From contig NZ_JPMX01000021.1 in the NCBI RefSeq assembly GCF_000761485.1, positions 1 through 64,000 of the forward strand: a stretch of DNA of 64,000 nt, given 5' to 3'. Below, in pieces: positions 1-64,000 of the stretch. The translations under genes and the position numbers were made by a program. The first letter of the stretch is position 1, and each line of letters opens with the position of its first letter. The DNA is from Modestobacter caceresii (GTDB lineage: Bacteria > Actinomycetota > Actinomycetes > Mycobacteriales > Geodermatophilaceae). The notes under the pieces are model-generated. The model did not search any database. It had not been told where the DNA came from and was given only the letters and a program-made list of their open reading frames with translations.

Positions 1-454
1 GTCGCAGCCGTCCGGCGCCCGCCGCCGCAGCCGCCTCGGCCTCCGCCACCGGGCGGCCGAGCACGGCGGCGAGGGCGGCCGCGTCCAGCTCGTCGGCGTG
101 GTGCAGCACCGTGGCGGCCCGGACGCGCGGGGGGAGGGCGCGCAGCGCGCGGGACAGCTCGTCGTCCACCGCAGGGGCGAGCGGATCGGGCAGCTCCTCG
201 AGGACCTGCTCGCCGCGCAGCCCCCGGCGGTCAGCGCCGGCCACCAGCGCCCGGCGGGCCGTCGCCAGCGGATCGGGCGTGGGCCAGGCTCGCCGGGTGC
301 GGGTGAGCGCCCGCTGCACCAGCTCCTCGGCGGTGGCCCGGTCGCCGGTCAGCAGCAGCGCGGTGCGCAGCAGTCCGGGACGCCGGTCGGCGACGAACCG
401 CGCGAAGTCCGCGTCGTGCTGCGCCCCGTCGTCCTGCTTCCCGCCGTCTCGCAC
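1..454 (-). CDS. SigE-family ECF RNA polymerase sigma factor (3' end outside window)
   Basis: Reading leftward from a GTG at 454, the first residues include DFARFVADRRPGLLRTALLL and then GDRATAEELVQRAL, the usual region 2 start of SigE-family ECF sigma factors. A second helical block (ELSRALRALPPRVRAATVLH) matches region 4 (LP..RAA..L). About 151 codons are present and the C-terminus lies beyond base 1. The start is supported by a GGAGGGGG ribosome site just upstream. Role: promoter recognition by RNA polymerase core under an unknown signal. The acidic DLVQ signature of region 2 is altered to ELVQ and the linker is short, so this may be a divergent member. It lies last in the leftward ole gene run, about 100 bp after the preceding gene, so it may be co-transcribed. 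The family call is from pattern recognition only. Confidence 0.75.
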   Translation of the reverse strand, partial: MRDGGKQDDGAQHDADFARFVADRRPGLLRTALLLTGDRATAEELVQRALTRTRRAWPTPDPLATARRALVAGADRRGLRGEQVLEELPDPLAPAVDDELSRALRALPPRVRAATVLHHADELDAAALAAVLGRPVAEAEAAAAAGAGRLR

Positions 455-555
455 CGTGCCCCCTCCGGTCGGCCGTCCGGTGTTCGGCGCACGCCAGCCG
501 CCGGGTCCACCTGCCACGGTCGCCGACGACCCGCCGATCCGCAGCGCGACCCGGC

Positions 556-1113
556 TCAGCGGACCCAGGGCACGGTGCCGTCGAGCGGCGGCACCGGTGC
601 CAGGAGCCGGCCGACCCGGTCGTGCACGGCCAGCGCCGGGGGACGGCCACCGGCCCAGACCACCACCAGGTGCCCGTGCCGCGGCACCGTCAGCGTGCGG
701 GAGCCGCCGACCACGACGGCGTGCACCTCGGCACTGACCCGCAGTTGGACGTCGTGCACGTAGCGGGCACCCCAGGGCATCCGGCGGTCGGCGTTGCGCA
801 GCACCGAGCCGCCGCCGCGCACCACGACCAGGCCACCGAGCTCCACCGCCCCTGGCCGGTCGGCGAACCCGTCGTCGTCCCAGCTGCCGCCACCGCCACC
901 GAGCAGGCGCCAGGTGTCACCACGCCGCTCCAGCAGGTGGGTGTCGCCCTCAGGGCAGCTGACGCCTCGCCGTACGAAGGCGGTGCAGGCCACGTCGCCG
1001 TCAACGTCCACGGCGAGGGCGGCGAACCGTCGGCGTCGGCTGAGCCGTGCCGGGTCGCTGCGCAGTCCGTGCTGGATCAGCGCGACGCTCTCCGCCAGCC
1101 GGTCGTAGGTCAC
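556..1113 (-). CDS. Hypothetical protein downstream of oleD
   Basis: A 185-residue protein starting at a GTG 17 bases after the oleD stop, so probably in the same transcript. It begins MTYDRLAESVALIQHGLR and is rich in beta-strand-like segments with glycine runs (LLGGGGGSW, VVVRGGGSV) and ends GTVPWVR. No signal peptide, membrane helix or known catalytic motif is visible. The pattern of short hydrophobic strands suggests a small beta-sandwich or propeller-like fold, but this is a guess. It sits between oleD and an ECF sigma factor. I do not recognise a family. The reading frame is credible because its third-codon positions are GC-rich and no good alternative frame exists here. The upstream ribosome site is weak, which fits translational coupling to oleD. 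Confidence 0.6.
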   Translation of the reverse strand: MTYDRLAESVALIQHGLRSDPARLSRRRRFAALAVDVDGDVACTAFVRRGVSCPEGDTHLLERRGDTWRLLGGGGGSWDDDGFADRPGAVELGGLVVVRGGGSVLRNADRRMPWGARYVHDVQLRVSAEVHAVVVGGSRTLTVPRHGHLVVVWAGGRPPALAVHDRVGRLLAPVPPLDGTVPWVR

Positions 1114-1130
1114 GACCGCACCGTAGGGGC

Positions 1131-2099
1131 TCAGGCCGCCGTGTACGCCTGCGCCAGCCGGGCGAAGCCCTCGTCCAGCGACACCTGCGGGGTCCAGTGC
1201 AGCGCCTCGCGGGTGCGGCGCTGGTCGAACCAGTGCGCGGTCGCCAGCTGCTCGGCGAGGAACCGGGTCAGCGGAGGAGTGTCCCGGCGCTGGGTCACCG
1301 CCCAGACCCCCTCGACGAGGCCCCCGGCGGCCCAGGCCGCCCGGAACGGCACCTGGCGGCGCGGCCCGGGGACGCCGGCGGCCCGGCACAACCGGTCGAT
1401 GACCTCGGCGACCGGACGGGGCTCGCCGTTGGAGACCACCAGCGCCTCCCCGTGCACCGGCCCGCAGGCGTCGACGGCGGCGACCAGGGCAGCGGCGGCG
1501 TTGTCCACGTAGGTGGTGTCGATCAGCGCGGCACCGGAGCCGATCACCGGCAGCCGCCCGCTCCGGGCCCGCTCGACGATCCGCGCGACCAGCTGGGTGT
1601 CCCCGGGGCCCCAGACCAGGTGCGGCCGCACGACCAGGACGGCGAGCGCGGCGTCGTCCGCCGCCAGTGCGACCTGCTCGGCGACGGCCTTGGAGCGTGA
1701 GTAGTGCCCGCGGGCGCGCGCCGGGTCGGCCGACTGCGCGCCGACCCCGACCAGCGCCGAGCCGCCGTGCGCCACCGACGGGGAGGAGACGTGCACCAGC
1801 CGGCCCACCCCGGCCTGCCGGCAGGCGTCGACCACGGCGCGGGTGCCCTCGATGTTGGCCCGGGCGTACTCCGCCCACCGGCCGGTGACGTCGACCTTCG
1901 CGGCCAGGTGCACCACGGCGTCATGCCCGGTGACCGCGCGGGCCACCACGGCCGGGTCGGCGACGTCCCCGCGCACCTCCCGGCAGGGCAGCCCGGCCGG
2001 GCGGCGCTGCAGCACGGTCACCTCGTCGCCCCGGTCGAGCAGGCCCTGCACCGTGGCCCGGCCGAGCATGCCGCTGGCCCCGGTGACCAGCACCCTCAT
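1131..2099 (-). CDS. oleD: OleD: NAD(P)H-dependent 2-alkyl-3-oxoalkanoate reductase
   Basis: A 322-residue extended short-chain dehydrogenase. It opens with a Rossmann motif (VLVTGASGMLG), followed by GDVADPAVV, the strand HDAVVHLAA, and a catalytic YSRSK (Tyr-x3-Lys) with upstream Ser in VHVSSPSVAHGG. In the Ole pathway OleD reduces the 2-alkyl-3-ketoacid made by OleA to the 2-alkyl-3-hydroxyacid that OleC closes to a beta-lactone. Alone the sequence could be any NAD-dependent epimerase/dehydratase. The position directly after oleA and oleBC, with an ATGA overlap with the oleBC stop (2096-2099), makes OleD the strong reading. Cytosolic; no signal peptide. Confidence 0.88.
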   Translation of the reverse strand: MRVLVTGASGMLGRATVQGLLDRGDEVTVLQRRPAGLPCREVRGDVADPAVVARAVTGHDAVVHLAAKVDVTGRWAEYARANIEGTRAVVDACRQAGVGRLVHVSSPSVAHGGSALVGVGAQSADPARARGHYSRSKAVAEQVALAADDAALAVLVVRPHLVWGPGDTQLVARIVERARSGRLPVIGSGAALIDTTYVDNAAAALVAAVDACGPVHGEALVVSNGEPRPVAEVIDRLCRAAGVPGPRRQVPFRAAWAAGGLVEGVWAVTQRRDTPPLTRFLAEQLATAHWFDQRRTREALHWTPQVSLDEGFARLAQAYTAA

Positions 2100-4666
2100 C
2101 GGGTGCGTGCCCGTGCTCCGGCGAGCGTGCGGGTCGCGCGCCGGGCCACCTCCCGCCGGTCGACCTTCGACTGGTGCCGGATGTCGACCGGCAGCCGGCC
2201 GGTGACCAGGACGGCGGCGACCTCGGTGCCGGCGGCCCCACGGACGGCGTCGGACAGGGCGGGGTCGGCGAGCTCGAAGCCGGCGCGGCGGCGTGCACCG
2301 TCGGCGGGGACGACCACGACCACCACGACCTGGGCGCCGACCGGCCCGACACCGACGACGGCGGGGGCGCTGACGCCGTCCAGCAGCTGGACCCGCTGCT
2401 CGACGCCGACCGGGGTGACGACCCCGGCGGCGGTGGTCACGACGTGCGGCAGCCGGCCCTCGATCCAGAGCCGGCCCTCGGCGTCCAGGTGCCCGACGTC
2501 GCCGGTCCGGTGCCAGCCCGGGTCGCGGGACGACGCGCGCTCGGTGGCCCACAGGGCGTCGTAGCGGTCCTTGACGTGCGCGGCCCGCACGGCGACCTCC
2601 CCGGTGGTCCCGGGGACGTCGGTGAGGTCACCGTCGGCCGACCCGGTCGGGGACAGCGGGCTGACCCGGACCTCGACCCCGGGCAGCGGCCGGCCGACGC
2701 ACACGCCGTTCCCGGGGCCGGCGGCCTCGATCTCGGTGGCGGAGACGTCGGTGACCGGCAGCGCCTCGGTCATCCCGTACGGGGTGTGCGCAGCGGCTGC
2801 GGGCAGCACCTGGCGCAGTTCCCGCAGCAACGGCAGCGGCACCGGCGCCCCGGCGGACATGAGCAGGCGCACCCGGCTCAGTGCGGTCCGCTGGGGCCCG
2901 GTCAGCTCGTCGGCGGTGGCGACGACCCGGCGCAGCGCGGCCGGCGAGGCGAACACGACCGTGCCGTCGATCGCCGCCGTGGCGTCGGCCAGGGCGGCCG
3001 CGGTCAGCGAGCCCGGCGCGGTCACGTCGACGTCGGGCACCGCGGAGCCGATGCCCAGCGCCGGGCCGAACAGGGCGAACGGCGCGAAGCCGGCGACCAG
3101 GCGGTCGTCGGGGGACAGCCCGTAGGTGGCGCCGACCAGGTCAAGCTGGGCCAGTGCCTGGCGCCGGGTGTAGACGACGCCCTTGGCCGGGCCGGTGGCG
3201 CCGGAGGTGAACAGGACGGCGCAGTCGGTGTCCAGGTCGGCCTCGGCGGGCAGCGGCGCGGTGCTGCCCGCGCGCTCCAGCTCCTCGAGCGTGTGGGCCA
3301 CGCCCAGGGCGCGCGCCGCGGCTACGGGCAGCGAGGTGGCGGCGATCCGGGTGGCGGACAGGCGCATGGCCCGAGCGGCTGCGAGCCCAGGAGCACCGCC
3401 GATGACCGCGTCGACCCGGGCGCTGTGCAGCGCGCGACGCATGCCGCGCAGGCCCAGGCCCTTGTCGGCGACGACGATGACCGCGCCGGCCCGCCAGACG
3501 GCGTAGACCGCGGCGGTGAGGTCGACGGAGGGCTCGACCAGCAGGGCGACCCGCTGCCCCGGGCGGATGCCGGCGTGGGCCAGCCCGGCAGCCAGGTGCT
3601 CGACCCGGCGGTGCAGCTGCGCCCAGCTGACCGTGGTGCCACCGACCTCGACCACGGCGGGGGAGGCGTCGGCGGCCCGGTCGGCCAGCGCTGAGCCGAG
3701 GCCCCGCGGCTGGGGCTGCGCGCTGCGCGGGCGGTCGGCGGTGTCGGCGGTGTACCGGCCGGTGGACAGGTCGGTGACCCACTGGGCGACCGCGTCGGCG
3801 TACTGCGGGGCGTCCTCGGGCATCAGGTGCGAGGCGCCCTCGTAGCGGTGGAGCTGGGCCTGGGGCAGCCGCTCGCGCAGGTCGGCCAGGTAGCGCTCGC
3901 CGAAGACCGGGTCGCGCGGGCCCCACAGCAGCAGCGCCGGCACGTCGAGGGAACGGATGCCCTCGGCGATCGCCTCCTGCGCGGCCCGGGACGGGTGGCC
4001 GGGGGAGAAGGGGATGTCGGCCACGAAGTCCCCGACCGACCGCCGGCGGGCCGCCGTCCGGTAGGGCGCGGCGAAGGCGTCCCGGACGTCGGCCGGCAGC
4101 CTCGGGGAGGACAGCGCCGTCGTCGCCCGGACGAACAGCGGCGTGCCGACCGTGGCCACCGAGCGGACCCCGGGGGCGTGCGCCATCCGGATCAGCGCCG
4201 GGCCGAGGTCTCCCTCGGGCATCGAGACGGCGGTGTTGCCCAGGACGACGCCCCGCAGCTGTTCCTGGTGCGCCAGCGCCCAGCCCAGTGAGAGGACCCC
4301 GCCCCAGTCGTGCCCCACGGTGATCACCGGGCCGGTGACCCCCAGCGCGGCGGTCAGGTCGCCGAGGTCGGCGACCCGTTGCTCGAGCGGCCGGGGCCCG
4401 GGGAGCCGTTCCGAGAACCCCATGCCCAGCTGGTCGGGGGCGATCACCCGCCACCCGGGCGGAGCGGCGGCGACCAGCCGGCGCCAGAGGTAGGACCAGG
4501 TCGGGTTTCCGTGCACGCAGAGCAACGTGCCCACCGGGTCGGGGACGCCGTTGTCCAGCAGGTGCCACTCGTGCTTCGTGCCGGTGGCGTCGGCGACGCT
4601 GAGCCGGCGGGACCAGGCCGGGTCGAGCCCGGGGAGGCCGGCGGGGAGGTCGATCGGCACGCTCAC
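2096..4666 (-). CDS. oleBC: OleBC fusion: beta-lactone decarboxylase (OleB) joined to beta-lactone synthetase (OleC)
   Basis: An 856-residue two-domain protein. Residues ~1-290 are an alpha/beta hydrolase: HGNPTWSYLWRR oxyanion region, VGHDWGG nucleophile Asp, and the catalytic His in GASHLMPED; this is the haloalkane-dehalogenase-like OleB that decarboxylates cis-beta-lactones to olefins. Residues ~330-856 are an AMP-forming ligase-like domain with P-loop LFTSGATGPAKG, YGMTEALPV and a GWHRTGDVGHLD hinge region, matching OleC, which closes the beta-hydroxyacid to a beta-lactone with ATP. Fused OleBC is known from actinobacteria. The GTG start at 4666 overlaps the oleA stop (GTGA); another in-frame GTG lies at 4660. 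The downstream oleD start overlaps the stop. The three enzymes likely form one complex. Confidence 0.92.
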   Translation of the reverse strand: MSVPIDLPAGLPGLDPAWSRRLSVADATGTKHEWHLLDNGVPDPVGTLLCVHGNPTWSYLWRRLVAAAPPGWRVIAPDQLGMGFSERLPGPRPLEQRVADLGDLTAALGVTGPVITVGHDWGGVLSLGWALAHQEQLRGVVLGNTAVSMPEGDLGPALIRMAHAPGVRSVATVGTPLFVRATTALSSPRLPADVRDAFAAPYRTAARRRSVGDFVADIPFSPGHPSRAAQEAIAEGIRSLDVPALLLWGPRDPVFGERYLADLRERLPQAQLHRYEGASHLMPEDAPQYADAVAQWVTDLSTGRYTADTADRPRSAQPQPRGLGSALADRAADASPAVVEVGGTTVSWAQLHRRVEHLAAGLAHAGIRPGQRVALLVEPSVDLTAAVYAVWRAGAVIVVADKGLGLRGMRRALHSARVDAVIGGAPGLAAARAMRLSATRIAATSLPVAAARALGVAHTLEELERAGSTAPLPAEADLDTDCAVLFTSGATGPAKGVVYTRRQALAQLDLVGATYGLSPDDRLVAGFAPFALFGPALGIGSAVPDVDVTAPGSLTAAALADATAAIDGTVVFASPAALRRVVATADELTGPQRTALSRVRLLMSAGAPVPLPLLRELRQVLPAAAAHTPYGMTEALPVTDVSATEIEAAGPGNGVCVGRPLPGVEVRVSPLSPTGSADGDLTDVPGTTGEVAVRAAHVKDRYDALWATERASSRDPGWHRTGDVGHLDAEGRLWIEGRLPHVVTTAAGVVTPVGVEQRVQLLDGVSAPAVVGVGPVGAQVVVVVVVPADGARRRAGFELADPALSDAVRGAAGTEVAAVLVTGRLPVDIRHQSKVDRREVARRATRTLAGARARTR

Positions 4667-5688
4667 CAGGCGATCTCGAGGCAGGAGGCGTTGAGGCCTG
4701 AGCCGATGCCCATCAGCAGCACCCGGTCGCCGTCGATGAGTTCGTGCTGCGCGCTGGCCAGGGTGTAGGGCACCGAGGCCGGGCCCAGGTTGCCGCGGGT
4801 CGGGAAGGTCTTCGGCACCCGTGCCTCGTCGATGCCGAACCGCTCGCACATCGCGGCGGTGTGCACCTTGGAGACCTGGTGGATGACGTAGCGGTCCATG
4901 CCGCGCTGCCAGTCGAAGTCCGCGGCGGCCTCCTCCCACATGTCCATCGACAGGTCCAGGCCGGCCTCCAGCAGGCCCTTGAGGTCGGTGCGCATCATGT
5001 CGTTGTCGCCGATGCACAGCTCGTGGTGCTCGGTGCCGGCCCGGCTGACCGAACCGACCAGCCGGTGGCCCTCCGGGTGCTGGTCGGACCGGCCGAGGAC
5101 CATGGCCACGGCACCCGAGCCCAGGGTCAGCGTCGCGAACTGGGCGATCACGTCCCGGGCGGTGGTGTCCGGCTGGTTGAGCCGGTCGATGGTGCGGTCC
5201 TGCACGGTCTGGGCGTCCTCGCCGTTGACGATCACGGCGTGCTCGATCATGCCGGAGTCGATCATCGCCGCGGCCAGCTCCATGCCGTTGACGAAGCCGA
5301 GGCAGGCGTTGGTGACGTCGAAGTTCTGCGCCGAGCGGGGGAGGCCGAGCGCGTGGTGGACGGCGACGGCCGTCGAGGGCTCCAGGTGCCTGCGGCTGAC
5401 CGAGGTGTTGATCATCAGGCCGATGCCGGCCGGGTCGACGCCGCTCTCGCTGATCGCCTTGGCGCCGGCCATGGCGGCGCCGTCGGTGAAGGTGACGCCG
5501 TCCTCCCACCACCGGCGCTCGTGGATGCCGGCCAGCCGTTCGAGCAGGCCGGGGCGCAGCCCGACCCGCTTGTAGGTGTCGGCGAGCCGCTGGTCGATGT
5601 CGTCGGAGGTGACGACCTGGGACGCATCGGCCGTCTGCACGGTCAGGATGCTGGTGTTGCTGAAGCGGTGCGTGGCGTTTCCACTCAT
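4663..5688 (-). CDS. oleA: OleA: acyl-CoA Claisen condensing enzyme (thiolase superfamily)
   Basis: A 341-residue KAS III-like enzyme that condenses two fatty acyl-CoAs head to head into a 2-alkyl-3-ketoacid. Visible catalytic features: nucleophile Cys in DVTNACLGFVNG, His in YVIHQVSKVHT, Asn in TRGNLGPASVPYT, and the Glu of RRHLEPSTAV that OleA uses across the dimer interface. Length equals that of characterised OleA (about 340 residues). I chose the ATG of MSGNATHRF at 5688; an upstream in-frame ATG giving 13 more residues (MEESALLEDW...) is less likely because the conserved N-terminus begins at the former. First ole gene of the run, 140 bases after the P450 stop. Confidence 0.92.
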   Translation of the reverse strand: MSGNATHRFSNTSILTVQTADASQVVTSDDIDQRLADTYKRVGLRPGLLERLAGIHERRWWEDGVTFTDGAAMAGAKAISESGVDPAGIGLMINTSVSRRHLEPSTAVAVHHALGLPRSAQNFDVTNACLGFVNGMELAAAMIDSGMIEHAVIVNGEDAQTVQDRTIDRLNQPDTTARDVIAQFATLTLGSGAVAMVLGRSDQHPEGHRLVGSVSRAGTEHHELCIGDNDMMRTDLKGLLEAGLDLSMDMWEEAAADFDWQRGMDRYVIHQVSKVHTAAMCERFGIDEARVPKTFPTRGNLGPASVPYTLASAQHELIDGDRVLLMGIGSGLNASCLEIAW

Positions 5689-5828
5689 GGGCGGGGTCCA
5701 GTCCTCGAGAAGGGCCGACTCTTCCATGTGTGTCGCCGGCGTTCCGTTGGGCACTACCCGACGAGGACACCGGTATGCCGCCCGGCGTCCACCCGCGGTG
5801 CAGTTCACAGCCTCCTGGTGGCCCGGCC

Positions 5829-7274
5829 TCAGAACCGGACGGGCATCTCGTCCAGGCCGTAGACGAAGGACAGCTCGCGGAAGGACAGCTCCCGCTGCGG
5901 CACGGCCAGCGCCAGGTCGGGGAAGCGGCGGAACAGCGCGGGCAGCACGACCCGCAGTTCCATCCGGGCGAGCTCTGCGCCGATGCACCGGTGGATGCCG
6001 TGGCCGAAGGCCAGGTGGCCGGAGGTCGGTCGCCGCAGGGGGTCGAAGACCTCCGGCTGGTCCCCGGCCGACCGGGGGTCGCGGTTCGCGCCGCTGAGCG
6101 AGGCCAGCACGACGTCCCCGGCCTCCAGGGGCACGCCGAACAGGTCCAGGTCGTGCTTGGCGAACCGCGGGAAGGCCATCTGCACGACCGACAGGTGCCG
6201 CAGCAGCTCCTCGACCACCCGGTCGACGTCCGCGCGCGAGCCGTCGCGCACCAGGGCGGCGTGCGCCGGGTCGCGCAGCAGCACCATGGTGCTCAGCGAG
6301 ATCATCCCGGCGGTGGTCTCGTAGCCGCCGGTGAAGACGCCGTCGGCCAGGCCGGCGAGGTCGACGTCGGAGATCCGGTCGCCCTCGTCCCGGATGATCT
6401 GGCCGATCAGCCCGGGGCCGGGCTCCGCACGCTGCCGGGCGACGGCGTCGAAGAGGAACTCGCGCTGCGCCGAGACCGCACCGAAGGCCGCGGCGGCGCC
6501 GGCGGTCGCGTCGAAGCGCTGGACCCCGAGCCGGGCGAACGCGTCCCGGTCCTCGAGCTCCAGGCCCAGCAGCGCGCAGATGGTCTGGAACGGCACCGGG
6601 AAGGACACCAGCTTCGCCAGGTCGGCCGGGGGCCCCGCCGCGGCCAGCGCGTCGAGCCGCTGCGCCACGATCGACTCGATCATCGGCTCGAGCCGGGCCA
6701 GCCGGCGCATGGTGAACTCAGGCGTGATGATCTTGCGCAGCCGGGTGTGCAGCGGCGGGTCGGTGAAGCCGAGGCCGCCGACCTCGTCGGCGCTGCTCGG
6801 GCCGGGGCCCGGCAGCAGGTGCCGGATGTCGTTGCTCCAGCTGTCCCGGTCGGCCAGCACCGCCTTGACGTGCTCTGCGCCGGTGACCAGGTACACGGAG
6901 AAGGCGAACGGCAGCTTCAGCCGGTGCACCGGGTCGTTCTCCCGCAGTTGCGCGAGCCGGGGGACGGGGTCGATGCCGTCCCGCTGCAGCGGCACCTTCG
7001 TCCGTTCGGGGATGAAGGTCAGGCTGGAGAGGTCGATGCCGCGCTTCTGGATGCGGCGCGCCAGCAGCTTGCCGGTCCAGGCGCGCGCCCGGGCGCGCAC
7101 CCCCGCACCCGCCCGCGCGCCGACGGGCGACCGTGGCGTGGGGACGGGGTACTTCGGCAGGGCTGCGATCCGGGACGCGGGGACACGGGGTGCGGGGTCG
7201 GTGACCCCTCCCGCTGGCTGGTGGTCGATGTCGTCTTCGTACTGCAGGACGGCGTTGTCGATCAAGGCCGCCAC
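5829..7274 (-). CDS. Cytochrome P450 next to the ole cluster
   Basis: Class I bacterial P450, 481 residues from the GTG at 7274. Heme-binding loop FGHGIHRCIG near the C-terminus (thiolate Cys), I-helix oxygen-binding GGYETTAG, and ExxR of the K-helix (EELLR). Bacterial P450s are usually 400-420 residues, so either the first ~60 residues (Ala/Arg-rich, low complexity) are a real extension or the true start is further in. It is immediately upstream of oleA on the same strand, suggesting it acts on the same lipid chains, for example hydroxylating an acyl substrate or an olefin product, but the substrate cannot be read from sequence. No redox partner gene is adjacent; a general ferredoxin and reductase would be needed. 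Confidence 0.88.
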   Translation of the reverse strand: MAALIDNAVLQYEDDIDHQPAGGVTDPAPRVPASRIAALPKYPVPTPRSPVGARAGAGVRARARAWTGKLLARRIQKRGIDLSSLTFIPERTKVPLQRDGIDPVPRLAQLRENDPVHRLKLPFAFSVYLVTGAEHVKAVLADRDSWSNDIRHLLPGPGPSSADEVGGLGFTDPPLHTRLRKIITPEFTMRRLARLEPMIESIVAQRLDALAAAGPPADLAKLVSFPVPFQTICALLGLELEDRDAFARLGVQRFDATAGAAAAFGAVSAQREFLFDAVARQRAEPGPGLIGQIIRDEGDRISDVDLAGLADGVFTGGYETTAGMISLSTMVLLRDPAHAALVRDGSRADVDRVVEELLRHLSVVQMAFPRFAKHDLDLFGVPLEAGDVVLASLSGANRDPRSAGDQPEVFDPLRRPTSGHLAFGHGIHRCIGAELARMELRVVLPALFRRFPDLALAVPQRELSFRELSFVYGLDEMPVRF

Positions 7275-7369
7275 GCGCCGTCGGTGCAGCGTTCACCTGG
7301 TCGCCCACTCCGCCCGGCGCGCGGGCCGGCGGGTTTGCCGGGCCGGGACGGCCGGGCACCAGCGGCCCC
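7275..7369. promoter_or_regulatory. Divergent promoter region between P450/ole and aldehyde oxidoreductase genes
   Basis: A 95-base gap between two divergent transcription units. By position it must hold the leftward P450/ole promoter and the rightward molybdoenzyme promoter. No convincing -35/-10 pair or palindrome stood out, so only the location is asserted. Confidence 0.45.
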
Positions 7370-7879
7370 ATGGACGCCGAGATCACCTTGCGGGTCGACG
7401 GTGAGGCCCACCGCCTCACCGTCGACACCCGCACCTCCCTGCTGGACGCGCTGCGCGAGCGGCTGGGGAACACCAGCCCGAAGAAGGGCTGCGACCACGG
7501 CCAGTGCGGCGCCTGCACCGTGCTGCTGGACGGCGATCGCGCGCTGACCTGCCTCGCCCTGGCGGTGGCCCACGACGGGGCGGAGATCACCACGGCCGAC
7601 GGCTTGGCACCGGCCGGAGAGCTGCACCCCGTGCAGCAGGCGTTCCTGGACTCCGACGCGTTCCAGTGCGGCTACTGCACCCCCGGGCAGGTCTGCTCGG
7701 CGGTCGGCGTGCTCGACGAGTTCGAGCGTGGCTGGCCCAGCCACGTCACCGAGGACCTCACCGGCCGGCCGGAGATGACGTCCGACGAGGTCGCCGAGCG
7801 GATGAGCGGCAACCTCTGCCGTTGCGCCGCCTACGTGAACATCACCCCCGCGGTGCAGCAGGCCGGCGGTGCCCGGTGA
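7370..7879 (+). CDS. Aldehyde oxidoreductase/xanthine dehydrogenase family, [2Fe-2S] subunit (PaoA/YagT-like)
   Basis: A 169-residue small subunit with both expected iron-sulfur sites: plant-ferredoxin type KKGCDHGQCGACTVLLDG then CLA, and the helical domain CGYCTPGQVC...GNLCRCAAYVNI. It carries electrons from the molybdenum centre to FAD. Unlike E. coli PaoA there is no Tat signal; it begins directly with MDAEITLRVDGE, so the enzyme is probably cytosolic. First of three overlapping genes: its TGA overlaps the GTG of the FAD subunit. The substrate is likely an aldehyde or N-heterocycle; not deducible here. Confidence 0.92.
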   Translation: MDAEITLRVDGEAHRLTVDTRTSLLDALRERLGNTSPKKGCDHGQCGACTVLLDGDRALTCLALAVAHDGAEITTADGLAPAGELHPVQQAFLDSDAFQCGYCTPGQVCSAVGVLDEFERGWPSHVTEDLTGRPEMTSDEVAERMSGNLCRCAAYVNITPAVQQAGGAR

Positions 7880-8895
7880 AGCCGTTCGCCTACGCCCGGC
7901 CCGGCGACGTGGCCGAGGCCGTGCGGGACGTCGTCGCCGAGCCGAACGCCGTCTTCCTGGCCGGCGGCACGAACCTGGTCGACCACCTCCGGCTCGGCGT
8001 CGCCCGGCCCGACCTGGTGGTCGACGTCCGCACCCTCACCTCCCGCGAGGTGACCGACCTCCCCGATGGCGGGCTGCGGCTGGGGGCGGCCTCGACCAAC
8101 AGCCAGGTCGCCGCCGACCCGCGCGTCCGGGAGCGCTGGCCGGTGCTGGCCCAGGCGCTGCTCGCCGGGGCGACCGGGCAGCTGCGCAACATGGCGACCA
8201 CCGGCGGCAACCCGCTGCAGCGCACCCGCTGCGTGTACTTCCAGGACGTGACCACCCCGTGCAACAAGCGCGAGCCGGGCAGCGGCTGCAGCGCGGTCGG
8301 GGGCTACACGCGGTACCACGCCGTCCTCGGGACGCCGGCCGTGCTGCCGGACCCGGCCGCGCCGGAGAGCTGCATCGCCACCCACCCCTCGGACATGGCG
8401 GTCGCGCTGGCCGTGCTCGACGCCCGGGTGCAGGTGCTCGGCCCGAACGGTGAACGGACGATCCCGTTCACCGAGCTGCACAGGCTGCCCGGGGACGACC
8501 CGTCCCGGGACACCGTGCTCGAGCACGGCGAGCTGATCACCGCCATCGACCTGCCCGCGCTGCCGGCCGGCACCCGGTCGGCCTACCGCAAGGTCCGCGA
8601 CCGGGCCTCCTACGCCTTCGCCCTGGTCTCGGTGGCCGCCGTCGTCCCCCCGGACGGCGAGCTGCGGCTGGCCCTGGGCGGGGTCGCGCACAAGCCGTGG
8701 CGGGCCACCCGGGCCGAGGAGGTGCTCCGCGGGCAGCAGCTGACCGAGGACGCCGTCCGGGCCGCCATCGCCGCCGAGCTGGCGGACGCCCAGCCGCAGC
8801 CGGGGATCGACAGCGGCAACGGCTTCAAGATCCCGCTCGTGGCCCGCACCGTGCTCGCCACCGTGCGCGGCCTCCTCCCGGAGGAGCAGTCATGA
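7876..8895 (+). CDS. Aldehyde oxidoreductase/xanthine dehydrogenase family, FAD subunit (PaoB/YagS-like)
   Basis: A 339-residue FAD-binding subunit starting at a GTG that overlaps the preceding stop (7876-7879). The FAD-binding segments FLAGGTNLVDHLR and MATTGGNPLQRTRC are clear. The insert RCVYFQDVTTPCNKREPGSG followed by CSAVGG carries the extra [4Fe-4S] cysteines that distinguish PaoB-type (E. coli YagS) subunits from classic xanthine dehydrogenases. This supports an aldehyde oxidoreductase of the Pao group. ATGA overlap with the next gene implies translational coupling and a heterotrimer. Confidence 0.92.
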   Translation: MKPFAYARPGDVAEAVRDVVAEPNAVFLAGGTNLVDHLRLGVARPDLVVDVRTLTSREVTDLPDGGLRLGAASTNSQVAADPRVRERWPVLAQALLAGATGQLRNMATTGGNPLQRTRCVYFQDVTTPCNKREPGSGCSAVGGYTRYHAVLGTPAVLPDPAAPESCIATHPSDMAVALAVLDARVQVLGPNGERTIPFTELHRLPGDDPSRDTVLEHGELITAIDLPALPAGTRSAYRKVRDRASYAFALVSVAAVVPPDGELRLALGGVAHKPWRATRAEEVLRGQQLTEDAVRAAIAAELADAQPQPGIDSGNGFKIPLVARTVLATVRGLLPEEQS

Positions 8896-10979
8896 CCGAC
8901 CTGCTGCAGCCGCACGCCATCGGCCAGGACCTGGTGCGCCGGGACGGCGAGCTCAAGGTCCGCGGCACCGCCACCTACGCCTACGAGACGCCGGTCGAGC
9001 ACCCGGCGTACGCCCACCCCGTCCAGGCCACGATCGCCCGGGGGCGGGTCACCGCGATGGACACCGCCGCGGCCGAGGCCCTGGACGGCGTGCTGGCCGT
9101 GCTCACCCCGTTCAACGCCGAACGGCTGGCCGATGCCTCCGACGCCGAGTACGCCGTCCTGCAGGGTCAGGACGTCGGTTTCCGCGGCCAGCTGATCGGG
9201 GTGGTGGTCGCCGAGACCTCCGAGCTGGCCCGGGAGGTGGCCGACGGCATTGCGGTCCGCTACGACGAGCAGCCGCACGACGCGGAGCTGTCCGCCGACA
9301 GGCCGGACCTCTACGCGCCGGAGCAGGTGAACGCCGGGCACGAGACCGACACCGCCGAGGGCGACGTCGCCGCGGCGATGGCCGCCGCCGAGGTGACGCT
9401 CGAGCGCACCTACTCGACCGCGATGTACCACAACAACCCGCTCGAACCGCACGCCACGACGGCGCTCTGGGAGCCGGCCGGCGACGGGTTCCTGACCCTG
9501 TGGGACTCCACCCAGGGCGTACACCCCGACCGGGCCGCGGTGTGCCAGGTGTTCGGGCTGGACCAGGAACAGGTGCGCGTCGTCTGCCCCTACGTCGGCG
9601 GTGGGTTCGGTTCCAAGGGGTTGCCGCACGCGAACGTGATGCTCACCGCGCTGGCCGCCCGGGCACTGCCCGGCCGGCCGGTGAAGCTCGCGCTCACCCG
9701 CCAGCAGATGTTCGTCCTGGCCGGCTACCGCACGCCGACCATCCAGCGGATGCAGCTGGCCGCCGACTCCCGCGGGCGGCTGTCCGCGATCGCCATCGAC
9801 GTGGTCGAGCAGACCTCGAAGGTCAAGGAGTTCGCCGAGCAGACCGGTGTGCCCACCCGGATGATGTACGCCTCGCCGAGCCGGCGGTCCACCCACCGGC
9901 TGGCCGCCCTGGACGTGCCGATCCCTTCCTGGATGCGGGCGCCGGGGGAGTGTCCGGGCATGTTCGGCCCCGAGGTCGCGATGGACGAGCTGGCCGAGGA
10001 GCTCGACATCGACCCGATCGAGCTGCGCGTCCGCAACGAGCCGGAGGTCGACCCGGAGACCGGGAAGCCGTGGTCCAGCCGGAACCTGGTGCGGTGCCTG
10101 CGCGAGGGCGCCGAGCGGTTCGGCTGGTCCGGTCCGCGGGCGCACCGGGACGGCGACTGGCTGGTGGGCACCGGTGTCGCGTCCTCGGTCTACCCGACCA
10201 TGCGGCAGGCCACCTCGACGGCGAACCTGCGGTACGAGGACGGGCGGTACGTCGCCGAGATCGGCGCCGCGGACCTCGGCACCGGGGCCTGGACGATCCT
10301 GCCGCAGATCACCGCCGACGCCCTGGGCGTCGACGTCGCCGACGTCGACGTGCGGATCGGCGACACCCGCTACCCGGTCGCCTCGGTGGCCGGCGGCTCG
10401 TCGGGCACCAACACCTGGGGCTCGGCGCTGGTCGTGGCGGCCCGCGAGTTCCGCACCAAGTTCGGCGCCGACCCGCGGGACGGCGACGAGGCCAGCGGGG
10501 ACGTCGACCAGGCCGCGCAGGACGACACCCACTCCCCGTACGCCTTCGGTGCCCAGTTCGTCGAGGCCCGGGTCAACGCCGACACCGGGGAGATCCGGGT
10601 GCCGCGGCTGCTCGGCGTCTTCGGCGTCGGCCGGGTGGTCAACCCGCGGACGGCCCGGTCGCAGCTGATCGGCGGGATGACCATGGGGCTGTCCATGGCG
10701 CTGCACGAGACCAGCGCCTGGGACCCCCGGATCGGGCAGGTGGCAAACCACGACCTGGCCGAGTACCACATCACGGTCAACGCCGACGTCGGCGAGATCG
10801 AGGCGCACTGGATCGACGAGCACGACCCCTACGTCAACGTCATGGGCAGCAAGGGGATCGGCGAGATCGGCATCGTCGGCACGGCGGCGGCGGTGGTCAA
10901 CGCCGTCCACTCCGCCACCGGGGTGCGGGTGCGCGACCTGCCGGTGACCCTGGACAAGCTGCTGCCCGGGCTGCCGTAG
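8892..10979 (+). CDS. Aldehyde oxidoreductase/xanthine dehydrogenase family, molybdenum cofactor subunit (PaoC/YagR-like)
   Basis: A 695-residue catalytic subunit. Visible landmarks: N-terminal hammerhead domain (VRGTATYAYETP), Moco-binding YVGGGFGSKG, RAPGE, and the C-terminal GSKGIGEIGIVG that holds the catalytic Glu acting as base in Mo hydroxylases. Length is in the range of PaoC-type subunits and shorter than xanthine dehydrogenase XdhB. The start overlaps the FAD subunit stop (ATGA). Assembly needs molybdopterin cytosine dinucleotide insertion factors, which are not in this window. The gene is followed by a GC-rich hairpin that may terminate the operon. Confidence 0.92.
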   Translation: MTDLLQPHAIGQDLVRRDGELKVRGTATYAYETPVEHPAYAHPVQATIARGRVTAMDTAAAEALDGVLAVLTPFNAERLADASDAEYAVLQGQDVGFRGQLIGVVVAETSELAREVADGIAVRYDEQPHDAELSADRPDLYAPEQVNAGHETDTAEGDVAAAMAAAEVTLERTYSTAMYHNNPLEPHATTALWEPAGDGFLTLWDSTQGVHPDRAAVCQVFGLDQEQVRVVCPYVGGGFGSKGLPHANVMLTALAARALPGRPVKLALTRQQMFVLAGYRTPTIQRMQLAADSRGRLSAIAIDVVEQTSKVKEFAEQTGVPTRMMYASPSRRSTHRLAALDVPIPSWMRAPGECPGMFGPEVAMDELAEELDIDPIELRVRNEPEVDPETGKPWSSRNLVRCLREGAERFGWSGPRAHRDGDWLVGTGVASSVYPTMRQATSTANLRYEDGRYVAEIGAADLGTGAWTILPQITADALGVDVADVDVRIGDTRYPVASVAGGSSGTNTWGSALVVAAREFRTKFGADPRDGDEASGDVDQAAQDDTHSPYAFGAQFVEARVNADTGEIRVPRLLGVFGVGRVVNPRTARSQLIGGMTMGLSMALHETSAWDPRIGQVANHDLAEYHITVNADVGEIEAHWIDEHDPYVNVMGSKGIGEIGIVGTAAAVVNAVHSATGVRVRDLPVTLDKLLPGLP

Positions 10980-11022
10980 CCGCGGGTGGCGGCCCGGTGG
11001 CCGGGACGCCCGGATGGGCGTG

Positions 11023-11039
11023 CGCTGCCACCGGCAGCG
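11023..11039. terminator. Hairpin after the molybdoenzyme operon
   Basis: Seven-base perfect arms CGCTGCC and GGCAGCG with a three-base ACC loop, 43 bases after the stop codon. There is no T-run, as is common in high-GC actinobacteria, so termination efficiency is uncertain. Confidence 0.35.
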
Positions 11040-11075
11040 GTCCGGACAGTGCAGCAGGCGAGTGAGGAGAGGGAC

Positions 11076-11171
11076 ATGAGCGGGCAGTTCGTCGTCACGT
11101 GCGCGGGTGCAGGGACCGGGCAGGCCACCGTGGCCGGCCTCGGAAGCGCACCCCTGCGGGGCCGGCGGTGA
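11076..11171 (+). CDS. Putative 31-residue leader ORF coupled to the next gene
   Basis: A short ORF (begins MSGQFVVTCAGAG, ends RGRR) preceded by a very strong ribosome site (GAGGAGAGGGAC before ATG). Its TGA overlaps the GTG of the following membrane-protein gene (11168-11171), the same four-base arrangement seen between real genes in this window. No domain is visible; it holds one cysteine and a Gly/Ala-rich middle. It could be a leader that couples translation of the downstream gene, a small protein in its own right, or a chance ORF whose ribosome site really serves something else. The strong Shine-Dalgarno and precise overlap are the only evidence. Confidence 0.4.
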   Translation: MSGQFVVTCAGAGTGQATVAGLGSAPLRGRR

Positions 11172-11536
11172 GCGCTCACCGCCGGCGCCGGGCCCTGACC
11201 CGGGCGCTCGCCGCCCCGCTGGCCGTGGGGGGCGCCGTGCTGCTGGTGCGTCCCGAGCAGGTCGCCCGGGCGGTCAGCGGTGGGGGGCGCGAGCCGAGCG
11301 CCTGGGTGGTCCGGGTGCTCGGTGGCCGGGTGCTCGTCCAGCAGGCCGCCGTCCTCCTCCACCCGAGCCGGGGGCTGGTGCTGGCTGGCGTGGTCGCCGA
11401 TGCGCTCCACGCGGCCAGCATGGTCCCCACCGCGCTGGCCTGGACGGCCTACCGCCGCCCCGCCTGGGTCAGCGGTGCCGCTGCGGCGGGTGCTGCGATC
11501 GCCGCAGCCCTGGCCGCCCCCCGACCCGAGGACTGA
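11168..11536 (+). CDS. Small predicted membrane protein
   Basis: A 122-residue protein starting at the GTG overlapping the upstream mini-ORF. Three or four hydrophobic segments can be seen (ALAAPLAVGGAVLLV, VLVQQAAVLL, LVLAGVVADALHAASMV, SGAAAAGAAIAAALAA), with an Arg-rich start (HRRRRAL). It is probably an integral membrane protein with a cytosolic N-terminus. No family is recognised and no catalytic residues stand out. It stands between the molybdoenzyme operon and a cell-wall protein gene and may be expressed alone from a promoter just upstream of the mini-ORF. Confidence 0.6.
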   Translation: MSAHRRRRALTRALAAPLAVGGAVLLVRPEQVARAVSGGGREPSAWVVRVLGGRVLVQQAAVLLHPSRGLVLAGVVADALHAASMVPTALAWTAYRRPAWVSGAAAAGAAIAAALAAPRPED

Positions 11537-11601
11537 CCCGCACCGGGGTGCTGCGGCGGGGTCCGTCCTCCCGGTAGCCGTGTCCCGCGCCTGCCGACCA
11601 T

Positions 11602-11623
11602 CGATGTGCGCCAGGCCACATCG
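11602..11623. repeat. 22-bp inverted repeat in the gap before the LysM gene
   Basis: Perfect seven-base arms CGATGTG and CACATCG separated by eight bases, in the 228-base gap between the membrane protein and the LysM protein. It could be a terminator for the former or an operator for the latter. No further features are seen in the gap. Confidence 0.35.
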
Positions 11624-11764
11624 GACGCGGGCCAGCCCACGCCCACGGTCGCGCACCGTGTGCGCCGCGCCGGGCCGAGGCGGCAAGGCGGTCGGCGCCG
11701 TGGACCCGACCGACGCGCGCCCCCTGGGATGGGCCCGACGCCGTCCCCCTGCCTTGGAGTCCCG

Positions 11765-12691
11765 TTGCCCGGAGTCGTCGCGCCCCTCTCGTCCCGGTGG
11801 GTGCGTCGGCACCCGGTCGGCCACCGTCCGGCCACGCGCCGTCCGGCCGGCGTGCGCCGCGCGGCCGTGCTCGTCCTGGTCGGCGCCTGTGGGGCGCTCG
11901 TCCCTGCGACGGCACGGGCCTCGGGACCCGGCGACCCGGCCGCGCCCGTCGCTGCGCCGCCGGTGGTCGAGCAGCCCGCCCCCTACGTCGGCCAGACGGT
12001 CTGCGACCCCGCGGCGAAACCGGGCACCGCGGACCTGGCCGCCCTGGTGCTCGCCGCGTACGCCGCCGGGAGCAACGGCGGCATCAGCCGTGACTGCGCG
12101 GCCGGCGGCACCAGCGAGCACGAGGAGGGGCGCGCCTGGGACTGGCTGGTGCGGGCGGACGTCCCGGAGGAGCGCGCCGCCGCCGACCGCTTCCTCGGCT
12201 GGCTGACCGCCGACGGCCCCGGTGGGGAGTCGGCCTACCAGGCCCGGCGACTCGGGGTCATGTACGTCATCTGGGACGGCCGGACCTGGTCGGCCGACCG
12301 CGCCTCCGCCGGCTGGCTGCCCTACACCGGAGCCGACCCGCACACCGGGCACGTGCACCTCTCGCAGTCCTGGAGTGGCGCCCTGGGCCAGACCTCGTGG
12401 TGGACCGGGGTGGCCTCCCGGGTGGACCACCGGACCTGCGCCGAGGTGGTCGAGGGGCTGGCCGACCCCGGGGCGCTGGCGACCGTCTGCTCGCCGACCC
12501 CCATGCCGGAGCCGGCCCCGTCACCTGCCCCGGAGCCCGTCCCGGGAGCGACGTACACGGTGGCCGCGGGGGACACGCTGGGGCAGATCGCACTGGACCA
12601 CGGGACGACGGTGGCCGAGCTGATGGCCGCCAACGGGCTGACCAGCACCGTGATCATGGTCGGGCAGGTGCTCCTCCTCCCGCCGGCCTGA
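11765..12691 (+). CDS. Secreted cell-wall protein: M15-like (ARB-07466-type) domain plus C-terminal LysM
   Basis: About 308 residues. The Arg-rich N-terminus is followed by a hydrophobic stretch AAVLVLVGACGALVPATARA, a Sec signal with an ARA cleavage site. The middle domain (from VCDPAAKPGTADL) contains SEHEEGRAWDW and, later, PHTGHVHLSQSW, the His/Asp/His pattern of the zinc D-Ala-D-Ala-peptidase-like fold. A Pro-rich linker leads to one LysM (YTVAAGDTLGQIALDHGTTV...) that binds peptidoglycan. Role: probably binds or trims peptidoglycan outside the membrane. Start is uncertain: I prefer the TTG at 11765, preceded by GGAG; alternatives in frame are ATG 11729 and GTG 11801. It converges with nuoN, 13 bases apart. 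Confidence 0.8.
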   Translation: MPGVVAPLSSRWVRRHPVGHRPATRRPAGVRRAAVLVLVGACGALVPATARASGPGDPAAPVAAPPVVEQPAPYVGQTVCDPAAKPGTADLAALVLAAYAAGSNGGISRDCAAGGTSEHEEGRAWDWLVRADVPEERAAADRFLGWLTADGPGGESAYQARRLGVMYVIWDGRTWSADRASAGWLPYTGADPHTGHVHLSQSWSGALGQTSWWTGVASRVDHRTCAEVVEGLADPGALATVCSPTPMPEPAPSPAPEPVPGATYTVAAGDTLGQIALDHGTTVAELMAANGLTSTVIMVGQVLLLPPA

Positions 12692-12704
12692 GACCGGCCT
12701 GCGC

Positions 12705-14141
12705 TCAGCCGAGGGTGCCCTCGCCGACCAGCGCGGTCACCAGGCCGGCACCCAGCCCGACCGCCAGCACGCCCAGCGCCCCGGCCACGGCCGCCGCGCG
12801 TGCCCAGCCGGCCGTCGGTGCGGGCTCGCCGGGCCGGAACGCCTCGACCAGCCACCGCAGGTAGTAGAAGAGGCTGACCAGGGTGTTCACCGCGGCGACC
12901 ACCACCAGCCAGGCCAGGTCGCCGTCCCACGCGGCGGTGAAGACGGTCAGCTTGCCCAGGAAGACCGCCGTCGGCGGGGTGCCGACCAGGCTCAGCAGGC
13001 TGATCACCAGCGCGGCGGCCAGGCCCGGCCGCTGCCGGGCCAGGCCGCGGAAGTCGGTCAGCGACCGGGCCCCGGGGACGGCGGCGAGCACGGCGAAGGC
13101 GGTGAGGTTGGTGACCGCGTAGCCGGCCAGGTAGACCAGCAGCGCCGGCACCGCGGCGGAGGTGTCGGCCACCACGGCCACCGGCATGAGCAGATAGCCG
13201 ACCTGGCTGACCGTCGACCAGCCGAGCAGCCGGCGGGCGTCGGTCTGGGCGAGTGCGGCCAGGTTGGCCAGCGTCATGGTGGCGGCGGCGAGCAGCCCGA
13301 CCAGCAGCGGCCAGGGCAGTGAGCCCGGCAGCACGTCGACCAGCCGCGCGGCGGCGACCAGCGCGCCGATCTTCGGCACGGTGGTGAGGAACGCCGCTGC
13401 GGCGGTGCCGGCGCCCTGGGTCGCGTCCGGCACCCACTGGTGCAGCGGCACCCCGCCGGCCTCGAACAGGAGGCCGGCGAGCACCGCCAGCGCACCGACC
13501 GCCACCGCGGCGGCCGGCGCCAGCGCCAGCCCGGCGGCCAGGTCGACGTACGCGGTGCCACCGGCGATGCCGGACAGCACCGTGGCCCCGAGCAGCAGCA
13601 GGATCCCCGACAGCGCGCCGAGCAGGTACGTCTTCAGTGCGGCCTCGGCTGCGCCAGGGGTGCGGACCATCCCGACCAGCGCGTACACCGGGATGCTGGC
13701 CAGCAGGAAGCCGACGGCGAGCACCAGCAGGTCGTCGGTGGCGGCCAGCACGATCGCGCCCAGCCCGCCGAGCAGCAGCAGCGTGTAGGTCTCGCTCTCC
13801 CGCGCCGTCCCGGCCAGCTCGTCGACGCCCAGGCCGATCACCAGCAGCACCGCGGCGACCACCACCAGCCGGGTGACCGCGGTCGCGGTGTCCAGCACGA
13901 ACGCCCCGAACACCGTCTCCGCGTCCCCACCACCAAAGTGGCCATTTTGGTGGCTTGGGAAGGCGAGGGCGGCGGAGACGGCGGCGGCGAGGAGGGCGGC
14001 GACCGCGATCAGCCGGGCCACCCACTGCCGCTGCCGGGGCAGGAAGGAGCCGGCCAGCAGGGTGGCCACCGCGCCCGCGAGGAGGGAGAGCTCGGGGAGC
14101 AGCGCCAGCGGCGACTGCTCCATCATCATCGCCGGCTCCAT
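12705..14141 (-). CDS. nuoN: NuoN-like antiporter subunit of the complex I-like operon, with altered key residues
   Basis: A 478-residue polytopic membrane protein of the Mrp-antiporter-like family and the last gene of the operon. Recognisable blocks: VPLHQWVPDATQGAG, TTVPKIGALVAA, STVSQVGYLLM and TPPTAVFLGKL. Two residues needed for proton pumping in NuoN look changed. The TM5 Glu is replaced by Leu (LAVGFLLASIPVY, about residue 146). The TM7 Lys (normally FK before VPFH) is Glu (LLFEAGGVPLHQ, residue 227). The DxKRLLAYS block reads DARRLLGWS. The helix TM8 Lys remains. This suggests this subunit may not pump, or pumps differently. The ATG overlaps the nuoM stop (TGATG). Confidence 0.85.
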   Translation of the reverse strand: MEPAMMMEQSPLALLPELSLLAGAVATLLAGSFLPRQRQWVARLIAVAALLAAAVSAALAFPSHQNGHFGGGDAETVFGAFVLDTATAVTRLVVVAAVLLVIGLGVDELAGTARESETYTLLLLGGLGAIVLAATDDLLVLAVGFLLASIPVYALVGMVRTPGAAEAALKTYLLGALSGILLLLGATVLSGIAGGTAYVDLAAGLALAPAAAVAVGALAVLAGLLFEAGGVPLHQWVPDATQGAGTAAAAFLTTVPKIGALVAAARLVDVLPGSLPWPLLVGLLAAATMTLANLAALAQTDARRLLGWSTVSQVGYLLMPVAVVADTSAAVPALLVYLAGYAVTNLTAFAVLAAVPGARSLTDFRGLARQRPGLAAALVISLLSLVGTPPTAVFLGKLTVFTAAWDGDLAWLVVVAAVNTLVSLFYYLRWLVEAFRPGEPAPTAGWARAAAVAGALGVLAVGLGAGLVTALVGEGTLG

Positions 14142-15628
14142 CACCTGCCCACCAGGTCGACGAGGACGGCGGACGCCGGGGTGATCAGGTCCAGCAGCAG
14201 CCAGGGCAGGACGCCGATCGCCAGGGACAGCAGCAGCAGCCCGGTGACCGGCACCGCTTCGACCGCCCGCACGTCGGTGAAGCCGATCGACCGGCCGCCG
14301 GGCAGCCCGGTGACCAGCAGTTGCAGCGCGCGGAGGAACAGCGCGGCGGTGATCAGGATCCCGGGCAGCGCGATCGCCGCCCACGCGGTGGTGCCGATGC
14401 TCCCGGCGAACACCTGGAACTCGGCGATGAACCCGCTGAACGCCGGGATGCCGAGCGAGGCGAACGCGCCGACCGCGAACAGGCCCGACCAGACGGGTGC
14501 GCTGCGGGCCAGGCCGCCGTAGTCGCGCATGGCGTAGCTGCCGGTCCGGTCGTGCAGCACCCCGGCCAGCAGGAACAGCGCCCCGGTGATCAGGCCGTGG
14601 CTGACCATCTGGGTGACGGCGCCGGTCACGGCCAGCTCGCGGGCCGCCGTCCCCCCGCCGAGGAGGCCCGCCGCACCGACCGCGAGCACCACGTAGCCCA
14701 TGTGGTTGATCGAGGTGTAGGCGATCATCCGCTTGACGTCGGTCTGGGCGAGGGCGACCAGCGCGCCGTAGAGCACCGAGGCGATCCCGACCCCGAGCAC
14801 CACCCAGGCCGCCCCGCGCCAGGCGTCCGGCATCGCGGGCATGGCGATCCGGACGAAGCCGTAGGTGCCCATCTTCAGCAGCACCGCGGCCAGCACGGCC
14901 GAACCGATCGCCGAGGCGTCGGTGTGCGCCGGGGGCAGCCAGGTGTGGAACGGGATCGTCGGCGTCTTCACCGCCAGCCCCAGCAGCAGGGCGGCCAGCA
15001 CGAACCCGCCGGCGACCGGGTGGTCCTGCAGTGGGGCAGCGGCGACCAGCTCGGGGATGTCGAAGGTGTGCGGGTCGGCGGCCAGGTAGAGGCCGATGAA
15101 GCCCAGCAGCAGCGCCAGGCTGCCCAGGAACGTGTAGAGGAAGAACTGCAGCGCCGAGCGGCCGGCGTCCCGGCCGTGCCCCCAGCCGGCGATCGCGGCG
15201 TACATGCCGACGATCGACAGGTCGAAGAAGACGAAGAAGACGATCAGGTCCTGGGCGGCGAACAGCCCCATGCAGGTGGCCTGCAGGGCCAGGAAGAGGG
15301 CGGCGTGCTGGCGTGGGCGCCGGTCCTCGCGCAGCCCGTAGACCGCGCAGGCGCAGAACACCACCGCGGTCAGCGCCAGCAGCGGCACCGAGAGCCCGTC
15401 GACACCGACGTGCCAGCTGCTGTTGACCGACGGGATCCAGCGAGCGCGCTCCTCGAAGGCGAGACCGCCGTCCGCGGGCGTCTCGTACCGGGCGATGAGC
15501 ACGCCGACCAGCAGGACCTCGGCGGCGGTGACCGCGATCCAGGTCCAGCGGGCCACCCGGTCGGGCACCCGGGGCACGGCCAGCACGGCTGCCGCCACCA
15601 GGGGCAGGAAGATGATCGAACTGAGCAC
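14141..15628 (-). CDS. nuoM: NuoM-like antiporter subunit
   Basis: A 495-residue membrane protein with the NuoM/ND4 pattern: AVKTPTIPFHTWLPPAHTDA (TM7 Lys kept), AVLLKMGTYGFVRI (TM8 Lys kept), QTDVKRMIAYTSINHMGYV, and a quinol-oxidase-like C-terminus. The TM5 glutamate that couples to the lysine is an aspartate here (FFDLSIVGMY, residue ~136), a conservative but unusual change. Probably translocates protons or sodium ions within the membrane arm. It starts at a GTG four bases after the nuoL stop and shares a TGATG junction with nuoN. Confidence 0.9.
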   Translation of the reverse strand: MLSSIIFLPLVAAAVLAVPRVPDRVARWTWIAVTAAEVLLVGVLIARYETPADGGLAFEERARWIPSVNSSWHVGVDGLSVPLLALTAVVFCACAVYGLREDRRPRQHAALFLALQATCMGLFAAQDLIVFFVFFDLSIVGMYAAIAGWGHGRDAGRSALQFFLYTFLGSLALLLGFIGLYLAADPHTFDIPELVAAAPLQDHPVAGGFVLAALLLGLAVKTPTIPFHTWLPPAHTDASAIGSAVLAAVLLKMGTYGFVRIAMPAMPDAWRGAAWVVLGVGIASVLYGALVALAQTDVKRMIAYTSINHMGYVVLAVGAAGLLGGGTAARELAVTGAVTQMVSHGLITGALFLLAGVLHDRTGSYAMRDYGGLARSAPVWSGLFAVGAFASLGIPAFSGFIAEFQVFAGSIGTTAWAAIALPGILITAALFLRALQLLVTGLPGGRSIGFTDVRAVEAVPVTGLLLLSLAIGVLPWLLLDLITPASAVLVDLVGR

Positions 15629-15632
15629 GGAG

Positions 15633-17555
15633 CTACCTCACTGCCAGGAGGAGGGCCAGCGCGGCGGCGAGCACCACGGCGGCCGAGACGTAGTACTGGT
15701 GCAGCTGGCCGGTCTGGGTGCGCCGGGCCCAGCCCCCCAGCCAGCGGGTGCCGGCGGCCAGCGACCGCACGGCGGCGTCCGGTCCGGCGAGGTCGGCCCG
15801 GCCCGTGGCGTCGGCCAGTCGCACACCGGCGGTGGCCGAGCCGGCCACCGCCCGGTCGAGCACCCCGTCGTCGAACCGGGCCGCGGCGCGCGCCGTCCGC
15901 AGCGCGCCCCGGCCGGCGCCGGTCACCGCTCGGGCGAGCACCCGGTCGTCGAACCGGGCCAGCGCCTCGGCCGTGCGCAGCACCGGCCGGACGACGACCA
16001 CGTCGGTCGCCCGGGCCAGGCCCAGCCAGCCCTCGAGCCACCCGGGGAGCGGCTGCAGCGGCCGGATCCGCACGAGCAGGAGCACCACCACGGCGACGAG
16101 CGCGGAGACGGCCAGCTCCACCAGGCCCGGGGTGGGCGCGCTGCCCGCGCCGAGGGCCCGGCGCAGGGTGTCGGCGACCGGAGGGAGGGCCAGCAGGCCG
16201 AGGACGGCGGCACCGACGGCGAGCACGACCAGTGGCGCCTGCTGCAGGACCCGCACCCGACGGGTGCCCTCCTCCTCGGTGTCGTAGCCCGTCTCGGCGT
16301 CCGCGGGGAGCCGCTGCCAGACGAGCCACAGCACCTTGCCGGCGTAGCCCGCCGACAGCGCCGCGGCGGCCAGCCCGACCAGGTACAGCGCCAGGGACTC
16401 CTCGTGCGCCCCCGCCAGCACGGCGTCCTTGGTCGCCCACAGCGACAGCGGCGCCACCCCGGCCAGGGCCAGCGCACCGACCCCCGCGCAGATCCCGACC
16501 AGCGGCCAGCGCCGGGCGGCGCCGCGCAGTGCCGGCAGCTGCTTGGTGCCCAGCGCGGTCAGCCACGCCCCGGCGGCCAGGAACAGCAGGGCCTTGGTGG
16601 CCGCGTGGGCGACGAGGTGCGCCGTGCCGCCGGCCACCGCTGCGACCCCGGCACCCAGCACCACGAACCCCAGCTGCGCCGCTGTCGAGGCGGCGAGCAA
16701 CTGCTTGAGGTCGCGCTGGGCGAGCGCCACCGCGCCGAGCAGCAGCGCGGTCAGCGCGCCCACCCAGGCCGCCGTCGGCCCGGCCCAGCTCGTCGCGCCC
16801 AGCAGCGGCGCAACCCGCAGCAGCAGGTAGCCGCCCATCGCGACCATGGCCGCGGAGTGCAGCAGGGCGCTGACCGGGCTGGGGCCCTGCATCGCCGCGG
16901 AGAGCCAGGCGGTGAACGGCAGCTGGGCGGCCTTGCCGAGCGCGGCGACCAGCAGCCCGGCCGCCGCGACGTCCCGCCACGGCGCCGGCAGCTCAGGCAG
17001 GTCGGTGAGCGCCAGGCCCGACCCCGCGGCCAGCGCCGCCCCGGCGGCCAGGTACAGCCCGAGGTCTGCGGTGCGGGTGGTGAGGAAGGCGGTCAGCCCG
17101 GCGCCGACCCGGTGCCGCTCCTGCCAGCGGAAGCCGATCAGCGCGTACGACGTCGCGCCCATCACCTCCCAGGCGAACAGCAGCGTCGGCAGCGTGGTGG
17201 CGCATACGGTGACCACCACGGCCGCGGCGAACAGCAGCACCAGGCCGGTGAAGCGGGCCCGGGCACCGGTGATGTCGGCGGCGGCGAACAGCAGCACCAG
17301 CAGCGTGACGGCGGCGACGGCGGGCAGCACGACGGCCGCCAGCGCGTCGACGGCCAGCCCGAACACCGCGCCCGGGAGGAAGGGCGCCGAGCCGGCCGGC
17401 CGGCCCAGCGCCACCGCGATCGACAGCACCAGGACGACGCCCGCCGTGACGATCCCGACCGCCGGCGCGACCCGGTCCGCGCGCCGCCCGGTGACACACA
17501 GCCCGGCGCCGACGACGGCGGGCACTGCGGCGCAGGCCCAGAGCAGCCCGGTCAC
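15633..17555 (-). CDS. nuoL: NuoL-like antiporter subunit
   Basis: A 640-residue membrane protein. Core motifs are intact: TM5 Glu in LFAWEVMGATSYALIGF, TM7 Lys in LGKAAQLPFTAWL, PSPVSALLHSAAMVAMG, QRDLKQLLAASTAAQLGF and HAATKALLFLAAG. A long C-terminal region after ~460 includes charged segments and a final hydrophobic helix, matching the lateral helix HL plus TM16 of NuoL. It is therefore the best-conserved pump of the set. The GTG start overlaps the nuoK stop (GTGA), implying coupled translation. Confidence 0.92.
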   Translation of the reverse strand: MTGLLWACAAVPAVVGAGLCVTGRRADRVAPAVGIVTAGVVLVLSIAVALGRPAGSAPFLPGAVFGLAVDALAAVVLPAVAAVTLLVLLFAAADITGARARFTGLVLLFAAAVVVTVCATTLPTLLFAWEVMGATSYALIGFRWQERHRVGAGLTAFLTTRTADLGLYLAAGAALAAGSGLALTDLPELPAPWRDVAAAGLLVAALGKAAQLPFTAWLSAAMQGPSPVSALLHSAAMVAMGGYLLLRVAPLLGATSWAGPTAAWVGALTALLLGAVALAQRDLKQLLAASTAAQLGFVVLGAGVAAVAGGTAHLVAHAATKALLFLAAGAWLTALGTKQLPALRGAARRWPLVGICAGVGALALAGVAPLSLWATKDAVLAGAHEESLALYLVGLAAAALSAGYAGKVLWLVWQRLPADAETGYDTEEEGTRRVRVLQQAPLVVLAVGAAVLGLLALPPVADTLRRALGAGSAPTPGLVELAVSALVAVVVLLLVRIRPLQPLPGWLEGWLGLARATDVVVVRPVLRTAEALARFDDRVLARAVTGAGRGALRTARAAARFDDGVLDRAVAGSATAGVRLADATGRADLAGPDAAVRSLAAGTRWLGGWARRTQTGQLHQYYVSAAVVLAAALALLLAVR

Positions 17556-17854
17556 CGGGACAGGTCCGTGGCCATGTCGGTCATGTCCGACTGCCGGGAC
17601 CGGTGCAGCAGCGTGGCCACCGCGAAGCCCATCGCCATCTCCACCGTCATGGCGGTGATCACCACGAGCAGCAGCACCTGGCCGTCCGGGGTGGGGGAGA
17701 GGAACCACCAGAAGGCCGCCGCGGCGAGGATGACGCCGTTGAGCATCAGCTCCAGGCCCATCATCACCATGACCACCACCTGCTGGGAGATGGCGCCGTA
17801 GAGGCCCACGCTGAACAACGCGGCTGCCACCAGCAACATCGTCTGCAGCGTCAT
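17552..17854 (-). CDS. nuoK: NuoK-like subunit
   Basis: A 100-residue protein with three membrane helices, exactly the family length. It includes GLELMLNGVILAAAAFWW (the conserved Glu of TM2) and VEMAMGFAVATLL (Glu of TM3). NuoK forms part of the half-channel next to NuoA/NuoJ/NuoN. The C-terminal tail (DMTDMATDL) is Met/Asp-rich, echoing the repeats in the soluble protein of this operon. ATGA overlap with nuoJ, GTGA overlap with nuoL. Confidence 0.92.
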   Translation of the reverse strand: MTLQTMLLVAAALFSVGLYGAISQQVVVMVMMGLELMLNGVILAAAAFWWFLSPTPDGQVLLLVVITAMTVEMAMGFAVATLLHRSRQSDMTDMATDLSR

Positions 17855-18390
17855 CGCCGGGCCTTCCCGGCCCGCAGGTCGTCGCCGAGCCGGTCGTACC
17901 GGCCCTTCGGCAACGCCAGCACCAGCGCAGCCACGATCGTGGCGAAGAGGACCGGCGAGACGGTCATCATCACCAGCATCTTCGACTCCATGACGGCCTC
18001 GCCCAGCGAGGTCACCAGGTCGGCGGCGGGAGCACCGCGGCGGGTGGGCCACGGGATCAGCAACGCCCCGGCGGCCAGCACGACGAACGTGCCGGTCGCG
18101 ACCGCCAGCGCCGGGCGCTTGCCGTGCACCATGTCCATCGGCATCAGCGCGGGGTTCATCCCCATGAACATGATCATGTAGATGCCCATGACCGCCATCT
18201 CCATGGTCATCATCAGCACGGTGATGACGCCCAGGAACTCCAGGTCGACCAGCAGCAGCACCAGGCCGACGGCGATGAAGGACGCGGCCAGCGCGTAGGT
18301 CGCCCGGGCCATCGAGTCGACCCGGAAGACGGCGACGCCGGTGGCCACCGCGATCACGGCGAGCACCCAGAACACGATCCCGGTCAGCAC
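17851..18390 (-). CDS. nuoJ: NuoJ-like subunit with a Met-rich segment
   Basis: A 179-residue membrane protein in the nuoJ position with about five hydrophobic helices. I start it at the GTG at 18390 because an AGGAGG sits six bases upstream; the GTG at 18396 would abut the ribosome site. The third helix and following loop are strikingly rich in Met (VLMMTMEMAVMGIYMIMFMG, then MNPALMPMDMVHG). Ordinary NuoJ has the GAVMVLFLFVVMML type of helix here, so the segment may have a special role, possibly metal or gating. Its stop overlaps the nuoK start. Confidence 0.85.
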   Translation of the reverse strand: MLTGIVFWVLAVIAVATGVAVFRVDSMARATYALAASFIAVGLVLLLVDLEFLGVITVLMMTMEMAVMGIYMIMFMGMNPALMPMDMVHGKRPALAVATGTFVVLAAGALLIPWPTRRGAPAADLVTSLGEAVMESKMLVMMTVSPVLFATIVAALVLALPKGRYDRLGDDLRAGKARR

Positions 18391-18401
18391 GTCCACCCTC
18401 C

Positions 18402-19334
18402 TCAGGCCTGGACCACGACGACGACGGACACGACCAGCAGCTGCAGCAGCACCAACGGGAGGGCGACCAGCCAGGCGGGCGCCGCGAACCGCTCCGGAGC
18501 GACCACCGGGAGCCGGCGCCGCAGCGCGACGAGCACCGTGAGCAGCCCGGCGGTCTTGACGAGCAGCCACAGCCAGGCCGGCAACAGCGGACCGTGCCCA
18601 CCGCCGAGGAAGGCGGTGGCCCCGAAGGCGGCCCCGGCGGTGAGCAGGGCGTACCGCCCGGCCGAGATCAGCCAGCGGTCGACACCGGCCGCCTCGACGA
18701 GCACCCCGCCGGCCGTCGTCGCCCCGATCGGTGCGCCGAGCGGCCCCCAGACGGAGAAGCCGGCGACCGCGACGCAGAAGACGGCGAACGCCACCGGCAT
18801 CCAGACGACGAACCACAGCCCGGACTGCGCGGCCACCACGTCACCGAGCCGGAGGCTGTCGGCGGCGACCGCCGGCGCGGTCAGCGCGAACATCAACGGC
18901 AGCTCGTAGGACAGCGCCTGGGCCAGGAACCGGTACCCGCCGACCAGGGCGTGGGCGCTGTTGGGACCCCAGCCGGCCAGCCAGACCGCCGCCCACACCA
19001 GCACGTCCATCGCGTTGAACCAGACGATGCCCACCGTCAGGTCGGCGACGGTCCACCGGCCGAACGGGACGACGGCGACCATCAGCAGCGCCGCGGTGAG
19101 CAGCCCGGCGCCGCCGATCCGCTGCAACGGGAGGTCCGCGGCCGCGGTGGTCCGGCGCCGCTGGCCGAACAGCCGCGCCGTCTCCGCCACCGGGGTGAGC
19201 AGGCCGCCACCCAGCGGCTGCCCGGCGGACCGCGCGGCCAGCGCACCGTCCAGGCTCGCCGCGGCGGCCGCGACGACGAGCAGCAGCGCGGCCGCCACCG
19301 GCACCCAGCCGACCGAGACCTCGGTGACGGTCAC
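18402..19334 (-). CDS. nuoH: NuoH-like subunit with a divergent quinone loop
   Basis: A 310-residue membrane protein. The family signature ALVGGYRFLAQALSYELPL is clear. The segment that in canonical NuoH carries the acidic EAExELVAGFxxEY quinone-chamber loop is replaced by a Gly/Ala-rich stretch (FSVWGPLGAPIGATTAGG then VLVEAAGVDRW), with only an isolated Glu. The quinone-binding end of the chamber is therefore probably altered, in keeping with the missing NuoB/NuoD/NuoI partners. The GTG overlaps the stop of the upstream gene (GTGA). Confidence 0.8.
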   Translation of the reverse strand: MTVTEVSVGWVPVAAALLLVVAAAAASLDGALAARSAGQPLGGGLLTPVAETARLFGQRRRTTAAADLPLQRIGGAGLLTAALLMVAVVPFGRWTVADLTVGIVWFNAMDVLVWAAVWLAGWGPNSAHALVGGYRFLAQALSYELPLMFALTAPAVAADSLRLGDVVAAQSGLWFVVWMPVAFAVFCVAVAGFSVWGPLGAPIGATTAGGVLVEAAGVDRWLISAGRYALLTAGAAFGATAFLGGGHGPLLPAWLWLLVKTAGLLTVLVALRRRLPVVAPERFAAPAWLVALPLVLLQLLVVSVVVVVQA

Positions 19335-20446
19335 GAGCCCGCCTCCACCGGCACGGTCACCCGGTCGGCGGTGTCCAGGTCGAGCGAGGCGACCACCAGC
19401 CGGGCGGTGGCGAGGTCCAGCCCGGTGACCAGCTCGGCCACCGCGGTCAGCTCGGTGGACCGGCGCTGCTCGGTGCCCTCCAGCCAGTGCCGCAGCCGGT
19501 CGTGCGCATCGCCCTCGGGGAGCCGGCCCAGACCGCGCAGCGACCAGCGGAGCAGCCGCGACCGGATGATCCGGCGGGCCAGCCGCTCGGCCTCGGGTGG
19601 CTGCCCGCCGGCGAGCAGGGCGTCGCGGACCCGGGCGGCCCGGGTGGCGGCGTCGTCCCAGCCGGCCAGGGCCAGCAGGGTGGCCACCGCGTCCCACCGG
19701 CCGGCCGGGGTGCCGTGCACCGGCGCGTCGGTGGGGGAGTCGTCGGCCGGCAGCAGCACCTCCGCCCGGGCGGCGACGACCAGGTCGCCCTGGAGGGTGG
19801 TGTGCAGCAGCAGGCCGGCCGGCCAGTGCGGCAGGACCGGGCCGAGGGGCACGTGCAGCACGTCGAGGTCGAGGGCGTCGGGGTCGGTCAGCTGGTCGTC
19901 GTCCCCGCCGCCGGCCAGGCCGATCCCGGCAGGCATCGGCATGTCCATGTCGCCGTGGTCCATGTCGCCGTGGTCCATGTCGCCGTGGTCCATGTCGCCG
20001 TGGTCCATGTCGCCCATGTCCTGGTCACCCATGTCGCCGTCGTCGGAGTCGTCGTCCATGTCCGTGTCGCCCATGTCGCCGTTGCCCGTGGCGGTGGTGC
20101 CGGGTTCGGGGTCGGCCGGCCGGTCGGCGGCGTCGCGCCGCTGGGCTGCGCCGTCGGCGAGCTCGGTCGCGGCACGGTCCAGGACGGCCGGGACGTCGAC
20201 GGCGGTCGTCACCTCGGCGCGGGCGCGAGGGCCGGGCAGCTGGCTCCAGACGTGGTCGACCGCGGCGGTCAGCCGGGCCCCGGGGCGTCCGCACACCACG
20301 AGCAGGTCCGCGTCGGCGGGGGAGCCGGCCAGCCGCCAGCCCCGGTGCCGGACGTGCTCCTCGAGCGCGCAGCGGGTGCGGCTCCAGCCGGGCACCTCGA
20401 CGGCGAGCACCGCGGTGCGGCGGGCGGCCAGCGGGCTCAGGTCCAC
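19331..20446 (-). CDS. Asp/Met/His-rich protein at the NuoB-C-D position; possible degenerate NuoB-NuoD fusion
   Basis: A 371-residue soluble protein between nuoA and nuoH, where nuoB, C, D, E, F, G and I would normally lie. The first ~80 residues (ADADLLVVCGRPG, then AAVDHVWSQLPGPR) resemble the NuoB core strand-helix (ADLLIV.G.......V..VYDQMPEP) but lack the four Fe-S cysteines. Residues ~120-165 are a low-complexity tract with four exact GDMDH units and MDMPMPAG. After it, VLHVPLGPVLPHWPAGLLLH then TTLQGDLVVAARAEV recalls the start of NuoD (LGPQHPxxHGVLRL..LDGE.V). The Asp/Met/His tract could bind copper, nickel, cobalt or other metals. The homology is my reading and needs profile comparison. 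Overlaps nuoA by 10 bases. Confidence 0.6.
   Translation of the reverse strand: MDLSPLAARRTAVLAVEVPGWSRTRCALEEHVRHRGWRLAGSPADADLLVVCGRPGARLTAAVDHVWSQLPGPRARAEVTTAVDVPAVLDRAATELADGAAQRRDAADRPADPEPGTTATGNGDMGDTDMDDDSDDGDMGDQDMGDMDHGDMDHGDMDHGDMDHGDMDMPMPAGIGLAGGGDDDQLTDPDALDLDVLHVPLGPVLPHWPAGLLLHTTLQGDLVVAARAEVLLPADDSPTDAPVHGTPAGRWDAVATLLALAGWDDAATRAARVRDALLAGGQPPEAERLARRIIRSRLLRWSLRGLGRLPEGDAHDRLRHWLEGTEQRRSTELTAVAELVTGLDLATARLVVASLDLDTADRVTVPVEAGS
19944..20003 (-). repeat. Tandem 15-bp repeat encoding GDMDH units
   Basis: Four exact copies of the 15-base unit TCCATGTCGCCGTGG (plus strand), flanked by degenerate copies to about 20090. In frame they encode (GDMDH)n within the gene above. Exact DNA identity between copies suggests recent expansion or slippage, so copy number may vary between strains. 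Confidence 0.9.
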
Positions 20447-20787
20447 CGCAGCGCACCCTCGCGCCAGGCCCAGAGCACGCCGGTCATCAGCACGCCGAGC
20501 AGCACGAACATCTCGACGATCGCCGAGGTCCCGATCGAGGCGACCACGGTCGCCCACGGGTACATGTAGAGCATCTCCACGTCGAAGGCGAGGAACAGCA
20601 GGGTCATCGGGTAGTACCGCGCCTCGAACCGGGACAGCGCGTGCTCGGCGGGCCGCCAGCCGGAGAGGAACGGCAGGGTCGCGACCGCGTCCGGCGCCAC
20701 CGCGGTCCGCCGGTGCAGCAGGTACGCCAGCAGCACACCGCCGACGGCGAGGCCCAGCATCGTGGCCAGGCTCAGGTAGGCCGACAC
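20437..20787 (-). CDS. nuoA: NuoA-like subunit, first gene of the complex I-like operon
   Basis: A 116-residue protein with three membrane helices and the NuoA/ND3 pattern: RFEARYYPMTLLFLAFDVEMLYMYPWA (the F-D-E-FL-PW motif with the acidic pair in TM2). The canonical Cys of the TM1-2 loop is absent, as in many bacteria. The GTG start at 20787 follows a strong GGAGGA site. It is the promoter-proximal gene, 88 bases from the divergent ArsR regulator. Confidence 0.92.
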   Translation of the reverse strand: MSAYLSLATMLGLAVGGVLLAYLLHRRTAVAPDAVATLPFLSGWRPAEHALSRFEARYYPMTLLFLAFDVEMLYMYPWATVVASIGTSAIVEMFVLLGVLMTGVLWAWREGALRWT

Positions 20788-20841
20788 CAGTTCGTCCTCC
20801 GTCCGCGTCGTCCTCGGGCCGTGGCTGACCGACGGCGCGCA

Positions 20842-20863
20842 TACCCGTGCGCCCGTGCGGGTA
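20842..20863. promoter_or_regulatory. Palindrome in the ArsR/nuoA intergenic region, candidate ArsR operator
   Basis: Perfect six-base arms TACCCG and CGGGTA with a ten-base centre, between divergent nuoA and the ArsR-family gene. Size and position fit an ArsR/SmtB operator controlling both directions. No experimental support. Confidence 0.45.
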
Positions 20864-20875
20864 ACCGCACCGATC

Positions 20876-21250
20876 GTGACGGACCATCCCCATCCGGTCG
20901 ACCCCGTGCGTGTGGCTGCGGCCAGGGCGCGGGTGCCCAGCCGTGAGGACGCGGCGAGCCTGACGGCGATGCTGAGCCTGCTGGCCGACCCCACCCGGTC
21001 CCGGGTGCTCTACGCCCTCGACGTGGTCGAGGAGCTCTGCGTGGGCGACCTGGCGATGGCGCTGGAGGCGACCGAGGACGCGGTCGGCTATGCGCTGCGG
21101 CTGCTGCGCACCGCCGGCTTCGTCACCAGCCGCAAGGACGGGCGGGTCGTCTACTACCGCTTGGCCGACGGCTTCCCGGGGCCGCTCCGGGAACACTGCC
21201 TGCGGCAACTCGTCGAGCTCTCCCGCCAGGTGGCCGACGGGGAGGACTGA
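20876..21250 (+). CDS. ArsR/SmtB-family winged-helix regulator
   Basis: A 124-residue regulator: LADPTRSRVLYALDVVEELC (dimer and DNA-binding core), VGYALRLLRTAGFVTSRKDG (recognition helix and wing), RVVYYRLAD (wing strand). The segment ELCVGDL corresponds to the ELCVCDL metal box of ArsR/CadC sensors but has only one of its two cysteines. With HPHPV near the N-terminus, a different metal site or another ligand is possible. I start at the GTG at 20876 rather than the ORF's earlier GTG. Divergent from the nuo-like operon and probably its repressor, since the operon product carries a metal-ligand-rich tract. Confidence 0.85.
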   Translation: MTDHPHPVDPVRVAAARARVPSREDAASLTAMLSLLADPTRSRVLYALDVVEELCVGDLAMALEATEDAVGYALRLLRTAGFVTSRKDGRVVYYRLADGFPGPLREHCLRQLVELSRQVADGED

Positions 21251-21256
21251 CCGGCT

Positions 21257-22006
21257 TCAGCTCCGGTGCGCGAGCGTCTCCAGGTGCTCGGCGTAGGTCT
21301 GCCGGCCGTGGACGTGGGGCTCGGCCGGGACGAGCGCACCACCGGCCATCGCCGCACCCGCCCGGCCGGGCAGCCGCACCGGGACGACGAGCCGGCGCTG
21401 CCCGGTGGCGCGCAGCAGCCGCCGGACGAGGTCGCCCATGTCGTGGTCCTCCGGTCCGGCGATCGGCTGGGCGGTCCCCTGCGGGGCGCCGTGCGCGAGC
21501 CGCACGAGGTGGGCGGCGACCTCGCCGGCGGCGACCGGCCGGGTGGCCATCCGGGGGACGACGACGAACGGGCGGGGGGAGCGGTCGACCAGCTGGCCGG
21601 CGAACTCGTGGAACTGGGTGGCGCGCAGCAGCGTCCAGGGCACCGGACCGGCGGCCAGCAGCTCCTCCTGCCGCCGCTTGCCCAGGTAGTAGCCGAAGTC
21701 GACGGTGTCGGCGCCGACGATCGAGAGCGTGACCACGTGCCCGGCACCGGCCCGGGCGGCCGCGGCGAGCAGCTGGCTGGTGGCCGCGGTGAAGAAGGCC
21801 ACCGATCGGCGCCGGCTGGTCGTGGTCACGTTCGCGACGTCGATCACCGCCTCGACGCCGGCCAGGGCGGCGGCCAGGCCGGTGCCGTCGGTCAGGTCGA
21901 CCCCGCGGGAGCGGGCGAGCACGACCGGGTCGTCGCCCTGCCGCGTCAGCTCCGCGACCACCAGTGCACCCAACAGGCCGGTGCCACCGGCCACCGCGAT
22001 CCGCAT
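21257..22006 (-). CDS. NmrA-like atypical SDR, NAD(P)-binding protein
   Basis: A 249-residue Rossmann protein: VAGGTGLLGALVV cofactor loop, RGVDLTDGTGL after strand 3, and VEAVIDVANV. It lacks the classic YxxxK (has YYLGKRRQEELL) and follows the pattern of atypical SDRs related to NmrA and to complex I NDUFA9-like proteins (LLRATQFHEF). Function unknown; typical roles are redox sensing or reduction of quinone-like substrates. Its end converges with the ArsR gene, six bases apart. Nothing upstream ties it to the PucR regulator except direction. Confidence 0.8.
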   Translation of the reverse strand: MRIAVAGGTGLLGALVVAELTRQGDDPVVLARSRGVDLTDGTGLAAALAGVEAVIDVANVTTTSRRRSVAFFTAATSQLLAAAARAGAGHVVTLSIVGADTVDFGYYLGKRRQEELLAAGPVPWTLLRATQFHEFAGQLVDRSPRPFVVVPRMATRPVAAGEVAAHLVRLAHGAPQGTAQPIAGPEDHDMGDLVRRLLRATGQRRLVVPVRLPGRAGAAMAGGALVPAEPHVHGRQTYAEHLETLAHRS

Positions 22007-22033
22007 GCCGCCATCCTGCGGGACGGCGGACGA

Positions 22034-23233
22034 TCAGGAAGCGGGGGGCTGCGGGCCGAGCGCGATGGTCAGCTGCAGCACCGTCTGCGGGTCCTCGAGG
22101 CGGTCGCCGTACAGGTCGCGCAGCTGCCCCATCCGGTACCGCACGGTCTGCGGGTGCACGAACAGCTCGGCGGCGACCTGGTCACGCCGGCCGTGGTGCA
22201 GCAGCCAGGAGCGGAGGGTCGCGGCCAGCTTCTCCCGGGTGGCCGGGGTCAGCCCGTCCAGCGGGGCGAGCGCCGCGGCCCGCAGATCGGCCAGGGCGTC
22301 CTCGTCTGCCCGCAGCACCAGCTCCGGCAGTCGCTGCTCGGTGTCCAGCGGCGCCGGGCCGGTGGCGCGCAGGCCGAGCCGCAGCGCACGCAGCGCGCGG
22401 GCGTAGGAGCCGGCGACCGCCGACCACGGACGGGCCGGGCCGACCACCGCCGTCCGCCCCTCGAGGGCGCGCAGCAGGGCGGCCCGGGCACCGTCGCCGG
22501 CGTCCGGCACCAGGAGGACGCTGAGCTCCAGGGCCGGGTCCAGCCCCGGCGGATCGTCGTCCAGCTGGAGCGTGCGCTGGCCGAGGAGCGCGACGGCACC
22601 GCGGGCCCGCACCTCGGGGAGCAGCACGGCGGTCAGCGTCCGGGGCGGGAGCCACCCGGCCCGCTCGGCCGCGGGGGTGAGGTCGTGCAGCGGCCGCCCG
22701 GCCAGCAGCAGTGCGCCCAGCCGCTCGCGGTGGTGCCGGCGCACCCGGCCGGTGCTCTCGAGCTCGTCGGTGTGCCCGGCGACGCTGGCGGCCGACAGCT
22801 GGTCGATGTAGGCGAACACCAGCTCGGCGAAGCGGGCCAGCGACCCCACCGAGAGGCCGGCGCCGACCGCGGTGTCGCTCATGTGCCGCCAGGACACCCG
22901 GGCGCCGACCCGGTAGGCGGCCAGCAGGGCGTCCATCGACCGCCCGCTGCGCGCCTCGCCCCGGCCGAGGGAGTACGCGCCCTCCAGCGCCGGGCCGATC
23001 GGCCGGCTCGCGTCGACGCCCCCGGCGGTGGTGGCCAGCTCCAGGAAGCCACCCAGGGCGAGCTGGACGGCGTTGGAGATCGCCCGGCCCATCTCCCCGG
23101 AGAAGGCGTCGGCGTAGCTGGGCACCTCGACGACGATGCTGGCCACGGTCTGCTGGGCCACGGCGGGGAGCTGGGCCTGCATCGCGGCGACGACGGGCGG
23201 CGGGAACGTGACCTGATCGCTCGTGGTGTTCAC
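22034..23233 (-). CDS. PucR/CdaR-type transcriptional regulator
   Basis: A 399-residue protein with a long N-terminal helical region (residues ~1-180), a degenerate GGDEF-like middle, and a C-terminal helix-turn-helix: LRSWLLHHGRRDQVAAELF followed by VHPQTVRYRMGQLRDLYG. That terminal HTH pattern is diagnostic for the PucR/CdaR family. It starts at a GTG (23233), divergent from the desaturase reductase gene. This arrangement resembles that in many actinobacteria, where such a regulator faces a DesA3-type desaturase operon, so it likely controls membrane lipid unsaturation. Confidence 0.88.
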   Translation of the reverse strand: MNTTSDQVTFPPPVVAAMQAQLPAVAQQTVASIVVEVPSYADAFSGEMGRAISNAVQLALGGFLELATTAGGVDASRPIGPALEGAYSLGRGEARSGRSMDALLAAYRVGARVSWRHMSDTAVGAGLSVGSLARFAELVFAYIDQLSAASVAGHTDELESTGRVRRHHRERLGALLLAGRPLHDLTPAAERAGWLPPRTLTAVLLPEVRARGAVALLGQRTLQLDDDPPGLDPALELSVLLVPDAGDGARAALLRALEGRTAVVGPARPWSAVAGSYARALRALRLGLRATGPAPLDTEQRLPELVLRADEDALADLRAAALAPLDGLTPATREKLAATLRSWLLHHGRRDQVAAELFVHPQTVRYRMGQLRDLYGDRLEDPQTVLQLTIALGPQPPAS

Positions 23234-23241
23234 CCTCTCGT

Positions 23242-23256
23242 TGTTCGCAGGGAACA
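23242..23256. promoter_or_regulatory. Inverted repeat between PucR regulator and desaturase operon
   Basis: TGTTC and GAACA arms around five bases, eight bases upstream of the regulator start in the divergent gap. A half-site GTTGTTCGC recurs at about 23289. Candidate operator for the PucR-type regulator. Confidence 0.45.
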
Positions 23257-23322
23257 GAAGATACCGCCCGATTCACGTCAGAAGCACAGTTGTTCGCCCC
23301 CGGAGCGGGTAATGATCAGTAC

Positions 23323-24429
23323 ATGACCGCCATCGTCCCGCGTCCGTCGCCGGCCCGTCCTGTGCTGACCACGCTGCGCGACCGGGTGCTCAAGGTGGCC
23401 GAGCTGGTCACCACGCCGCTGCTGCCCGCGGACTACCTGGACCTGGTCGACCCGCTGCGTTCCGGCGCCGCGCTGCGTGGCCGGATCGAGGCGGTGCACC
23501 ACGAGACCCGGGACGCCGCCAGCATCGTGATCCGGCCGGGCCGCGACTGGCTCCCGCACACCCCCGGCCAGTACGTCCGGATCGGCATCGACATCGACGG
23601 CGTGCGGCTGTGGCGCGCGTACTCGATCACCTCGGTGCTCGGCCGCGCCGACGGCTGCTTCACCATCACCGTGAAGGCGATCCCCGACGGCAAGGTCAGC
23701 AACCACCTCGTGCACCGCGCCCAGCCGGGCACCATCGTGCAGCTGGACCAGGCGACCGGCGAGTTCGTCCTCCCCGAGGCGCGGCCGGCGAAGGCGCTGT
23801 TCGTGACGGCGGGCTCGGGCATCACGCCGATCATGGGCATCCTGCGCAACCTGGGCGAGGACGCCGGGTGCGACGTCGTCCTGGTGCACTCCGCGCCGAC
23901 CGTCGAGGACGTGATCTTCGGTGCCGAGCTGCGCGAGCTGGCGGCGGCCGGCCGTATCCGGCTGGTCGAGCACCACACCCAGGACGCCGGCTTCCTGGAC
24001 GCCCCGGCGATCGCCGACCTGGTGCCCGACCTGACCGAGCGGGCCACCTGGGCCTGCGGCCCGGTCGGGCTGCTCGAGGCGCTGGAGGAGCACTGGGCGG
24101 ACCAGGGCATCGCCGACCGGCTCTACACCGAGCGCTTCCGCCCCCGGGTGCTGGTCACCGGCGAGGGCGGCACCGTCACCTTCGCGAAGTCCGAGCGCAC
24201 GCTCGAGGTCGACGGGGCGACCCCGATCCTGGACGCCGCCGAGGAGGCCGGGCTGCTGATGCCCAGCGGCTGCCGGATGGGCATCTGCTACGGCTGCGTG
24301 CTGCCGCTCCGCGAGGGCGCCGTCCGCGACCTGCGCAACGGGGAGCTGACCACCGCCGCCCCCGGTGACGGCGTCCTGATCCAGACCTGCGTCAGCGCCG
24401 CCGTTGACGCCTGCGACATCGACCACTGA
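23323..24429 (+). CDS. Ferredoxin reductase (FAD/NAD plus C-terminal [2Fe-2S]) for acyl desaturase
   Basis: A 368-residue flavoprotein. FAD-binding RAYSITS, NAD-binding TAGSGITPIMGILR, and a C-terminal plant-type ferredoxin domain with SGCRMGICYGCVLPL and a distal QTC as cluster ligands. This order is that of M. tuberculosis Rv3230c, which feeds electrons to DesA3. It starts at ATG 23323 with only a weak ribosome site; an in-frame earlier ATG is possible at 23290. The desaturase gene follows 36 bases downstream. Confidence 0.92.
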   Translation: MTAIVPRPSPARPVLTTLRDRVLKVAELVTTPLLPADYLDLVDPLRSGAALRGRIEAVHHETRDAASIVIRPGRDWLPHTPGQYVRIGIDIDGVRLWRAYSITSVLGRADGCFTITVKAIPDGKVSNHLVHRAQPGTIVQLDQATGEFVLPEARPAKALFVTAGSGITPIMGILRNLGEDAGCDVVLVHSAPTVEDVIFGAELRELAAAGRIRLVEHHTQDAGFLDAPAIADLVPDLTERATWACGPVGLLEALEEHWADQGIADRLYTERFRPRVLVTGEGGTVTFAKSERTLEVDGATPILDAAEEAGLLMPSGCRMGICYGCVLPLREGAVRDLRNGELTTAAPGDGVLIQTCVSAAVDACDIDH

Positions 24430-24465
24430 TCCAGAACCGCTGTCCCACCAGCTGAGGAGCTGCAC

Positions 24466-25659
24466 ATGACCGTCCTGCAGAAGAAGCCCGACAACCCGAT
24501 CGCCCACCTCTCCGAGGCCGACATCGAGGCCATCGGCCGCGAGCTCGACGCCATCCGGCAGACCGTGGTGGACAGCCGGGGCGAGGACGACGCGGCCTAC
24601 ATCCGCCGGGTCATCGACGTGCAGCGCAAGATGGAGCTGGCCAGCCGGGCCGTGCTGCTGTTCTCCAAGTTCCCACCGGCCTGGGTCCTCGGCACCGCCG
24701 GGCTCTCGGTCGCCAAGATCCTGGAGAACATGGAGATCGGGCACAACATCCTGCACGGGCAGTGGGACTGGATGCGTGACCCGAAGATCCACTCCACGAC
24801 GTGGGAGTGGGACATGGCCAGCCCGTCGGAGCAGTGGAAGCACTCGCACAACGTGCTGCACCACACGTACACGAACGTGATCGGCAAGGACAACGACCTC
24901 GGCTACGGCATCATGCGCGTCGACGAGGACCAGAAGTGGGTGCCGCTGTACCTGCTGCAGCCGGTGTGGAACTTCATCAACGCCTGCTTCTTCGAGTACG
25001 GGATCGCCGCCTACGACCTGGAGCTGGGCAAGAACCTGGCCACCAAGGAGCGGCGGGCCGACCCCGGCTTCCGTGCCCGCGGCAAGCAGGTGCTGAAGAA
25101 GATCGGCAAGCAGATGACGAAGGACTACGTGGTCCACCCGGCGCTGTCGGGCCCGTCGTTCCTGCCCACCCTGGCGGCCAACTTCACCGCCAACGTGGTG
25201 CGCAACCTGTGGTCGCACTCGGTGATCATGTGCGGGCACTTCCCGGAGGGCGTGGAGACCTTCGAGAAGAAGTCCATCGACGGGGAGACCCGCGGTGAGT
25301 GGTACCTGCGCCAGATGCTCGGCTCGGCCAACATCTCCGGCAGCAAGGCCATGCACATCATGACCGGGAACCTGTCCCACCAGGTCGAGCACCACCTGTT
25401 CCCGGACCTGCCGTCCAACCGGTACGCCGAGATCGCCCCGCAGATCCGCGACCTCTTCGCCCGCTACGGGCTGCGATACCACTCCGCGTCGCTGCCCCGT
25501 CAGGTCGGCTCGGCGTGGCACAAGGTCATCCGGCTGTCGCTGCCCAACGGCTGGCTGGCCCAGACCACCCCGGCCAACGCCCCGGCCCAGGTCGTCAAGC
25601 TCTACAAGATGACCACCGGTGGCCCGAAGGTGCGGCGGGCGCTCCAGGCCGCCGCCTGA
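24466..25659 (+). CDS. Membrane acyl-CoA/fatty acid desaturase, DesA3-type
   Basis: A 397-residue membrane-bound diiron desaturase. Three histidine boxes: GHNILHGQ, HSHNVLHHT and QVEHHLFP. The pairing with the preceding oxidoreductase mirrors the Rv3229c/Rv3230c pair, so a stearoyl-CoA delta-9-type activity is likely; a delta-6 or other regioselectivity cannot be excluded. ATG preceded by GAGGAG. It makes unsaturated acyl chains, which may also feed the Ole pathway elsewhere in this window. Confidence 0.92.
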   Translation: MTVLQKKPDNPIAHLSEADIEAIGRELDAIRQTVVDSRGEDDAAYIRRVIDVQRKMELASRAVLLFSKFPPAWVLGTAGLSVAKILENMEIGHNILHGQWDWMRDPKIHSTTWEWDMASPSEQWKHSHNVLHHTYTNVIGKDNDLGYGIMRVDEDQKWVPLYLLQPVWNFINACFFEYGIAAYDLELGKNLATKERRADPGFRARGKQVLKKIGKQMTKDYVVHPALSGPSFLPTLAANFTANVVRNLWSHSVIMCGHFPEGVETFEKKSIDGETRGEWYLRQMLGSANISGSKAMHIMTGNLSHQVEHHLFPDLPSNRYAEIAPQIRDLFARYGLRYHSASLPRQVGSAWHKVIRLSLPNGWLAQTTPANAPAQVVKLYKMTTGGPKVRRALQAAA

Positions 25660-25678
25660 CAGACCGGCCCCGCACACA

Positions 25679-25718
25679 GCACGAGGCCCGCCAGGAGATC
25701 TCCTGGCGGGCCTCGTGC
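25679..25718. terminator. Perfect 40-bp palindromic terminator between convergent genes
   Basis: Eighteen-base arms (GCACGAGGCCCGCCAGGA and its complement) around a GATC centre, lying between the convergent desaturase and universal stress protein genes. As the whole element is symmetrical it can act in both directions. Confidence 0.9.
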
Positions 25719-25731
25719 CGTCCCGGGTGGG

Positions 25732-26136
25732 TCAGCCGGCGGTGGGCTGCGGCTTGACCGCGAGGACCGGCCGGTCGGCGTCCAGCAGGATCCGCTGGGC
25801 GCTGCTGCCCATCAGCAGCTTGCCGACGGGGGAGCGGCGGCGCAGGCCGATCACGATCACCGAGGCGTTCACGGAGTCGGCCACCCGGAGCAGCTCGTCG
25901 GCCAGGTCGCCGGTGTGCGGGGTCTGCCGCAGCTCCAGGGCGATGCCGTCGGCCTCGGCGCGAGAGGTCAGCGACCGGACCAGCTCCGGTGGTGCGACGT
26001 CGGCGCTGACCGGTGCTCCGCCCCGCGGGGTGTTGAGCACCAGCAGCCCCTCCTGCCGGCGGCGGGCCTCGGCGAGACCGGCCGTGAAGGCAGCCTCGCC
26101 CTCGGGCGTGGGGACGAAACCGACGAGGACGGTCAC
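25732..26136 (-). CDS. Universal stress protein (UspA family)
   Basis: A 134-residue single-domain Usp: N-terminal VLVGFVPTPEGEAAF, helix-strand pattern, and the ATP-binding loop GLRRRSPVGKLLMGSSAQR (Gly-x2-Gly-x9-Gly-Ser). Single Usp genes attached to tctA occur in actinobacterial tricarboxylate transporter operons and may regulate the transporter by ATP-dependent binding. The GTG start overlaps the tctA stop by four bases, so it is the last gene of the tct operon. Confidence 0.88.
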   Translation of the reverse strand: MTVLVGFVPTPEGEAAFTAGLAEARRRQEGLLVLNTPRGGAPVSADVAPPELVRSLTSRAEADGIALELRQTPHTGDLADELLRVADSVNASVIVIGLRRRSPVGKLLMGSSAQRILLDADRPVLAVKPQPTAG

Positions 26137-27662
26137 ACGAGCTCCTTGGTGTTCGGGTCGGACGTGTCCTGGGCCGGCTCCTGCCGCCGGCGGCTCCGCA
26201 GGGTCGCCACGAAGGGGTAGACCGCCACGAGCAGGAACACGACGAGCAGGGTGCCGGAGATGGGACGGGTGAAGAAGCCGGTCGCGTCGCCGTCGAAGAT
26301 CAGCAGCGAACGGCGCAACCCGTCCTCCAGCAGAGCACCCAGCACGAAGGCCAGCAACAGCGGGCCGGGGTCGAAGCCGGCCTTCTTCATCAGGTAGCCG
26401 AGCACGCCGAAGACGATGACCAGCACGATGTCGAAGACGCTGTTGTTGACCGTGTAGACGCCGATCAACGTGATGAGCACGGTGATCGGCGCCAGGATGG
26501 CCGGCCGCACCCGGAGGATCTTCACGAACAGCCCGACCAGCGGGATGCTCATGATCAGCAACAGGATGTTGCCGATGTACATCGAGTTGACGACGCCCCA
26601 GAACAGCTCCGGCTCCTCGGTGACCAGCTGCGGGCCGGGGGTGACCCCCACCACCAGCAGGGCGCCGAAGATCACCGCCATGGTCGCGTTGGCGGGGATG
26701 CCCAGCGTGAGCAGCGGGATGAAGGACGACGTCGCGGCGGCGTTGTTCGCCGTCTCGGGCCCGGCCACGCCCTCGACCGCCCCCTTGCCGAAGCGCTCCG
26801 GCGTCTTGGAGCGCCGCTTCTCCACCGCGTAGGCGGCGAGCGAGGAGAGGGTCGCACCACCCCCGGGGAGGATGCCGAGGAGGAAGCCGATCACCGACCC
26901 GCGGCCGATCGCGCCGGAGGACTGGCGCAGGTCCTGGCGGGAGGGCCAGACGTTGGCGACCTTGGTCGGCGCCTGGGTGGCGTTGTGCCGCTGTTCCAGG
27001 TTGTAGAGGATCTCGCCGAGACCGAAGAGGCCCATCGCGATCGGCACGAAGTCCAGGCCGTCGGCCAGGTTCAGGTTGCCGAAGGTGAACCGCTCGGTGG
27101 CGGTGAAGCCGTCGCGGCCGACCGTGGCGAGCAGCAGGCCGACACAGGCCGCGACGACCGCCTTGAGCCGGCTGCCGCTGCTGACGGTGGCGACCAGCAG
27201 GATGCCGAGCAGCGCCAGGGCGGTGTACTCCGGCGGCCCGAAGTCCAGCGCGAAGCTGGCCACGAGGGGAGCGAGGAAGGACAGCGCGACGATCGAGATC
27301 GTGCCGCCGGCGAACGAGCCGATCGCCGCGATCCCGAGCGCGGTCCCCGCCCGGCCCTGGCGGGCCATGGCGTAGCCGTCGAAGACGGTGACCACCGACG
27401 ACGCCTCGCCCGGCAGCTTGAGCAGGACGGAGGTGATCGTGCCGCCGTACTGGGCGCCGTAGAAGATGCCGGCCAGCATGATGATCGCGGTCACCGGCTC
27501 GATGCCGATGGTGATCGGCAGCAGGATCGCGATGGTGGCGGCGGGGCCGAGGCCCGGCAGCACGCCGACCAGCATGCCGACGACGACGCCGATCAGGCAG
27601 TAGAGCAGATTGGTCGGTTCCAGGACGACGGCGAAGCCGTCGAGCACCGGGGCGAGGTCCAA
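26133..27662 (-). CDS. tctA: TctA: large membrane subunit of tripartite tricarboxylate transporter
   Basis: A 509-residue membrane protein with ~11 hydrophobic segments and TctA signatures: GVLPGLGPAATIAILLP, IFYGAQYGGTITSVLL (the conserved YGGS/T motif), GILPGGGATLSSLAAYA, ANNAAATSSFIPLLTLGIP. TctA moves the carboxylated substrate handed over by the periplasmic TctC, driven by a proton or sodium gradient. Here, from regulation and neighbours, the substrate is probably glucarate, galactarate or a similar aldarate rather than citrate. Confidence 0.92.
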   Translation of the reverse strand: MDLAPVLDGFAVVLEPTNLLYCLIGVVVGMLVGVLPGLGPAATIAILLPITIGIEPVTAIIMLAGIFYGAQYGGTITSVLLKLPGEASSVVTVFDGYAMARQGRAGTALGIAAIGSFAGGTISIVALSFLAPLVASFALDFGPPEYTALALLGILLVATVSSGSRLKAVVAACVGLLLATVGRDGFTATERFTFGNLNLADGLDFVPIAMGLFGLGEILYNLEQRHNATQAPTKVANVWPSRQDLRQSSGAIGRGSVIGFLLGILPGGGATLSSLAAYAVEKRRSKTPERFGKGAVEGVAGPETANNAAATSSFIPLLTLGIPANATMAVIFGALLVVGVTPGPQLVTEEPELFWGVVNSMYIGNILLLIMSIPLVGLFVKILRVRPAILAPITVLITLIGVYTVNNSVFDIVLVIVFGVLGYLMKKAGFDPGPLLLAFVLGALLEDGLRRSLLIFDGDATGFFTRPISGTLLVVFLLVAVYPFVATLRSRRRQEPAQDTSDPNTKELV

Positions 27663-27672
27663 CGGACTCTCC

Positions 27673-28224
27673 TCAGAAGAGGTGCGGGATGGGGACCGAG
27701 AGGGCCGCGACGAAGACGAGGTAGAAGGCGACCACCACGCCGATGCTGACGAGCGCGGACGTCCGCCAGCTCTCGCCGCCCAGGAAGCGGAGCCAGACGA
27801 AGGCCAGCAGTGCGGAAGGGATCTCGAAGCCGATGGTGCCGATGAGGGCGACGAAGACGAGCATCGTGGCCAGCCCGGCGAGGACCAGCCAGGACGATCT
27901 CGAGAACTGCTCGGTGTCGGCGGTCCGGCGGGCGGTGGCCGCCAGACCCAGGCCCAGCACGACCAGCAGCACGCCGAGGATCAAGGGCCAGATGCCCGGT
28001 CCCGGCGTGCGTGCGGTGCCGGCGCCGAGCGCCAGGGCGCCGACGGCCGCGGCTGCCCCCAGCGCGACCACGAGCGCCGCGATCACCAGGTTCGAGGCCG
28101 GGCCGGCCGGTGGCGGGCGGTGCTCGGCCTCCTCCTCGACCTCCTGCGCGAGCTCCTCGAGGTCGTGCAGCGTCGAGGGGGTGTCGGTGGTCGCCGGTGC
28201 GGTGTCGTCCGGGTGGGGGGCCAC
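27673..28224 (-). CDS. tctB: TctB: small membrane subunit of tripartite tricarboxylate transporter
   Basis: A 183-residue protein with an acidic N-terminal tail followed by four membrane helices (LVIAALVVALGAAAAVGAL, IWPLILGVLLVVLGLGL, WLVLAGLATMLVFVALIG, ALVSIGVVVAFYLVFV). The position between tctC and tctA fixes the identity, as TctB is poorly conserved. The cytosolic extension of ~45 residues (EELAQEVEEEAEHRPPP) is longer than usual. GTG start at 28224; 10 bases separate it from tctA. Confidence 0.88.
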   Translation of the reverse strand: MAPHPDDTAPATTDTPSTLHDLEELAQEVEEEAEHRPPPAGPASNLVIAALVVALGAAAAVGALALGAGTARTPGPGIWPLILGVLLVVLGLGLAATARRTADTEQFSRSSWLVLAGLATMLVFVALIGTIGFEIPSALLAFVWLRFLGGESWRTSALVSIGVVVAFYLVFVAALSVPIPHLF

Positions 28225-28239
28225 GTTCCCCTGGGGGTG

Positions 28240-28267
28240 GCCCCGGCGGCCGTGCGGCCGCCGGGGC
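28240..28267. terminator. Strong intra-operon hairpin between tctC and tctB (distal)
   Basis: Twelve-base perfect arms GCCCCGGCGGCC / GGCCGCCGGGGC around GTGC, 15 bases upstream of the tctB start. Together with the second hairpin it lies in the 150-base gap after tctC and may attenuate or stabilise the mRNA so that the binding protein is made in excess. Confidence 0.6.
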
Positions 28268-28333
28268 TCCCCGGGGTGTGCGCCCCGTCGTGCGCAGAGC
28301 TCACGAGTTCTCCTCGCTCCTGCTCGGGGTCAT

Positions 28334-28354
28334 CGGGACGCAGGTCGCGTCCCG
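28334..28354. terminator. Hairpin just after tctC (proximal)
   Basis: Eight-base arms CGGGACGC / GCGTCCCG with a five-base loop, 20 bases after the tctC stop in the leftward direction. Partial outer pairing (CTCGGG...CCCGAG) extends it. Likely a partial terminator or 3' mRNA stabiliser. Confidence 0.55.
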
Positions 28355-28374
28355 GACCATCGGGGACCCGAGGA

Positions 28375-29385
28375 TCACGCATCTCCACCGAGGTCGATGC
28401 CGTACTCCTCGACCACGGCACGGTAGTTGTCCAGGTTCTCGGTCCACCGCTCCCGGATCTCCTCACCGTCGACCTCGAGGGGGGTGAGCAGGTTGTCCTC
28501 GTTGAGCTGCTGGTAGGCCTCCGTCTCGAACGCGGCCTCGAAGCCGTCGCGCAGCGTCTGCATGACGTCGTCCGGCACGCCCTGGGGGGCGAAGACGGCG
28601 CGCGACTGCTGCACCGGCACGTCGTAGCCGGCCTCGACCGCGGTCGGGGTGTCGGGCAGGTAGCTCGGACGCTCCTCGGCGAAGGTCACGATCGGGGTGA
28701 GGCCGCCGGACTCGATCTGCTCGATGGCCTCACCGAGCTGGACGGAGCCGACGTCCACCTGCCCGCCGAGGACGGCGGTCAGCGTGGGTGAACCGCCGTC
28801 GAACGGGACGGCGGTGGCGTCGATGTCGGCCTGGGCGAACAGCAGCTCCTGGGACAGCTGGCTGCCGGTGCCCACCCCGGTGGTGCCGAAGGTGATCGGG
28901 CGACCGGCCGCGGCCAGGTCCTCGACCGTGCCGAAGCCCGAACCTGGCGCCGTCACCAGGACGTAGTCGTCCAGGGAGAGGCCCGTGACGATGTCGAAGT
29001 CGGCGATGTCGGGGGCCTCGCCCTCGCCCACCGCGAGCGGGGTGATGTAGGCCAGGCTGCCGTTGTAGACCATGAGGGTGTGGCCGTCCGGGTCCTCGCC
29101 GGCCAGCTGCTGGGCGGCCAGTGCACCGTTGGCACCGGGCCGGTTCTCCACGGTCACCGGGACGCCGAGCTCGTCGGAGAGGCCGTCGGCCGCCGCGCGG
29201 GCGATCAGGTCGGTGCTGCCGCCGGGGTCCTGCCCGACCAGCATCGTGATCGGGTCGCCGCCGGGGAACTCCTCCTCGGAGTCCGACCCGCCGCCGACGT
29301 TCCCCCCGCAGGCGGTGAGGGTGAGGGCCAGGGTGAGTCCGGCGCCGGACAGTGCCCAGCGACGGGCGCGGTGGTTCGTGGTCAT
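28375..29385 (-). CDS. tctC: TctC: lipoprotein substrate-binding subunit of the tripartite transporter
   Basis: A 336-residue binding protein of the Bug/TctC family. N-terminal ARRW then LTLALTLTACGG gives a lipobox (LTAC), so it is a membrane-anchored lipoprotein facing outside. Family motifs: VGQDPGGSTDLIARAAADGL, VENRPGANGALAAQQLAG, FGTTGVGTGSQL. ATG 29385 with GAGGAG seven bases upstream; longer ORF versions lack support. First gene of the tct operon, divergent from the LysR regulator, and expressed from the promoter described at 29464-29494. Confidence 0.93.
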   Translation of the reverse strand: MTTNHRARRWALSGAGLTLALTLTACGGNVGGGSDSEEEFPGGDPITMLVGQDPGGSTDLIARAAADGLSDELGVPVTVENRPGANGALAAQQLAGEDPDGHTLMVYNGSLAYITPLAVGEGEAPDIADFDIVTGLSLDDYVLVTAPGSGFGTVEDLAAAGRPITFGTTGVGTGSQLSQELLFAQADIDATAVPFDGGSPTLTAVLGGQVDVGSVQLGEAIEQIESGGLTPIVTFAEERPSYLPDTPTAVEAGYDVPVQQSRAVFAPQGVPDDVMQTLRDGFEAAFETEAYQQLNEDNLLTPLEVDGEEIRERWTENLDNYRAVVEEYGIDLGGDA

Positions 29386-29463
29386 GGTGGTTCTCCTCTT
29401 CGAGAAGCCGTCGGTCCGGCCTGGGGGTGCTGTGAGTGCCGTCACGAACGCGGGGACGACCGA

Positions 29464-29494
29464 AGAGTAGGAACGGCCGCTCATGCCTGTCCAA
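29464..29494 (-). promoter_or_regulatory. tctC promoter, nearly identical to the aldarate operon promoter
   Basis: On the minus strand: -35 TTGGAC (29494-29489), 19 bases, -10 TACTCT (29469-29464); reading the -35 as TGGACA gives 18. From -35 onward 24 of 27 bases match the promoter at 30456. Confidence 0.65.
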
Positions 29495-29504
29495 ATCCAT
29501 TGCA

Positions 29505-29518
29505 GCATTGATTGATAC
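29505..29518. promoter_or_regulatory. Candidate LysR-regulator operator upstream of tctC
   Basis: GCATTGATTGATAC, an imperfect palindrome that matches the element at 30432 (GCATTGAACGATGC). It ends 10 bases before the tctC -35 and lies just upstream of the regulator's own ATG, so it can serve both directions. Confidence 0.6.
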
Positions 29519-29527
29519 CTTCGGTGC

Positions 29528-30421
29528 ATGGCGTTCACCTTGGAGCAACTCCGCGGTTTCGTCGCCGTCGCCGAGGAGCTCCACTTCGGTCGCGCGGCGG
29601 AGCGGCTCTCGATGACCCAGCCACCGCTCAGCCGGCAGATCCAGAAGCTGGAGCGGGTGGTCGGCGCCCAGCTCCTCGAGCGGGACAACCGGCGGGTCGG
29701 CCTCACCGCCGCCGGTGAGGTCTTCCTGGTCGAGGCCCGCCGGCTGCTCACCCTGGCCGACGGTGCGCCGGAGCTGGCGCGCCGGGTCTCCTCCGGGTCC
29801 AGTGGCGTGCTGCGGATCGGCTTCACCGCGGCGTCTGCCTACGGCGTGCTCGGCCGGCTGCTCGACGACCTGGGTGCCGCCCTGCCCGACGTGGACGTCG
29901 ACCTGGCCGAGATGGTGACCAGGGAGCAGGTGGCGGGCCTGCTGGCGGAGGAGATCGACCTCGGGCTGGCCCGGCCGCCGTTCGACGCCGAGCGGTTCGG
30001 CTCCCGGCTGCTGCACCGCGAGTCCCTCCTGGTCGCCGCCCCGCTGGGGCACCGGCTGCTCGCGCTGGACCGGCCGGTCACCGCGGCCGACCTGGCCGGT
30101 GAGCCGGTGGTGATGCACTCGCCGACCCAGGCGCGGTACTTCTACGACCTGGTGGTCGGGTTCGTGCCGGCGGCCTCGGAGAACGCGGTGCACACCGTCA
30201 GCCAGGTGCTCACCATGCTGTGGCTCGTCGCCGCCGGCCGGGGGATCGCGTTCGTCCCGGAGTCGGCAGCCGGGCTGACCATCGCGGGGGTCGGGCTGGT
30301 GCGCCTGGAGACACCGGTGCGCGAGCCGGTCGAGCTGCACCTGCTCTGGGCTCGGGAGTCGAAGAACCCGGCCCTGTGGCGCGCGCTGGACGTCCTGGCG
30401 GATGGGCAAGCGCTTTCATGA
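29528..30421 (+). CDS. LysR-family regulator of the aldarate module
   Basis: A 297-residue LysR regulator: N-terminal HTH LEQLRGFVAVAEELHFGRAA, ERLSMTQPPLSRQIQKLE, then effector domain with VLRIGFTAASAYGVL and GRGIAFVPESAA. It lies between the tct transporter (divergent) and the catabolic operon (downstream), and matching palindromes lie in front of both. The expected inducer is an aldarate or a pathway intermediate; this is inferred from context. ATG 29528 is preceded by a weak ribosome site. Confidence 0.92.
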   Translation: MAFTLEQLRGFVAVAEELHFGRAAERLSMTQPPLSRQIQKLERVVGAQLLERDNRRVGLTAAGEVFLVEARRLLTLADGAPELARRVSSGSSGVLRIGFTAASAYGVLGRLLDDLGAALPDVDVDLAEMVTREQVAGLLAEEIDLGLARPPFDAERFGSRLLHRESLLVAAPLGHRLLALDRPVTAADLAGEPVVMHSPTQARYFYDLVVGFVPAASENAVHTVSQVLTMLWLVAAGRGIAFVPESAAGLTIAGVGLVRLETPVREPVELHLLWARESKNPALWRALDVLADGQALS

Positions 30422-30431
30422 TGCCCTGAGC

Positions 30432-30445
30432 GCATTGAACGATGC
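30432..30445. promoter_or_regulatory. Candidate LysR-regulator operator upstream of kdgD
   Basis: GCATTGAACGATGC with GCAT/ATGC outer arms, 10 bases before the -35 at 30456. Same spacing and similar sequence as the site in front of tctC. Confidence 0.6.
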
Positions 30446-30455
30446 GGAACTGCTC

Positions 30456-30486
30456 TTGGACAGGCATCGCCGGCCGTTCCTAGGGT
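30456..30486 (+). promoter_or_regulatory. Promoter of the aldarate catabolic operon
   Basis: -35 TTGGAC (30456-30461), 19 bases, -10 TAGGGT (30481-30486), about 70 bases before the kdgD start. Shares TTGGACAGGCAT and CGGCCGTTCCTA with the tctC promoter. Confidence 0.65.
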
Positions 30487-30555
30487 GACCTCGACCACCG
30501 CCCGCGACCTCCGGTCGACCAGTGCGCGGACCCGTCGAACCCAAGGACACGACCT

Positions 30556-31470
30556 GTGACGTTGCTGCCCCCGGATGCTCTCGCTGACCGGCTGAAGTCC
30601 GGTCTGCTGTCGTTCCCGGTCACCCACTTCGACGCCGAGCTGCAGTTCGACGAACAGCGTTACCGCGAGCACCTGGCCTGGCAGTCGGGCTTCGACGTGG
30701 CCGGCCTGTTCGCCGCGGGCGGCACCGGGGAGGGCTTCTCGCTCACCCCCGCCGAGATCGACCGGGTGGTCCGGGTGGCCGTCGACGAGGTGGCCGGCCG
30801 GGTGCCCGTCATCGCCCCGGCCACCGGTGGCACCGCCGTCTCCGTCGCCCAGGCCCAGGCCGCCCAGGCCGCCGGCGCCGACGGCCTGCTGCTCTTCCCG
30901 CCCTACCTCACCGAGGCCAGCCAGGCCGGTCTGGTCGAGCACGTCAGCGCCGTCTGCCGGGCCACCGATCTGGGGGTGGTCGTCTACAGCCGGGCCAACG
31001 CCGTGCTCACCGACGGTGCCGTCGCCGAGCTCGCCGACCGGAACCCCAACCTCATCGGGCTCAAGGACGGCATCGGCGACATCGAGCAGATGACCCGCAC
31101 CTACGCCAAGGTCGGCGACCGGCTCATCTACGTCGGTGGCCTCCCCACCGCCGAGACGTTCGCGCTCCCGCTGCTGCAGCTGGGGGTGAGCACGTACTCC
31201 TCGGCGCTGTACAACTTCGTGCCCGAGTTCGCGCTCCGGTTCTACGCCGCCGTCCGCGCCCAGGACCGCGTGGCGGTGTACGGGATGCTCAACGACTTCG
31301 TCCTCCCGTACCTCGACATCCGCGACCGGGCCCGCGGCTACGCGGTCTCGATCGTGAAGGCCGGTCTCACCGCGGTGGGCCGGGACGGCGGCCGGGTGCG
31401 CCCGCCGCTCACCGACCTGACCGAGGCCGAGCTCGGCGAGCTGACCACGCTGGTCTCCAAGGTCTCCTGA
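30556..31470 (+). CDS. kdgD: 5-dehydro-4-deoxyglucarate dehydratase
   Basis: A 304-residue class I aldolase-fold enzyme of the DapA/NAL superfamily. Landmarks: [12 protein letters not shown] substrate carboxylate loop, [11 protein letters not shown] with the catalytic Tyr, and [10 protein letters not shown] with the Schiff-base Lys. These match KDG dehydratases (EC 4.2.1.41), which convert 5-keto-4-deoxyglucarate to 2-ketoglutarate semialdehyde with loss of CO2 and water. GTG start. The two dehydratases and the semialdehyde dehydrogenase downstream complete the pathway, which makes this call firm. Confidence 0.93.
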
Positions 31471-31517
31471 ACCAGGTCTGCCGGACCCGCTGCCCGCCGT
31501 CTGCTGAGAGGAACCCG

Positions 31518-32849
31518 ATGACCGGCACCACGCCGACCGTCGCCCGCGTCGAGGTGGTGCCCGTCGCCGGGCACGACAGCATGCTGCTGAACCTCAGCGG
31601 CGCGCACGGCCCGTTCTTCACCCGCAACATCGTGATCGTCACCGACAGCGAGGGCCGCGAGGGCGTGGGGGAGGTGCCCGGCGGCGAGGAGATCCGGCGG
31701 ACGGTGGCCGACGCGGGCCCGCTGCTCGTCGGGCAGCCGGTGGCCGCCTTCGGCCGGCTGCTGCGCTCGGTCGCGGACGCCTTCGCCGACCGGGACGCCG
31801 GCGGCCGGGGTCTGCAGACCTTCGACCTCCGGACCACCGTCCACGCGGTGACCGGGCTGGAGTCCGCGCTGCTGGACCTGCTCGGGCAGCACCTGGGGGT
31901 CCCGGTCGCCGAGCTGCTGGGCGACGGGCAGCAGCGCGACGCCGTGCCGATGCTGGGCTACCTCTTCTACATCGGGGACCGGACGGCGACCGACCTGCCC
32001 TACGTCGCCGAGCCCTCGCAGGCCGACGACTGGGAGCGGCTCCGGCGTGAGCCCGCGCTCACGCCCGAGGCGGTCGTGGCCCTGGCCGAGGCGGCCCAGG
32101 CCCGCTACGGCTTCACCGACTTCAAGCTCAAGGGCGGCGTGCTCGCCGGCGAGCAGGAGGTCGCCGCCGTCCGGGCACTGGCGCAGCGGTTCCCCGACGC
32201 CCGGATCACGCTGGACCCCAACGGGGGCTGGCTGCTCTCCGACGCCGTCCGGCTGCTCGGCGACCTGCACGGGGTGCTCGCCTACGCCGAGGACCCGGTC
32301 GGGGCCGAGGGCGGCTTCTCCGGGCGGGAGGTCATGGCGGAGTTCCGGCAGGTCACCGGGCTGCCGACGGCCACCAACATGATCGCCACCGACTGGCGGC
32401 AGATGGCACACGCCGTCCGGTCGCACGCCGTGGACATCCCGCTGGCCGACCCGCACTTCTGGACCATGCGCGGTTCGGTGCGGGTGGCCCAGCTGTGCGC
32501 CGACTTCGGCCTGACCTGGGGGTCGCACTCCAACAACCACTTCGACATCTCGCTGGCGATGTTCACCCAGGTGGGGGCTGCCGCACCGGGGGAGATCACC
32601 GCGCTGGACACCCACTGGATCTGGCAGGACGGCCAGGCGCTCACCCGGTCGCCGTTGCAGATCCGGGACGGGGCGATCGCCGTCCCCACCGCCCCGGGGC
32701 TCGGTGTCGAGCTGGACCGGGACGCCCTGGCCGCGGCGCACGAGCTCTACCGCGAGCACGGGCTCGGCGCCCGGGACGACGCGGTCGCCATGCAGTACCT
32801 CGTGCCCGACTGGGGCTTCGACCCCAAGCGTCCCTGCCTGGTGCGCTGA
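31518..32849 (+). CDS. gudD: Glucarate dehydratase
   Basis: A 443-residue enolase-superfamily enzyme. FKLKGGVL holds the KxK base, LDPNGGW starts the metal-ligand series (Asp, then EDPVGAEGG), [11 protein letters not shown] carries the Asn, and [16 protein letters not shown] the His-Asp dyad. These are diagnostic for glucarate dehydratase (EC 4.2.1.40), which removes water from D-glucarate to give 5-keto-4-deoxyglucarate. ATG 31518 follows GAGAGGAACCCG. Second gene of the operon. Confidence 0.95.
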
Positions 32850-32869
32850 CCCCGATGCCTGGAGCTGCC

Positions 32870-34042
32870 ATGACGACGACCTCCGCCCCGACCCCGACCA
32901 CCACAGCGCCCGCTGTCCTGGACCGGATCGAGTCGATCTCGCTCTCCTCGGTCACGCTGCCGCTGCCCAACCCGATCAGCGACGCGAAGGTGTTCACCGG
33001 CCGGCAGCGGCCGATGACCGAGGTGGCGTTCCTGTTCGCCGAGATCCGTACCGAGGCGGGCCACGAGGGCGTGGGCTTCAGCTACTCGAAGCGGGCCGGC
33101 GGGCCGGCGCAGTTCGCCCATGCCCGGGAGGTCGCCCCCGGCCTGATCGGCGAGGACCCCAACGACATCGCCCGGCTGTGGACCAAGCTGGTCTGGGCAG
33201 GGGCATCGGTCGGCCGTAGCGGGGCCTCGACGCAGGCGATCGCCGCGATCGACGTGGCGCTGTGGGACCTCAAGGCCAAGCGCGCCGGGCTGCCGTTGGC
33301 CAAGCTGCTGGGCGCGCACCGCGACTCGGTGCGTTGCTACAACACCTCCGGCGGCTTCCTGCACGAGACGATCGAGCAGGTCAAGGACAACGCCACGCGC
33401 ACGCTGGAGAGCGGCGTCGGCGGCATCAAGATCAAGGTCGGGCTGCCGGACTCGGCGGAGGACCTGCGTCGGGTGCGCGCCGTCCGCGAGCACCTGGGTG
33501 ACGGCGTGCCGTTCATGGTGGACGCCAACCAGCAGTGGGACCGGCCCACGGCCATGCGGGTCAGCCGCCGGCTGGAGGAGTTCGACCTGGTGTGGATCGA
33601 GGAGCCGCTGGACGCCTACGACGCCGAGGGGCACGCCCAGCTCGCCCGCTCGCTGGACACCGCGATCGCCACCGGGGAGATGCTCACCAGCGTCGCCGAG
33701 CACCGCGAGCTCATCCGGGCCGGCTCGGTCGACATCCTGCAGCCCGACGCCCCGCGGATCGGCGGCATCACGCAGTTCCTGAAGCTGGCCGCGCTCGCCG
33801 ACGACGCGAACCTGCAGATCGCGCCGCACTTCGCGATGGAGATCCACGTGCACCTGGCCGCGGCCTACCCGCACGAGCCGTGGGTCGAGCACTTCGACTG
33901 GCTGCACCCGCTGTTCAACGAGCGACTGGAGACCCGCGACGGCCGGATGCACCTGTCCGACCGCCCCGGTCTCGGTGTCACCCTGACCGAGCAGGCGCGC
34001 GCCTGGACCGTGGACCGCGTCCACGTCGACGCGCCCCACTGA
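32870..34042 (+). CDS. Enolase-superfamily sugar-acid dehydratase, galactarate/L-talarate type
   Basis: A 390-residue mandelate-racemase subgroup enzyme. GIKIKVG gives the Lys-x-Lys base, MVDANQQWD and WIEEPLDAYD the metal ligands, ATGEMLTS the third ligand, and APHFAMEIHVHLAAAYPHEP the catalytic His. The last block, with EHFDWLHPLFNERLE, is typical of L-talarate/galactarate dehydratases (TalrD/GalrD). It gives the operon a second entry point into 5-keto-4-deoxyglucarate. ATG 32870 has GGAG five bases upstream; an ATG 15 bases earlier is in frame. The Thr/Pro-rich N-terminus is nonconserved. Confidence 0.88.
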   Translation: MTTTSAPTPTTTAPAVLDRIESISLSSVTLPLPNPISDAKVFTGRQRPMTEVAFLFAEIRTEAGHEGVGFSYSKRAGGPAQFAHAREVAPGLIGEDPNDIARLWTKLVWAGASVGRSGASTQAIAAIDVALWDLKAKRAGLPLAKLLGAHRDSVRCYNTSGGFLHETIEQVKDNATRTLESGVGGIKIKVGLPDSAEDLRRVRAVREHLGDGVPFMVDANQQWDRPTAMRVSRRLEEFDLVWIEEPLDAYDAEGHAQLARSLDTAIATGEMLTSVAEHRELIRAGSVDILQPDAPRIGGITQFLKLAALADDANLQIAPHFAMEIHVHLAAAYPHEPWVEHFDWLHPLFNERLETRDGRMHLSDRPGLGVTLTEQARAWTVDRVHVDAPH

Positions 34043-34071
34043 CCCGCCACCCCGAACCGACAGGAGCACCC

Positions 34072-35586
34072 ATGACCGACGTCGTGAGCATCGACCCGCG
34101 CACCGGACAGGCGGCCGAGGTGGTCGCACAGGAGACCACCCCCGAGGAGGTGGCCCGGCTGTGCGAGGCGGCCCTGGCCGCTGCCCCGGCTCTGGAGGAG
34201 ATGGGCCGGGCCGGCCGGGCCGGCCTGCTGCGGGCCCTCGCGGACGCGCTGGAGGCCCGGCGGGAGGACGTCGTCGCCGTCGCCGACCGGGAGACCGCCC
34301 TGGGCACCGGCCGGCTGAACGGCGAGCTGACCCGTACCGCCTACCAGCTGCGGCTCTTCGCCGAGGTGCTCGGAGAGGGCAGCTACCTCGAGGCCACCAT
34401 CGACCACGCCGGTGACACCCCCATGGGCCCGCGCCCGGACCTGCGCCGGATGCTCCTCCCGATCGGCCCGGTCGCCGTCTTCGGCGCCAGCAACTTCCCG
34501 CTCGCCTTCTCCGTGCCCGGCGGCGACACCGCCTCGGCTCTGGCGGCCGGCTGCCCGGTGGTGGTGAAGGCGCACGGCTCGCACCCGGCCACCTCCCAGC
34601 TGGTCTTCGAGGTGTTCGTGGCCGCGGCCCGCGAGGCCGGCGCCCCCGAGGGGACGCTCGGCCTGGTGCACGGCCTGCAGGCCGGCGCGACCCTGGTCGC
34701 CCACCCGGCCATCCGCGCGGTCGGCTTCACCGGCTCGGTGAACGGCGGCCGTGCGCTGCTGCAGATCATCGAGCAGCGCCCGGACCCGATCCCGTTCTTC
34801 GGGGAGCTGAGCAGCCTGAACCCGGTCGTGGTCACCCCGCAGGCCGCCGCCGAGCGCGGCAGCCAGCTCGGGGCGGAGCTCGTCGGGTCCTTCACCCTCG
34901 GTGCCGGTCAGTTCTGCACCAAGCCCGGCCTGGTGCTCGTGCCCACCGGTGCCGAGGGCGACCAGGTCGTCGACGCGATGGCCGAGGCGGTGCGCGGCAG
35001 CAGCCCGCAGGTGCTGCTCAACGAGGGCATCGCGGCGTCGTTCGGGAAGCTGTCCGCCGCCATCGCCGAGGCGCCGGGGGTCACCGCTGTCGCCCGCGGC
35101 ACCGAGGGCGACGGCACCGGTTTCGCCGCGACGCCTCTGCTGCTGAGCACCTCGGCCGCCGGGCTGCCCGAGCAGGTCACCGAGGAGGTCTTCGGCCCGG
35201 TCACGGTCGTGGCCCGGTACGACGGCGAGCCGGAGCTCTTCTCCGCGCTGGCGAAGATGCCCTCCTCGCTCACCGCCACGGTGCTGCGGGGCGCAGGGGA
35301 GACCCAGCTGCCGCTGGCGGTCTCCCAGGAGCTCCGCACCCGGGCTGGCCGCATCGTCTACGACGCCTACCCGACCGGTGTCGCGGTGTCCTGGGCGCAG
35401 CACCACGGCGGGCCGTGGCCGTCGACCAACTCCCAGCACACCTCGGTCGGCACCTCGGCGATCCGCCGGTTCCTCCGCCCGGTCACCTGGCAGGGCGCCC
35501 CGGCCGACGTGCTCCCGGCCGAGCTCACCGACGACCACACCGGCATCCCGCGGCGGATCGACGGCGTCCTCCAGCTGCCGGCGTGA
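34072..35586 (+). CDS. 2,5-dioxovalerate (2-ketoglutarate semialdehyde) dehydrogenase
   Basis: A 504-residue aldehyde dehydrogenase. Cofactor and catalytic features: FGASNFPLAFSVPGGDTASA, KAHGSHPATS, FTGSVNGGR, catalytic Glu in FFGELSSLNP, nucleophile Cys in GAGQFCTKPG. The FGASNFP...GGDTASA and FGELSSLNP signatures are those of KGSA dehydrogenases (EC 1.2.1.26), which send the product to 2-oxoglutarate. ATG after CAGGAGCACCC. It is the last pathway enzyme; its stop overlaps the next gene by four bases. Confidence 0.93.
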   Translation: MTDVVSIDPRTGQAAEVVAQETTPEEVARLCEAALAAAPALEEMGRAGRAGLLRALADALEARREDVVAVADRETALGTGRLNGELTRTAYQLRLFAEVLGEGSYLEATIDHAGDTPMGPRPDLRRMLLPIGPVAVFGASNFPLAFSVPGGDTASALAAGCPVVVKAHGSHPATSQLVFEVFVAAAREAGAPEGTLGLVHGLQAGATLVAHPAIRAVGFTGSVNGGRALLQIIEQRPDPIPFFGELSSLNPVVVTPQAAAERGSQLGAELVGSFTLGAGQFCTKPGLVLVPTGAEGDQVVDAMAEAVRGSSPQVLLNEGIAASFGKLSAAIAEAPGVTAVARGTEGDGTGFAATPLLLSTSAAGLPEQVTEEVFGPVTVVARYDGEPELFSALAKMPSSLTATVLRGAGETQLPLAVSQELRTRAGRIVYDAYPTGVAVSWAQHHGGPWPSTNSQHTSVGTSAIRRFLRPVTWQGAPADVLPAELTDDHTGIPRRIDGVLQLPA

Positions 35587-36446
35587 GCGCGCGGGTCGCG
35601 CTGGTCAGCAGCGAGCGGGGACTGCGGGTCGACCCGGACCTGCCGATCGCGGCGCCCGCGTTGCGCGCGGCCGGGCTGGCGGTCGACCTGGTGCGCTGGG
35701 ACGACCCGGACGTCGACTGGGCGGACTACGACCTGGCCGTCGTCCGGTCCTGCTGGGACTACGCCTGGCGGCGGGCGGAGTTCCTGGCCTGGGCCGCCGC
35801 CGTCCCGCGGCTGCGCAACCCGGTCGAGGTGCTGGCCTGGAACACCGACAAGGCCCACCTGCGCGACCTCGTCGCCGCCGGGCTGCCCGTCGTCCCGACC
35901 GTCTGGGACCCCACCGACGTCGCCGCGCTGCCGGAGGCGGGGGAGTGGGTGGTGAAGCCGTCGATCTCGGCCGGCTCCCGGGACACCGCCCGGTGGACCC
36001 AGCCGGCGGCGGTGCTCGGGCACGTCGCCGAGCTGACCGCGGCCGGCCGGACGGCGATGGTCCAGCCCTACCTGGCCAGCGTGGACGACGCCGGGGAGAC
36101 CGCGATGCTCTTCCTCGGCGGCCGGTTCTCCCACGCCGTGCGCAAGGGCCCGCTGCTGCAGCGCGGCGAAGGGGTGCGCCAGGACCGCGACAGCCGCGGC
36201 GACCTGCGCGCGGTCGAGCCGACCCCGGAGCAGCGCGCGATCGCCCAGGCGGTGTTCGACGCGGTGCCGTCGCTCGTGCCCGGTGCCGCCCCGGTGCTGT
36301 ATGCCCGGATCGACCTGGTCGCCGATGCGGGCGGCTCCCCGGTGGTGCTCGAGCTCGAGCTGGCCGAGCCGAGCCTCTTCCTCCCGCAGGCCCCAGACGG
36401 CGCCCTCGCCCAGCTGGTGGCCGCGGTGGAGGACGCGATCCGGTGA
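35583..36446 (+). CDS. ATP-grasp protein of unknown substrate
   Basis: A 287-residue protein with a glutathione-synthetase-like ATP-grasp arrangement: RSCWDYAWRRAEFLAW, NPVEVLAWNTDKAHLRDLVA (substrate/ATP lobe), VVKPSISAGSRDT (ATP-binding Lys and small loop), and LELELAEPSLFLP with the metal-binding acidic residues. Related proteins are often annotated as glutathione synthase-like or cycH-like ligases. The GTG overlaps the KGSA dehydrogenase stop (GTGA), so it is translated with the aldarate enzymes, but no aldarate step needs an ATP-grasp ligase. The substrate is unknown. Confidence 0.82.
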   Translation: MSARVALVSSERGLRVDPDLPIAAPALRAAGLAVDLVRWDDPDVDWADYDLAVVRSCWDYAWRRAEFLAWAAAVPRLRNPVEVLAWNTDKAHLRDLVAAGLPVVPTVWDPTDVAALPEAGEWVVKPSISAGSRDTARWTQPAAVLGHVAELTAAGRTAMVQPYLASVDDAGETAMLFLGGRFSHAVRKGPLLQRGEGVRQDRDSRGDLRAVEPTPEQRAIAQAVFDAVPSLVPGAAPVLYARIDLVADAGGSPVVLELELAEPSLFLPQAPDGALAQLVAAVEDAIR

Positions 36447-36471
36447 CCGCCACGGTGCGGCCTGCGGCCAC

Positions 36472-37401
36472 GTGACCGCGGTCCTGAGCGGGTTCGCCGC
36501 CCTGGCCGCGGTCATCGCCGTCGGCTGGCTCACCGGCCGCACCGGAGCACTGGGCCCCGACGCCGCCGGGGTGCTTTCCCGCCTGTCCTACTTCGTCGCG
36601 ACGCCGGCGTTGCTGCTGCTGACGTTGGCCGAGGCGGACCCGGCCGGGCTGTTCACCGCCGCTCTGGTGGCCACCGGCGGCAGTGCCCTGGTCGCTGCCG
36701 CGCTGTACGCCGGGCTCGCCCGCTGGTGGTGGCGGTTGCGCCCGGCCTCGCTGACCACCGGCGCGCTCGCGTCCTCCTACGTCAACGCCGGGAACCTCGG
36801 CCTCCCGATCGCGGTCTACGTGCTCGGCGACGCCACCTACGTGGCGCCGGTGCTGCTCTTCCAGGTGCTGGTCATGGCCCCGGTGGGGCTCGCGGTGCTG
36901 GCCGGCTCGCGCGGGCCGGATGCGGGCGCGCCGTCCCGCTGGCACGTGCTCACCCAGCCGGTGCGCACGCCGGTGGTGCTCGGCTGCCTGGTCGGCCTGC
37001 TGCTGGCCGAGACCGGGTGGCGGCTGCCCGCGGTCGTGCTCCAGCCGGTCGAGCTGCTCGCCGCCCTCGCCGTCCCCGCGGCGCTGCTCGCCTTCGGGTC
37101 GAGTCTGCACGGGGCGCCGCGGCCGGCGTCCGGGGACGGCGGTGGCCAGGTCTGGCTGGCCGTTGCGCTCAAGACGGCGGTGCAGCCGGCACTGGCCTAC
37201 GCGCTGGGCCGCTGGGGGGTCGGCCTGGCGGGGGTGCCGTTGCTGGCGGTCACGCTCACCTCCGCCCTGCCCACCGCACAGAACGTGTTCGTCTACGCCA
37301 CGACCTACGACCGGGGCAGTGCGGTGGCTCGCGACGTGGTGCTGCTGACCACCGTGCTGTCGGTGCCGGTGCTGCTCGGTGTGGCGCTGTTGCTGCGATG
37401 A
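36472..37401 (+). CDS. AEC-family (auxin efflux carrier) transporter
   Basis: A 309-residue membrane protein with about ten helices and the family motif SSYVNAGNLGLPIAVYVLG (N-x2-N-x-G-L-P). A second half repeats the pattern (LTSALPTAQNVFVYATTYDR). AEC members in bacteria often carry malate, malonate or other dicarboxylates, which fits the neighbouring malate:quinone oxidoreductase. Start at GTG 36472, 25 bases after the ATP-grasp gene; a longer version is possible but would run into it. Likely continues the same transcript. Confidence 0.88.
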   Translation: MTAVLSGFAALAAVIAVGWLTGRTGALGPDAAGVLSRLSYFVATPALLLLTLAEADPAGLFTAALVATGGSALVAAALYAGLARWWWRLRPASLTTGALASSYVNAGNLGLPIAVYVLGDATYVAPVLLFQVLVMAPVGLAVLAGSRGPDAGAPSRWHVLTQPVRTPVVLGCLVGLLLAETGWRLPAVVLQPVELLAALAVPAALLAFGSSLHGAPRPASGDGGGQVWLAVALKTAVQPALAYALGRWGVGLAGVPLLAVTLTSALPTAQNVFVYATTYDRGSAVARDVVLLTTVLSVPVLLGVALLLR

Positions 37402-37412
37402 GAGGGAGAGCG

Positions 37413-38918
37413 ATGACCGACGTCGGACCAGAGGACCGGGACGTCGTCCTGGTCGGTGGCGGAGTGATGAGCGCGACGCTGGGCGTGCTGCTCAGCGAGC
37501 TGGAGCCGGGCTGGACGATCACCGTGGTCGAGCGGCTGGACGCCGCGGGGCTGGAGAGTTCGAGCGCCTGGAACAACGCCGGCACCGGGCACGCCGGGCT
37601 GTGCGAGTTCAACTACACGCCCCGCCGTCCCGACGGGACCGTCGACGTGTCGGCCGCGGTGCAGATCGGTGCACAGTTCCTCACCTCGCTGACCCTGTGG
37701 GCCCACCTGGTCGAGCGCGGTCTCCTCGGCCCACCGGAGGACTTCATCCGCTCGGTGCCGCACCTGGGGCTGGGGCGGGGCGACGAGGGGGTGGCCTACC
37801 TGCGGGCCCGCTGGGAGGCCCTGCGCGACCACCCGCTGTTCGCCGGCCAGGAGTTCTCGGACGACCCGGCGGTGCTCGCCGGGTGGCTGCCGCTGGTGTT
37901 CGACCAGCGACCCCCGGGTCAGCCGATCGCGGCGACCCGCTCGGCCCAGGGCACCGACGTCGACTTCGGCGTGCTCACCCGCCGACTGCTGTCCGCGCTG
38001 GCCGCACGGGGCGCGGACGTCCGGTTCGGCCAGGAGACGCGGGGGCTGCGGCGGAGCGGGGACCGGTGGCACCTGGACGTGCGCGACCGGCGCACCGGGG
38101 CACGGCGGCAGCTGCGCACCCCGTACGTCTTCGTGGGTGCCGGCGGCGGGACCCTCCCGCTGTTGCAGGCGGCTCGGGTGCCCGAGGTGCGCCGGTACGG
38201 CGTCTTCCCGATCAGCGGCCAGTTCCTGCGCACCGACCGGCCCGAGCTGGTCGCCGCCCACCGGGCCAAGCTGTACGGCCACGCAGCGCCGGGTGCGCCG
38301 CCGATCTCGGTGCCCCACCTGGACCGGCGGGTCGTGGAGGGCCGCGACCACCTGCTGTTCGGCCCGTTCGCCGCCTTCTCCCCGCGGTTCCTCACCCAGG
38401 GGCGGCTCACCGACCTGGTGCGCTCCGTGCGGCGGGGCAACCTGCCGACCCTGTTGGCCGCCGCCCGGGACAACCGCAGCCTGATGGCCTACCTGGTGCG
38501 ACAGCTGCGCCAGACCACGCAGGACCGGATCGCGGCGCTCGCGGAGTTCGTCCCGTCGGTCCGCGCCCAGGACTGGGAGCTGATCACCGCCGGGCAGCGG
38601 GTGCAGGTGCTCAAGACCACGGAGGGCCGCGGCAGCATGGTCGGCTTCGGGACCGAGCTGGTGACCTCGGCGGGCGGCTCCCTGGCGGCGCTGCTCGGCG
38701 CCTCGCCCGGGGCCTCGACCGCCGCGGCGACCATGGTGGACGTGCTGGCGGCGAGCTTCCCGGGGCGGACGGCGGCGTGGGGGCCCCGGCTCAGCGAGCT
38801 GGCCCCGTCGGCGGACACCGTGCACAGCTGGGACGCCGCCCAGCTCGCGGCGAACGTGGACCACGCCCGCGCCGTCCTGCAGCTGACCCCGGTCCGGCCC
38901 GGAGAGGACACCGCATGA
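37413..38918 (+). CDS. mqo: Malate:quinone oxidoreductase
   Basis: A 501-residue FAD protein: dinucleotide motif VVLVGGGVMSATLGVLLSEL, and Mqo-specific WNNAGTGHAGLCEFNYTP, GVFPISGQFL, and FGPFAAFSPRFL. It oxidises L-malate to oxaloacetate and passes electrons to membrane quinone without NAD. GAGAGGGAGAGCG precedes ATG 37413. It sits between a dicarboxylate-type transporter and a flavin dehydrogenase, which suggests that the aldarate-derived carbon entering at 2-oxoglutarate is drained through malate. The stop overlaps the next start (ATGA). Confidence 0.95.
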   Translation: MTDVGPEDRDVVLVGGGVMSATLGVLLSELEPGWTITVVERLDAAGLESSSAWNNAGTGHAGLCEFNYTPRRPDGTVDVSAAVQIGAQFLTSLTLWAHLVERGLLGPPEDFIRSVPHLGLGRGDEGVAYLRARWEALRDHPLFAGQEFSDDPAVLAGWLPLVFDQRPPGQPIAATRSAQGTDVDFGVLTRRLLSALAARGADVRFGQETRGLRRSGDRWHLDVRDRRTGARRQLRTPYVFVGAGGGTLPLLQAARVPEVRRYGVFPISGQFLRTDRPELVAAHRAKLYGHAAPGAPPISVPHLDRRVVEGRDHLLFGPFAAFSPRFLTQGRLTDLVRSVRRGNLPTLLAAARDNRSLMAYLVRQLRQTTQDRIAALAEFVPSVRAQDWELITAGQRVQVLKTTEGRGSMVGFGTELVTSAGGSLAALLGASPGASTAAATMVDVLAASFPGRTAAWGPRLSELAPSADTVHSWDAAQLAANVDHARAVLQLTPVRPGEDTA

Positions 38919-40348
38919 CCACGCCGGATGCCCTCCCGGCCCTGCTCGCGGCGCTGCACGACGCCGTCGGCCCGGCCGGCCTGGTCACCGACCCCGACCA
39001 GGTGCGCAGCCACCTGACCGACTGGCGCGGCGCGTACTCCGGCGAAGCCGCAGCGGTGGTCCGTCCTGCCAGCACCGACGAGGTCGCCGCGGTGGTCCGG
39101 CTGTGCCGGGGCGCCGGGGTCGGCGTGGTCCCGCAGGGCGGCAACACCGGCCTGTGCGGCGGCGCGGTGCCGGACGCCTCGGGTCGCCAGGTGGTGCTGT
39201 CGCTGACCCGGATGCGCCGGATCCGGGAGCTCGACCCGGCCAACCAGACGATCACCGTGGAGGCCGGCGTGGTGCTGCAGTCGGTGCAGGAGGCCGCTGC
39301 GGCCGCCGACCGGCTGTTCCCGCTGTCGCTGGGCGCGGAGGGCAGCTGCACGATCGGTGGCAACCTGGCCACCAACGCCGGCGGCACGGCGGTGCTCCGC
39401 TACGGCACCATGCGCGACCTGGTGCTGGGTCTGGAGGTGGTCCTCGCCGACGGGCGGACGTGGCACGGCCTCCGAGGTCTGCGCAAGGACAACACCGGCT
39501 ACGACCTCAAGCACCTGTTCGTCGGAGCCGAGGGCACGCTCGGCATCATCACCGCCGCGGTGCTCAAGCTGTTCCCAGCCGTCCGCAGCCGGGCCACCGC
39601 CTGGGTGGCGCTGCCCGGGCCGGCGGCCGCGGTGGAGCTGATCGAGGTGGTGCGCGCGTTGGCCGGGGACCGGCTGACCGGCTTCGAGGTGATGAGCCGG
39701 CAGAGCGTGGAGTTCGTGCTCGCGCACGCGGCCGGTGCCCGCGACCCGTTCGCCGAGGCGCACCCCTGGTACGCGCTGGTCGAGCTCAGCGACACCCTGC
39801 CCGACGCCGGGCTGGGCGAGGTGGTGGAGACCGCGCTGGGCGAGGCGTTCGAGCGGGACCTCGCGCTGGACGCCGTCATCGCCTCGGGGTCGGCGCAGGT
39901 GGCCGCGCTGTGGGCGCTGCGCGAGGGGATCTCCGAGGCGCAGAACCGGGAGGGCCCCAGCCTCAAGCACGACGTCACCGTGCCGGTCAGCCGCATCCCG
40001 GCGTTCGTCGAGCAGACCGACCGCGCGCTGGCCGCCGCCGTCCCCGGCATCCGGGTGGTCGCCTACGGGCACGTCGGCGACGGCAACCTGCACTACAACC
40101 TGAGCAAGCCGGCGGACAGCGACGACGCGGCGTTCCGCGCCCGGGCCGACGAGCTGGCCCGCGTCGTCTACGACTCCACCGTCTCCTTCGCCGGCAGCAT
40201 CAGCGCCGAGCACGGCGTCGGGGTGGCCAAGCGGGACCTGCTCACCGACTACGAGGACCCGCTGGAACTGGAGTTGATGCGCGGGGTCAAGGCGCTGCTC
40301 GACCCGGCGGGGCTGATGAACCCAGGGAAGGTGCTGCCGGCGGGTTGA
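38915..40348 (+). CDS. FAD-linked D-2-hydroxyacid dehydrogenase (GlcD / D-2-hydroxyglutarate dehydrogenase type)
   Basis: A 477-residue VAO-family flavoprotein. VPQGGNTGLCGGAVP and LGAEGSCTIGGNLATNAGGT form the FAD-binding site, HLFVGAEGTLGIIT follows, and the C-terminal YGHVGDGNLHYNL and ISAEHGVGVAKRDLL hold the metal and substrate ligands of the FAD-oxidase C domain. Candidate substrates are D-2-hydroxyglutarate, D-lactate or glycolate. D-2-hydroxyglutarate would be logical beside enzymes producing 2-oxoglutarate, but that is context only. Start overlaps mqo by four bases. Confidence 0.9.
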   Translation: MTTPDALPALLAALHDAVGPAGLVTDPDQVRSHLTDWRGAYSGEAAAVVRPASTDEVAAVVRLCRGAGVGVVPQGGNTGLCGGAVPDASGRQVVLSLTRMRRIRELDPANQTITVEAGVVLQSVQEAAAAADRLFPLSLGAEGSCTIGGNLATNAGGTAVLRYGTMRDLVLGLEVVLADGRTWHGLRGLRKDNTGYDLKHLFVGAEGTLGIITAAVLKLFPAVRSRATAWVALPGPAAAVELIEVVRALAGDRLTGFEVMSRQSVEFVLAHAAGARDPFAEAHPWYALVELSDTLPDAGLGEVVETALGEAFERDLALDAVIASGSAQVAALWALREGISEAQNREGPSLKHDVTVPVSRIPAFVEQTDRALAAAVPGIRVVAYGHVGDGNLHYNLSKPADSDDAAFRARADELARVVYDSTVSFAGSISAEHGVGVAKRDLLTDYEDPLELELMRGVKALLDPAGLMNPGKVLPAG

Positions 40349-40360
40349 GCGGACGCGGTC

Positions 40361-40999
40361 ATGGACACCGCAGCAGGGGTGACGACACCCCTGCGGTTCG
40401 ACGGCTGGATCCTCGGGACCGGCACCACCTCGGGCACCCGGATCGTGCTCGGGCACTGGCCGTCCTCGCCGCTGGGGGCGTTCTCCGACGTCATGGTGCA
40501 GCGGCCGGACGGGCACCGGGTGCTGCTCGCGCCGAGCGGGCAGGTGGCCGACTTCGTCGGGTCGACCTACTCCTTCGACGAGGTGCGGCTGGTGGACGTG
40601 GCGGTGACCCGGAACGGCGCGACGTGGACGGTGCGCGCCGGCCCGCTGGCGATGTCGGTCCGCGTGGGCCGCCGTCCCGTGCTGGGCCGGCTGCTGCGTG
40701 CGGTGCCCGCGCCGCTGGCCCGGCGGCCCGGCTGGGTCGGGCTGCTCGACCGGCCGGCCCGGCTGCTGACCGGGCTGCGCACCACCGGTTCGGCCGGCAA
40801 CGGGCGCACCGAGTGGTACGGCGTGCAGGACCTGCACACCGTGGCCTCGGTCGACGCGACGTGGGACGGCGAGCCGCTGGGCGCGGTGTCGCCGGTGCGG
40901 CCGCCGGTCACCTTCGGGTTCGGCTCGGTGCCGCCGCGACCGTCGGTGGTGCGGGTGACGACGACGGTGCAGCTGCCCGGACCGCAGGTCAGCCGATGA
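40361..40999 (+). CDS. Hypothetical protein
   Basis: A 212-residue protein beginning MDTAAGVTTPLRFDGWILGT. It shows alternating short strands with many Gly and Arg (TSGTRIVLGHWPSS, VGSTYSFDEVRLVDVAVTRN, ATWTVRAGPLAMSVRVGRRP), suggestive of a soluble beta-rich protein. No signal peptide or transmembrane helix. It lies 12 bases after the flavin dehydrogenase and may share its transcript, and its end overlaps the convergent YCII gene by 11 bases. Family not recognised. Confidence 0.65.
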   Translation: MDTAAGVTTPLRFDGWILGTGTTSGTRIVLGHWPSSPLGAFSDVMVQRPDGHRVLLAPSGQVADFVGSTYSFDEVRLVDVAVTRNGATWTVRAGPLAMSVRVGRRPVLGRLLRAVPAPLARRPGWVGLLDRPARLLTGLRTTGSAGNGRTEWYGVQDLHTVASVDATWDGEPLGAVSPVRPPVTFGFGSVPPRPSVVRVTTTVQLPGPQVSR

Positions 41000-41258
41000 C
41001 CACGTTCCAGGGCCGGATGGTCCACCCGGTCACCAGCCCGTGCACGACGTAGGGGTCGGCCTCGACGAACCGCTCGACGACCTCCCGGGACGCGGTCCAC
41101 ACCAGCAGCGCCCGGTCGTAGGGGTCCGGCAGCGCGCCGGCGAGCAGCAGCTCACCCCGCTCGTGGGCAGCCCGGGCCAGGCCGAGGTGGTCCTCCCGCA
41201 GGGCCGTTCGGCGCTCCAGGTAGTCCTCGGCCAGCGTGTACTCCAGCAGCAGGTGCAT
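40989..41258 (-). CDS. YCII-related domain protein
   Basis: An 89-residue protein of the ferredoxin-like YCII fold: MHLLLEYTLAEDYLERR at the start, then LREDHLGLARAAHERGELLLAGAL, and FVEADPYVVHGLVTGWTIRPWNVV at the end (the E/DDPY.H.GL pattern with the active-site His-Asp). YCII proteins can act as dehydrochlorinase-like or dioxygenase-like small enzymes, but most have no known role. It is the only minus-strand gene in this stretch and overlaps the preceding plus gene tail-to-tail. Confidence 0.82.
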   Translation of the reverse strand: MHLLLEYTLAEDYLERRTALREDHLGLARAAHERGELLLAGALPDPYDRALLVWTASREVVERFVEADPYVVHGLVTGWTIRPWNVVIG

Positions 41259-41342
41259 GCCCGCCACCCTCACACACCCGGCGGCGGTTGCCGGAGCCGT
41301 GCACGGGGAACCCCGGGCGGACGAGCCGTTCCAGGAGGCACC

Positions 41343-42491
41343 ATGCGCGCGATGACCTACCGAGGCCCCTACAAGCTGCGGGTCGAGGAGAAGGACCGGC
41401 CGCGGATCGAGCACCCGAACGACGCGATCGTCCGGGTGACACTGGCCGCGATCTGCGGTTCCGACCTGCACCTCTACCACGGGTTGATGCCGGACACCCG
41501 GGTCGGCCACACCTTCGGCCACGAGTTCATCGGCATCGTCGACGAGGTGGGCCCGTCGGTGCAGCACCTGCAGGTCGGCGACCGGGTGATGGTGCCGTTC
41601 AACGTCTTCTGCGGCTCGTGCTGGTTCTGCGCCCGCGGCCTCTACTCCAACTGCCACAACGTGAACCCGAACGCGACCGCGGTCGGCGGCATCTACGGCT
41701 ACTCGCACACCACCGGCGGCTACGACGGCGGCCAGGCGGAGTACGTGCGGGTGCCCTTCGCCGACGTCGGGCCGGTGCAGATCCCCGACTGGATGCACGA
41801 CGAGGACGCCGTCCTGCTCACCGACGCCGCCGCCACCGGCTACTTCGGCGCCCAGCTCGGCGAGATCGTCGAGGGCGACACCGTGGTGGTCCTGGGCGCC
41901 GGGCCGGTGGGCTTGATCGCCGCCCAGTCCTCGTGGCTGATGGGCGCCGGCCGGGTCATCGTCGTCGACCACCTCACCGAGCGGCTGGCGAAGGCCCGGG
42001 AGATGGCCCACGCCGAGACGCTGGACTACGACGAGCTGGACGACGTCGTGGTCGAGCTGAAGCAGCAGACCGACTTCCTCGGCGCCGACGTCGTCATCGA
42101 CGCGGTGGGCGCGGAGGCCGACGGCAACGCCCTCCAGCAGTTCACCGGGCCGAAGCTCAAGCTCCAGGGCGGGTCGGCCACCGCGCTGAACTGGGCGATC
42201 GACGCCGCACGCAAGGGCGGCACCATCGCGGTGGTGGGCGCCTACGGCCCGATCCCGAACGCGGTCAAGTTCGGCGACGCGATGAACAAGGGCCTCACCC
42301 TGCGGATGAACCAGACCCCGGTGAAGCGGCAGTGGCCACGGATGTTCGAGCACGTGCTCAACGGACACCTGACCCCGCGGCAGATGGTCACCCACCGGTT
42401 CCCGCTGGAGGACATCGCCGAGGCGTACCACGTCTTCTCCGCCAAGCTCGACGGCTGCATCAAGCCGCTCGTCGTGCCGAACGCGACCTGA
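41343..42491 (+). CDS. Zinc-dependent medium-chain alcohol dehydrogenase
   Basis: A 382-residue MDR enzyme. Catalytic zinc ligands lie in AAICGSDLHLYHG and FGHEFIGIV; the structural zinc site is CGSCWFCARGLYSNC; the NAD loop is VVVLGAGPVGLIAAQ. The combination with the insertion HNVNPNATAVGGIYGYSHTT matches the group often called glutathione-independent formaldehyde dehydrogenase-like or threonine dehydrogenase-like. An AGGAGGCACC ribosome site precedes ATG 41343. The small gene downstream (13 bases) is probably in the same operon. Confidence 0.9.
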   Translation: MRAMTYRGPYKLRVEEKDRPRIEHPNDAIVRVTLAAICGSDLHLYHGLMPDTRVGHTFGHEFIGIVDEVGPSVQHLQVGDRVMVPFNVFCGSCWFCARGLYSNCHNVNPNATAVGGIYGYSHTTGGYDGGQAEYVRVPFADVGPVQIPDWMHDEDAVLLTDAAATGYFGAQLGEIVEGDTVVVLGAGPVGLIAAQSSWLMGAGRVIVVDHLTERLAKAREMAHAETLDYDELDDVVVELKQQTDFLGADVVIDAVGAEADGNALQQFTGPKLKLQGGSATALNWAIDAARKGGTIAVVGAYGPIPNAVKFGDAMNKGLTLRMNQTPVKRQWPRMFEHVLNGHLTPRQMVTHRFPLEDIAEAYHVFSAKLDGCIKPLVVPNAT

Positions 42492-42504
42492 GGGAGCGAC
42501 CACG

Positions 42505-43086
42505 ATGACCGAGCCCGACATCCCCAGCGCCTACGTCCGCGACAAGCGCACCGCGCCCCCCAGCCGGGAGGAGCTGCGGGCCCGCATCCCCGGCTGGGGC
42601 GTCGACCTCGACCCCGCCGACCGGCCGTCGTCCCCGAAGCTGCAGTACCCCGCCCAGACCGGCGCCCACTGGGACTTCCCGGACCGGCAGCCGGGGTCGG
42701 CAGGGCGGGAGCGCTCCATCGAGCACGCGTTCGTGACCCCGGTGTTCGGCACCGCCCAGCCGCTGCACGGCCCGTCCGGGGCGATCCGGCGGCTGGCCTA
42801 CCAGCGGTTCAGCGAGGCACGGCTGGCGCACTGGCTGCTGCTGGTCGCCGGTGACCGGGTCGACGCCTGGGGCAGCCACCTGCAGTCCTTCGGCTCCACC
42901 CGACCCGACGTGCCGGCGACCGGGGTGCGCACCGAGGCGTCGCACGGCGGCCTCCGCTCCCGTGCCGGCCGCTCCGACCGGCGCCACCACGTGGTGGACC
43001 CGCTGCTGGTGGCCGGCCCGTGGGTGGCCGCGGCCGGCGTCGGTGCGGTGGCCGTCCGACGGCTGGCCCGGGCGTTGCGCCGCTGA
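42505..43086 (+). CDS. Hypothetical protein with C-terminal membrane helix, paired with the alcohol dehydrogenase
   Basis: A 193-residue protein. The first ~110 residues are polar and charged (EELRARIPGWGVDLDPADRP, WDFPDRQPGSAGRERSIEHAF), with a helical block RLAYQRFSEARLAHWLLLVAG and DRVDAWGSHLQS. A C-terminal hydrophobic segment VDPLLVAGPWVAAAGVGAVAV followed by RRLARALRR looks like a tail anchor with positive end. Function unknown; similar pairs of this protein with an MDR dehydrogenase suggest that it docks the enzyme or a substrate at the membrane, but that is inference. Confidence 0.7.
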   Translation: MTEPDIPSAYVRDKRTAPPSREELRARIPGWGVDLDPADRPSSPKLQYPAQTGAHWDFPDRQPGSAGRERSIEHAFVTPVFGTAQPLHGPSGAIRRLAYQRFSEARLAHWLLLVAGDRVDAWGSHLQSFGSTRPDVPATGVRTEASHGGLRSRAGRSDRRHHVVDPLLVAGPWVAAAGVGAVAVRRLARALRR

Positions 43087-43564
43087 CCCGCCCGACGGGC
43101 GCGGACGCTGAGGCCGCGCCGCTCACGTGGTCGACGGTTCAGATCGACCGGGTGGTCCCGGCGCGATCGCGATGGGCGCCGTCGACCGTGGGCCAGAACC
43201 AGAGCGACGCTCGGACCTGCTGACCGGTGGGAGTCCGGACGGCTCTCATGGACGCTCCGTCGTGTCGACGCTCAGCCGCCGCTGCCTCGACGTCTGACCG
43301 GGAGCATGTCAGCGCGCCCACCGTGCCGGGCCAGGGGCCTCGGCGCGCCAACGGTTGCAGGCGTGCAACCACGCTGTGAGGGTGGGCGGAGTTGCCCGGC
43401 CCCAGAGAGCACACGGTGGGCAGGAAGCGCGCTGAGCAGCGGCGCGCGCGGGGACGTCGTCCCGGATCGGCTTCGACGATGAGGCGGTGGCTGAGGCCGG
43501 GCACGGCTCGGTGGGCCGGGCGACGAGCACCGCAGACAGCCGGATTTCCATCAGGAGGCATGGC
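43087..43564. other. 478-base noncoding gap upstream of the molybdoenzyme
   Basis: Longest gene-free stretch of the window. ORFs here lack ribosome sites and credible composition. It holds the palindrome at 43353-43370 and, at the right end, an AGGAGG ribosome site. No tRNA or recognisable RNA fold is seen; a regulatory RNA or long 5' leader is possible. Confidence 0.5.
43353..43370. promoter_or_regulatory. Perfect 18-bp palindrome, candidate operator of the molybdoenzyme operon
   Basis: GGTTGCA-GGCG-TGCAACC: seven-base arms around a four-base spacer, 195 bases before the ATG. The TTGCA/TGCAA halves resemble sites bound by LacI/GntR/TetR-type dimers. Confidence 0.5.
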
Positions 43565-46027
43565 ATGCAGACCGACCGCATCGCAGAACCGTGGGGCACC
43601 CGGACGCCGTACGGGCCGGGGGAGGCGTGGCCCACCCGGGTCGACACCCACCTGGCCGACGGGGTCGCCCCCGAGGACGTCGACCGCTGGGTCCAGTCGG
43701 CGACGATCCTGCACTCCAACGGCGACGGCCTGGACATCGCGGTCAAGGACGGCGAGATCGTCGGGGTCCGTGGTCGGGAGGTCGACCGGGTCAACCACGG
43801 CCGGCTCGGGCCCAAGGACCTCTTCGGCTGGCAGGCCAACAAGTCACCGGACCGGTTGACCAAGCCGCTGATCCGGCGCAACGGGAAGCTGGTGGAGACG
43901 GACTGGGACACCGCGATGGACGCGGTGGTCAACCGGACCAAGGAGCTGCTGGACGAGCAGGGCCCCAGCGCGATCAGCTTCTACACCACCGGGCAGCTGT
44001 TCCTGGAGGAGTACTACACCATGGGGCTCATCGCCCACGGTGGCATCGGCACCAACCACGTCGACGGCAACACCCGGCTGTGCACCGCGACGGCGGCCGC
44101 GGCGCTCAAGGAGTCCTTCGGCTGCGACGGGCAGCCCGGTTCCTACACCGACATCGACCACGCCGACGTCATCGCGCTCTACGGCCACAACATGGCCGAG
44201 ACCCAGACGGTGCTGTGGACCCGGGTCCTGGACCGGCTGGCCGGGCCGAACCCGCCGAAGGTCATCTGCGTCGACCCGCGGATGACGCCGGTCGCGCGCG
44301 AGGCCACCATCCACCTGGCGCCCCGGCCGGGCACCAACGTGATGCTGATGAACGCCCTGCTGCACGAGATCATCGCCAACGGCTGGGTGGATTCCGACTA
44401 CGTCCAGGCGCACGCGGTGGGCTTCGCGGAGCTGGAGAAGCGCGTGGCGGACTACCCGCCGGAGGTCGCCGCGGAGGTCTGCGACGTGCCGGCCGAGCAG
44501 ATCCGGGAGGCCGCCCGGGTCCTCGGCCAGGCGGAGCGGCTGCTCTCGACCGTGCTGCAGGGCTTCTACCAGTCGCACCAGGCCTCGGCCGCTGCCGTGC
44601 AGGTCAACAACGTCAACATCATCCGCGGCATGCTGGGCAAGCCCGGCTGCGGGGTGCTGCAGATGAACGGCCAGCCGACGGCGGAGAACACCCGCGAGTG
44701 CGGTGCCGACGGCGACCTGCCGGCCTTCCGTAACTGGTCGAACGACGAGCACGTGAAGGACCTCGCGAAGGTCTGGAACCTCGACCCGATGCAGATCCCG
44801 CACTGGTCGCCGCCCACCCACGCCATGCAGATGTTCCGCTACGCCGAGGAGGGCTCCATCCGGTTCATGTGGGTGCAGGCCACCAACCCGGCGGTCTCCC
44901 TGCCCGAGCTGGGTCGGATCCGGGAGATCCTGGCCCAGGAGCGCCTCTTCCTCGTGGTGCAGGACATCTTCCTGTCCGAGACCGCGCAGCTGGCCGACGT
45001 GGTGCTGCCGGCGGCCACCTGGGGGGAGAAGACCGGCACCTTCACCAACGTCGACCGCACCGTGCACCTGTCGGAGAAGGCGGTCGAGCCGCCCGGCGAG
45101 GCGCGGCCGGACCTGGACATCTTCATCGACTTCTCCCGGCGGATGGGCCTGCAGGACAAGGACGGCCAGCCGCTGGTGAAGTGGGACGACCCGGAGGGCG
45201 CGTTCGAGGGCTGGAAGGACTGCACCCGCGGGCGGCCGTGCGACTACACCGGCCTGAGCTACGAGAAGCTCCGCGGCGGCAGTGGCATCCAGTGGCCGTG
45301 CAACGCGGAGAACCCCGACGGCACCGAGCGCATCTACGTCGACGGCCAGTTCTGGGCAGCACCCGACTACTGCGAGAGCTACGGCCGGGACCTGGTCACC
45401 GGCGCGCCGCTGTCACCGGTCGAGTACAAGGCGCTGAACCCCACCGGCAAGGCGGTCCTGAAGGCGGTCGAGTACCTGCCGCCGCACGAGATCGTCAGCC
45501 AGGAGTTCCCCTTCCAGCTGATCACCGGGCGCACCCTCTACCACTTCCACACCCGGACCAAGACCGCCCGGGCGCCGCAGCTGCAGAAGGCGGCGCCGGA
45601 GGTGTGGGTCGAGCTGTCGGCCAGTGACGCCGCCGACCGTGGCTTCACCGAGGGCGACCTGCTGGAGATCAGCACCCCCCGCGGCCGGGTGGAGGCCCGG
45701 CTGCGGATCAGCGGAATCCGGCCCGGCGTGGCGTTCCTGCCGTTCCACTACGGCTACTGGGACTCACCGTCGGGCCACGAGCCGGGCGGCAAGCGGGGTC
45801 GGGCGGCCAACGAGTTGACGCTCACCGACTGGGATCCCGTGTCCAAACAGCCGATCTTCAAGACCGCTGCGGCGGCGGTCCGCCGGTTGTCGAAGGGCAA
45901 GGGGAGCCCGTCCCTGGCACCCACGACCACGGGATCGCGGCCGGTGACGGCCGACGTGCCGCCCACCACCGGCGGGCCCGCCGCCGCCGTCACCGAGCAG
46001 ATGGCCGCGACCGGAGGTGTGAAGTGA
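43565..46027 (+). CDS. Molybdopterin oxidoreductase (NasA/FdhA-like) lacking the N-terminal [4Fe-4S] cysteines
   Basis: An 820-residue DMSO-reductase-superfamily protein. The N-terminal region aligns with nitrate reductase/formate dehydrogenase (VKDGEIVGVRG, NHGRLGPKD, SPDRLTKPLIRRNG), but the cluster cysteines are replaced: where CxxCxxxC is expected it has ILHSNGDGLDI, and GRLCPKG is GRLGPKD. The Mo ligand appears kept as Cys in NTRLCTATAAAALKE. Later blocks QMNGQPTAENTRECGADG, LSETAQLADVVLPAATWGEKTGT and C-terminal VAFLPFHYGYWDS complete the fold. Substrate unknown: formate or nitrate by similarity. Without the cluster, electron exit must differ. ATG preceded by AGGAGG. Confidence 0.88.
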   Translation: MQTDRIAEPWGTRTPYGPGEAWPTRVDTHLADGVAPEDVDRWVQSATILHSNGDGLDIAVKDGEIVGVRGREVDRVNHGRLGPKDLFGWQANKSPDRLTKPLIRRNGKLVETDWDTAMDAVVNRTKELLDEQGPSAISFYTTGQLFLEEYYTMGLIAHGGIGTNHVDGNTRLCTATAAAALKESFGCDGQPGSYTDIDHADVIALYGHNMAETQTVLWTRVLDRLAGPNPPKVICVDPRMTPVAREATIHLAPRPGTNVMLMNALLHEIIANGWVDSDYVQAHAVGFAELEKRVADYPPEVAAEVCDVPAEQIREAARVLGQAERLLSTVLQGFYQSHQASAAAVQVNNVNIIRGMLGKPGCGVLQMNGQPTAENTRECGADGDLPAFRNWSNDEHVKDLAKVWNLDPMQIPHWSPPTHAMQMFRYAEEGSIRFMWVQATNPAVSLPELGRIREILAQERLFLVVQDIFLSETAQLADVVLPAATWGEKTGTFTNVDRTVHLSEKAVEPPGEARPDLDIFIDFSRRMGLQDKDGQPLVKWDDPEGAFEGWKDCTRGRPCDYTGLSYEKLRGGSGIQWPCNAENPDGTERIYVDGQFWAAPDYCESYGRDLVTGAPLSPVEYKALNPTGKAVLKAVEYLPPHEIVSQEFPFQLITGRTLYHFHTRTKTARAPQLQKAAPEVWVELSASDAADRGFTEGDLLEISTPRGRVEARLRISGIRPGVAFLPFHYGYWDSPSGHEPGGKRGRAANELTLTDWDPVSKQPIFKTAAAAVRRLSKGKGSPSLAPTTTGSRPVTADVPPTTGGPAAAVTEQMAATGGVK

Positions 46028-46506
46028 AGCTGGGACTCGCGATCGGGGAGCTGCACCGCTCGGAGAACCACCTCGCCGGCGCGCTGCTGGCGATGTCGGA
46101 CCGGCACAAGGCCGACCACGAGATCTTCTACGTGGCGCGGGACATCGCCCGCTGGTCCCAGGACCACGTCCAGGCGCTGGCCGCGATCGGTCGGGACTAC
46201 GACGTCGAGCTGGACGCGCAGCCGGAGGGCGACCCGAGCCTGCTGGCCAGCCTGCGGCAGAAGGCGTCGGACGCCGTGGGCCGCCGGCCCGAGCCGGGGC
46301 TGCTGCTCCTGGCCGACCTGCGGCACGTCTACCGGGAGGCATCCGGGGTGTCGCTGGACTGGGAGCTGCTGGCCCAGGCCGCCCAGGGAGCCAAGCAGGA
46401 GGAGCTCCTGGCACTCGCCCAGCGCTGTCACCCGGAGACGTTGCGCCAGGTGGGGTGGGCCAACGCGATGCTCAAGGTGGAGGCGACCCAGGTGCTGGTC
46501 AGCTGA
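46024..46506 (+). CDS. Helical protein partnered with the molybdoenzyme
   Basis: A 160-residue, almost entirely helical, soluble protein whose GTG overlaps the molybdoenzyme stop. The first helices carry repeated His/Glu (E9, H11, E14, H16, H28, H32, E33, H48), for example LHRSENHLAGAL and RHKADHEIF. This recalls ferritin-like or hemerythrin-like four-helix bundles but does not give a clean ExxH pair. A second part (DLRHVYREASGVSLDWELLAQ, AQRCHPETLRQVGWANAM) is also helical. It may be a subunit, a maturation factor, or a metal/electron carrier for the cluster-free enzyme. Confidence 0.7.
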   Translation: MKLGLAIGELHRSENHLAGALLAMSDRHKADHEIFYVARDIARWSQDHVQALAAIGRDYDVELDAQPEGDPSLLASLRQKASDAVGRRPEPGLLLLADLRHVYREASGVSLDWELLAQAAQGAKQEELLALAQRCHPETLRQVGWANAMLKVEATQVLVS

Positions 46507-47174
46507 TGGCGCAGGAGGCACCGGCGGCCCGGGTCGTGCTCCGTCCCCTGGCAACGCCCCTGCCGCTGGGCTTCCTCGCACTGGCGTTGGCCACGACGGT
46601 CTTCAGCGCCGTGCAGCTGGGCTGGGTGGAGCCGGACCAGGGGCGGATCGCGGCGATCACCGCCCTGGCGGCCACCGTCCCGCTGCAGCTGCTCGCCTCG
46701 GTCATGGGCTTCCTCACCCGTGACCCGGTGGCCGCCACCGGCATGGGCGTGCTCAGCGGCACCTGGGCGGTGGCCGGGTTCACCACGTACAGCCTCGCGC
46801 CGGGCACCACCAGCTCCGGGCTCGGTGTGCTGCTGGTGGTCGCCGGGATCGCGATGCTGGTGCCGGCGGCAGCGGCGGTCGGCAGCAAGGTGATGCCGGC
46901 CCTGGTGATGACCGTCGCCGCGACCCGGTTCGCCACCACGGGGGTCTACGAGATGACCGGCTCTGCCGACTGGGAGGCCGTGGCCGGTTGGGTCGGCATC
47001 CTGCTGGCCGCGGTGGCGTTCTACACCGCGCTGGCCCTCGAGCTGGAGGGGGCGCAGGAGAGCACGGTGCTCCCGGTGGGCCGGCGCGGTCCGGGCCGGT
47101 CCGCGATGGACGGCGAGGGACCGCTGGAGCCGGCCGACCTGGCCGAGGAGGCCGGCGTCCGGCCGCAGCTGTGA
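46506..47174 (+). CDS. Acetate/succinate-type transporter (GPR1/FUN34/YaaH, AceTr family)
   Basis: A 222-residue membrane protein with six hydrophobic segments and a polar C-terminal tail. The entry TPLPLGFLALALATTVFS matches the NPAPLGLLAF motif of AceTr proteins in altered form, and LLASVMGFLTRDPVAATGMG the second conserved block. AceTr channels move small monocarboxylates or succinate. Translational coupling (TGATG) to the molybdoenzyme pair suggests the substrate or product is a small carboxylate such as formate or acetate. Start at ATG 46506. Confidence 0.82.
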   Translation: MAQEAPAARVVLRPLATPLPLGFLALALATTVFSAVQLGWVEPDQGRIAAITALAATVPLQLLASVMGFLTRDPVAATGMGVLSGTWAVAGFTTYSLAPGTTSSGLGVLLVVAGIAMLVPAAAAVGSKVMPALVMTVAATRFATTGVYEMTGSADWEAVAGWVGILLAAVAFYTALALELEGAQESTVLPVGRRGPGRSAMDGEGPLEPADLAEEAGVRPQL

Positions 47175-47202
47175 CGCCGCCGGCCGGCGTGCCGCGGGCC
47201 GG

Positions 47203-47835
47203 TCAGGACGGAGGCGAGGCCGTGGGGGTGAGCAACGGCTCGTAGTCCGCAGCCGACAGGGGCTGCGAGGTCAGCGCACCGGAGGGCAGGGGCGCGTCGA
47301 CCGGTTCCCCGTCCCGGGTGAGCAGCACCTCCTCGACCTCCGGCAGGCTGGTCGCCGTCAGCACGATCTGGGCCACCGCCCGGCGGCTCTCCTGCCCGGC
47401 CGGCGCCTCGGCGTCCCCGCCCAGGTCGATCGTCACCGTCCCGTCGGACAGCTCGTCCACCGACAGCGACGTCTCCGGCCGTAGCGCGGTGGACAGCCGA
47501 TCGGTCAGCTCACCGGTCGTCGGACCGGTCGCCAGGTCGTCGAGCAGCTGGTCGAGCCGTGACGACAGCGCACCGGAGCGGAGCGACCGGCCGCGCGGGA
47601 CGAGGGCGCCGTCCTCGGCCACCAGGTAGATGCGCGGCTCGTCGATCCGCGCGGAGGCCGAGGGGGCGCCGGTGACGGTCGGGCTGGGGGACGCGAGGTC
47701 GTAGGGCACCTGCGAGGTGGGGATCGGCTCGGGTGCGCCGCCGGTCGGGACGCCGCAGCCGGCCAGCGCCCCGGCCAGCAGCAGCGCGCCGGACCGGCGC
47801 CCCCCTCCGGAGGAGCGCGTGCGGAGGCGGCTCAC
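47203..47835 (-). CDS. GerMN-domain lipoprotein of the two-component operon
   Basis: A 210-residue lipoprotein: RRSGALLLAGALAGCG gives the signal and lipobox. A Pro/Ser/Thr-rich linker follows, then a GerMN domain (LATGPTTGELTDRLSTALRP, VTIDLGGDAE, ESRRAVAQIVLTATSLPEVEEV). GTG 47835 overlaps the histidine kinase stop (GTGA), so it is the third gene of the RR-HK-lipoprotein run, reminiscent of mtrA-mtrB-lpqB but much shorter than LpqB. Probably an extracellular co-factor of the kinase or a cell-wall assembly protein. Confidence 0.88.
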   Translation of the reverse strand: MSRLRTRSSGGGRRSGALLLAGALAGCGVPTGGAPEPIPTSQVPYDLASPSPTVTGAPSASARIDEPRIYLVAEDGALVPRGRSLRSGALSSRLDQLLDDLATGPTTGELTDRLSTALRPETSLSVDELSDGTVTIDLGGDAEAPAGQESRRAVAQIVLTATSLPEVEEVLLTRDGEPVDAPLPSGALTSQPLSAADYEPLLTPTASPPS

Positions 47836-49205
47836 TGCGCTGCGCCGGGGAGGGAGAGGGTGAAGCGCGCGCCGCCGAACGGGCTCTCGGAACACCAGGC
47901 GCCGCCGCCGTGCCCGGTCGCGGTCTCCTCCACGATCGCCAGCCCCAGACCGGCGCCGGGCAGCGACCCGCGGGCCGCCCGCGGGCCTCGGGCGAACCGC
48001 TCGAACACCCGCTCCCGCTCGACGAGGGGCACGCCGGGGCCGGCGTCGTCGACCATCACGACCACCGAGCCCTCCCGGCGTTCCACCAGCACCGCCGCCG
48101 CCCCGCCGGCGTGCCGGTCGGCATTGTCCAGCAGGTTGGTCACCGCCCGCTCCAGCCGGTTCTTGTCACCCTGCACGACCGTCTCCTCGTCCGGGTCCGC
48201 GGACAGCACCACCTCCGGCCCGCCGCGGTGCGCCAGGACCTCGCGGACGAGGGCGGCCAGCGAGACGGGCTCGTCCGACGCCGTCACCGGGTCACCGTCC
48301 ACCCGGGCCAGCTCCAGCAGGTCGTCCAGCATCCGGCGGAACCGGCCGAGCTCCCCCTGGATGAGGGTCAGCGCCTGCTGGCCGCGTGGGGAGAGCTCCT
48401 CACGGCGGGCACCCAGCACCTCGACGCTGGTGACCAGGCTGGTCAGCGGGCTGCGCAGCTCGTGGCTGACGTCGCCGACGAACCGGGTGTCCCGGTCGAT
48501 CCGGGAGGCCAGCGCATCGACCATGCTGTTGAAGCTGGCGACGATGGCCAGCAGGTCGGGGTCCTCCGTGGGCGGCAGCCGGATGTCCAGCTCACCCCCG
48601 GCGATCCGGGTCGCCGCCCCGGCCACCTGCTCCAGTGGCTGGACGACGCGCCGACTGGCCCAGGCTCCGAACAGCGCCCCGGCCAGGGTGGCGGTCGCCG
48701 CGCCGGCGCCCAACACCGCGGCCAGCGTGCGCAGCGCGGTCTGCAGCTCGACCAGCGGGGCGACCTCGTAGAACTCGACGCCCGCCGCGGCGATCGGGAT
48801 GCCGATCACCAGCTGCGGACCGGTCGGGCTGTCGACCCGGGCGGTGCTGGCCGTCCCCGAGGCCACCAGCTCCTGCAGGGGCCCCGGGACGTCACGGGCG
48901 CCGACGTCCAGCCGCGAGGAGTACCAGGCGCCGCCGCTGCGCACCACGACGTCAGCGCCACCGGAGGGGACGAGGTCGTCGAGCTCGTCACCGACCTCGC
49001 TGCCCGCCGTGGACAGCCGGCTGGCCAGCACGTTGGCGTCGGTGAACGCCTGCCGGGTGGCGGCGCTCTCGCGCTGGTCCAGCAGGTAGCTGCGGGCGAG
49101 CGCGAAGGTGGTGGTCACCAGGACGGCGGAGACCAGCAGCGCGCCGACGGCGAAGGCGAGCACGATCCGCGCCCGCAGCCGTCTCGGCGCGAGCGCCAGC
49201 CTCAC
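47832..49205 (-). CDS. Sensor histidine kinase (HisKA type) of the OmpR-family system
   Basis: A 457-residue membrane kinase. TM1 (ARIVLAFAVGALLVSAVLV), an extracellular sensor of ~110 residues, TM2 (LAAVLGAGAATATLAGALF), HAMP, then H-box FVGDVSHELRSPLTSL, N-box NRLERAVTNLLDNADRHAGG, G1 DDAGPGVP and G2 GAGLGLAIVEE. It phosphorylates the adjacent regulator. GTG 49205 overlaps the regulator stop by four bases. The signal cannot be told from the sensor, which lacks a PAS or Cache motif I can recognise. Confidence 0.93.
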   Translation of the reverse strand: MRLALAPRRLRARIVLAFAVGALLVSAVLVTTTFALARSYLLDQRESAATRQAFTDANVLASRLSTAGSEVGDELDDLVPSGGADVVVRSGGAWYSSRLDVGARDVPGPLQELVASGTASTARVDSPTGPQLVIGIPIAAAGVEFYEVAPLVELQTALRTLAAVLGAGAATATLAGALFGAWASRRVVQPLEQVAGAATRIAGGELDIRLPPTEDPDLLAIVASFNSMVDALASRIDRDTRFVGDVSHELRSPLTSLVTSVEVLGARREELSPRGQQALTLIQGELGRFRRMLDDLLELARVDGDPVTASDEPVSLAALVREVLAHRGGPEVVLSADPDEETVVQGDKNRLERAVTNLLDNADRHAGGAAAVLVERREGSVVVMVDDAGPGVPLVERERVFERFARGPRAARGSLPGAGLGLAIVEETATGHGGGAWCSESPFGGARFTLSLPGAAQ

Positions 49206-49918
49206 TGCGGGTCCAGCCGGTAGCCCAGGCCCCGCACGGTCACCACGAGCGTCGGCGCGCCCGGGTCCCGCTCCACCTTGGTCCGCAGCCGGCGCACGTG
49301 CACGTCCACCAGCCGCTCGTCGCCGAAGAACCCGTGCTCCCACACCCGCTCCAGCAGCGCCTGCCGGCTGAGCACCCGGCCGGGGGAGGCGGCCAGCTCG
49401 CAGAGCAGCCGGAACTCGGTCAGCGTCAGGTGCAGCTGCTCGGTGCCGCGGTGCACCGTGCCCCGGTCCGGCCGGAGCACCAGCGGTGCCGCCGGGTCGC
49501 CGTCGAGGACCAGTTCCTGGGGGCGCTCGTCCGCACCCGAGCTCGCGCTGATCCGGCGGCGCAGGGCGCGCAGCCGGGCGGTGATCTCCTTGACCTGGAA
49601 CGGCTTGGTCACGTAGTCGTCGGCGCCGGCCTCGAGTGCGGCCACGATGTCGTGCGTGTCGGCCCGGGCGCTGACCACCACGATCGGCAGGTCGTTGGCG
49701 CGGCGGACCTCGCGGATGACGGCGTAGCCGTCCATGGCGCCGAGCATCAGGTCGACGATCATCAGGTCCGGCGCGGCGATCGCCACCTGCCGGCAGGCGT
49801 CCTCTCCGCTGGCCGCCTCGGCGACCTCGTAGCCCTCGTCCTCGAGGGCCCAGCGCAGGGGCATGCGGATGTGGTCGTCGTCCTCGACCAGCAGCAGACG
49901 CGGCGACACGCGGCCCAT
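49202..49918 (-). CDS. OmpR/PhoB-family response regulator
   Basis: A 238-residue regulator. Receiver: LLLVEDDDHIR acidic pocket, phospho-Asp in LMIVDLMLGAMDG, conserved Thr/Ser in VVVSARADT and Lys in DYVTKPFQ. DNA-binding winged helix: LTLTEFRLLCELAASPGRVL, RQALLERVWEHGF, VDVHVRRLRTKVE, VRGLGYRL. Start chosen at ATG 49918 (MGRVSPRLLLVEDD). Upstream direct repeats of GATCGCAA spaced by one 22-base period could be its own binding site. Confidence 0.94.
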   Translation of the reverse strand: MGRVSPRLLLVEDDDHIRMPLRWALEDEGYEVAEAASGEDACRQVAIAAPDLMIVDLMLGAMDGYAVIREVRRANDLPIVVVSARADTHDIVAALEAGADDYVTKPFQVKEITARLRALRRRISASSGADERPQELVLDGDPAAPLVLRPDRGTVHRGTEQLHLTLTEFRLLCELAASPGRVLSRQALLERVWEHGFFGDERLVDVHVRRLRTKVERDPGAPTLVVTVRGLGYRLDPQ

Positions 49919-49959
49919 GCTGCCATCGCCGCGGTGCGCGCCCCGCGCCGGTCGGGGAG

Positions 49960-49998
49960 CCGTCACACGATCGCAAACCAACCAGCGGGGGATCGCAA
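49960..49998. promoter_or_regulatory. Direct repeats GATCGCAA, candidate response-regulator site
   Basis: GATCGCAA at 49969-49976 and 49991-49998, start-to-start distance 22 (two helical turns), in the divergent gap between the response regulator and a STAS gene. The left copy is part of an 18-base element (CCGTCACACGATCGCAAA) that recurs in inverted form at 53076-53093. Confidence 0.5.
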
Positions 49999-50060
49999 GG
50001 TGCGGCACCCATCCTCGGAGGGGTCCACCCGACCACGCAGAGCCGCGGGGAGCACTGCCG

Positions 50061-50429
50061 ATGACCGCCACCGCCGTCCACCGTCCACCGACGGGCGCGG
50101 ACGCCGAACCCGCGCGTCCCGGCCGGGACGGTCAGGTGGTCCTACGGCTGTCCGACGACCTGCTGGCCGACGGGCTCGCGGACCTGCGCTGGCTGCTGCA
50201 CGACGCCCTCCTGTCCGGCGCGCGCCGGCTGGTCGTGGACCTCACCGACGTCCGGCAGCTGTCCAGCACCGCGGTGGCCAGCTTCCTGTGGGCGCACCGG
50301 ACCTGCCGGGCCCGCGGCGGCGCCGTCGTCCTGCGCGGGGTGAACCGGCGCACCGAGGACCTGCTGCACCGCACCGGCCTGTGGCGGGTCATGCAGCTGG
50401 AGGACCCGGCTCACCCGACAGAGGGCTGA
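50061..50429 (+). CDS. STAS-domain protein (anti-sigma factor antagonist-like)
   Basis: A 122-residue STAS domain after a ~25-residue polar lead. Strand-helix pattern ARRLVVDLTDVRQLSSTAVA with Ser residues at the usual phosphorylation position (LSSTAV), then FLWAHRTCRARGGAVVLRG. Such proteins release anti-sigma factors when dephosphorylated. No anti-sigma kinase or sigma factor is adjacent. Divergent from the two-component operon; DUF2254 gene follows. Confidence 0.85.
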   Translation: MTATAVHRPPTGADAEPARPGRDGQVVLRLSDDLLADGLADLRWLLHDALLSGARRLVVDLTDVRQLSSTAVASFLWAHRTCRARGGAVVLRGVNRRTEDLLHRTGLWRVMQLEDPAHPTEG

Positions 50430-50478
50430 TCGGCCCGCCGCACCGGCGCTGCACAGGCCGGTGGGCGAGACTCCCGGC

Positions 50479-51837
50479 ATGTCGAATCCCGCCTCTCACC
50501 GCGGTGGGCCGCTGAGCCGCCTGGTCGGCTCGGTGCGGAGCAGCCTCTGGCCCATCCCGGCGCTGGGCGTGCTGCTGGCCATCGCCCTCGGCGTGCTGCT
50601 GCCGGAACTGGACCAGCACTGGGCGACCCGGGAGCACCCGCTGACCTTCGCCTTCGGCGGCGGGGCGTCCGCGGCGCGCAACCTGCTGGCCGCGATCGCC
50701 GGCTCGCTGATCTCGGTGACGGGCGTGACCTTCTCGCTCACCGTCGTCGCGCTGCAGCTGAGCAGCAGCCAGTTCACGCCCCGGTTGCTCCAGACCTTCT
50801 CCACCGACCGCACGGTGCAGCTGACGCTGGCCCAGCTCGTGCTCACCTTCGTCTACGCCCTCACCGTGCTGCGGACGGTGCGCACCGAGAGCGCCACCGA
50901 GGACGAGAGCGCCTTCGTGCCACGGCTGTCGATCACGGTGGCCTACCTGCTGGCGCTGGGCAGCGTGCTGGCGCTGGTCCTCTTCCTGGGCCACCTCTCC
51001 CGGCTGCTGCGGGTGGAGACGATGTTGCGCGACGTGCACGACGAGGCCACCCAGACCGTCGCGCGGGAGCTCGACGAGCCGGACGACGGGGCTCACGACA
51101 CGGTGGGGGACCACGGTGCCGGACCGCCGGTGCCGCTGGTGGCCCGGTCCAGCGGCTTCCTCGTCGGGGTGGACGAGAGGGCGGCCGTCGCCGCGGCACG
51201 CGAGGCCGGGGTGGCGGTCACCCTGGCCGTGCGGATCGGTGACTCCGTCGTCGAGGGGACGCCGGTGGCCCACGCCCGGTCGCTCGCGCCGGGCGGCAGC
51301 CCGGACACCGGGACGCTGGAGGAGGCGTTGGACTCGAGCTTCCAGCTGCACTACGAGCGGACGCCCGACCGGGACCTCGCCTACGGGCTGCGCAAGGTCG
51401 TCGACATCTGCGTCCGCGCCCTGTCCCCGGGCACCAACGACCCGACGACGGCGGTGCACGCCCTCTCGCACGCCTCCGCCTTGCTCGGGCGTTTCGCGGA
51501 GTGCCCCGTGCCGCCCCGCACCTGCCGGGACGAGGAGCAGCGGGTCCGGCTCGTGGTACCGCCGTGGCATCTGCCGGAGCTCCTGCAACTGGCCGTCGAG
51601 GAGCCGCTGCAGTTCGCCGAAGGACAGCCCACCGTGCTGCGCCGGCTGGCGGGGCTGTTGCGGGAGTTCGCCTGGCGCGCCCAGGGCCGCGGCGTCGACG
51701 AGCTGGTCTGCCGGTACGTCGACGCGGTCGCCGAGCGGGCGCTGGAGTCCACCGCCGTCCTCGAGTCCGAGACCAGCGCCTGGCGGCAGGGGGTCCGCCA
51801 GGCGCTGGCCGGGAGCTGGCCGGCCGAGGTCGGCTGA
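50479..51837 (+). CDS. DUF2254 membrane protein
   Basis: A 452-residue protein. Four N-terminal membrane segments (PALGVLLAIALGVLLPEL, LLAAIAGSLISVTGVTFSLTVVALQL, LAQLVLTFVYALTVLRTV, SITVAYLLALGSVLALVLFLG), the family block SSSQFTPRLLQTFSTDR, and a large soluble C-terminus (GFLVGVDERA, DLAYGLRKVVDICVRALSPG with TNDPTTAVHAL). DUF2254 proteins are widespread and uncharacterised; the SPGTNDPxTA segment is their hallmark. ATG 50479 preferred; GTG 50461 in frame. Possibly a channel or sensor. Confidence 0.88.
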   Translation: MSNPASHRGGPLSRLVGSVRSSLWPIPALGVLLAIALGVLLPELDQHWATREHPLTFAFGGGASAARNLLAAIAGSLISVTGVTFSLTVVALQLSSSQFTPRLLQTFSTDRTVQLTLAQLVLTFVYALTVLRTVRTESATEDESAFVPRLSITVAYLLALGSVLALVLFLGHLSRLLRVETMLRDVHDEATQTVARELDEPDDGAHDTVGDHGAGPPVPLVARSSGFLVGVDERAAVAAAREAGVAVTLAVRIGDSVVEGTPVAHARSLAPGGSPDTGTLEEALDSSFQLHYERTPDRDLAYGLRKVVDICVRALSPGTNDPTTAVHALSHASALLGRFAECPVPPRTCRDEEQRVRLVVPPWHLPELLQLAVEEPLQFAEGQPTVLRRLAGLLREFAWRAQGRGVDELVCRYVDAVAERALESTAVLESETSAWRQGVRQALAGSWPAEVG

Positions 51838-51849
51838 CCGTCCCGGGCG

Positions 51850-52149
51850 TCAGCCGACGACGGTCTCCCGCGGTGCGTTCCGGAGGAGCAGTTCGTCACC
51901 GGAGGCCCGCATCGTGGAGCGCAGGTCGGAGAGGACGTGCAGACCGACGGCGTCGGCGGCCTGCACGTCGGCCAGGTCCAGGACCACGGTCGAGTGCCCG
52001 AGCCGGCGGAGCCCCTCGACGGTGCCCCGGAGCAGGTCGGCGCCCTGGGGGGTGAGGTGTCCGCTGACCCGGACCCGGCCGGTGTGGCCGTCGACCACCT
52101 CGGTGAGCGAGGGGCCGGGGAGCGGGTGCGGTGAGCGCTGAGCGGTCAC
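51850..52149 (-). CDS. STAS-domain protein with no phosphorylatable serine
   Basis: A 99-residue STAS domain (TGRVRVSGHLTPQGADLLRG, LGHSTVVLDLADVQAADAVG, LHVLSDLRSTMRASG). At the position of the regulatory Ser/Thr of SpoIIAA-like proteins (D-S-S/T-G) it has DAVG, so it should not be controlled by kinase phosphorylation and may be constitutively active or a structural scaffold. GTG 52149 chosen for its GGAGG site; the ORF extends upstream to 52266. Converges with the DUF2254 gene. Confidence 0.8.
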   Translation of the reverse strand: MTAQRSPHPLPGPSLTEVVDGHTGRVRVSGHLTPQGADLLRGTVEGLRRLGHSTVVLDLADVQAADAVGLHVLSDLRSTMRASGDELLLRNAPRETVVG

Positions 52150-52489
52150 GTCGTCCTCCGGGGTGTCGGCATCGGGCTGGTCTGTGACGGGTCGCTGGGG
52201 CGGATGGCAGGCGACGAGGGGCGGCGGTGGCTCCCGACCCGGTTCGCCGGGACCTGAGAGTGGCACCCGACCGGCGCGGCCGACAGGCCTGCGGGCGGAC
52301 CGTCACGTACCTGTCACATCGCCGCCGTGGACCCCGGCGCCGCCATCGACCGGCGCCGGCCGGTGTGTTTCCGGCCGGGGCGGGCTGGCTACGGGGGTCG
52401 GGATCAGCCGGGCGCAGCTGCTGCGTCCCTGCGAACCCCACGGCAGGAGGGGAGCGGGCCGAGCGGGCGAACAGGACGAGGAGAGCGGC
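52150..52489. promoter_or_regulatory. 340-base divergent gap before the DUF421 gene
   Basis: No credible gene. It contains TGTGACGG at 52183-52190 and, at 52300-52320, a CGTCAC / TGTCAC pair related to the element shared by 49960 and 53076, and a GAGGAG ribosome site at its right end. Confidence 0.4.
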
Positions 52490-53029
52490 ATGTGGTGGGA
52501 CTCGTGGGCGGACCTGGGCCGGATCCTGGCGGTGGGGGCGGCGGCCTACGTCACCCTGGTCGTGGTGCTGCGCTTCTCCGGCAAGCGCACGCTGGCGAAG
52601 CTGAACGCCTACGACCTGGTCGTCACCGTCGCGCTCGGCTCGGTGCTGGCCACGATCCTGCTGAGTTCCGACGTCTCCTGGGCCGAGGGCCTCACCGCAC
52701 TGGCCCTGCTGGCTGCGCTGCAGATGCTGGTCGCCTGGGCCTCGGCCCGTTGGGGCGGGGTGCGCAGCGTCCTGACGGCGCGGCCGACGCTGCTGTTCCG
52801 TGAGGGCCGGCCGCTGCCGGGGCACATGGAGGAGCAGCGGGTGACGCTCGACGAGATCCGGCAGGCCGTCCGGGCCAGCGGATCCGGCGACCTGGCCGAC
52901 GTCGCCGCCGTGGTACTGGAGACCGACGGCTCCTTCAGCGTCGTCCCGAGCAGCAAGATCGGGAACTGGTCGGCCTTCGAGGGGGTCGCCGGCGCGGAGG
53001 TCGGTGCCACCGGAGACCAGGCGGCCTGA
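52490..53029 (+). CDS. DUF421 (YetF/YrbG-type) membrane protein
   Basis: A 179-residue protein: three N-terminal membrane helices (ILAVGAAAYVTLVVVLRF, DLVVTVALGSVLATILL, GLTALALLAALQMLVAWAS) with the family motif SGKRTLAKLNAYDLVVTVALG, followed by a cytosolic C-domain (RPTLLFREGRPLPGHMEEQRV, DVAAVVLETDGSFSVVP). DUF421 proteins such as B. subtilis YetF are linked to stress and sporulation, with no defined activity. GAGGAG ribosome site before ATG 52490. Confidence 0.92.
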   Translation: MWWDSWADLGRILAVGAAAYVTLVVVLRFSGKRTLAKLNAYDLVVTVALGSVLATILLSSDVSWAEGLTALALLAALQMLVAWASARWGGVRSVLTARPTLLFREGRPLPGHMEEQRVTLDEIRQAVRASGSGDLADVAAVVLETDGSFSVVPSSKIGNWSAFEGVAGAEVGATGDQAA

Positions 53030-53075
53030 CCGCGGGGGCCTGGGCGGGCTGCCCCCCGGGACCGGGGACGGTCGC

Positions 53076-53093
53076 TTTGCGATCCTGTGACGG
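53076..53093 (-). promoter_or_regulatory. 18-base element matching the response-regulator promoter region
   Basis: On the minus strand CCGTCACAGGATCGCAAA; 17 of 18 bases equal the element at 49960-49977. It lies 60 bases before the zinc-ribbon gene and has the same orientation relative to that gene as the other copy has to the response regulator. Confidence 0.5.
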
Positions 53094-53153
53094 TTGCCCG
53101 GACACGCAGGCGCCGACCTACCGCGGGCGGCGCTCGTCACTCAGGGTGTGCGC

Positions 53154-53447
53154 ATGGTCTCCGTCTGGATCCTCTCCCTGCACAACCTCCACTGCCCGGA
53201 GTGCGACACCCTGCTCATCGAGCGCGCCGGCCGGTTCGAGGTGCCCGGCCGCCCGCGCCCGGTCCTCGTGGGGGAGGTCGGCACGCTGTGCTGCCGGGGG
53301 GGCCACCCGCTGCCCAGCCGACACGAGCTGTACGCGCACCGGGAAGAGCGTGGCCACGCCCGGACGGCGACCGTCCGGGAGGTCGCGCCCCCCACCTCCA
53401 CCGACGTCCAGCTGGTCGCGGCCGGTGCGCCGCTGGCCGACGCGTGA
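53154..53447 (+). CDS. Small zinc-ribbon-like protein
   Basis: A 97-residue protein, MVSVWILSLHNLHCPECDTL at the start with a second knuckle GTLCCRGGHPLPS, giving CxxC...CCxxxH as a likely zinc site. The remainder is polar (AHREERGHARTATVREV). It lies ahead of a second small zinc-ribbon gene by seven bases. Function unknown; may bind nucleic acid or another protein. ATG 53154 with AGGG upstream; GTG 53148 is an alternative. Codon composition is consistent with coding. Confidence 0.6.
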   Translation: MVSVWILSLHNLHCPECDTLLIERAGRFEVPGRPRPVLVGEVGTLCCRGGHPLPSRHELYAHREERGHARTATVREVAPPTSTDVQLVAAGAPLADA

Positions 53448-53454
53448 GCCGGCG

Positions 53455-53667
53455 ATGACCCTCTCCATCGCACCGGCGGACACGACCACCACCGACGGTG
53501 GGCGACGGAGCGGGGGACGGCTGGGCGGCGCGCTCGCCGCCCTGCTGCGGTGTCCCGACTGCGCGTCCCGCGACCTGGTGGACGCCACGCAGCCGACCGA
53601 GGGCCACAGTTGGTGGGCGACCATGCTGTGTCGTGCCTGCGGGTGCGAGTGGATCGCCCGCTCCTGA
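53455..53667 (+). CDS. Small zinc-ribbon protein
   Basis: A 70-residue protein with a Thr/Gly-rich start and a clear pair of knuckles: [10 protein letters not shown] and [10 protein letters not shown] (CxxC...CxxCxC). This is the size and shape of small treble-clef or rubredoxin-like proteins of unknown role. Probably cotranscribed with the preceding gene. Converges with the copper-storage-like gene 30 bases away. Confidence 0.6.
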
Positions 53668-53697
53668 CCGTCCCCGGTCGGCCGCGTGCCCGGCCGG

Positions 53698-54105
53698 TCA
53701 GCCCAGCGAGCTGATCAGCTCGCGGCAGGCCTGCTCGCAGCGGCGGCAGGACTCCGCACAGACCCGGCAGTGCTCGTGCATCTCGGCGTGGCCGCTGCAC
53801 TCGTCCCCACACGCCTTGCAGGCGGCCGCGCAGGCCTCGAGGACGGCCCGGGTCAGGTTGGCGTCGTACCCGGTGTGCCGGGACAGCACCCGCCCGGTGG
53901 CCTCGCAGACGTCGGCGCAGTCCAGGTTGGTCCGGATGCACGTGCGCAGGTCGGCGACCATGTCCTCGGCCAGGCAGGCGTCGGCGCACGCGGTGCACGC
54001 CTGCGCACACTCCAGGCACGCCTCGATGCAGGCGACGAGCTTCTCCCGGTCGATGCCCCCGAGGTCCTGCGGGTACGTCTCCAGCATCTGGGCTGCTGCG
54101 CTCAT
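53698..54105 (-). CDS. Four-helix-bundle copper-binding protein (DUF326/Csp family)
   Basis: A 135-residue Cys-rich helical protein, with about 19 cysteines spaced along helices: [63 protein letters not shown]. This CxxxC/CxxC lining of a four-helix bundle is the signature of copper storage proteins (Csp) that bind many Cu(I) ions. No Tat signal, so the cytosolic Csp3 type. It buffers copper, possibly for copper stress. ATG 54105; its promoter region faces that of the DevR-like regulator. Confidence 0.92.
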
Positions 54106-54192
54106 GTCGAGTCCTCCCGTCGTCCGGGCGGCCGGTTGCCGCCACGCGTCCCCGCCGCCTACCCACCGCGGACGACGTGGTCACGTGCGTCA

Positions 54193-54221
54193 TGGAGTCG
54201 TCATGCGGCACCGCCTAGATT
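54193..54221 (+). promoter_or_regulatory. Putative promoter of the DevR-like regulator
   Basis: -10 TAGATT at 54216-54221 and a weak -35 TGGAGT at 54193-54198, spacing 17, in the 202-base divergent gap; about 86 bases before the GTG start. Confidence 0.35.
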
Positions 54222-54307
54222 CGCTGCCGGAGGCGTGCGTCGGAGCGCGCCGGCAACCGACGACCCAGCCGCGTCGCCATGGCCCGGCGGAGAGCACGAG
54301 GTACCGC

Positions 54308-54985
54308 GTGACCACGGACGCTGCGTCCGGCCCCATCCGGGTGTTCCTGCTCGACGACCACGAGATCGTCCGGCGCGGTGTCGCCGACGTGCTGGAGACC
54401 GACCCGGGCATCACCGTGGTGGGCGAGGCGAAGAACGCCGCCGAGGCGCTGGCCCGGGTGCCTGCGCTGCGCCCGGACGTCGCCGTCCTGGACGTGCGGC
54501 TGCCCGACGGTGACGGCGTCTCGGTGTGCCGGGAGCTGCGGTCCCGGCTGCCCGACCTCAAGGCGGTGATGCTCACCAGCTACAGCGACGACGAGGCGCT
54601 GTTCGAGGCGATCATGGCCGGGGCCTCGGGCTACCTGCTGAAGCAGATCCTGGGGCAGGACCTGGTGAGCGCGGTGCGCACGGTGGCCGGTGGCGGGTCG
54701 CTGCTGGACCCGGCCGCGGCGGCCGCGGTCATGCAGCGGATGCGCCGGGCGGCCGAGCCCAGCGGCCCGCTGGCCAAGCTCAGCGACCAGGAGCGGACGG
54801 TGCTCGAGCTGATCGGGGAGGGGCTGACCAACCGGCAGATCGGCGAGCGGATGTTCCTGGCCGAGAAGACGGTGAAGAACTACGTCTCGCACCTGCTCGC
54901 CAAGCTGGGGCTGGAGCGGCGGACCCAGGCCGCGATCCTGGCGACCGAGCTCCGGGGCTCGGGCCCCGCCTCGTCCCGGGGCTGA
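54308..54985 (+). CDS. NarL/FixJ-family response regulator (DevR/DosR-like)
   Basis: A 225-residue regulator. Receiver [18 protein letters not shown], phospho-Asp in [27 protein letters not shown] and YLLKQILG (conserved Thr/Ser and Lys). C-terminal LuxR-type [23 protein letters not shown] then [20 protein letters not shown]. The sequence around the receiver and HTH is close to the DevR/DosR group that controls dormancy and hypoxia genes. GTG start with GAGG upstream. It converges with the sensor kinase gene, an unusual arrangement as devR-devS normally run in tandem. Confidence 0.92.
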
Positions 54986-54998
54986 CCCCGGTCGCCGG

Positions 54999-56747
54999 TC
55001 AGCCGGAGCCGCGCACCGGGAGGGGGGCGTGCCAGCGCACCAGCGTGCCGCCCTCGGGGAGCGGCTGGGCGACGGACTCCCCGCCCCGCCGCCGCGCCCG
55101 CTCGGCCAGGTTGCGCAGACCGCTGCAGGCCACGGTGGGGTCGATGCCGCGGCCGTCGTCCCGGACCTCGACGACGACGGCGTCGGCGACGTCCAGGGTG
55201 ACCGTCACGTGCCGGGCGCCGGCGTGCCGGGCGGCGTTGCTGACCCCCTCGCGGACCACCGCGGCCACGTCGACGGCCAGGTCGCCGGTCACCAGGCTGT
55301 CGACCGCCCCGGACATCCGCACGGTCGACTGCAGGTGCTCCCCGGCGGTCTGGGTCACGATGTCGAGGACCTGCCGCCGCAGGCTCTCGGCGTGCTCGGT
55401 CCCCTCGGTGGTGTGCAGGTCGAAGATCGTCGTGCGGATGTCGCGGACCGTCTCGTCGAGCTGGTCGACCACCTGGTGCAGCCGCTGCCCGACGACGTCG
55501 TCGGAGACCCGGGTGGCCGCGGCCTGCAGGCTGAGGCCGGCGGCGAACAACCGCTGGATGACGTGGTCGTGCAGGTCGCGGGCGATCCGGTCCCGGTCGG
55601 CGTAGACGTCCAGCCGCCGGGCGACCTGCTGACGGGCTGCCATGTCCAGCGCCAGCGCCACCTGGTCGGCGAACTCGCTGATCAGCGGCCCGATGGTGGG
55701 GTCGAAGCCGGGGCTGCCGCCGCGGCGGGCGGCGATCACCACGGCGGCCTGCGCATCGGTGCTGGGCAGTGGCACGCCGATCGCGGGACCCCAGGGCGCG
55801 GCGTCGGGGCCCGCGAGCGGGAAGCCGGTCAGGTCCACGGGGGTCAGCGCGCGCCGGCCGACGACGGTCTGTGCGGTGGGTGCGTCCGCGAGGTGCAGGT
55901 GGTGCCCGGTGACGTCGGCGAGTTCGGCGCCGGACTGCGCCTGGACCTCGTAGCTGCCGTCGACCGGGTCCGGGCCGGACAGCAACCAGGCGCCGTCGGC
56001 CGCGGTCAGGGTGGCGACCCGGTCGACGACCAGTTGCAGCGCCTGCTCCGCGGGCAGGCCCCCCAGCAGGGTGGAACGGACGTCGGCGACCGCGGTCAGC
56101 CAGCGTCGGCGGACCTCGCCCTCCGCGTAGAGCCGGGCGTTGTCGACCGCGATGCCGGTGGCTCCGGCCAGGGCGACCAGCACCGCCTTGTCCTCGTTGG
56201 TGAACTGGCCGCCGCCGTGCTTCTCGGTCATGTAGAGGTTGCCGAACACCGTGCCGCGGACCAGCACCGGCACGCCGAGGAAGGTGCGCATCGGAGGGTG
56301 CCCGGGCGGGAGTCCGACCGAGGACGGGTGCTCACCCAGGTCGGCGATGCGCAGCGGGTGCGGGTCGGTGATCAGCTGGCCGAGCACGCCCTTGCCCTCG
56401 GGCAGGTGCCCCATCCGGGCACGCTGCTCCTGGTCTATGCCGACGGTGATGAACTGGCCGAGGCCGCCCTCCAGGCGCAGCACGCCGAGGGCGCCGTACT
56501 CGGCGTCGACCAGCCGGGCGGCGGCCTCGACGATCCGACGGAGCGTCGTGTCCAGGTCCAGTCCGGCCGAGACGCTGAGGAAGGCGTCCAGCAGGTCCTG
56601 CACCCGGGCGTGGGTGCTGGCCACCGTGGAGAGCCGGTCCTGCACCTCCTCCAGCAGCTCGGTGAGCCGCATCGCCGCCAGGGGGGAGTCGGCCTCCGCG
56701 CCGCCCGGCACGTCCGTCGACCGTGGTGTCGTCGCGTGCTCGCTCAT
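54999..56747 (-). CDS. GAF-domain histidine kinase (DevS/DosT-like)
   Basis: A 582-residue soluble kinase. Two GAF domains: GAF1 with RTFLGVPVLVRGTVFGNLYM then TEKHGGGQFTNEDKAVL, GAF2 with ALQLVVDRVATLTAADGAW and AIGVPLPSTDAQAAVV. A HisKA_3 phosphotransfer helix RDRIARDLHDHVIQRLFAAG and a HATPase with VREGVSNAARHAGARHV and DDGRGIDP complete it. GAF1 is close to the heme-binding GAF of DosS/DosT, but whether the heme histidine is kept cannot be settled by eye. It probably phosphorylates the convergent DevR-like protein. Its start overlaps the PPOX gene stop (ATGA), so the two are cotranscribed. Confidence 0.92.
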   Translation of the reverse strand: MSEHATTPRSTDVPGGAEADSPLAAMRLTELLEEVQDRLSTVASTHARVQDLLDAFLSVSAGLDLDTTLRRIVEAAARLVDAEYGALGVLRLEGGLGQFITVGIDQEQRARMGHLPEGKGVLGQLITDPHPLRIADLGEHPSSVGLPPGHPPMRTFLGVPVLVRGTVFGNLYMTEKHGGGQFTNEDKAVLVALAGATGIAVDNARLYAEGEVRRRWLTAVADVRSTLLGGLPAEQALQLVVDRVATLTAADGAWLLSGPDPVDGSYEVQAQSGAELADVTGHHLHLADAPTAQTVVGRRALTPVDLTGFPLAGPDAAPWGPAIGVPLPSTDAQAAVVIAARRGGSPGFDPTIGPLISEFADQVALALDMAARQQVARRLDVYADRDRIARDLHDHVIQRLFAAGLSLQAAATRVSDDVVGQRLHQVVDQLDETVRDIRTTIFDLHTTEGTEHAESLRRQVLDIVTQTAGEHLQSTVRMSGAVDSLVTGDLAVDVAAVVREGVSNAARHAGARHVTVTLDVADAVVVEVRDDGRGIDPTVACSGLRNLAERARRRGGESVAQPLPEGGTLVRWHAPLPVRGSG

Positions 56748-57235
56748 CCCACCCAGCTTGGCATCCCGGCCCCGGCCGGCGACAGGCCCGCCGGGGCGGC
56801 CGGGGCGGCCGCCGGCGCCGGGCGGGGCCCGATCCGCCGGCCGCGCACGAGCCGCACCTGCACCCCGACGTAGCAGTGCGCTCCCGAGGGGACCCACGGG
56901 CCGCCCCCCAGACCGTCGAGACGACGCACCTCGGCCGGGTCGGCGATCAGCCGGGACGGTCCCACCACGGTGACGTTCCACCCGGTGCGGGCGCCGACGT
57001 CAACCTCGTCCACCTCGAAGGCGACGACGGCACCCCGGCTGGCTGCGGCCACCGCACTGCCCGGGTGGGTGGGGACGTAGATCTCCCGGCCGCCCCGGAC
57101 GAAGGTGACCGGCTGGACGGCGGGCAGCGCACCCTCGGTGAAGGCGATCCTGCCGATGGCGGCGGTGTCCAGCAGGCGCAGGCACTCGGCCTCGTCCAGC
57201 GCCCGTGCGTCGCGGTCGTCGTCCAGGGTGTCCAC
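56744..57235 (-). CDS. Pyridoxamine 5'-phosphate oxidase-fold (FMN/F420-binding) protein
   Basis: A 163-residue split-barrel protein: CLRLLDTAAIGRIAFTEG, LPAVQPVTFVRGGREIYVPT, GAVVAFEVDEVDVGARTGWN, VTVVGPSRLIADP. This is the flavin- or F420-binding family often placed with DevR/DevS genes in mycobacteria and relatives (dormancy regulon proteins). The last ~35 residues are an Ala/Pro-rich tail. GTG 57235 with GAGGAG five bases upstream. First gene of a two-gene run with the kinase. Confidence 0.88.
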   Translation of the reverse strand: MDTLDDDRDARALDEAECLRLLDTAAIGRIAFTEGALPAVQPVTFVRGGREIYVPTHPGSAVAAASRGAVVAFEVDEVDVGARTGWNVTVVGPSRLIADPAEVRRLDGLGGGPWVPSGAHCYVGVQVRLVRGRRIGPRPAPAAAPAAPAGLSPAGAGMPSWVG

Positions 57236-57319
57236 GGGGCCTCCTCGGGGTCTGTGCCGGGACGGGCCCGTAGGCCGCCGTCCCGCCCATCGTCGCGAGC
57301 CGGGTCGATCGGTGCCGGT

Positions 57320-57379
57320 GTCCTTGGTCCTCTCCTGGGGTCCTTGGTCCTCTCCCGGGTCCTCGCTCGTCTCGCCGGG
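57320..57379. repeat. 20-bp tandem repeats upstream of the ABC importer operon
   Basis: Two copies of GTCCTTGGTCCTCTCCTGGG (one mismatch, 57320-57339 and 57340-57359) and a third, more degenerate copy to 57379. They lie in the divergent 276-base gap between the PPOX gene and the binding-protein gene. Confidence 0.7.
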
Positions 57380-57426
57380 TCCTGAGGCCGCTCCTGGCGT
57401 AGTCGGGAGCTCGGCGCCCACGGTTC

Positions 57427-57476
57427 TTGTGATCGCGGCCACATGGTGACTAGCCTGTGGCGGACTTCGAACGAAG
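57427..57476 (+). promoter_or_regulatory. Promoter and inverted repeat of the ABC importer operon
   Basis: -35 TTGTGA (57427-57432), 18 bases, -10 TAGCCT (57451-57456). An inverted repeat CTTCG-AA-CGAAG (57465-57476) covers the expected transcription start and could be a repressor site. Confidence 0.5.
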
Positions 57477-57511
57477 CGCTCGATGATCGAGCTGCGGTCA
57501 AAGGAGACCTC

Positions 57512-58714
57512 ATGGGACGAAGGACCGCGACGACGCGCACCGCCGCACTGCTGGCGGCGATGACACTCAGCCTGGCGGCCTGCGCCGAGTCCGACGACGG
57601 CGGTGGCGGCGGCGGCGGGGGCAGCGCCGAGGAGACGGGCCCGATCAAGATCGGTGCCGTCCTCGACATCACCGGCGCCGGGGCGTCCCTCGGGGTGCCC
57701 GAGCGCCAGGCCCTCGAGCTGCTCGCCGGGCAGCTGGAGGAGGAGGGCGGCATCGACGGCCGCGAGGTCGAGCTGATCATCGAGGACAACCAGTCGACCG
57801 AGGACGGCGCCGCCAAGGCGATGAACAAGCTGGTCAACGAGGACGAGGTCGACATCGTCCTGGGCGCCAGCCGCACCGGTCCGAGCCTGGCGATGCGGCC
57901 GATCGCGGAGTCCACCGAGACGCCGATGATCTCGCTCGCCGCGAACCAGGCGATCGTCGAGGGCTCGGAGTGGGTCTTCAAGACCGCCCAGAACGACCGG
58001 GTCGTGATCGAGCGCATGATCGATTACATGGCCGAGCAGGGCTGGAGCACCATCGGCCTGGCCCGCGACGCCTCGGGCTTCGGCGAGGGCGTCGCCGAGA
58101 TGTTCGACGAGATCGGCGCGGAGCAGGGCATCTCGGTCGTCGCGACGGAGAAGTTCGCCCCGGACGCCACCGACTTCACCGCGCAGATGGTGAACCTGCG
58201 CAACGCCGGTGCCGACGTCAACGTGATCTGGGGGATCCCCCCGGCCGCGGGTCTGGCCCAGCGGGCGTACGACCAGCTGGGCATCGAGACGCCGGTGATG
58301 CAGAGCCACGGCATCGGCAACCAGGTCTTCCTGGACACCGCCGGGGACGCCGCCGAGGGCATGGTCGCGCCGCTGGGCCGCCTCGTCGTCGCCGAGCAGC
58401 TGCCCGACGACGACCCGCAGAAGGAGATCATCACCACCTTCATCGACGACTACACCGCCGAGTTCGGCGCCGGGCCGTCCACCTTCTCCGGGCACGCCTA
58501 CGACGCCTGGCAGCTGGCCGTCGACGCCCTGCGCGAGGAGGGCACCGACCCCCAGGCCATCCGCGACCACCTGGAGAGCGTCACCGACTTCACCGGCATC
58601 AGCGGGGTCTTCACGATGACCCCGGAGGACCACGCGGGGCTGTCGAAGGAGGCCCTCGCGCTGGTCACCGTGGAGAACGGTCAGTGGCAGCTGGTCCCGG
58701 ACCAGGGCGACTGA
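57512..58714 (+). CDS. ABC transporter substrate-binding lipoprotein (Leu/Ile/Val or amide type)
   Basis: A 400-residue periplasmic-binding-protein type I lipoprotein. LLAAMTLSLAACAES gives the lipobox, followed by a Gly-rich linker. Family blocks: IKIGAVLDITGAGASLGVPE, ELIIEDNQSTEDGAAKAMNK, VDIVLGASRTGPSLAMRPIA, FSGHAYDAWQLAVDAL. It delivers a ligand to the membrane permeases encoded downstream. The ligand is not predictable: branched-chain amino acid, amide or aromatic acid. AAGGAG ribosome site before ATG. Confidence 0.93.
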   Translation: MGRRTATTRTAALLAAMTLSLAACAESDDGGGGGGGGSAEETGPIKIGAVLDITGAGASLGVPERQALELLAGQLEEEGGIDGREVELIIEDNQSTEDGAAKAMNKLVNEDEVDIVLGASRTGPSLAMRPIAESTETPMISLAANQAIVEGSEWVFKTAQNDRVVIERMIDYMAEQGWSTIGLARDASGFGEGVAEMFDEIGAEQGISVVATEKFAPDATDFTAQMVNLRNAGADVNVIWGIPPAAGLAQRAYDQLGIETPVMQSHGIGNQVFLDTAGDAAEGMVAPLGRLVVAEQLPDDDPQKEIITTFIDDYTAEFGAGPSTFSGHAYDAWQLAVDALREEGTDPQAIRDHLESVTDFTGISGVFTMTPEDHAGLSKEALALVTVENGQWQLVPDQGD

Positions 58715-58796
58715 CGCCCGCCGTGAGCGTCGTCGCCAGGTCCTGCAGGGGCTCCTTGCCCCCGGTCCAGCCGGCGGACGGGTGCGAGGTGGGTCG

Positions 58797-59666
58797 GTGA
58801 CCGACCTGCTGCAGCTGCTGTTCGCCGGGCTCAGCCAGGGTGCGGTCTACGCACTCGTCGCCATCGGCTTCGTGGCGATCTTCACCGTCAGCGGGGTCAT
58901 CAACCTGGCCCAGGGCGAGTTCGCCGCCCTGGCCGGGTTGGTGGCCATCTCCGCGGTGGGCAGCGGGCTCCCGCTGCTCGCCGCGGTGGTCCTCGCCGTG
59001 GTGTCGGTCGCCCTGGTCGCCGTGATCATGGAGCGGCTGGTCATCTTCCCGGTCAAGCGGATGACGACCCTGGTGTCGTTGATCCTCACGCTGGGTGTCT
59101 CCACCGGGCTGAAGGCCCTGATGCTGCTGGTCTACGGCCCGAACGCGGAGGGGCTGACCCCGCTGACCCCGGGCGGCTTCTCCGTCGCCGGGGTGAGCAT
59201 CCGCTACCAGGAGCTGTGGATCCTGCTGATCGCCGGGATCGTCTCGCTGGCGGTCTACTGGTTCTACGAGCGCACCCTGGCCGGCAAGTCGCTGCGCGCC
59301 TGCGCCGAGCAGCCGGTGGCCGCCCGGCTGGTCGGCATCTCGCTGACCAAGGCCTCGCTGATCAGCTTCCTGATCGCCGGGACCGTCGGGGCGATCGCCG
59401 GCGTGCTGGCCAGCCCGATCTTCTTCACCTCCTGGGAGTCCGGGCTCACCCTCGGGCTCAAGGGCTTCGTCGCGGCCACCCTGGGCGGGCTGATCTCGGT
59501 GCGCGGTGCCGTGCTCGGCGGGCTCCTGCTGGGCGTGCTGGAGACGCTCACCGCCGGTTACATCAGCACCGGCCTGCGGGACGCGGTGGCCTTCCTGCTC
59601 CTGATCATCGTGCTCGTCGCCCGGCCCGCCGGGATCTTCGGGCGTTCTGCGGAAGCGAGGGTCTGA
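58797..59666 (+). CDS. livH: LivH-like branched-chain permease
   Basis: A 289-residue membrane permease with eight hydrophobic segments. Characteristic blocks: LSQGAVYALVAIGFVAIFTV, GVINLAQGEFAALAGLVAI, ERTLAGKSLRACAEQPVAAR (coupling loop EAA-like), VAATLGGLISVRGAVLGGLL. Forms a heterodimer with the LivM half of the next protein. GTG 58797; the 82-base gap after the binding protein holds only a weak hairpin (GGGGC/GCCCC). Confidence 0.92.
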   Translation: MTDLLQLLFAGLSQGAVYALVAIGFVAIFTVSGVINLAQGEFAALAGLVAISAVGSGLPLLAAVVLAVVSVALVAVIMERLVIFPVKRMTTLVSLILTLGVSTGLKALMLLVYGPNAEGLTPLTPGGFSVAGVSIRYQELWILLIAGIVSLAVYWFYERTLAGKSLRACAEQPVAARLVGISLTKASLISFLIAGTVGAIAGVLASPIFFTSWESGLTLGLKGFVAATLGGLISVRGAVLGGLLLGVLETLTAGYISTGLRDAVAFLLLIIVLVARPAGIFGRSAEARV

Positions 59667-59669
59667 CCC

Positions 59670-61580
59670 ATGGCCGGTCGACCGGTCCGTCGGCTGCCCC
59701 GCATTGGGGCACACAGCCGCCGCAGTCGCCGCGGCGACGTCATCGGCATCGCCGTCGTGGCGCTGCTGATGCTGGCGCTGCCCCTGATCGCCTCCTCCAG
59801 CGTCATCAACGTCGGGGTGTACGCGCTCATCTACGCCCTCGCCGCGCTCGGGCTCTCGCTGCTGATGGGCCTGGCCGGTCAGGTCAGCCTGGGGCAGGCC
59901 GGCTTCTTCGCGATCGGGGCCTACACCCAGGCGGTGCTGGTCACCAAGTACGAGTGGAGCGGGCTGCCGGCGTCGGTCCTGGCGGTCGCGGTGACGATGC
60001 TGGCGGCGCTGCTGGTCGGGCTCCCGCTGCTGAGGCTGCGTGGCCACTACCTCGCCCTGGCCACCCTCGGTTTCGGCGTCATCGTCACCGTGCTGGCCAC
60101 CGAGTCCGACTTCCTGGGCGCCACCTCGGGCATCTACGGCATCACCAAGCCGGAGATGAACGGCCGCACGTACAACTCGCCGACCGAGTACTACCTGCTG
60201 CTGGTCCCGGTCGTGCTGCTGGGGCTGTGGCTGGCCCGCAACATCGTGGAGAGCCGCATCGGCCGCGCGCTGGGCGCGGTCAACGACTCGGAGGTGGCCG
60301 CGGAGTCCCTCGGCGTGGACGCCTTCCGGCTGCGGGTGCAGGTCTTCGTGCTGTCGGCGGCCTACGCCAGCGTCGCCGGAACGGCGTTCGCCCACTGGCT
60401 CGGGGTGATCAACCCGAACGCGGCCAACTTCCCGCTGTCGGTGAAGTTCCTGCTGATGGCGGTGCTCGGCGGGGTGGGCAGCGTCTACGGCGCGGTCGTC
60501 GGCGCCTTCGCCGTCGAGGGGCTGGACGACGGGCTGCGCCGGCTGATCCCGGAGCTGCTGCCCGGCGCGGTCGGTGAGGTGCAGCTGATCGGCTTCGGCA
60601 TCCTGCTCACCACGATCATGATCTTCCTGCCCGGTGGTCTGCACCAGCTGTGGACCGGGGCGCGGCGACGGATGGCCGGCAGTGCGCCGGAGCCCGGCGA
60701 CGACGAGGAGGAGATCCACCTGGAGCCGGTGGCCGACGACGTCCCGCTGCTGGCGCGGGAGGGCCGGCCGGCCGCGGGCACGCCGCTGCTGGAGGTACGC
60801 GGGCTGACCAAGCGCTTCGGTGGCGTCACCGCCGTCGACGACTTCGACCTCACCGTCTCGGCGGGGGAGATCGTGGCGCTGATCGGGCCCAACGGTGCCG
60901 GCAAGACCACCGCCTTCAACATGATCAGCGGTGCGGTCACCCCGACCGCGGGTGAGGTCACGATGGCCGGCACCCGGGTCGAGGGGCGCAAGCCGCACGT
61001 GTTCGCCCGGGCCGGGGCGACCCGCACGTTCCAGAACCTGCAGATCTTCACCTCGGCCACGGTGTTGGGCAACGTGATGGTCGGCCGCCACCTGCGCAGC
61101 CGCTCGGGGATGCTCGGGGCTGCGCTGGTGCTGCCGGCCCGGCGGGAGGAGCGTGCCGTCGAGGAGTCGGCGCGCGAGCTGCTGGACCTGCTCGGCCTCG
61201 GGGAGGACGCCGATCGGCTCGCCGCCGACCTGCCCTTCGGCCGGCAGCGGCTGGTCGAGATCGCCCGGGCCCTGGCCCTGGACCCCGACCTGCTGCTGCT
61301 CGACGAGCCGATGGCCGGCCTGTCCGGCACGGAGCGGCGCGAGCTGGCCCGGTTGCTGCGTCGGCTCCGCGCCGGGGGCATGGCCATCGTGCTGGTCGAG
61401 CACGACGTCGAGGCGGTGCTCGCCCTCGCCGACCGGGTCGCCGTGCTGGAGGACGGCGTCCGCATCGCGCTGGGCACGCCCGACGAGGTGCGGCACGACC
61501 CGGCGGTGGTGGCGGCCTACCTGGGCGTCGAGCCGGAGGACGGCGCCGCGGCCGCGGTCGCCGAGGCGGGCGCACCGTGA
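59670..61580 (+). CDS. Fused LivM permease and LivG ATPase
   Basis: A 636-residue two-domain protein. Residues ~1-330 are a LivM-type permease (GLAGQVSLGQAGFFAIGAYT, RIGRALGAVNDSEVAAESLG, LMAVLGGVGSVYGAVVGAFA). After an acidic linker (DDEEEIHLEP), residues ~375-630 are a LivG-type ATPase: Walker A GPNGAGKTTAFN, signature LPFGRQRLVEIARAL (LSGGQ replaced by LPFGR), Walker B LLLLDEPMAGLS, and switch His in VLVEHDVE. Fusion of permease and ATPase occurs in some actinobacterial amino acid/urea-type importers. Four bases after livH. Confidence 0.93.
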   Translation: MAGRPVRRLPRIGAHSRRSRRGDVIGIAVVALLMLALPLIASSSVINVGVYALIYALAALGLSLLMGLAGQVSLGQAGFFAIGAYTQAVLVTKYEWSGLPASVLAVAVTMLAALLVGLPLLRLRGHYLALATLGFGVIVTVLATESDFLGATSGIYGITKPEMNGRTYNSPTEYYLLLVPVVLLGLWLARNIVESRIGRALGAVNDSEVAAESLGVDAFRLRVQVFVLSAAYASVAGTAFAHWLGVINPNAANFPLSVKFLLMAVLGGVGSVYGAVVGAFAVEGLDDGLRRLIPELLPGAVGEVQLIGFGILLTTIMIFLPGGLHQLWTGARRRMAGSAPEPGDDEEEIHLEPVADDVPLLAREGRPAAGTPLLEVRGLTKRFGGVTAVDDFDLTVSAGEIVALIGPNGAGKTTAFNMISGAVTPTAGEVTMAGTRVEGRKPHVFARAGATRTFQNLQIFTSATVLGNVMVGRHLRSRSGMLGAALVLPARREERAVEESARELLDLLGLGEDADRLAADLPFGRQRLVEIARALALDPDLLLLDEPMAGLSGTERRELARLLRRLRAGGMAIVLVEHDVEAVLALADRVAVLEDGVRIALGTPDEVRHDPAVVAAYLGVEPEDGAAAAVAEAGAP

Positions 61581-61632
61581 GCCGGTCGAGCGTGGGCAGA
61601 CCGGTCCGTGCCGGGTCCAGGGAGGGACGGCC

Positions 61633-62457
61633 ATGAGCCTGGAGGTCCGTGGACTGCACGCCGGCTACGGCCGGCTGGCGGTGCTGCACGGCATCGACCT
61701 GAGCGCGGGGGAGGGCGAGCTGGTCGCCGTCATCGGCGCGAACGGTGCGGGCAAGACGACCCTGCTGCGGGCGCTGTCCGGGCTGCTGCCGGTCACCGCC
61801 GGCACGGTGCACCTGGCCGGCACCGACGTCACCGGGTACGGGCCGGAGAAGCTGGCCCGCACCGGGCTGGCGCACGTGCCGGAGAACCGGCTGGTGTTCC
61901 CGTCGCTGAGCGTGGCCGACAACCTGGTGCTGGGTGGCTACACCCGGCGGCGGGGGCCGGCGTCCGCCCGGGCGGAGGCCCGCGACCGGGCGATGGCGCT
62001 GTTCCCGCGGCTGGAGCCGCGGCTGGAGCAGGCGGCCGGGACGCTGTCCGGCGGTGAGCAGCAGATGCTGGCGATCGCCCGCGGGCTGATGGCCCAGCCC
62101 CGGGTCCTGGTGCTGGACGAGCCCAGCGTCGGGCTGGCGCCGCGGCTGGTGGGGGAGATCTTCTCCGCCCTCGGCCAGCTCCGCGACGACGGGCTGACCC
62201 TGGTGGTCGTGGAGCAGAACGCCCGGGCCGCCTTCGCCGTCGCCGACCGGGTCTCGGTGATGGACCGCGGGCGGGTGGTGCTCGAGGGCGACCCCGCGGC
62301 GCTGTCGACCGACCCGCGGGTGTCCGGCGGCTTCCTCGGCGGCGGCTTCGCGGCCGACGCCGACGCCGATGCCGCCCCTGCTGCCGAGGCTCCCGGTGGG
62401 ACCCCGGTGGTCCCCAGGTCTGGGAGCGGTGCGACCCGGGCGACCGAGCGGACGTGA
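61633..62457 (+). CDS. livF: LivF-like ABC transporter ATPase
   Basis: A 274-residue ATPase: Walker A GANGAGKTTLLRALS, LivF-type HVPENRLVFPSLSVADNLVL, signature LSGGEQQMLAIARGLM, Walker B VLVLDEPSVGLAPRL, and QNARAAFAVAD. It pairs with the LivG half of the fused protein. The last ~40 residues (DADADAAPAAEAPGGTP) are a low-complexity tail not needed for activity. GGAGGG before ATG 61633. Its TGA overlaps the GTG of the oxidase gene. Confidence 0.94.
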   Translation: MSLEVRGLHAGYGRLAVLHGIDLSAGEGELVAVIGANGAGKTTLLRALSGLLPVTAGTVHLAGTDVTGYGPEKLARTGLAHVPENRLVFPSLSVADNLVLGGYTRRRGPASARAEARDRAMALFPRLEPRLEQAAGTLSGGEQQMLAIARGLMAQPRVLVLDEPSVGLAPRLVGEIFSALGQLRDDGLTLVVVEQNARAAFAVADRVSVMDRGRVVLEGDPAALSTDPRVSGGFLGGGFAADADADAAPAAEAPGGTPVVPRSGSGATRATERT

Positions 62458-63653
62458 CCCCGGCGGAGATGGTCGCGCTGCTGCGCGTGCAGCGGCCGGA
62501 GCTGGACGGCGACCGGCGCCGGCTGGCCCGCTGCCACACGGTCGCGGACCTGCGGGCCACGGCCCGCCGGCGGCTGCCGCGCGCGGTCTTCGACTACGTC
62601 GACGGCGCGGCCGAGGACGAGGTCACGATGCGCCGCAACCGGGCGGCCTTCGACGAGCTGGAGCTGGTGCCCTCGGTGCTCTGCGACGTCGGGGAGGTGG
62701 AGCTCGGCACCGAGGTGCTCGGTGCCCGCTCGGCGCTGCCGCTGGTGCTGGGCCCGACCGGGTTCACCCGGATGGTCCACCCGGACGGCGAGCTGGCCGT
62801 GGCCCGGGCGGCCGCGGCCCGCGGCATCCCGTACACCGCGGCCACCCTGGGCACGACGTCGCTCGAGGACATCGCCGCCGCGGGCAGCCCGCCGCAGTGG
62901 TTCCAGCTCTACGTCTGGCGCGACCGGGGGCTGTGCAAGGAGCTGATCAGCCGGGCCCGGGAGGCCGGCTACCGGGCCCTGGTGCTGACCGTGGACACCC
63001 CGGTGCCCGGGGCCCGGGAGCGGGACCTGCGCAACGGCCTGACGATCCCGCCGGAGCTCGGGCTGCGCACGCTGGCCGACGGCGCCCGGCGGCCGCACTG
63101 GTGGTGGGGCCTGCTCCGCTCGGAGGCCGTCACCTTCGCCAACGTGCGGCACGTGGCCGGCGGGCCGCAGGCGGTGATGGAGTTCGTGGGCCGGCAGTTC
63201 GACCCGACCGTCACCTGGGACGACATCGAGTGGATGGTCGAGGCCTGGGGCGGGCCGTTCGTGGTGAAGGGCGTGCTGACCGCGGCCGACGCCCGGCGGG
63301 CCGCGGCGGCCGGGGTGGACGCCGTCGTGGTGTCCAACCACGGCGGCCGCCAGCTGGACCACGTCGGGGCGACGGTGACCGCGCTGACCGAGGTCGTGGA
63401 CGCCGTCGGCGACGAGCTCGAGGTGCTGGTCGACTCCGGTTTCCGGCGGGGCACCGACGTCGCCAAGGCCCTCGCCCTGGGCGCCCGCGCGGTGCTGCTG
63501 GGCCGGCCGCAGCTGTACGGGCTGGCCGTCGGTGGCCAGGCCGGGGTCGAGCGGGCGGTCGACCTGCTCGCCGCCGAGCTGCGCCGGGCGCTGCAGCTGC
63601 TCGGGGTCACCGACGTGGCGCAGCTCGACCGCTCGGTGCTGCGCCGCCGCTGA
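62454..63653 (+). CDS. FMN-dependent alpha-hydroxyacid oxidase/dehydrogenase
   Basis: A 399-residue TIM-barrel flavoenzyme of the lactate/glycolate/mandelate family. Catalytic His-Gly and FMN signature VVSNHGGRQLDHV, substrate Arg in the same block, catalytic Lys in FVVKGVLTAADAR, phosphate site DSGFRRGTDVAKALALGA then RAVLLGRP. N-terminal VFDYVDGAAEDE typical of LldD/Mdh. It oxidises an L-2-hydroxyacid, to H2O2 or to quinone. The overlap (GTGA) with livF implies that the importer carries this enzyme's substrate or a precursor. Confidence 0.92.
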   Translation: MTPAEMVALLRVQRPELDGDRRRLARCHTVADLRATARRRLPRAVFDYVDGAAEDEVTMRRNRAAFDELELVPSVLCDVGEVELGTEVLGARSALPLVLGPTGFTRMVHPDGELAVARAAAARGIPYTAATLGTTSLEDIAAAGSPPQWFQLYVWRDRGLCKELISRAREAGYRALVLTVDTPVPGARERDLRNGLTIPPELGLRTLADGARRPHWWWGLLRSEAVTFANVRHVAGGPQAVMEFVGRQFDPTVTWDDIEWMVEAWGGPFVVKGVLTAADARRAAAAGVDAVVVSNHGGRQLDHVGATVTALTEVVDAVGDELEVLVDSGFRRGTDVAKALALGARAVLLGRPQLYGLAVGGQAGVERAVDLLAAELRRALQLLGVTDVAQLDRSVLRRR

Positions 63654-63672
63654 GCCCGCGCCCGGGGGCAGC

Positions 63673-64000
63673 TCAGCGGGGCTGGGCTGCCCCGTCCCGT
63701 CGCGCCCGCGCGGCCGGGCCGATCCGCTGCTCCAGCAGCTCCTCGGGCATCACCACCTGCACCGTCGTCCCGCGGCCGAGCTCCCGGCCCTGGGCGTCGG
63801 TGGCCGTGCACGCGCAGGTCAGCCGGTTGCCCGAGACCTCCGTGCAGCGGGCCACCACCGTGACGGTGTCGCCGACCCAGCTGGGCCCCAGGTGCTCGAC
63901 CGCCACCGACCGGCCGATCCCCGCCGAGCCGGGTTCGAGGTACTGGAGCAGCAGCTTGCGGCCGGCTTCCTCGAAGTGCTTGGCCATGCTGTACGTCGCG
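63673..64000 (-). CDS. Hotdog-fold thioesterase-like protein (5' end outside window)
   Basis: At least 105 residues. The visible part has TYSMAKHFEEAGRKLLLQYL (helix over the hotdog, with a possible catalytic Glu), SVAVEHLGPSWVGDTVTVVA, and LTCACTATDAQGRELGRGTT then VQVVMP, the pattern of fluoroacetyl-CoA-thioesterase-like and 4-hydroxybenzoyl-CoA-thioesterase-like proteins. The frame stays open to base 64000, and the residues before the internal ATG at 63987 (ATYS) fit the family, so the true start is probably beyond the window. Converges with the oxidase gene, 19 bases apart. Confidence 0.75.
   Translation of the reverse strand, partial: ATYSMAKHFEEAGRKLLLQYLEPGSAGIGRSVAVEHLGPSWVGDTVTVVARCTEVSGNRLTCACTATDAQGRELGRGTTVQVVMPEELLEQRIGPAARARRDGAAQPR

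Follow-up and report, generated by a model that had tools for sequence, protein, structure and literature searches.

A complex I-like membrane arm without a redox arm, very probably linked to copper, in Modestobacter caceresii

Described relatives of the gene cluster

How quinone chemistry drives the distant proton channels of complex I (NDH-1) is a long-standing dispute. In Mrp and DabAB, complex-I-type antiporter subunits function without a redox arm, and both systems lack NuoA, NuoH and a NuoB/D relic. Cu(I) is passed along methionine pairs in CusA, which is proton-driven, and CTR1, with an MxxxM motif. The folds of CusA and CTR1 are unrelated to the module described here and are likened to it by description.

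A 'second partial NDH-1 operon' of Salinispora, comprising nuoA, H, J, K, L, M and N, was reported by Penn and Jensen (2012; PMC3314556), whose available text takes it for a pump of sodium or protons that serves life in the sea. The available text on Kocuria flava S43 (PMC6002675) and Streptomyces (PMC4018334) reports the same gene set and adopts that proposal. In term checks, copper, methionine and nuoB never occurred in the main text of PMC3314556, and NADH, nuo and complex I never occurred in PMC9436591 and PMC8478169. No link between the cluster and copper was found among the matches listed from the open-access literature. The gene set is already in print as a partial NDH-1, and the copper reading was not found in open-access work. 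The statement of the sequence-only reading that no functional study of this gene set was known holds for the open-access literature searched, the gene set itself having been published (PMC3314556).

The locus and the redox arm

The window analysed here is a stretch of 64,000 nucleotides of the Modestobacter caceresii genome. Positions 12705-20787 were occupied by eight genes on the minus strand, which from first to last are nuoA, X, nuoH, J, K, L, M and N (Table 1). Their junctions were tight: overlaps of 10 bases at A/X, 4 at X/H, 4 at J/K, 4 at K/L and 1 at M/N, and gaps of 5 bases at H/J and 4 at L/M. The products of A, H, J, K, L, M and N each scored above the Pfam cut-off, so the complex I membrane arm is complete. 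Gene coordinates and Pfam matches thus bear out the sequence-only reading of eight co-directional genes next to a divergent ArsR gene. The ArsR-family protein carried the segments HxHPVDP, ELCVGD and REHC and had relatives at other X loci.

Table 1. Coordinates of the genes and protein segments in the window
Feature	Position	Strand	Basis or remark
nuoN paralogue, 478 aa, start 14141 or 14144	12705..14141	-	PF00361 E 9e-52
nuoM paralogue, 495 aa	14141..15628	-	PF00361 E 1e-63
nuoL paralogue, 640 aa	15633..17555	-	PF00361 E 8e-44
nuoK paralogue, 100 aa	17552..17854	-	PF00420 E 4e-14
nuoJ paralogue, 181 aa	17851..18396	-	PF00499 E 2e-10
NuoJ methionine ladder M62, M63, E66, M67, M70, M74, M78, M80	18124..18213	-	
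NuoJ ladder, loop portion M85, M87, M89, H91	within 18124..18213	-	
nuoH paralogue, 310 aa	18402..19334	-	PF00146 E 8e-38
X, 371 aa, two cysteines	19331..20446	-	fusion of NuoB relic, metal-binding linker and NuoD relic
NuoD-relic part of X, residues ~187-357	19376..19888	-	hhalign via HMBD-type X
Asp/Met/His-rich linker of X, residues ~114-180	19907..20107	-	sequence, model
NuoB-relic part of X, residues ~10-100	20147..20419	-	profile, fold, hhalign
nuoA paralogue, 116 aa	20437..20787	-	PF00507 E 9e-25
ArsR/SmtB-family regulator, divergent, adjoins nuoA	20855..21250	+	NF033788 above cut-off

The module resembles complex I in the order of its membrane subunits, in its NuoB/NuoD relics and in the pump residues of NuoL and NuoM. 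It differs in lacking a NuoC, E, F or I gene and iron-sulfur ligands in X, in the loss of quinone-side residues, and in adding a methionine ladder in NuoJ/K/A and a metal-binding insert. Queries with E. coli NuoB, CD, E, F and I gave no match in the window at E 0.01, and NuoG gave one weak distant match (43751-44041, E 0.002). The empty NuoE, F and I queries support the earlier view that the arm as encoded can neither use NADH nor carry an iron-sulfur chain. The NADH module NuoE, F, G is not among the eight genes and was found in a separate operon on contig C7, where E. coli NuoA, B, CD, E, F, G, H, I, J, K, L, M and N all matched in order. Genome-wide, NuoB and NuoD had one match each above the cut-off, both on that contig. 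The separate full nuo operon for which the sequence-only reading proposed a search is therefore present.

Two other pump families were compared. No member of the MrpA-G set, MrpE/F/G included, was the top match for any of the eight genes. DabA (PF10070) had no match in the genome, in contrast to positive controls in B. subtilis and Haloferax, and the suggested DabAB-type carbonate pump was discarded. Anti-phage defence models run on four of the proteins gave no match.

Missing redox genes might indicate a decaying duplicate of the nuo operon, and the earlier text had allowed for untranscribed decay. Against four close relatives, dN/dS was 0.05-0.25 for A, H, J, L, M and N and 0.24-0.62 for X, and NuoK had no amino-acid change at all; against the more distant locus L066 the subunits gave 0.05-0.44 and X 0.53. 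Low dN/dS, the unchanged NuoK and a gene order preserved across phyla refute decay, whose probability we regard as negligible.

The arm might instead dock onto the redox arm of normal complex I, since 7 of 14 subunits are present and 11 of 12 X-bearing genomes had one NuoD (the draft genome G071 had none). Carrier genomes were also searched, 26 of 80 loci being chosen by hand in favour of genera expected to lack complex I; of the 25 genomes examined, 10 gave no NuoD match and another 3 just a weak, partial match. The module therefore does not need to borrow a redox arm, and X fills the NuoB/D place. We strongly disfavour the docking explanation, and with it a need for NuoB, C, D and I encoded elsewhere.

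The fused relic and the methionine ladder

The sequence-only reading had listed an unknown soluble protein and an Asp/Met/His-rich protein as separate items. They proved to be one gene, X, which by sequence comparison is a NuoB-(metal linker)-NuoD relic without iron-sulfur ligands. The earlier text was right about the lack of an intact NuoB, C or D, but relics of B and D are fused inside X. X had no match in Pfam and only weak NuoB matches in NCBIfam (E 0.011, residues 33-74). The NuoB part matched NuoB/PSST in a PDB profile search (E 5.7e-4) and NuoB by hhalign (E 5e-7); in Foldseek NuoB-type chains ranked top, with a best E of 5e-3 and none below 0.001, so that weight was placed on the ranking rather than on E.

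Evidence for the NuoD part came through relatives. In four X relatives a heavy-metal domain of Pfam (HMBD, PF19335) lay between the NuoB-like and NuoD-like parts, and the same four carried PF00346 above cut-off. Halomonas X had PF00346 without HMBD, two relatives had weak PF01058, and M. avium X had no Pfam match. By hhalign the NuoD part of the window X matched HMBD-type X (E 1.4e-22), and HMBD-type X matched NuoD over 318 columns (E 2.5e-19). Direct comparison of actinomycete X with NuoD was not significant (E 0.12), so the link to NuoD runs through HMBD-type X.

All four N2 cysteines (C63, C64, C129, C158) were missing from the aligned X rows. The window X has two cysteines, at positions 26 and 52, both within the NuoB part, and the NiFe cysteine pairs and small-subunit Fe-S cysteines of Ech/MBH were not found in it. 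Its linker was modelled at low confidence with no secondary structure. In aligned HMBD-type X, other residues occupied the positions of NuoCD H224 and Y273 (by eye); in the window X the Y273 position was not placed in the alignment.

We follow work on complex I for topology and for the residues counted as quinone site, E-channel or pump. Subunit counts were made on 94 loci (L062-L145, L171-L180), with NuoJ from 90, NuoJ being missing at L113 and L137 (cut contigs) and at L174 and L175 (no tblastn match). Ten further loci, one of which (L230) duplicates L171, stand outside the counts. Twelve canonical rows served for comparison, ten from the family of the window plus E. coli and Ensifer.

The NuoH acids D213, E216 and E241 (E. 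coli numbers) were lost in most rows. Their loss bears on the notion of a redox device in which X-bound copper substitutes for cluster N2 and electrons from Cu(I) drive proton pumping. The metal-binding segment that separates the NuoB relic from the NuoD relic would suit such a device, but the NuoH acids are gone, H224 and Y273 are replaced in HMBD-type X, and two clusters (L174, L175) lack X altogether; their NuoJ has Gly at the E66 site. We consider a redox device very improbable.

NuoJ held the most conspicuous change. The ladder sites were present in 91 of 91 relatives, M85 excepted (83 of 91). Among the canonical NuoJ rows 0 of 12 had the Met/His sites, and the E66 site was Ala in 12 of 12. 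Compared with canonical NuoJ, 11 Met had been gained on or beside the gating helix. Of 22 columns that were invariant or had one exception, 11 were Met, at 31-47% identity to seven rows from Proteobacteria and Rubrobacter; the NuoJ relatives formed 64 clusters at 90% identity. The Met content of NuoJ was 9.9% against a canonical mean of 2.7%, whereas it was not elevated in H, L, M and N. A helix was predicted at residues 53-77 (moderate-confidence model, mean pLDDT 66).

NuoK carried M69-x-x-E72-M73-x-M75 (17630-17650), with M29 and M73 in 93 of 93 relatives and 0 of 12 canonical rows. NuoA carried E71-M72-x-x-M75 (20563-20577); M72 and M75 each occurred in 91 of 91 relatives, and none of the 12 canonical rows had either (gaps in 3 and 1, respectively). 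Some of the canonical rows, several for NuoA and a few for NuoM, were extracted too long, which makes NuoA percentages unreliable. As judged from the alignments, a Glu-Met pair is common to A, J and K, an invariant Met standing beside each presumed E-channel glutamate. Metal-rich stretches sat variously in the X linker, the HMBD in X, the NuoJ tail or the NuoJ loop.

In NuoL and NuoM, nearly all rows retained those antiporter residues that were examined. NuoN retained K247 and K395; E133 was lost in 90 of 90 rows, and Glu stood in place of K217 in 15 of 90, the window included. The NuoN half-channel may therefore not pump. In the NuoM tree the split had support of 94/94, just short of the significance mark of the tree tool, and the canonical side was weak (95/29). 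Retained antiporter residues, together with metal-rich segments that shift place, would fit a channel or antiporter for protons (or Na+/H+) that is gated by copper: Cu(I) bound to X and the NuoJ/K methionines would act as a switch without being carried, and the arm would reset pH or membrane potential under copper stress. An invariant row of Met on one predicted helix, continued in K and A, exceeds the needs of a switch, and we regard gating as unlikely.

Copper-type neighbours and proposed mechanism

Of 80 actinobacterial loci, 72 showed the order nuoA-X-H-J-K-L-M-N and the remaining 8 were truncated by contig ends; the order was also found on proteobacterial plasmids. Of these 80 loci, 39 were flanked by one or more of nine copper-type families, as were none of 20 random windows; with P-ATPase counted as a tenth family, two families or more flanked 22 loci and 0 random windows. 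The enrichment was significant (Fisher p 1e-5); the reference copper proteins had been taken from the surroundings of X loci, and a single family supplied the eight genomes behind the control windows. DUF305 was present at no fewer than 21 of 80 loci among the matches listed, against 0.54 expected for an assumed genome of 4.4 Mb, with the match column transcribed by hand. Plasmids are generally rich in metal genes; on 14 plasmid records chosen from the ~35 best of 387, 10 loci had annotated copper or metal-ATPase genes and 2 had DUF305 only.

At 37 of 80 loci neither the nine families nor the P-ATPase was nearby, some flanks being as short as 2-10 kb. These loci included all six of Salinispora and the window's own clade (L062-L065). 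The window held only a DUF326-type gene, 33 kb from the cluster, and none of the three DUF305 genes of the genome lay on contig C21. The copper link is strong across loci, though absent from the window's own clade. The metal link suggested earlier can be narrowed, from these neighbours, to copper as the most likely metal.

The absence of copper-type genes from the Salinispora flanks agrees with the published proposal of a sodium- or proton-pumping partial NDH-1 for marine adaptation. However, the Salinispora copies share the methionine ladder, a redox driver is absent, and the module also occurs in Modestobacter, Arthrobacter, Nocardioides and Mycobacterium, which to our knowledge are not mainly marine. 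The marine proposal is quite improbable. The multicopper oxidase, cupredoxin and cytochrome genes that adjoin some loci might speak for copper import, or for copper delivery to cuproenzymes, instead of export for tolerance. The common neighbours are of tolerance type (metal P-ATPase, CsoR, CueR, DUF305), and the metal-rich parts would lie on the NuoB/D side, in the cytoplasm; we hold import to be improbable, if less so than the marine proposal.

The module is very probably copper-linked and redox-free. On balance we favour, at slightly better than even odds, a redox-free complex I descendant that handles Cu(I) or Ag(I), perhaps as a proton-driven exporter; Ag(I) would follow the same chemistry as Cu(I). 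In this scheme X would sit on the cytoplasmic face at the NuoB/D place, and its Met/His linker or HMBD would gather Cu(I). The ion would enter the NuoJ/K/A ladder, which would replace the signal path from quinone to E-channel, and it probably crosses the membrane there. Its passage may be coupled through the charged axis to proton entry, with NuoL/M/N working in reverse. The proton gradient would then push copper outward, and multicopper oxidase and DUF305 proteins would act outside. The ArsR protein would probably derepress the operon when metal rises. That export is proton-driven is a tentative part of the scheme. The full picture, in which a whole membrane arm and a gutted NuoB/NuoD export Cu(I) by proton coupling and the ladder replaces quinone as the E-channel trigger, is likewise put forward tentatively, at a little under even odds.

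The loss of the redox arm, the gain of copper-type segments and the frequent copper-resistance neighbours indicate what may be an undescribed copper-moving machine. A relative that has shed the quinone, iron-sulfur and NADH parts and kept the junction subunits and pumps would show what the pump itself needs. With the coupling zone exchanged for metal ligands, the trigger (Cu or Ag) could be added at will. If the reading is true, this is a natural complex I run by an ion rather than by electrons, forming a separate clade that occurs on chromosomes and plasmids in at least two phyla. It would also be an additional copper-tolerance system, often plasmid-borne, which is annotated today as NADH-quinone oxidoreductase subunits.

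Distribution and gene order of the cluster

The eight genes nuoA-X-H-J-K-L-M-N were found on the minus strand at the position given by the sequence-only reading, with gaps or overlaps of 10 bases or less at their junctions. Pfam assigned seven of the products to NuoA, H, J, K, L, M and N. A separate full nuo operon, raised in that reading as a point to check, is present in the genome (4.95 Mb, 139 contigs): a stretch of contig C7 matches E. coli NuoA, B, CD, E, F, G, H, I, J, K, L, M and N in order, and this stretch also holds the genome's single above-cut-off matches to NuoB and NuoD. Two more pairs of PF00361 antiporter-type genes were seen on contigs C28 and C118 of genome G000.

Features in the window
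Feature	Position	Strand	Remark
nuoA-X-H-J-K-L-M-N	12705-20787	-	eight genes
ArsR gene	20855-21250		divergent from the cluster
Cys-rich protein, 135 aa	53698-54105	-	75% identical to a DUF326 gene flanking an X locus of Mycolicibacterium

Within the window's family, 45 of 112 genomes carried X; in a sample of the whole phylum, 29 of 396 did so at E 1e-6. A contig scan of the genomes yielded 109 relatives, 80 of which were kept as the loci set; the genera represented range from Modestobacter to Mycobacterium, Salinispora, Arthrobacter and Kineococcus. The gene order was complete and identical at 72 of the 80 loci; the other eight end at contig edges and follow the same order as far as they extend. 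Among 14 plasmid records chosen from the best ~35 of 387 matching ones, 12 had this order (Roseivivax, Halomonas, Acuticoccus, Sulfitobacter, Nitratireductor, two Rubrobacter, Curtobacterium, Rhodococcus, Pseudonocardia, Arthrobacter and Mycobacterium avium), and the clusters of Rhodopseudomonas and Methylobacterium were without X. In the NuoM tree, all 36 cluster rows were placed apart from the 12 canonical rows on long branches (support 94/94).

X matches occurred at two places in Arthrobacter echini P9 (loci L070 and L075) and in genomes G005, G026 and G059, which probably hold two clusters. In genomes G060, G010, G014 and others the matches were split across contigs near the repetitive linker of X, so X may be undercounted in drafts.

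X as a NuoB-NuoD relic, and residues kept or lost in the membrane arm

The X protein of the window (371 aa) and that of M. avium gave no Pfam match. As indicated by three routes, the first ~100 residues of X are NuoB: a profile of 15 X relatives matched NuoB/PSST chains of PDB (best E 5.7e-4), NuoB-type chains ranked first in Foldseek with the AlphaFold2 model (mean pLDDT 77; best E 5e-3, none below 1e-3), and hhalign against NuoB gave E 5e-7. X is longer in the Rubrobacter, Sulfitobacter and Nitratireductor relatives, where its C-terminal part aligned with NuoD over 318 columns (E 2.5e-19) and contained PF00346 above cut-off, preceded by the Pfam heavy-metal binding domain (HMBD). PF00346 was also above cut-off in Halomonas X, and PF01058 (NuoB) matched weakly in the two Rubrobacter proteins. 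Actinomycete X matched the HMBD-type X at E 1.4e-22; its direct hhalign comparison with NuoD was below significance (E 0.12). The N2-cluster cysteines of E. coli NuoB (63, 64, 129, 158) were absent from the aligned X rows, and the X of the window has two cysteines in total. Therefore X is a NuoB-metal segment-NuoD relic.

The positions scored in NuoL, M, N and H are functional residues of complex I. NuoL E144, K229 and K342 and NuoM K234, K265 and E407 were retained in 89 of 89 rows, NuoL K399 in 87; of the 90 NuoN rows, all retained K247 and 89 retained K395. NuoM E144 was replaced by Asp in 83, NuoN E133 was lost in 90, and the NuoN pump lysine K217 was Glu in 15 of 90 rows, including the window (its residue 227). 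In NuoH, E157 was retained in 84 of 93 rows, E228 in 87 and D213 in 10; E241 was Arg in 91 and E216 a gap in 89. Judged by these residues, the quinone end is broken and the antiporter end mostly intact.

Methionine ladder of NuoJ, NuoK and NuoA

Mean methionine content was 9.9% in cluster NuoJ versus 2.7% in 12 canonical NuoJ, and 9.6% versus 5.4% in NuoK; NuoH, L, M and N showed no enrichment over canonical rows, and NuoA percentages are unreliable as some canonical rows were extracted too long. NuoJ M29, M62, M63, M67, M70, M74, M78, M80, M87, M89, M140 and H91 were found in 91 of 91 cluster rows (64 clusters at 90% identity) and in 0 of 12 canonical rows. Methionine accounts for 11 of the 22 NuoJ columns with zero or one exception, although NuoJ shares 31-47% identity with the seven rows that come from Proteobacteria and Rubrobacter. 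M63 stands where E. coli has Tyr59, and Met was absent at M62, M63, M67, M70, M74 and M78 in two PDB NuoJ alignments (cyanobacterial, Thermus) read by eye. The methionine pattern of cluster NuoJ was repeated at ten phylum-sample loci, one duplicating the Rubrobacter marinus plasmid. Residues 53-77 form one helix in the predicted model (mean pLDDT 66), presumably the gating helix of complex I. Glu-Met pairs occur in NuoA (E71-M72), NuoJ (E66-M67) and NuoK (E72-M73; Glu in 90 and Asp in 3 of 93 rows). The X-less loci L174 and L175 carry a long His/Met-rich insert in the NuoJ loop and lack E66, and NuoJ of Roseivivax and Acuticoccus has a His-rich tail; with the segment of X, metal-rich segments are therefore found in several places of the same complex.

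Copper-type neighbours and a putative metal carrier

Annotated copper or metal-ATPase genes lay in the stretch examined at 10 of the 14 plasmid loci: Roseivivax (CueR, P-ATPase, multicopper oxidase), Halomonas (copper oxidase, CopB), Arthrobacter FB24 (multicopper oxidase adjoining nuoA, sulfocyanin, DUF305), Nitratireductor (CopD), M. avium (metal P-ATPase, HMA protein), Acuticoccus, both Rubrobacter, Curtobacterium and Pseudonocardia. The loci of Rhodopseudomonas and Methylobacterium had DUF305 only; in the stretch examined, Sulfitobacter and Rhodococcus had neither copper-type gene nor DUF305.

The DUF305 and DUF326 families include copper-binding proteins, and we take the Mycolicibacterium DUF326 gene to be copper-storage-like. 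By tblastn with reference proteins themselves from X-type neighbourhoods, at least one of nine copper-type families was found at 39 of 80 loci and at least two of ten at 22, whereas a control set of 20 randomly placed 20-kb windows, drawn from eight genomes in the window's family, gave 0 in both cases (Fisher p 1e-5). Such p-values are too small given the kinship between loci. DUF305 was near 21 of 80 loci, with 0.54 expected from 277 copies among the matches listed in 108 genomes of the family. None of the ten families was found at 37 of 80 loci, including the clade of the window and all six Salinispora loci. No paper on a copper link of this gene set was found among the literature matches listed.

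Nineteen of 24 ArsR-type matches at X loci resembled the window's ArsR protein in having single cysteines and, at the N terminus, an HPVDP-type motif, a possible unusual metal site; the remaining five resemble different ArsR proteins.

The arm seems independent of any redox arm, because a NuoD match was absent in 10 of 25 hand-picked carrier genomes and weak in three more, some of these drafts being possibly incomplete. The anatomy and context observed fit a carrier for Cu(I) or Ag(I), whose transport, coupling and direction we infer as follows. Cytoplasmic metal would be caught by X or by the NuoJ extensions, enter the NuoJ/K/A ladder and exit outward, and proton entry via the antiporter subunits would pay for its exit.
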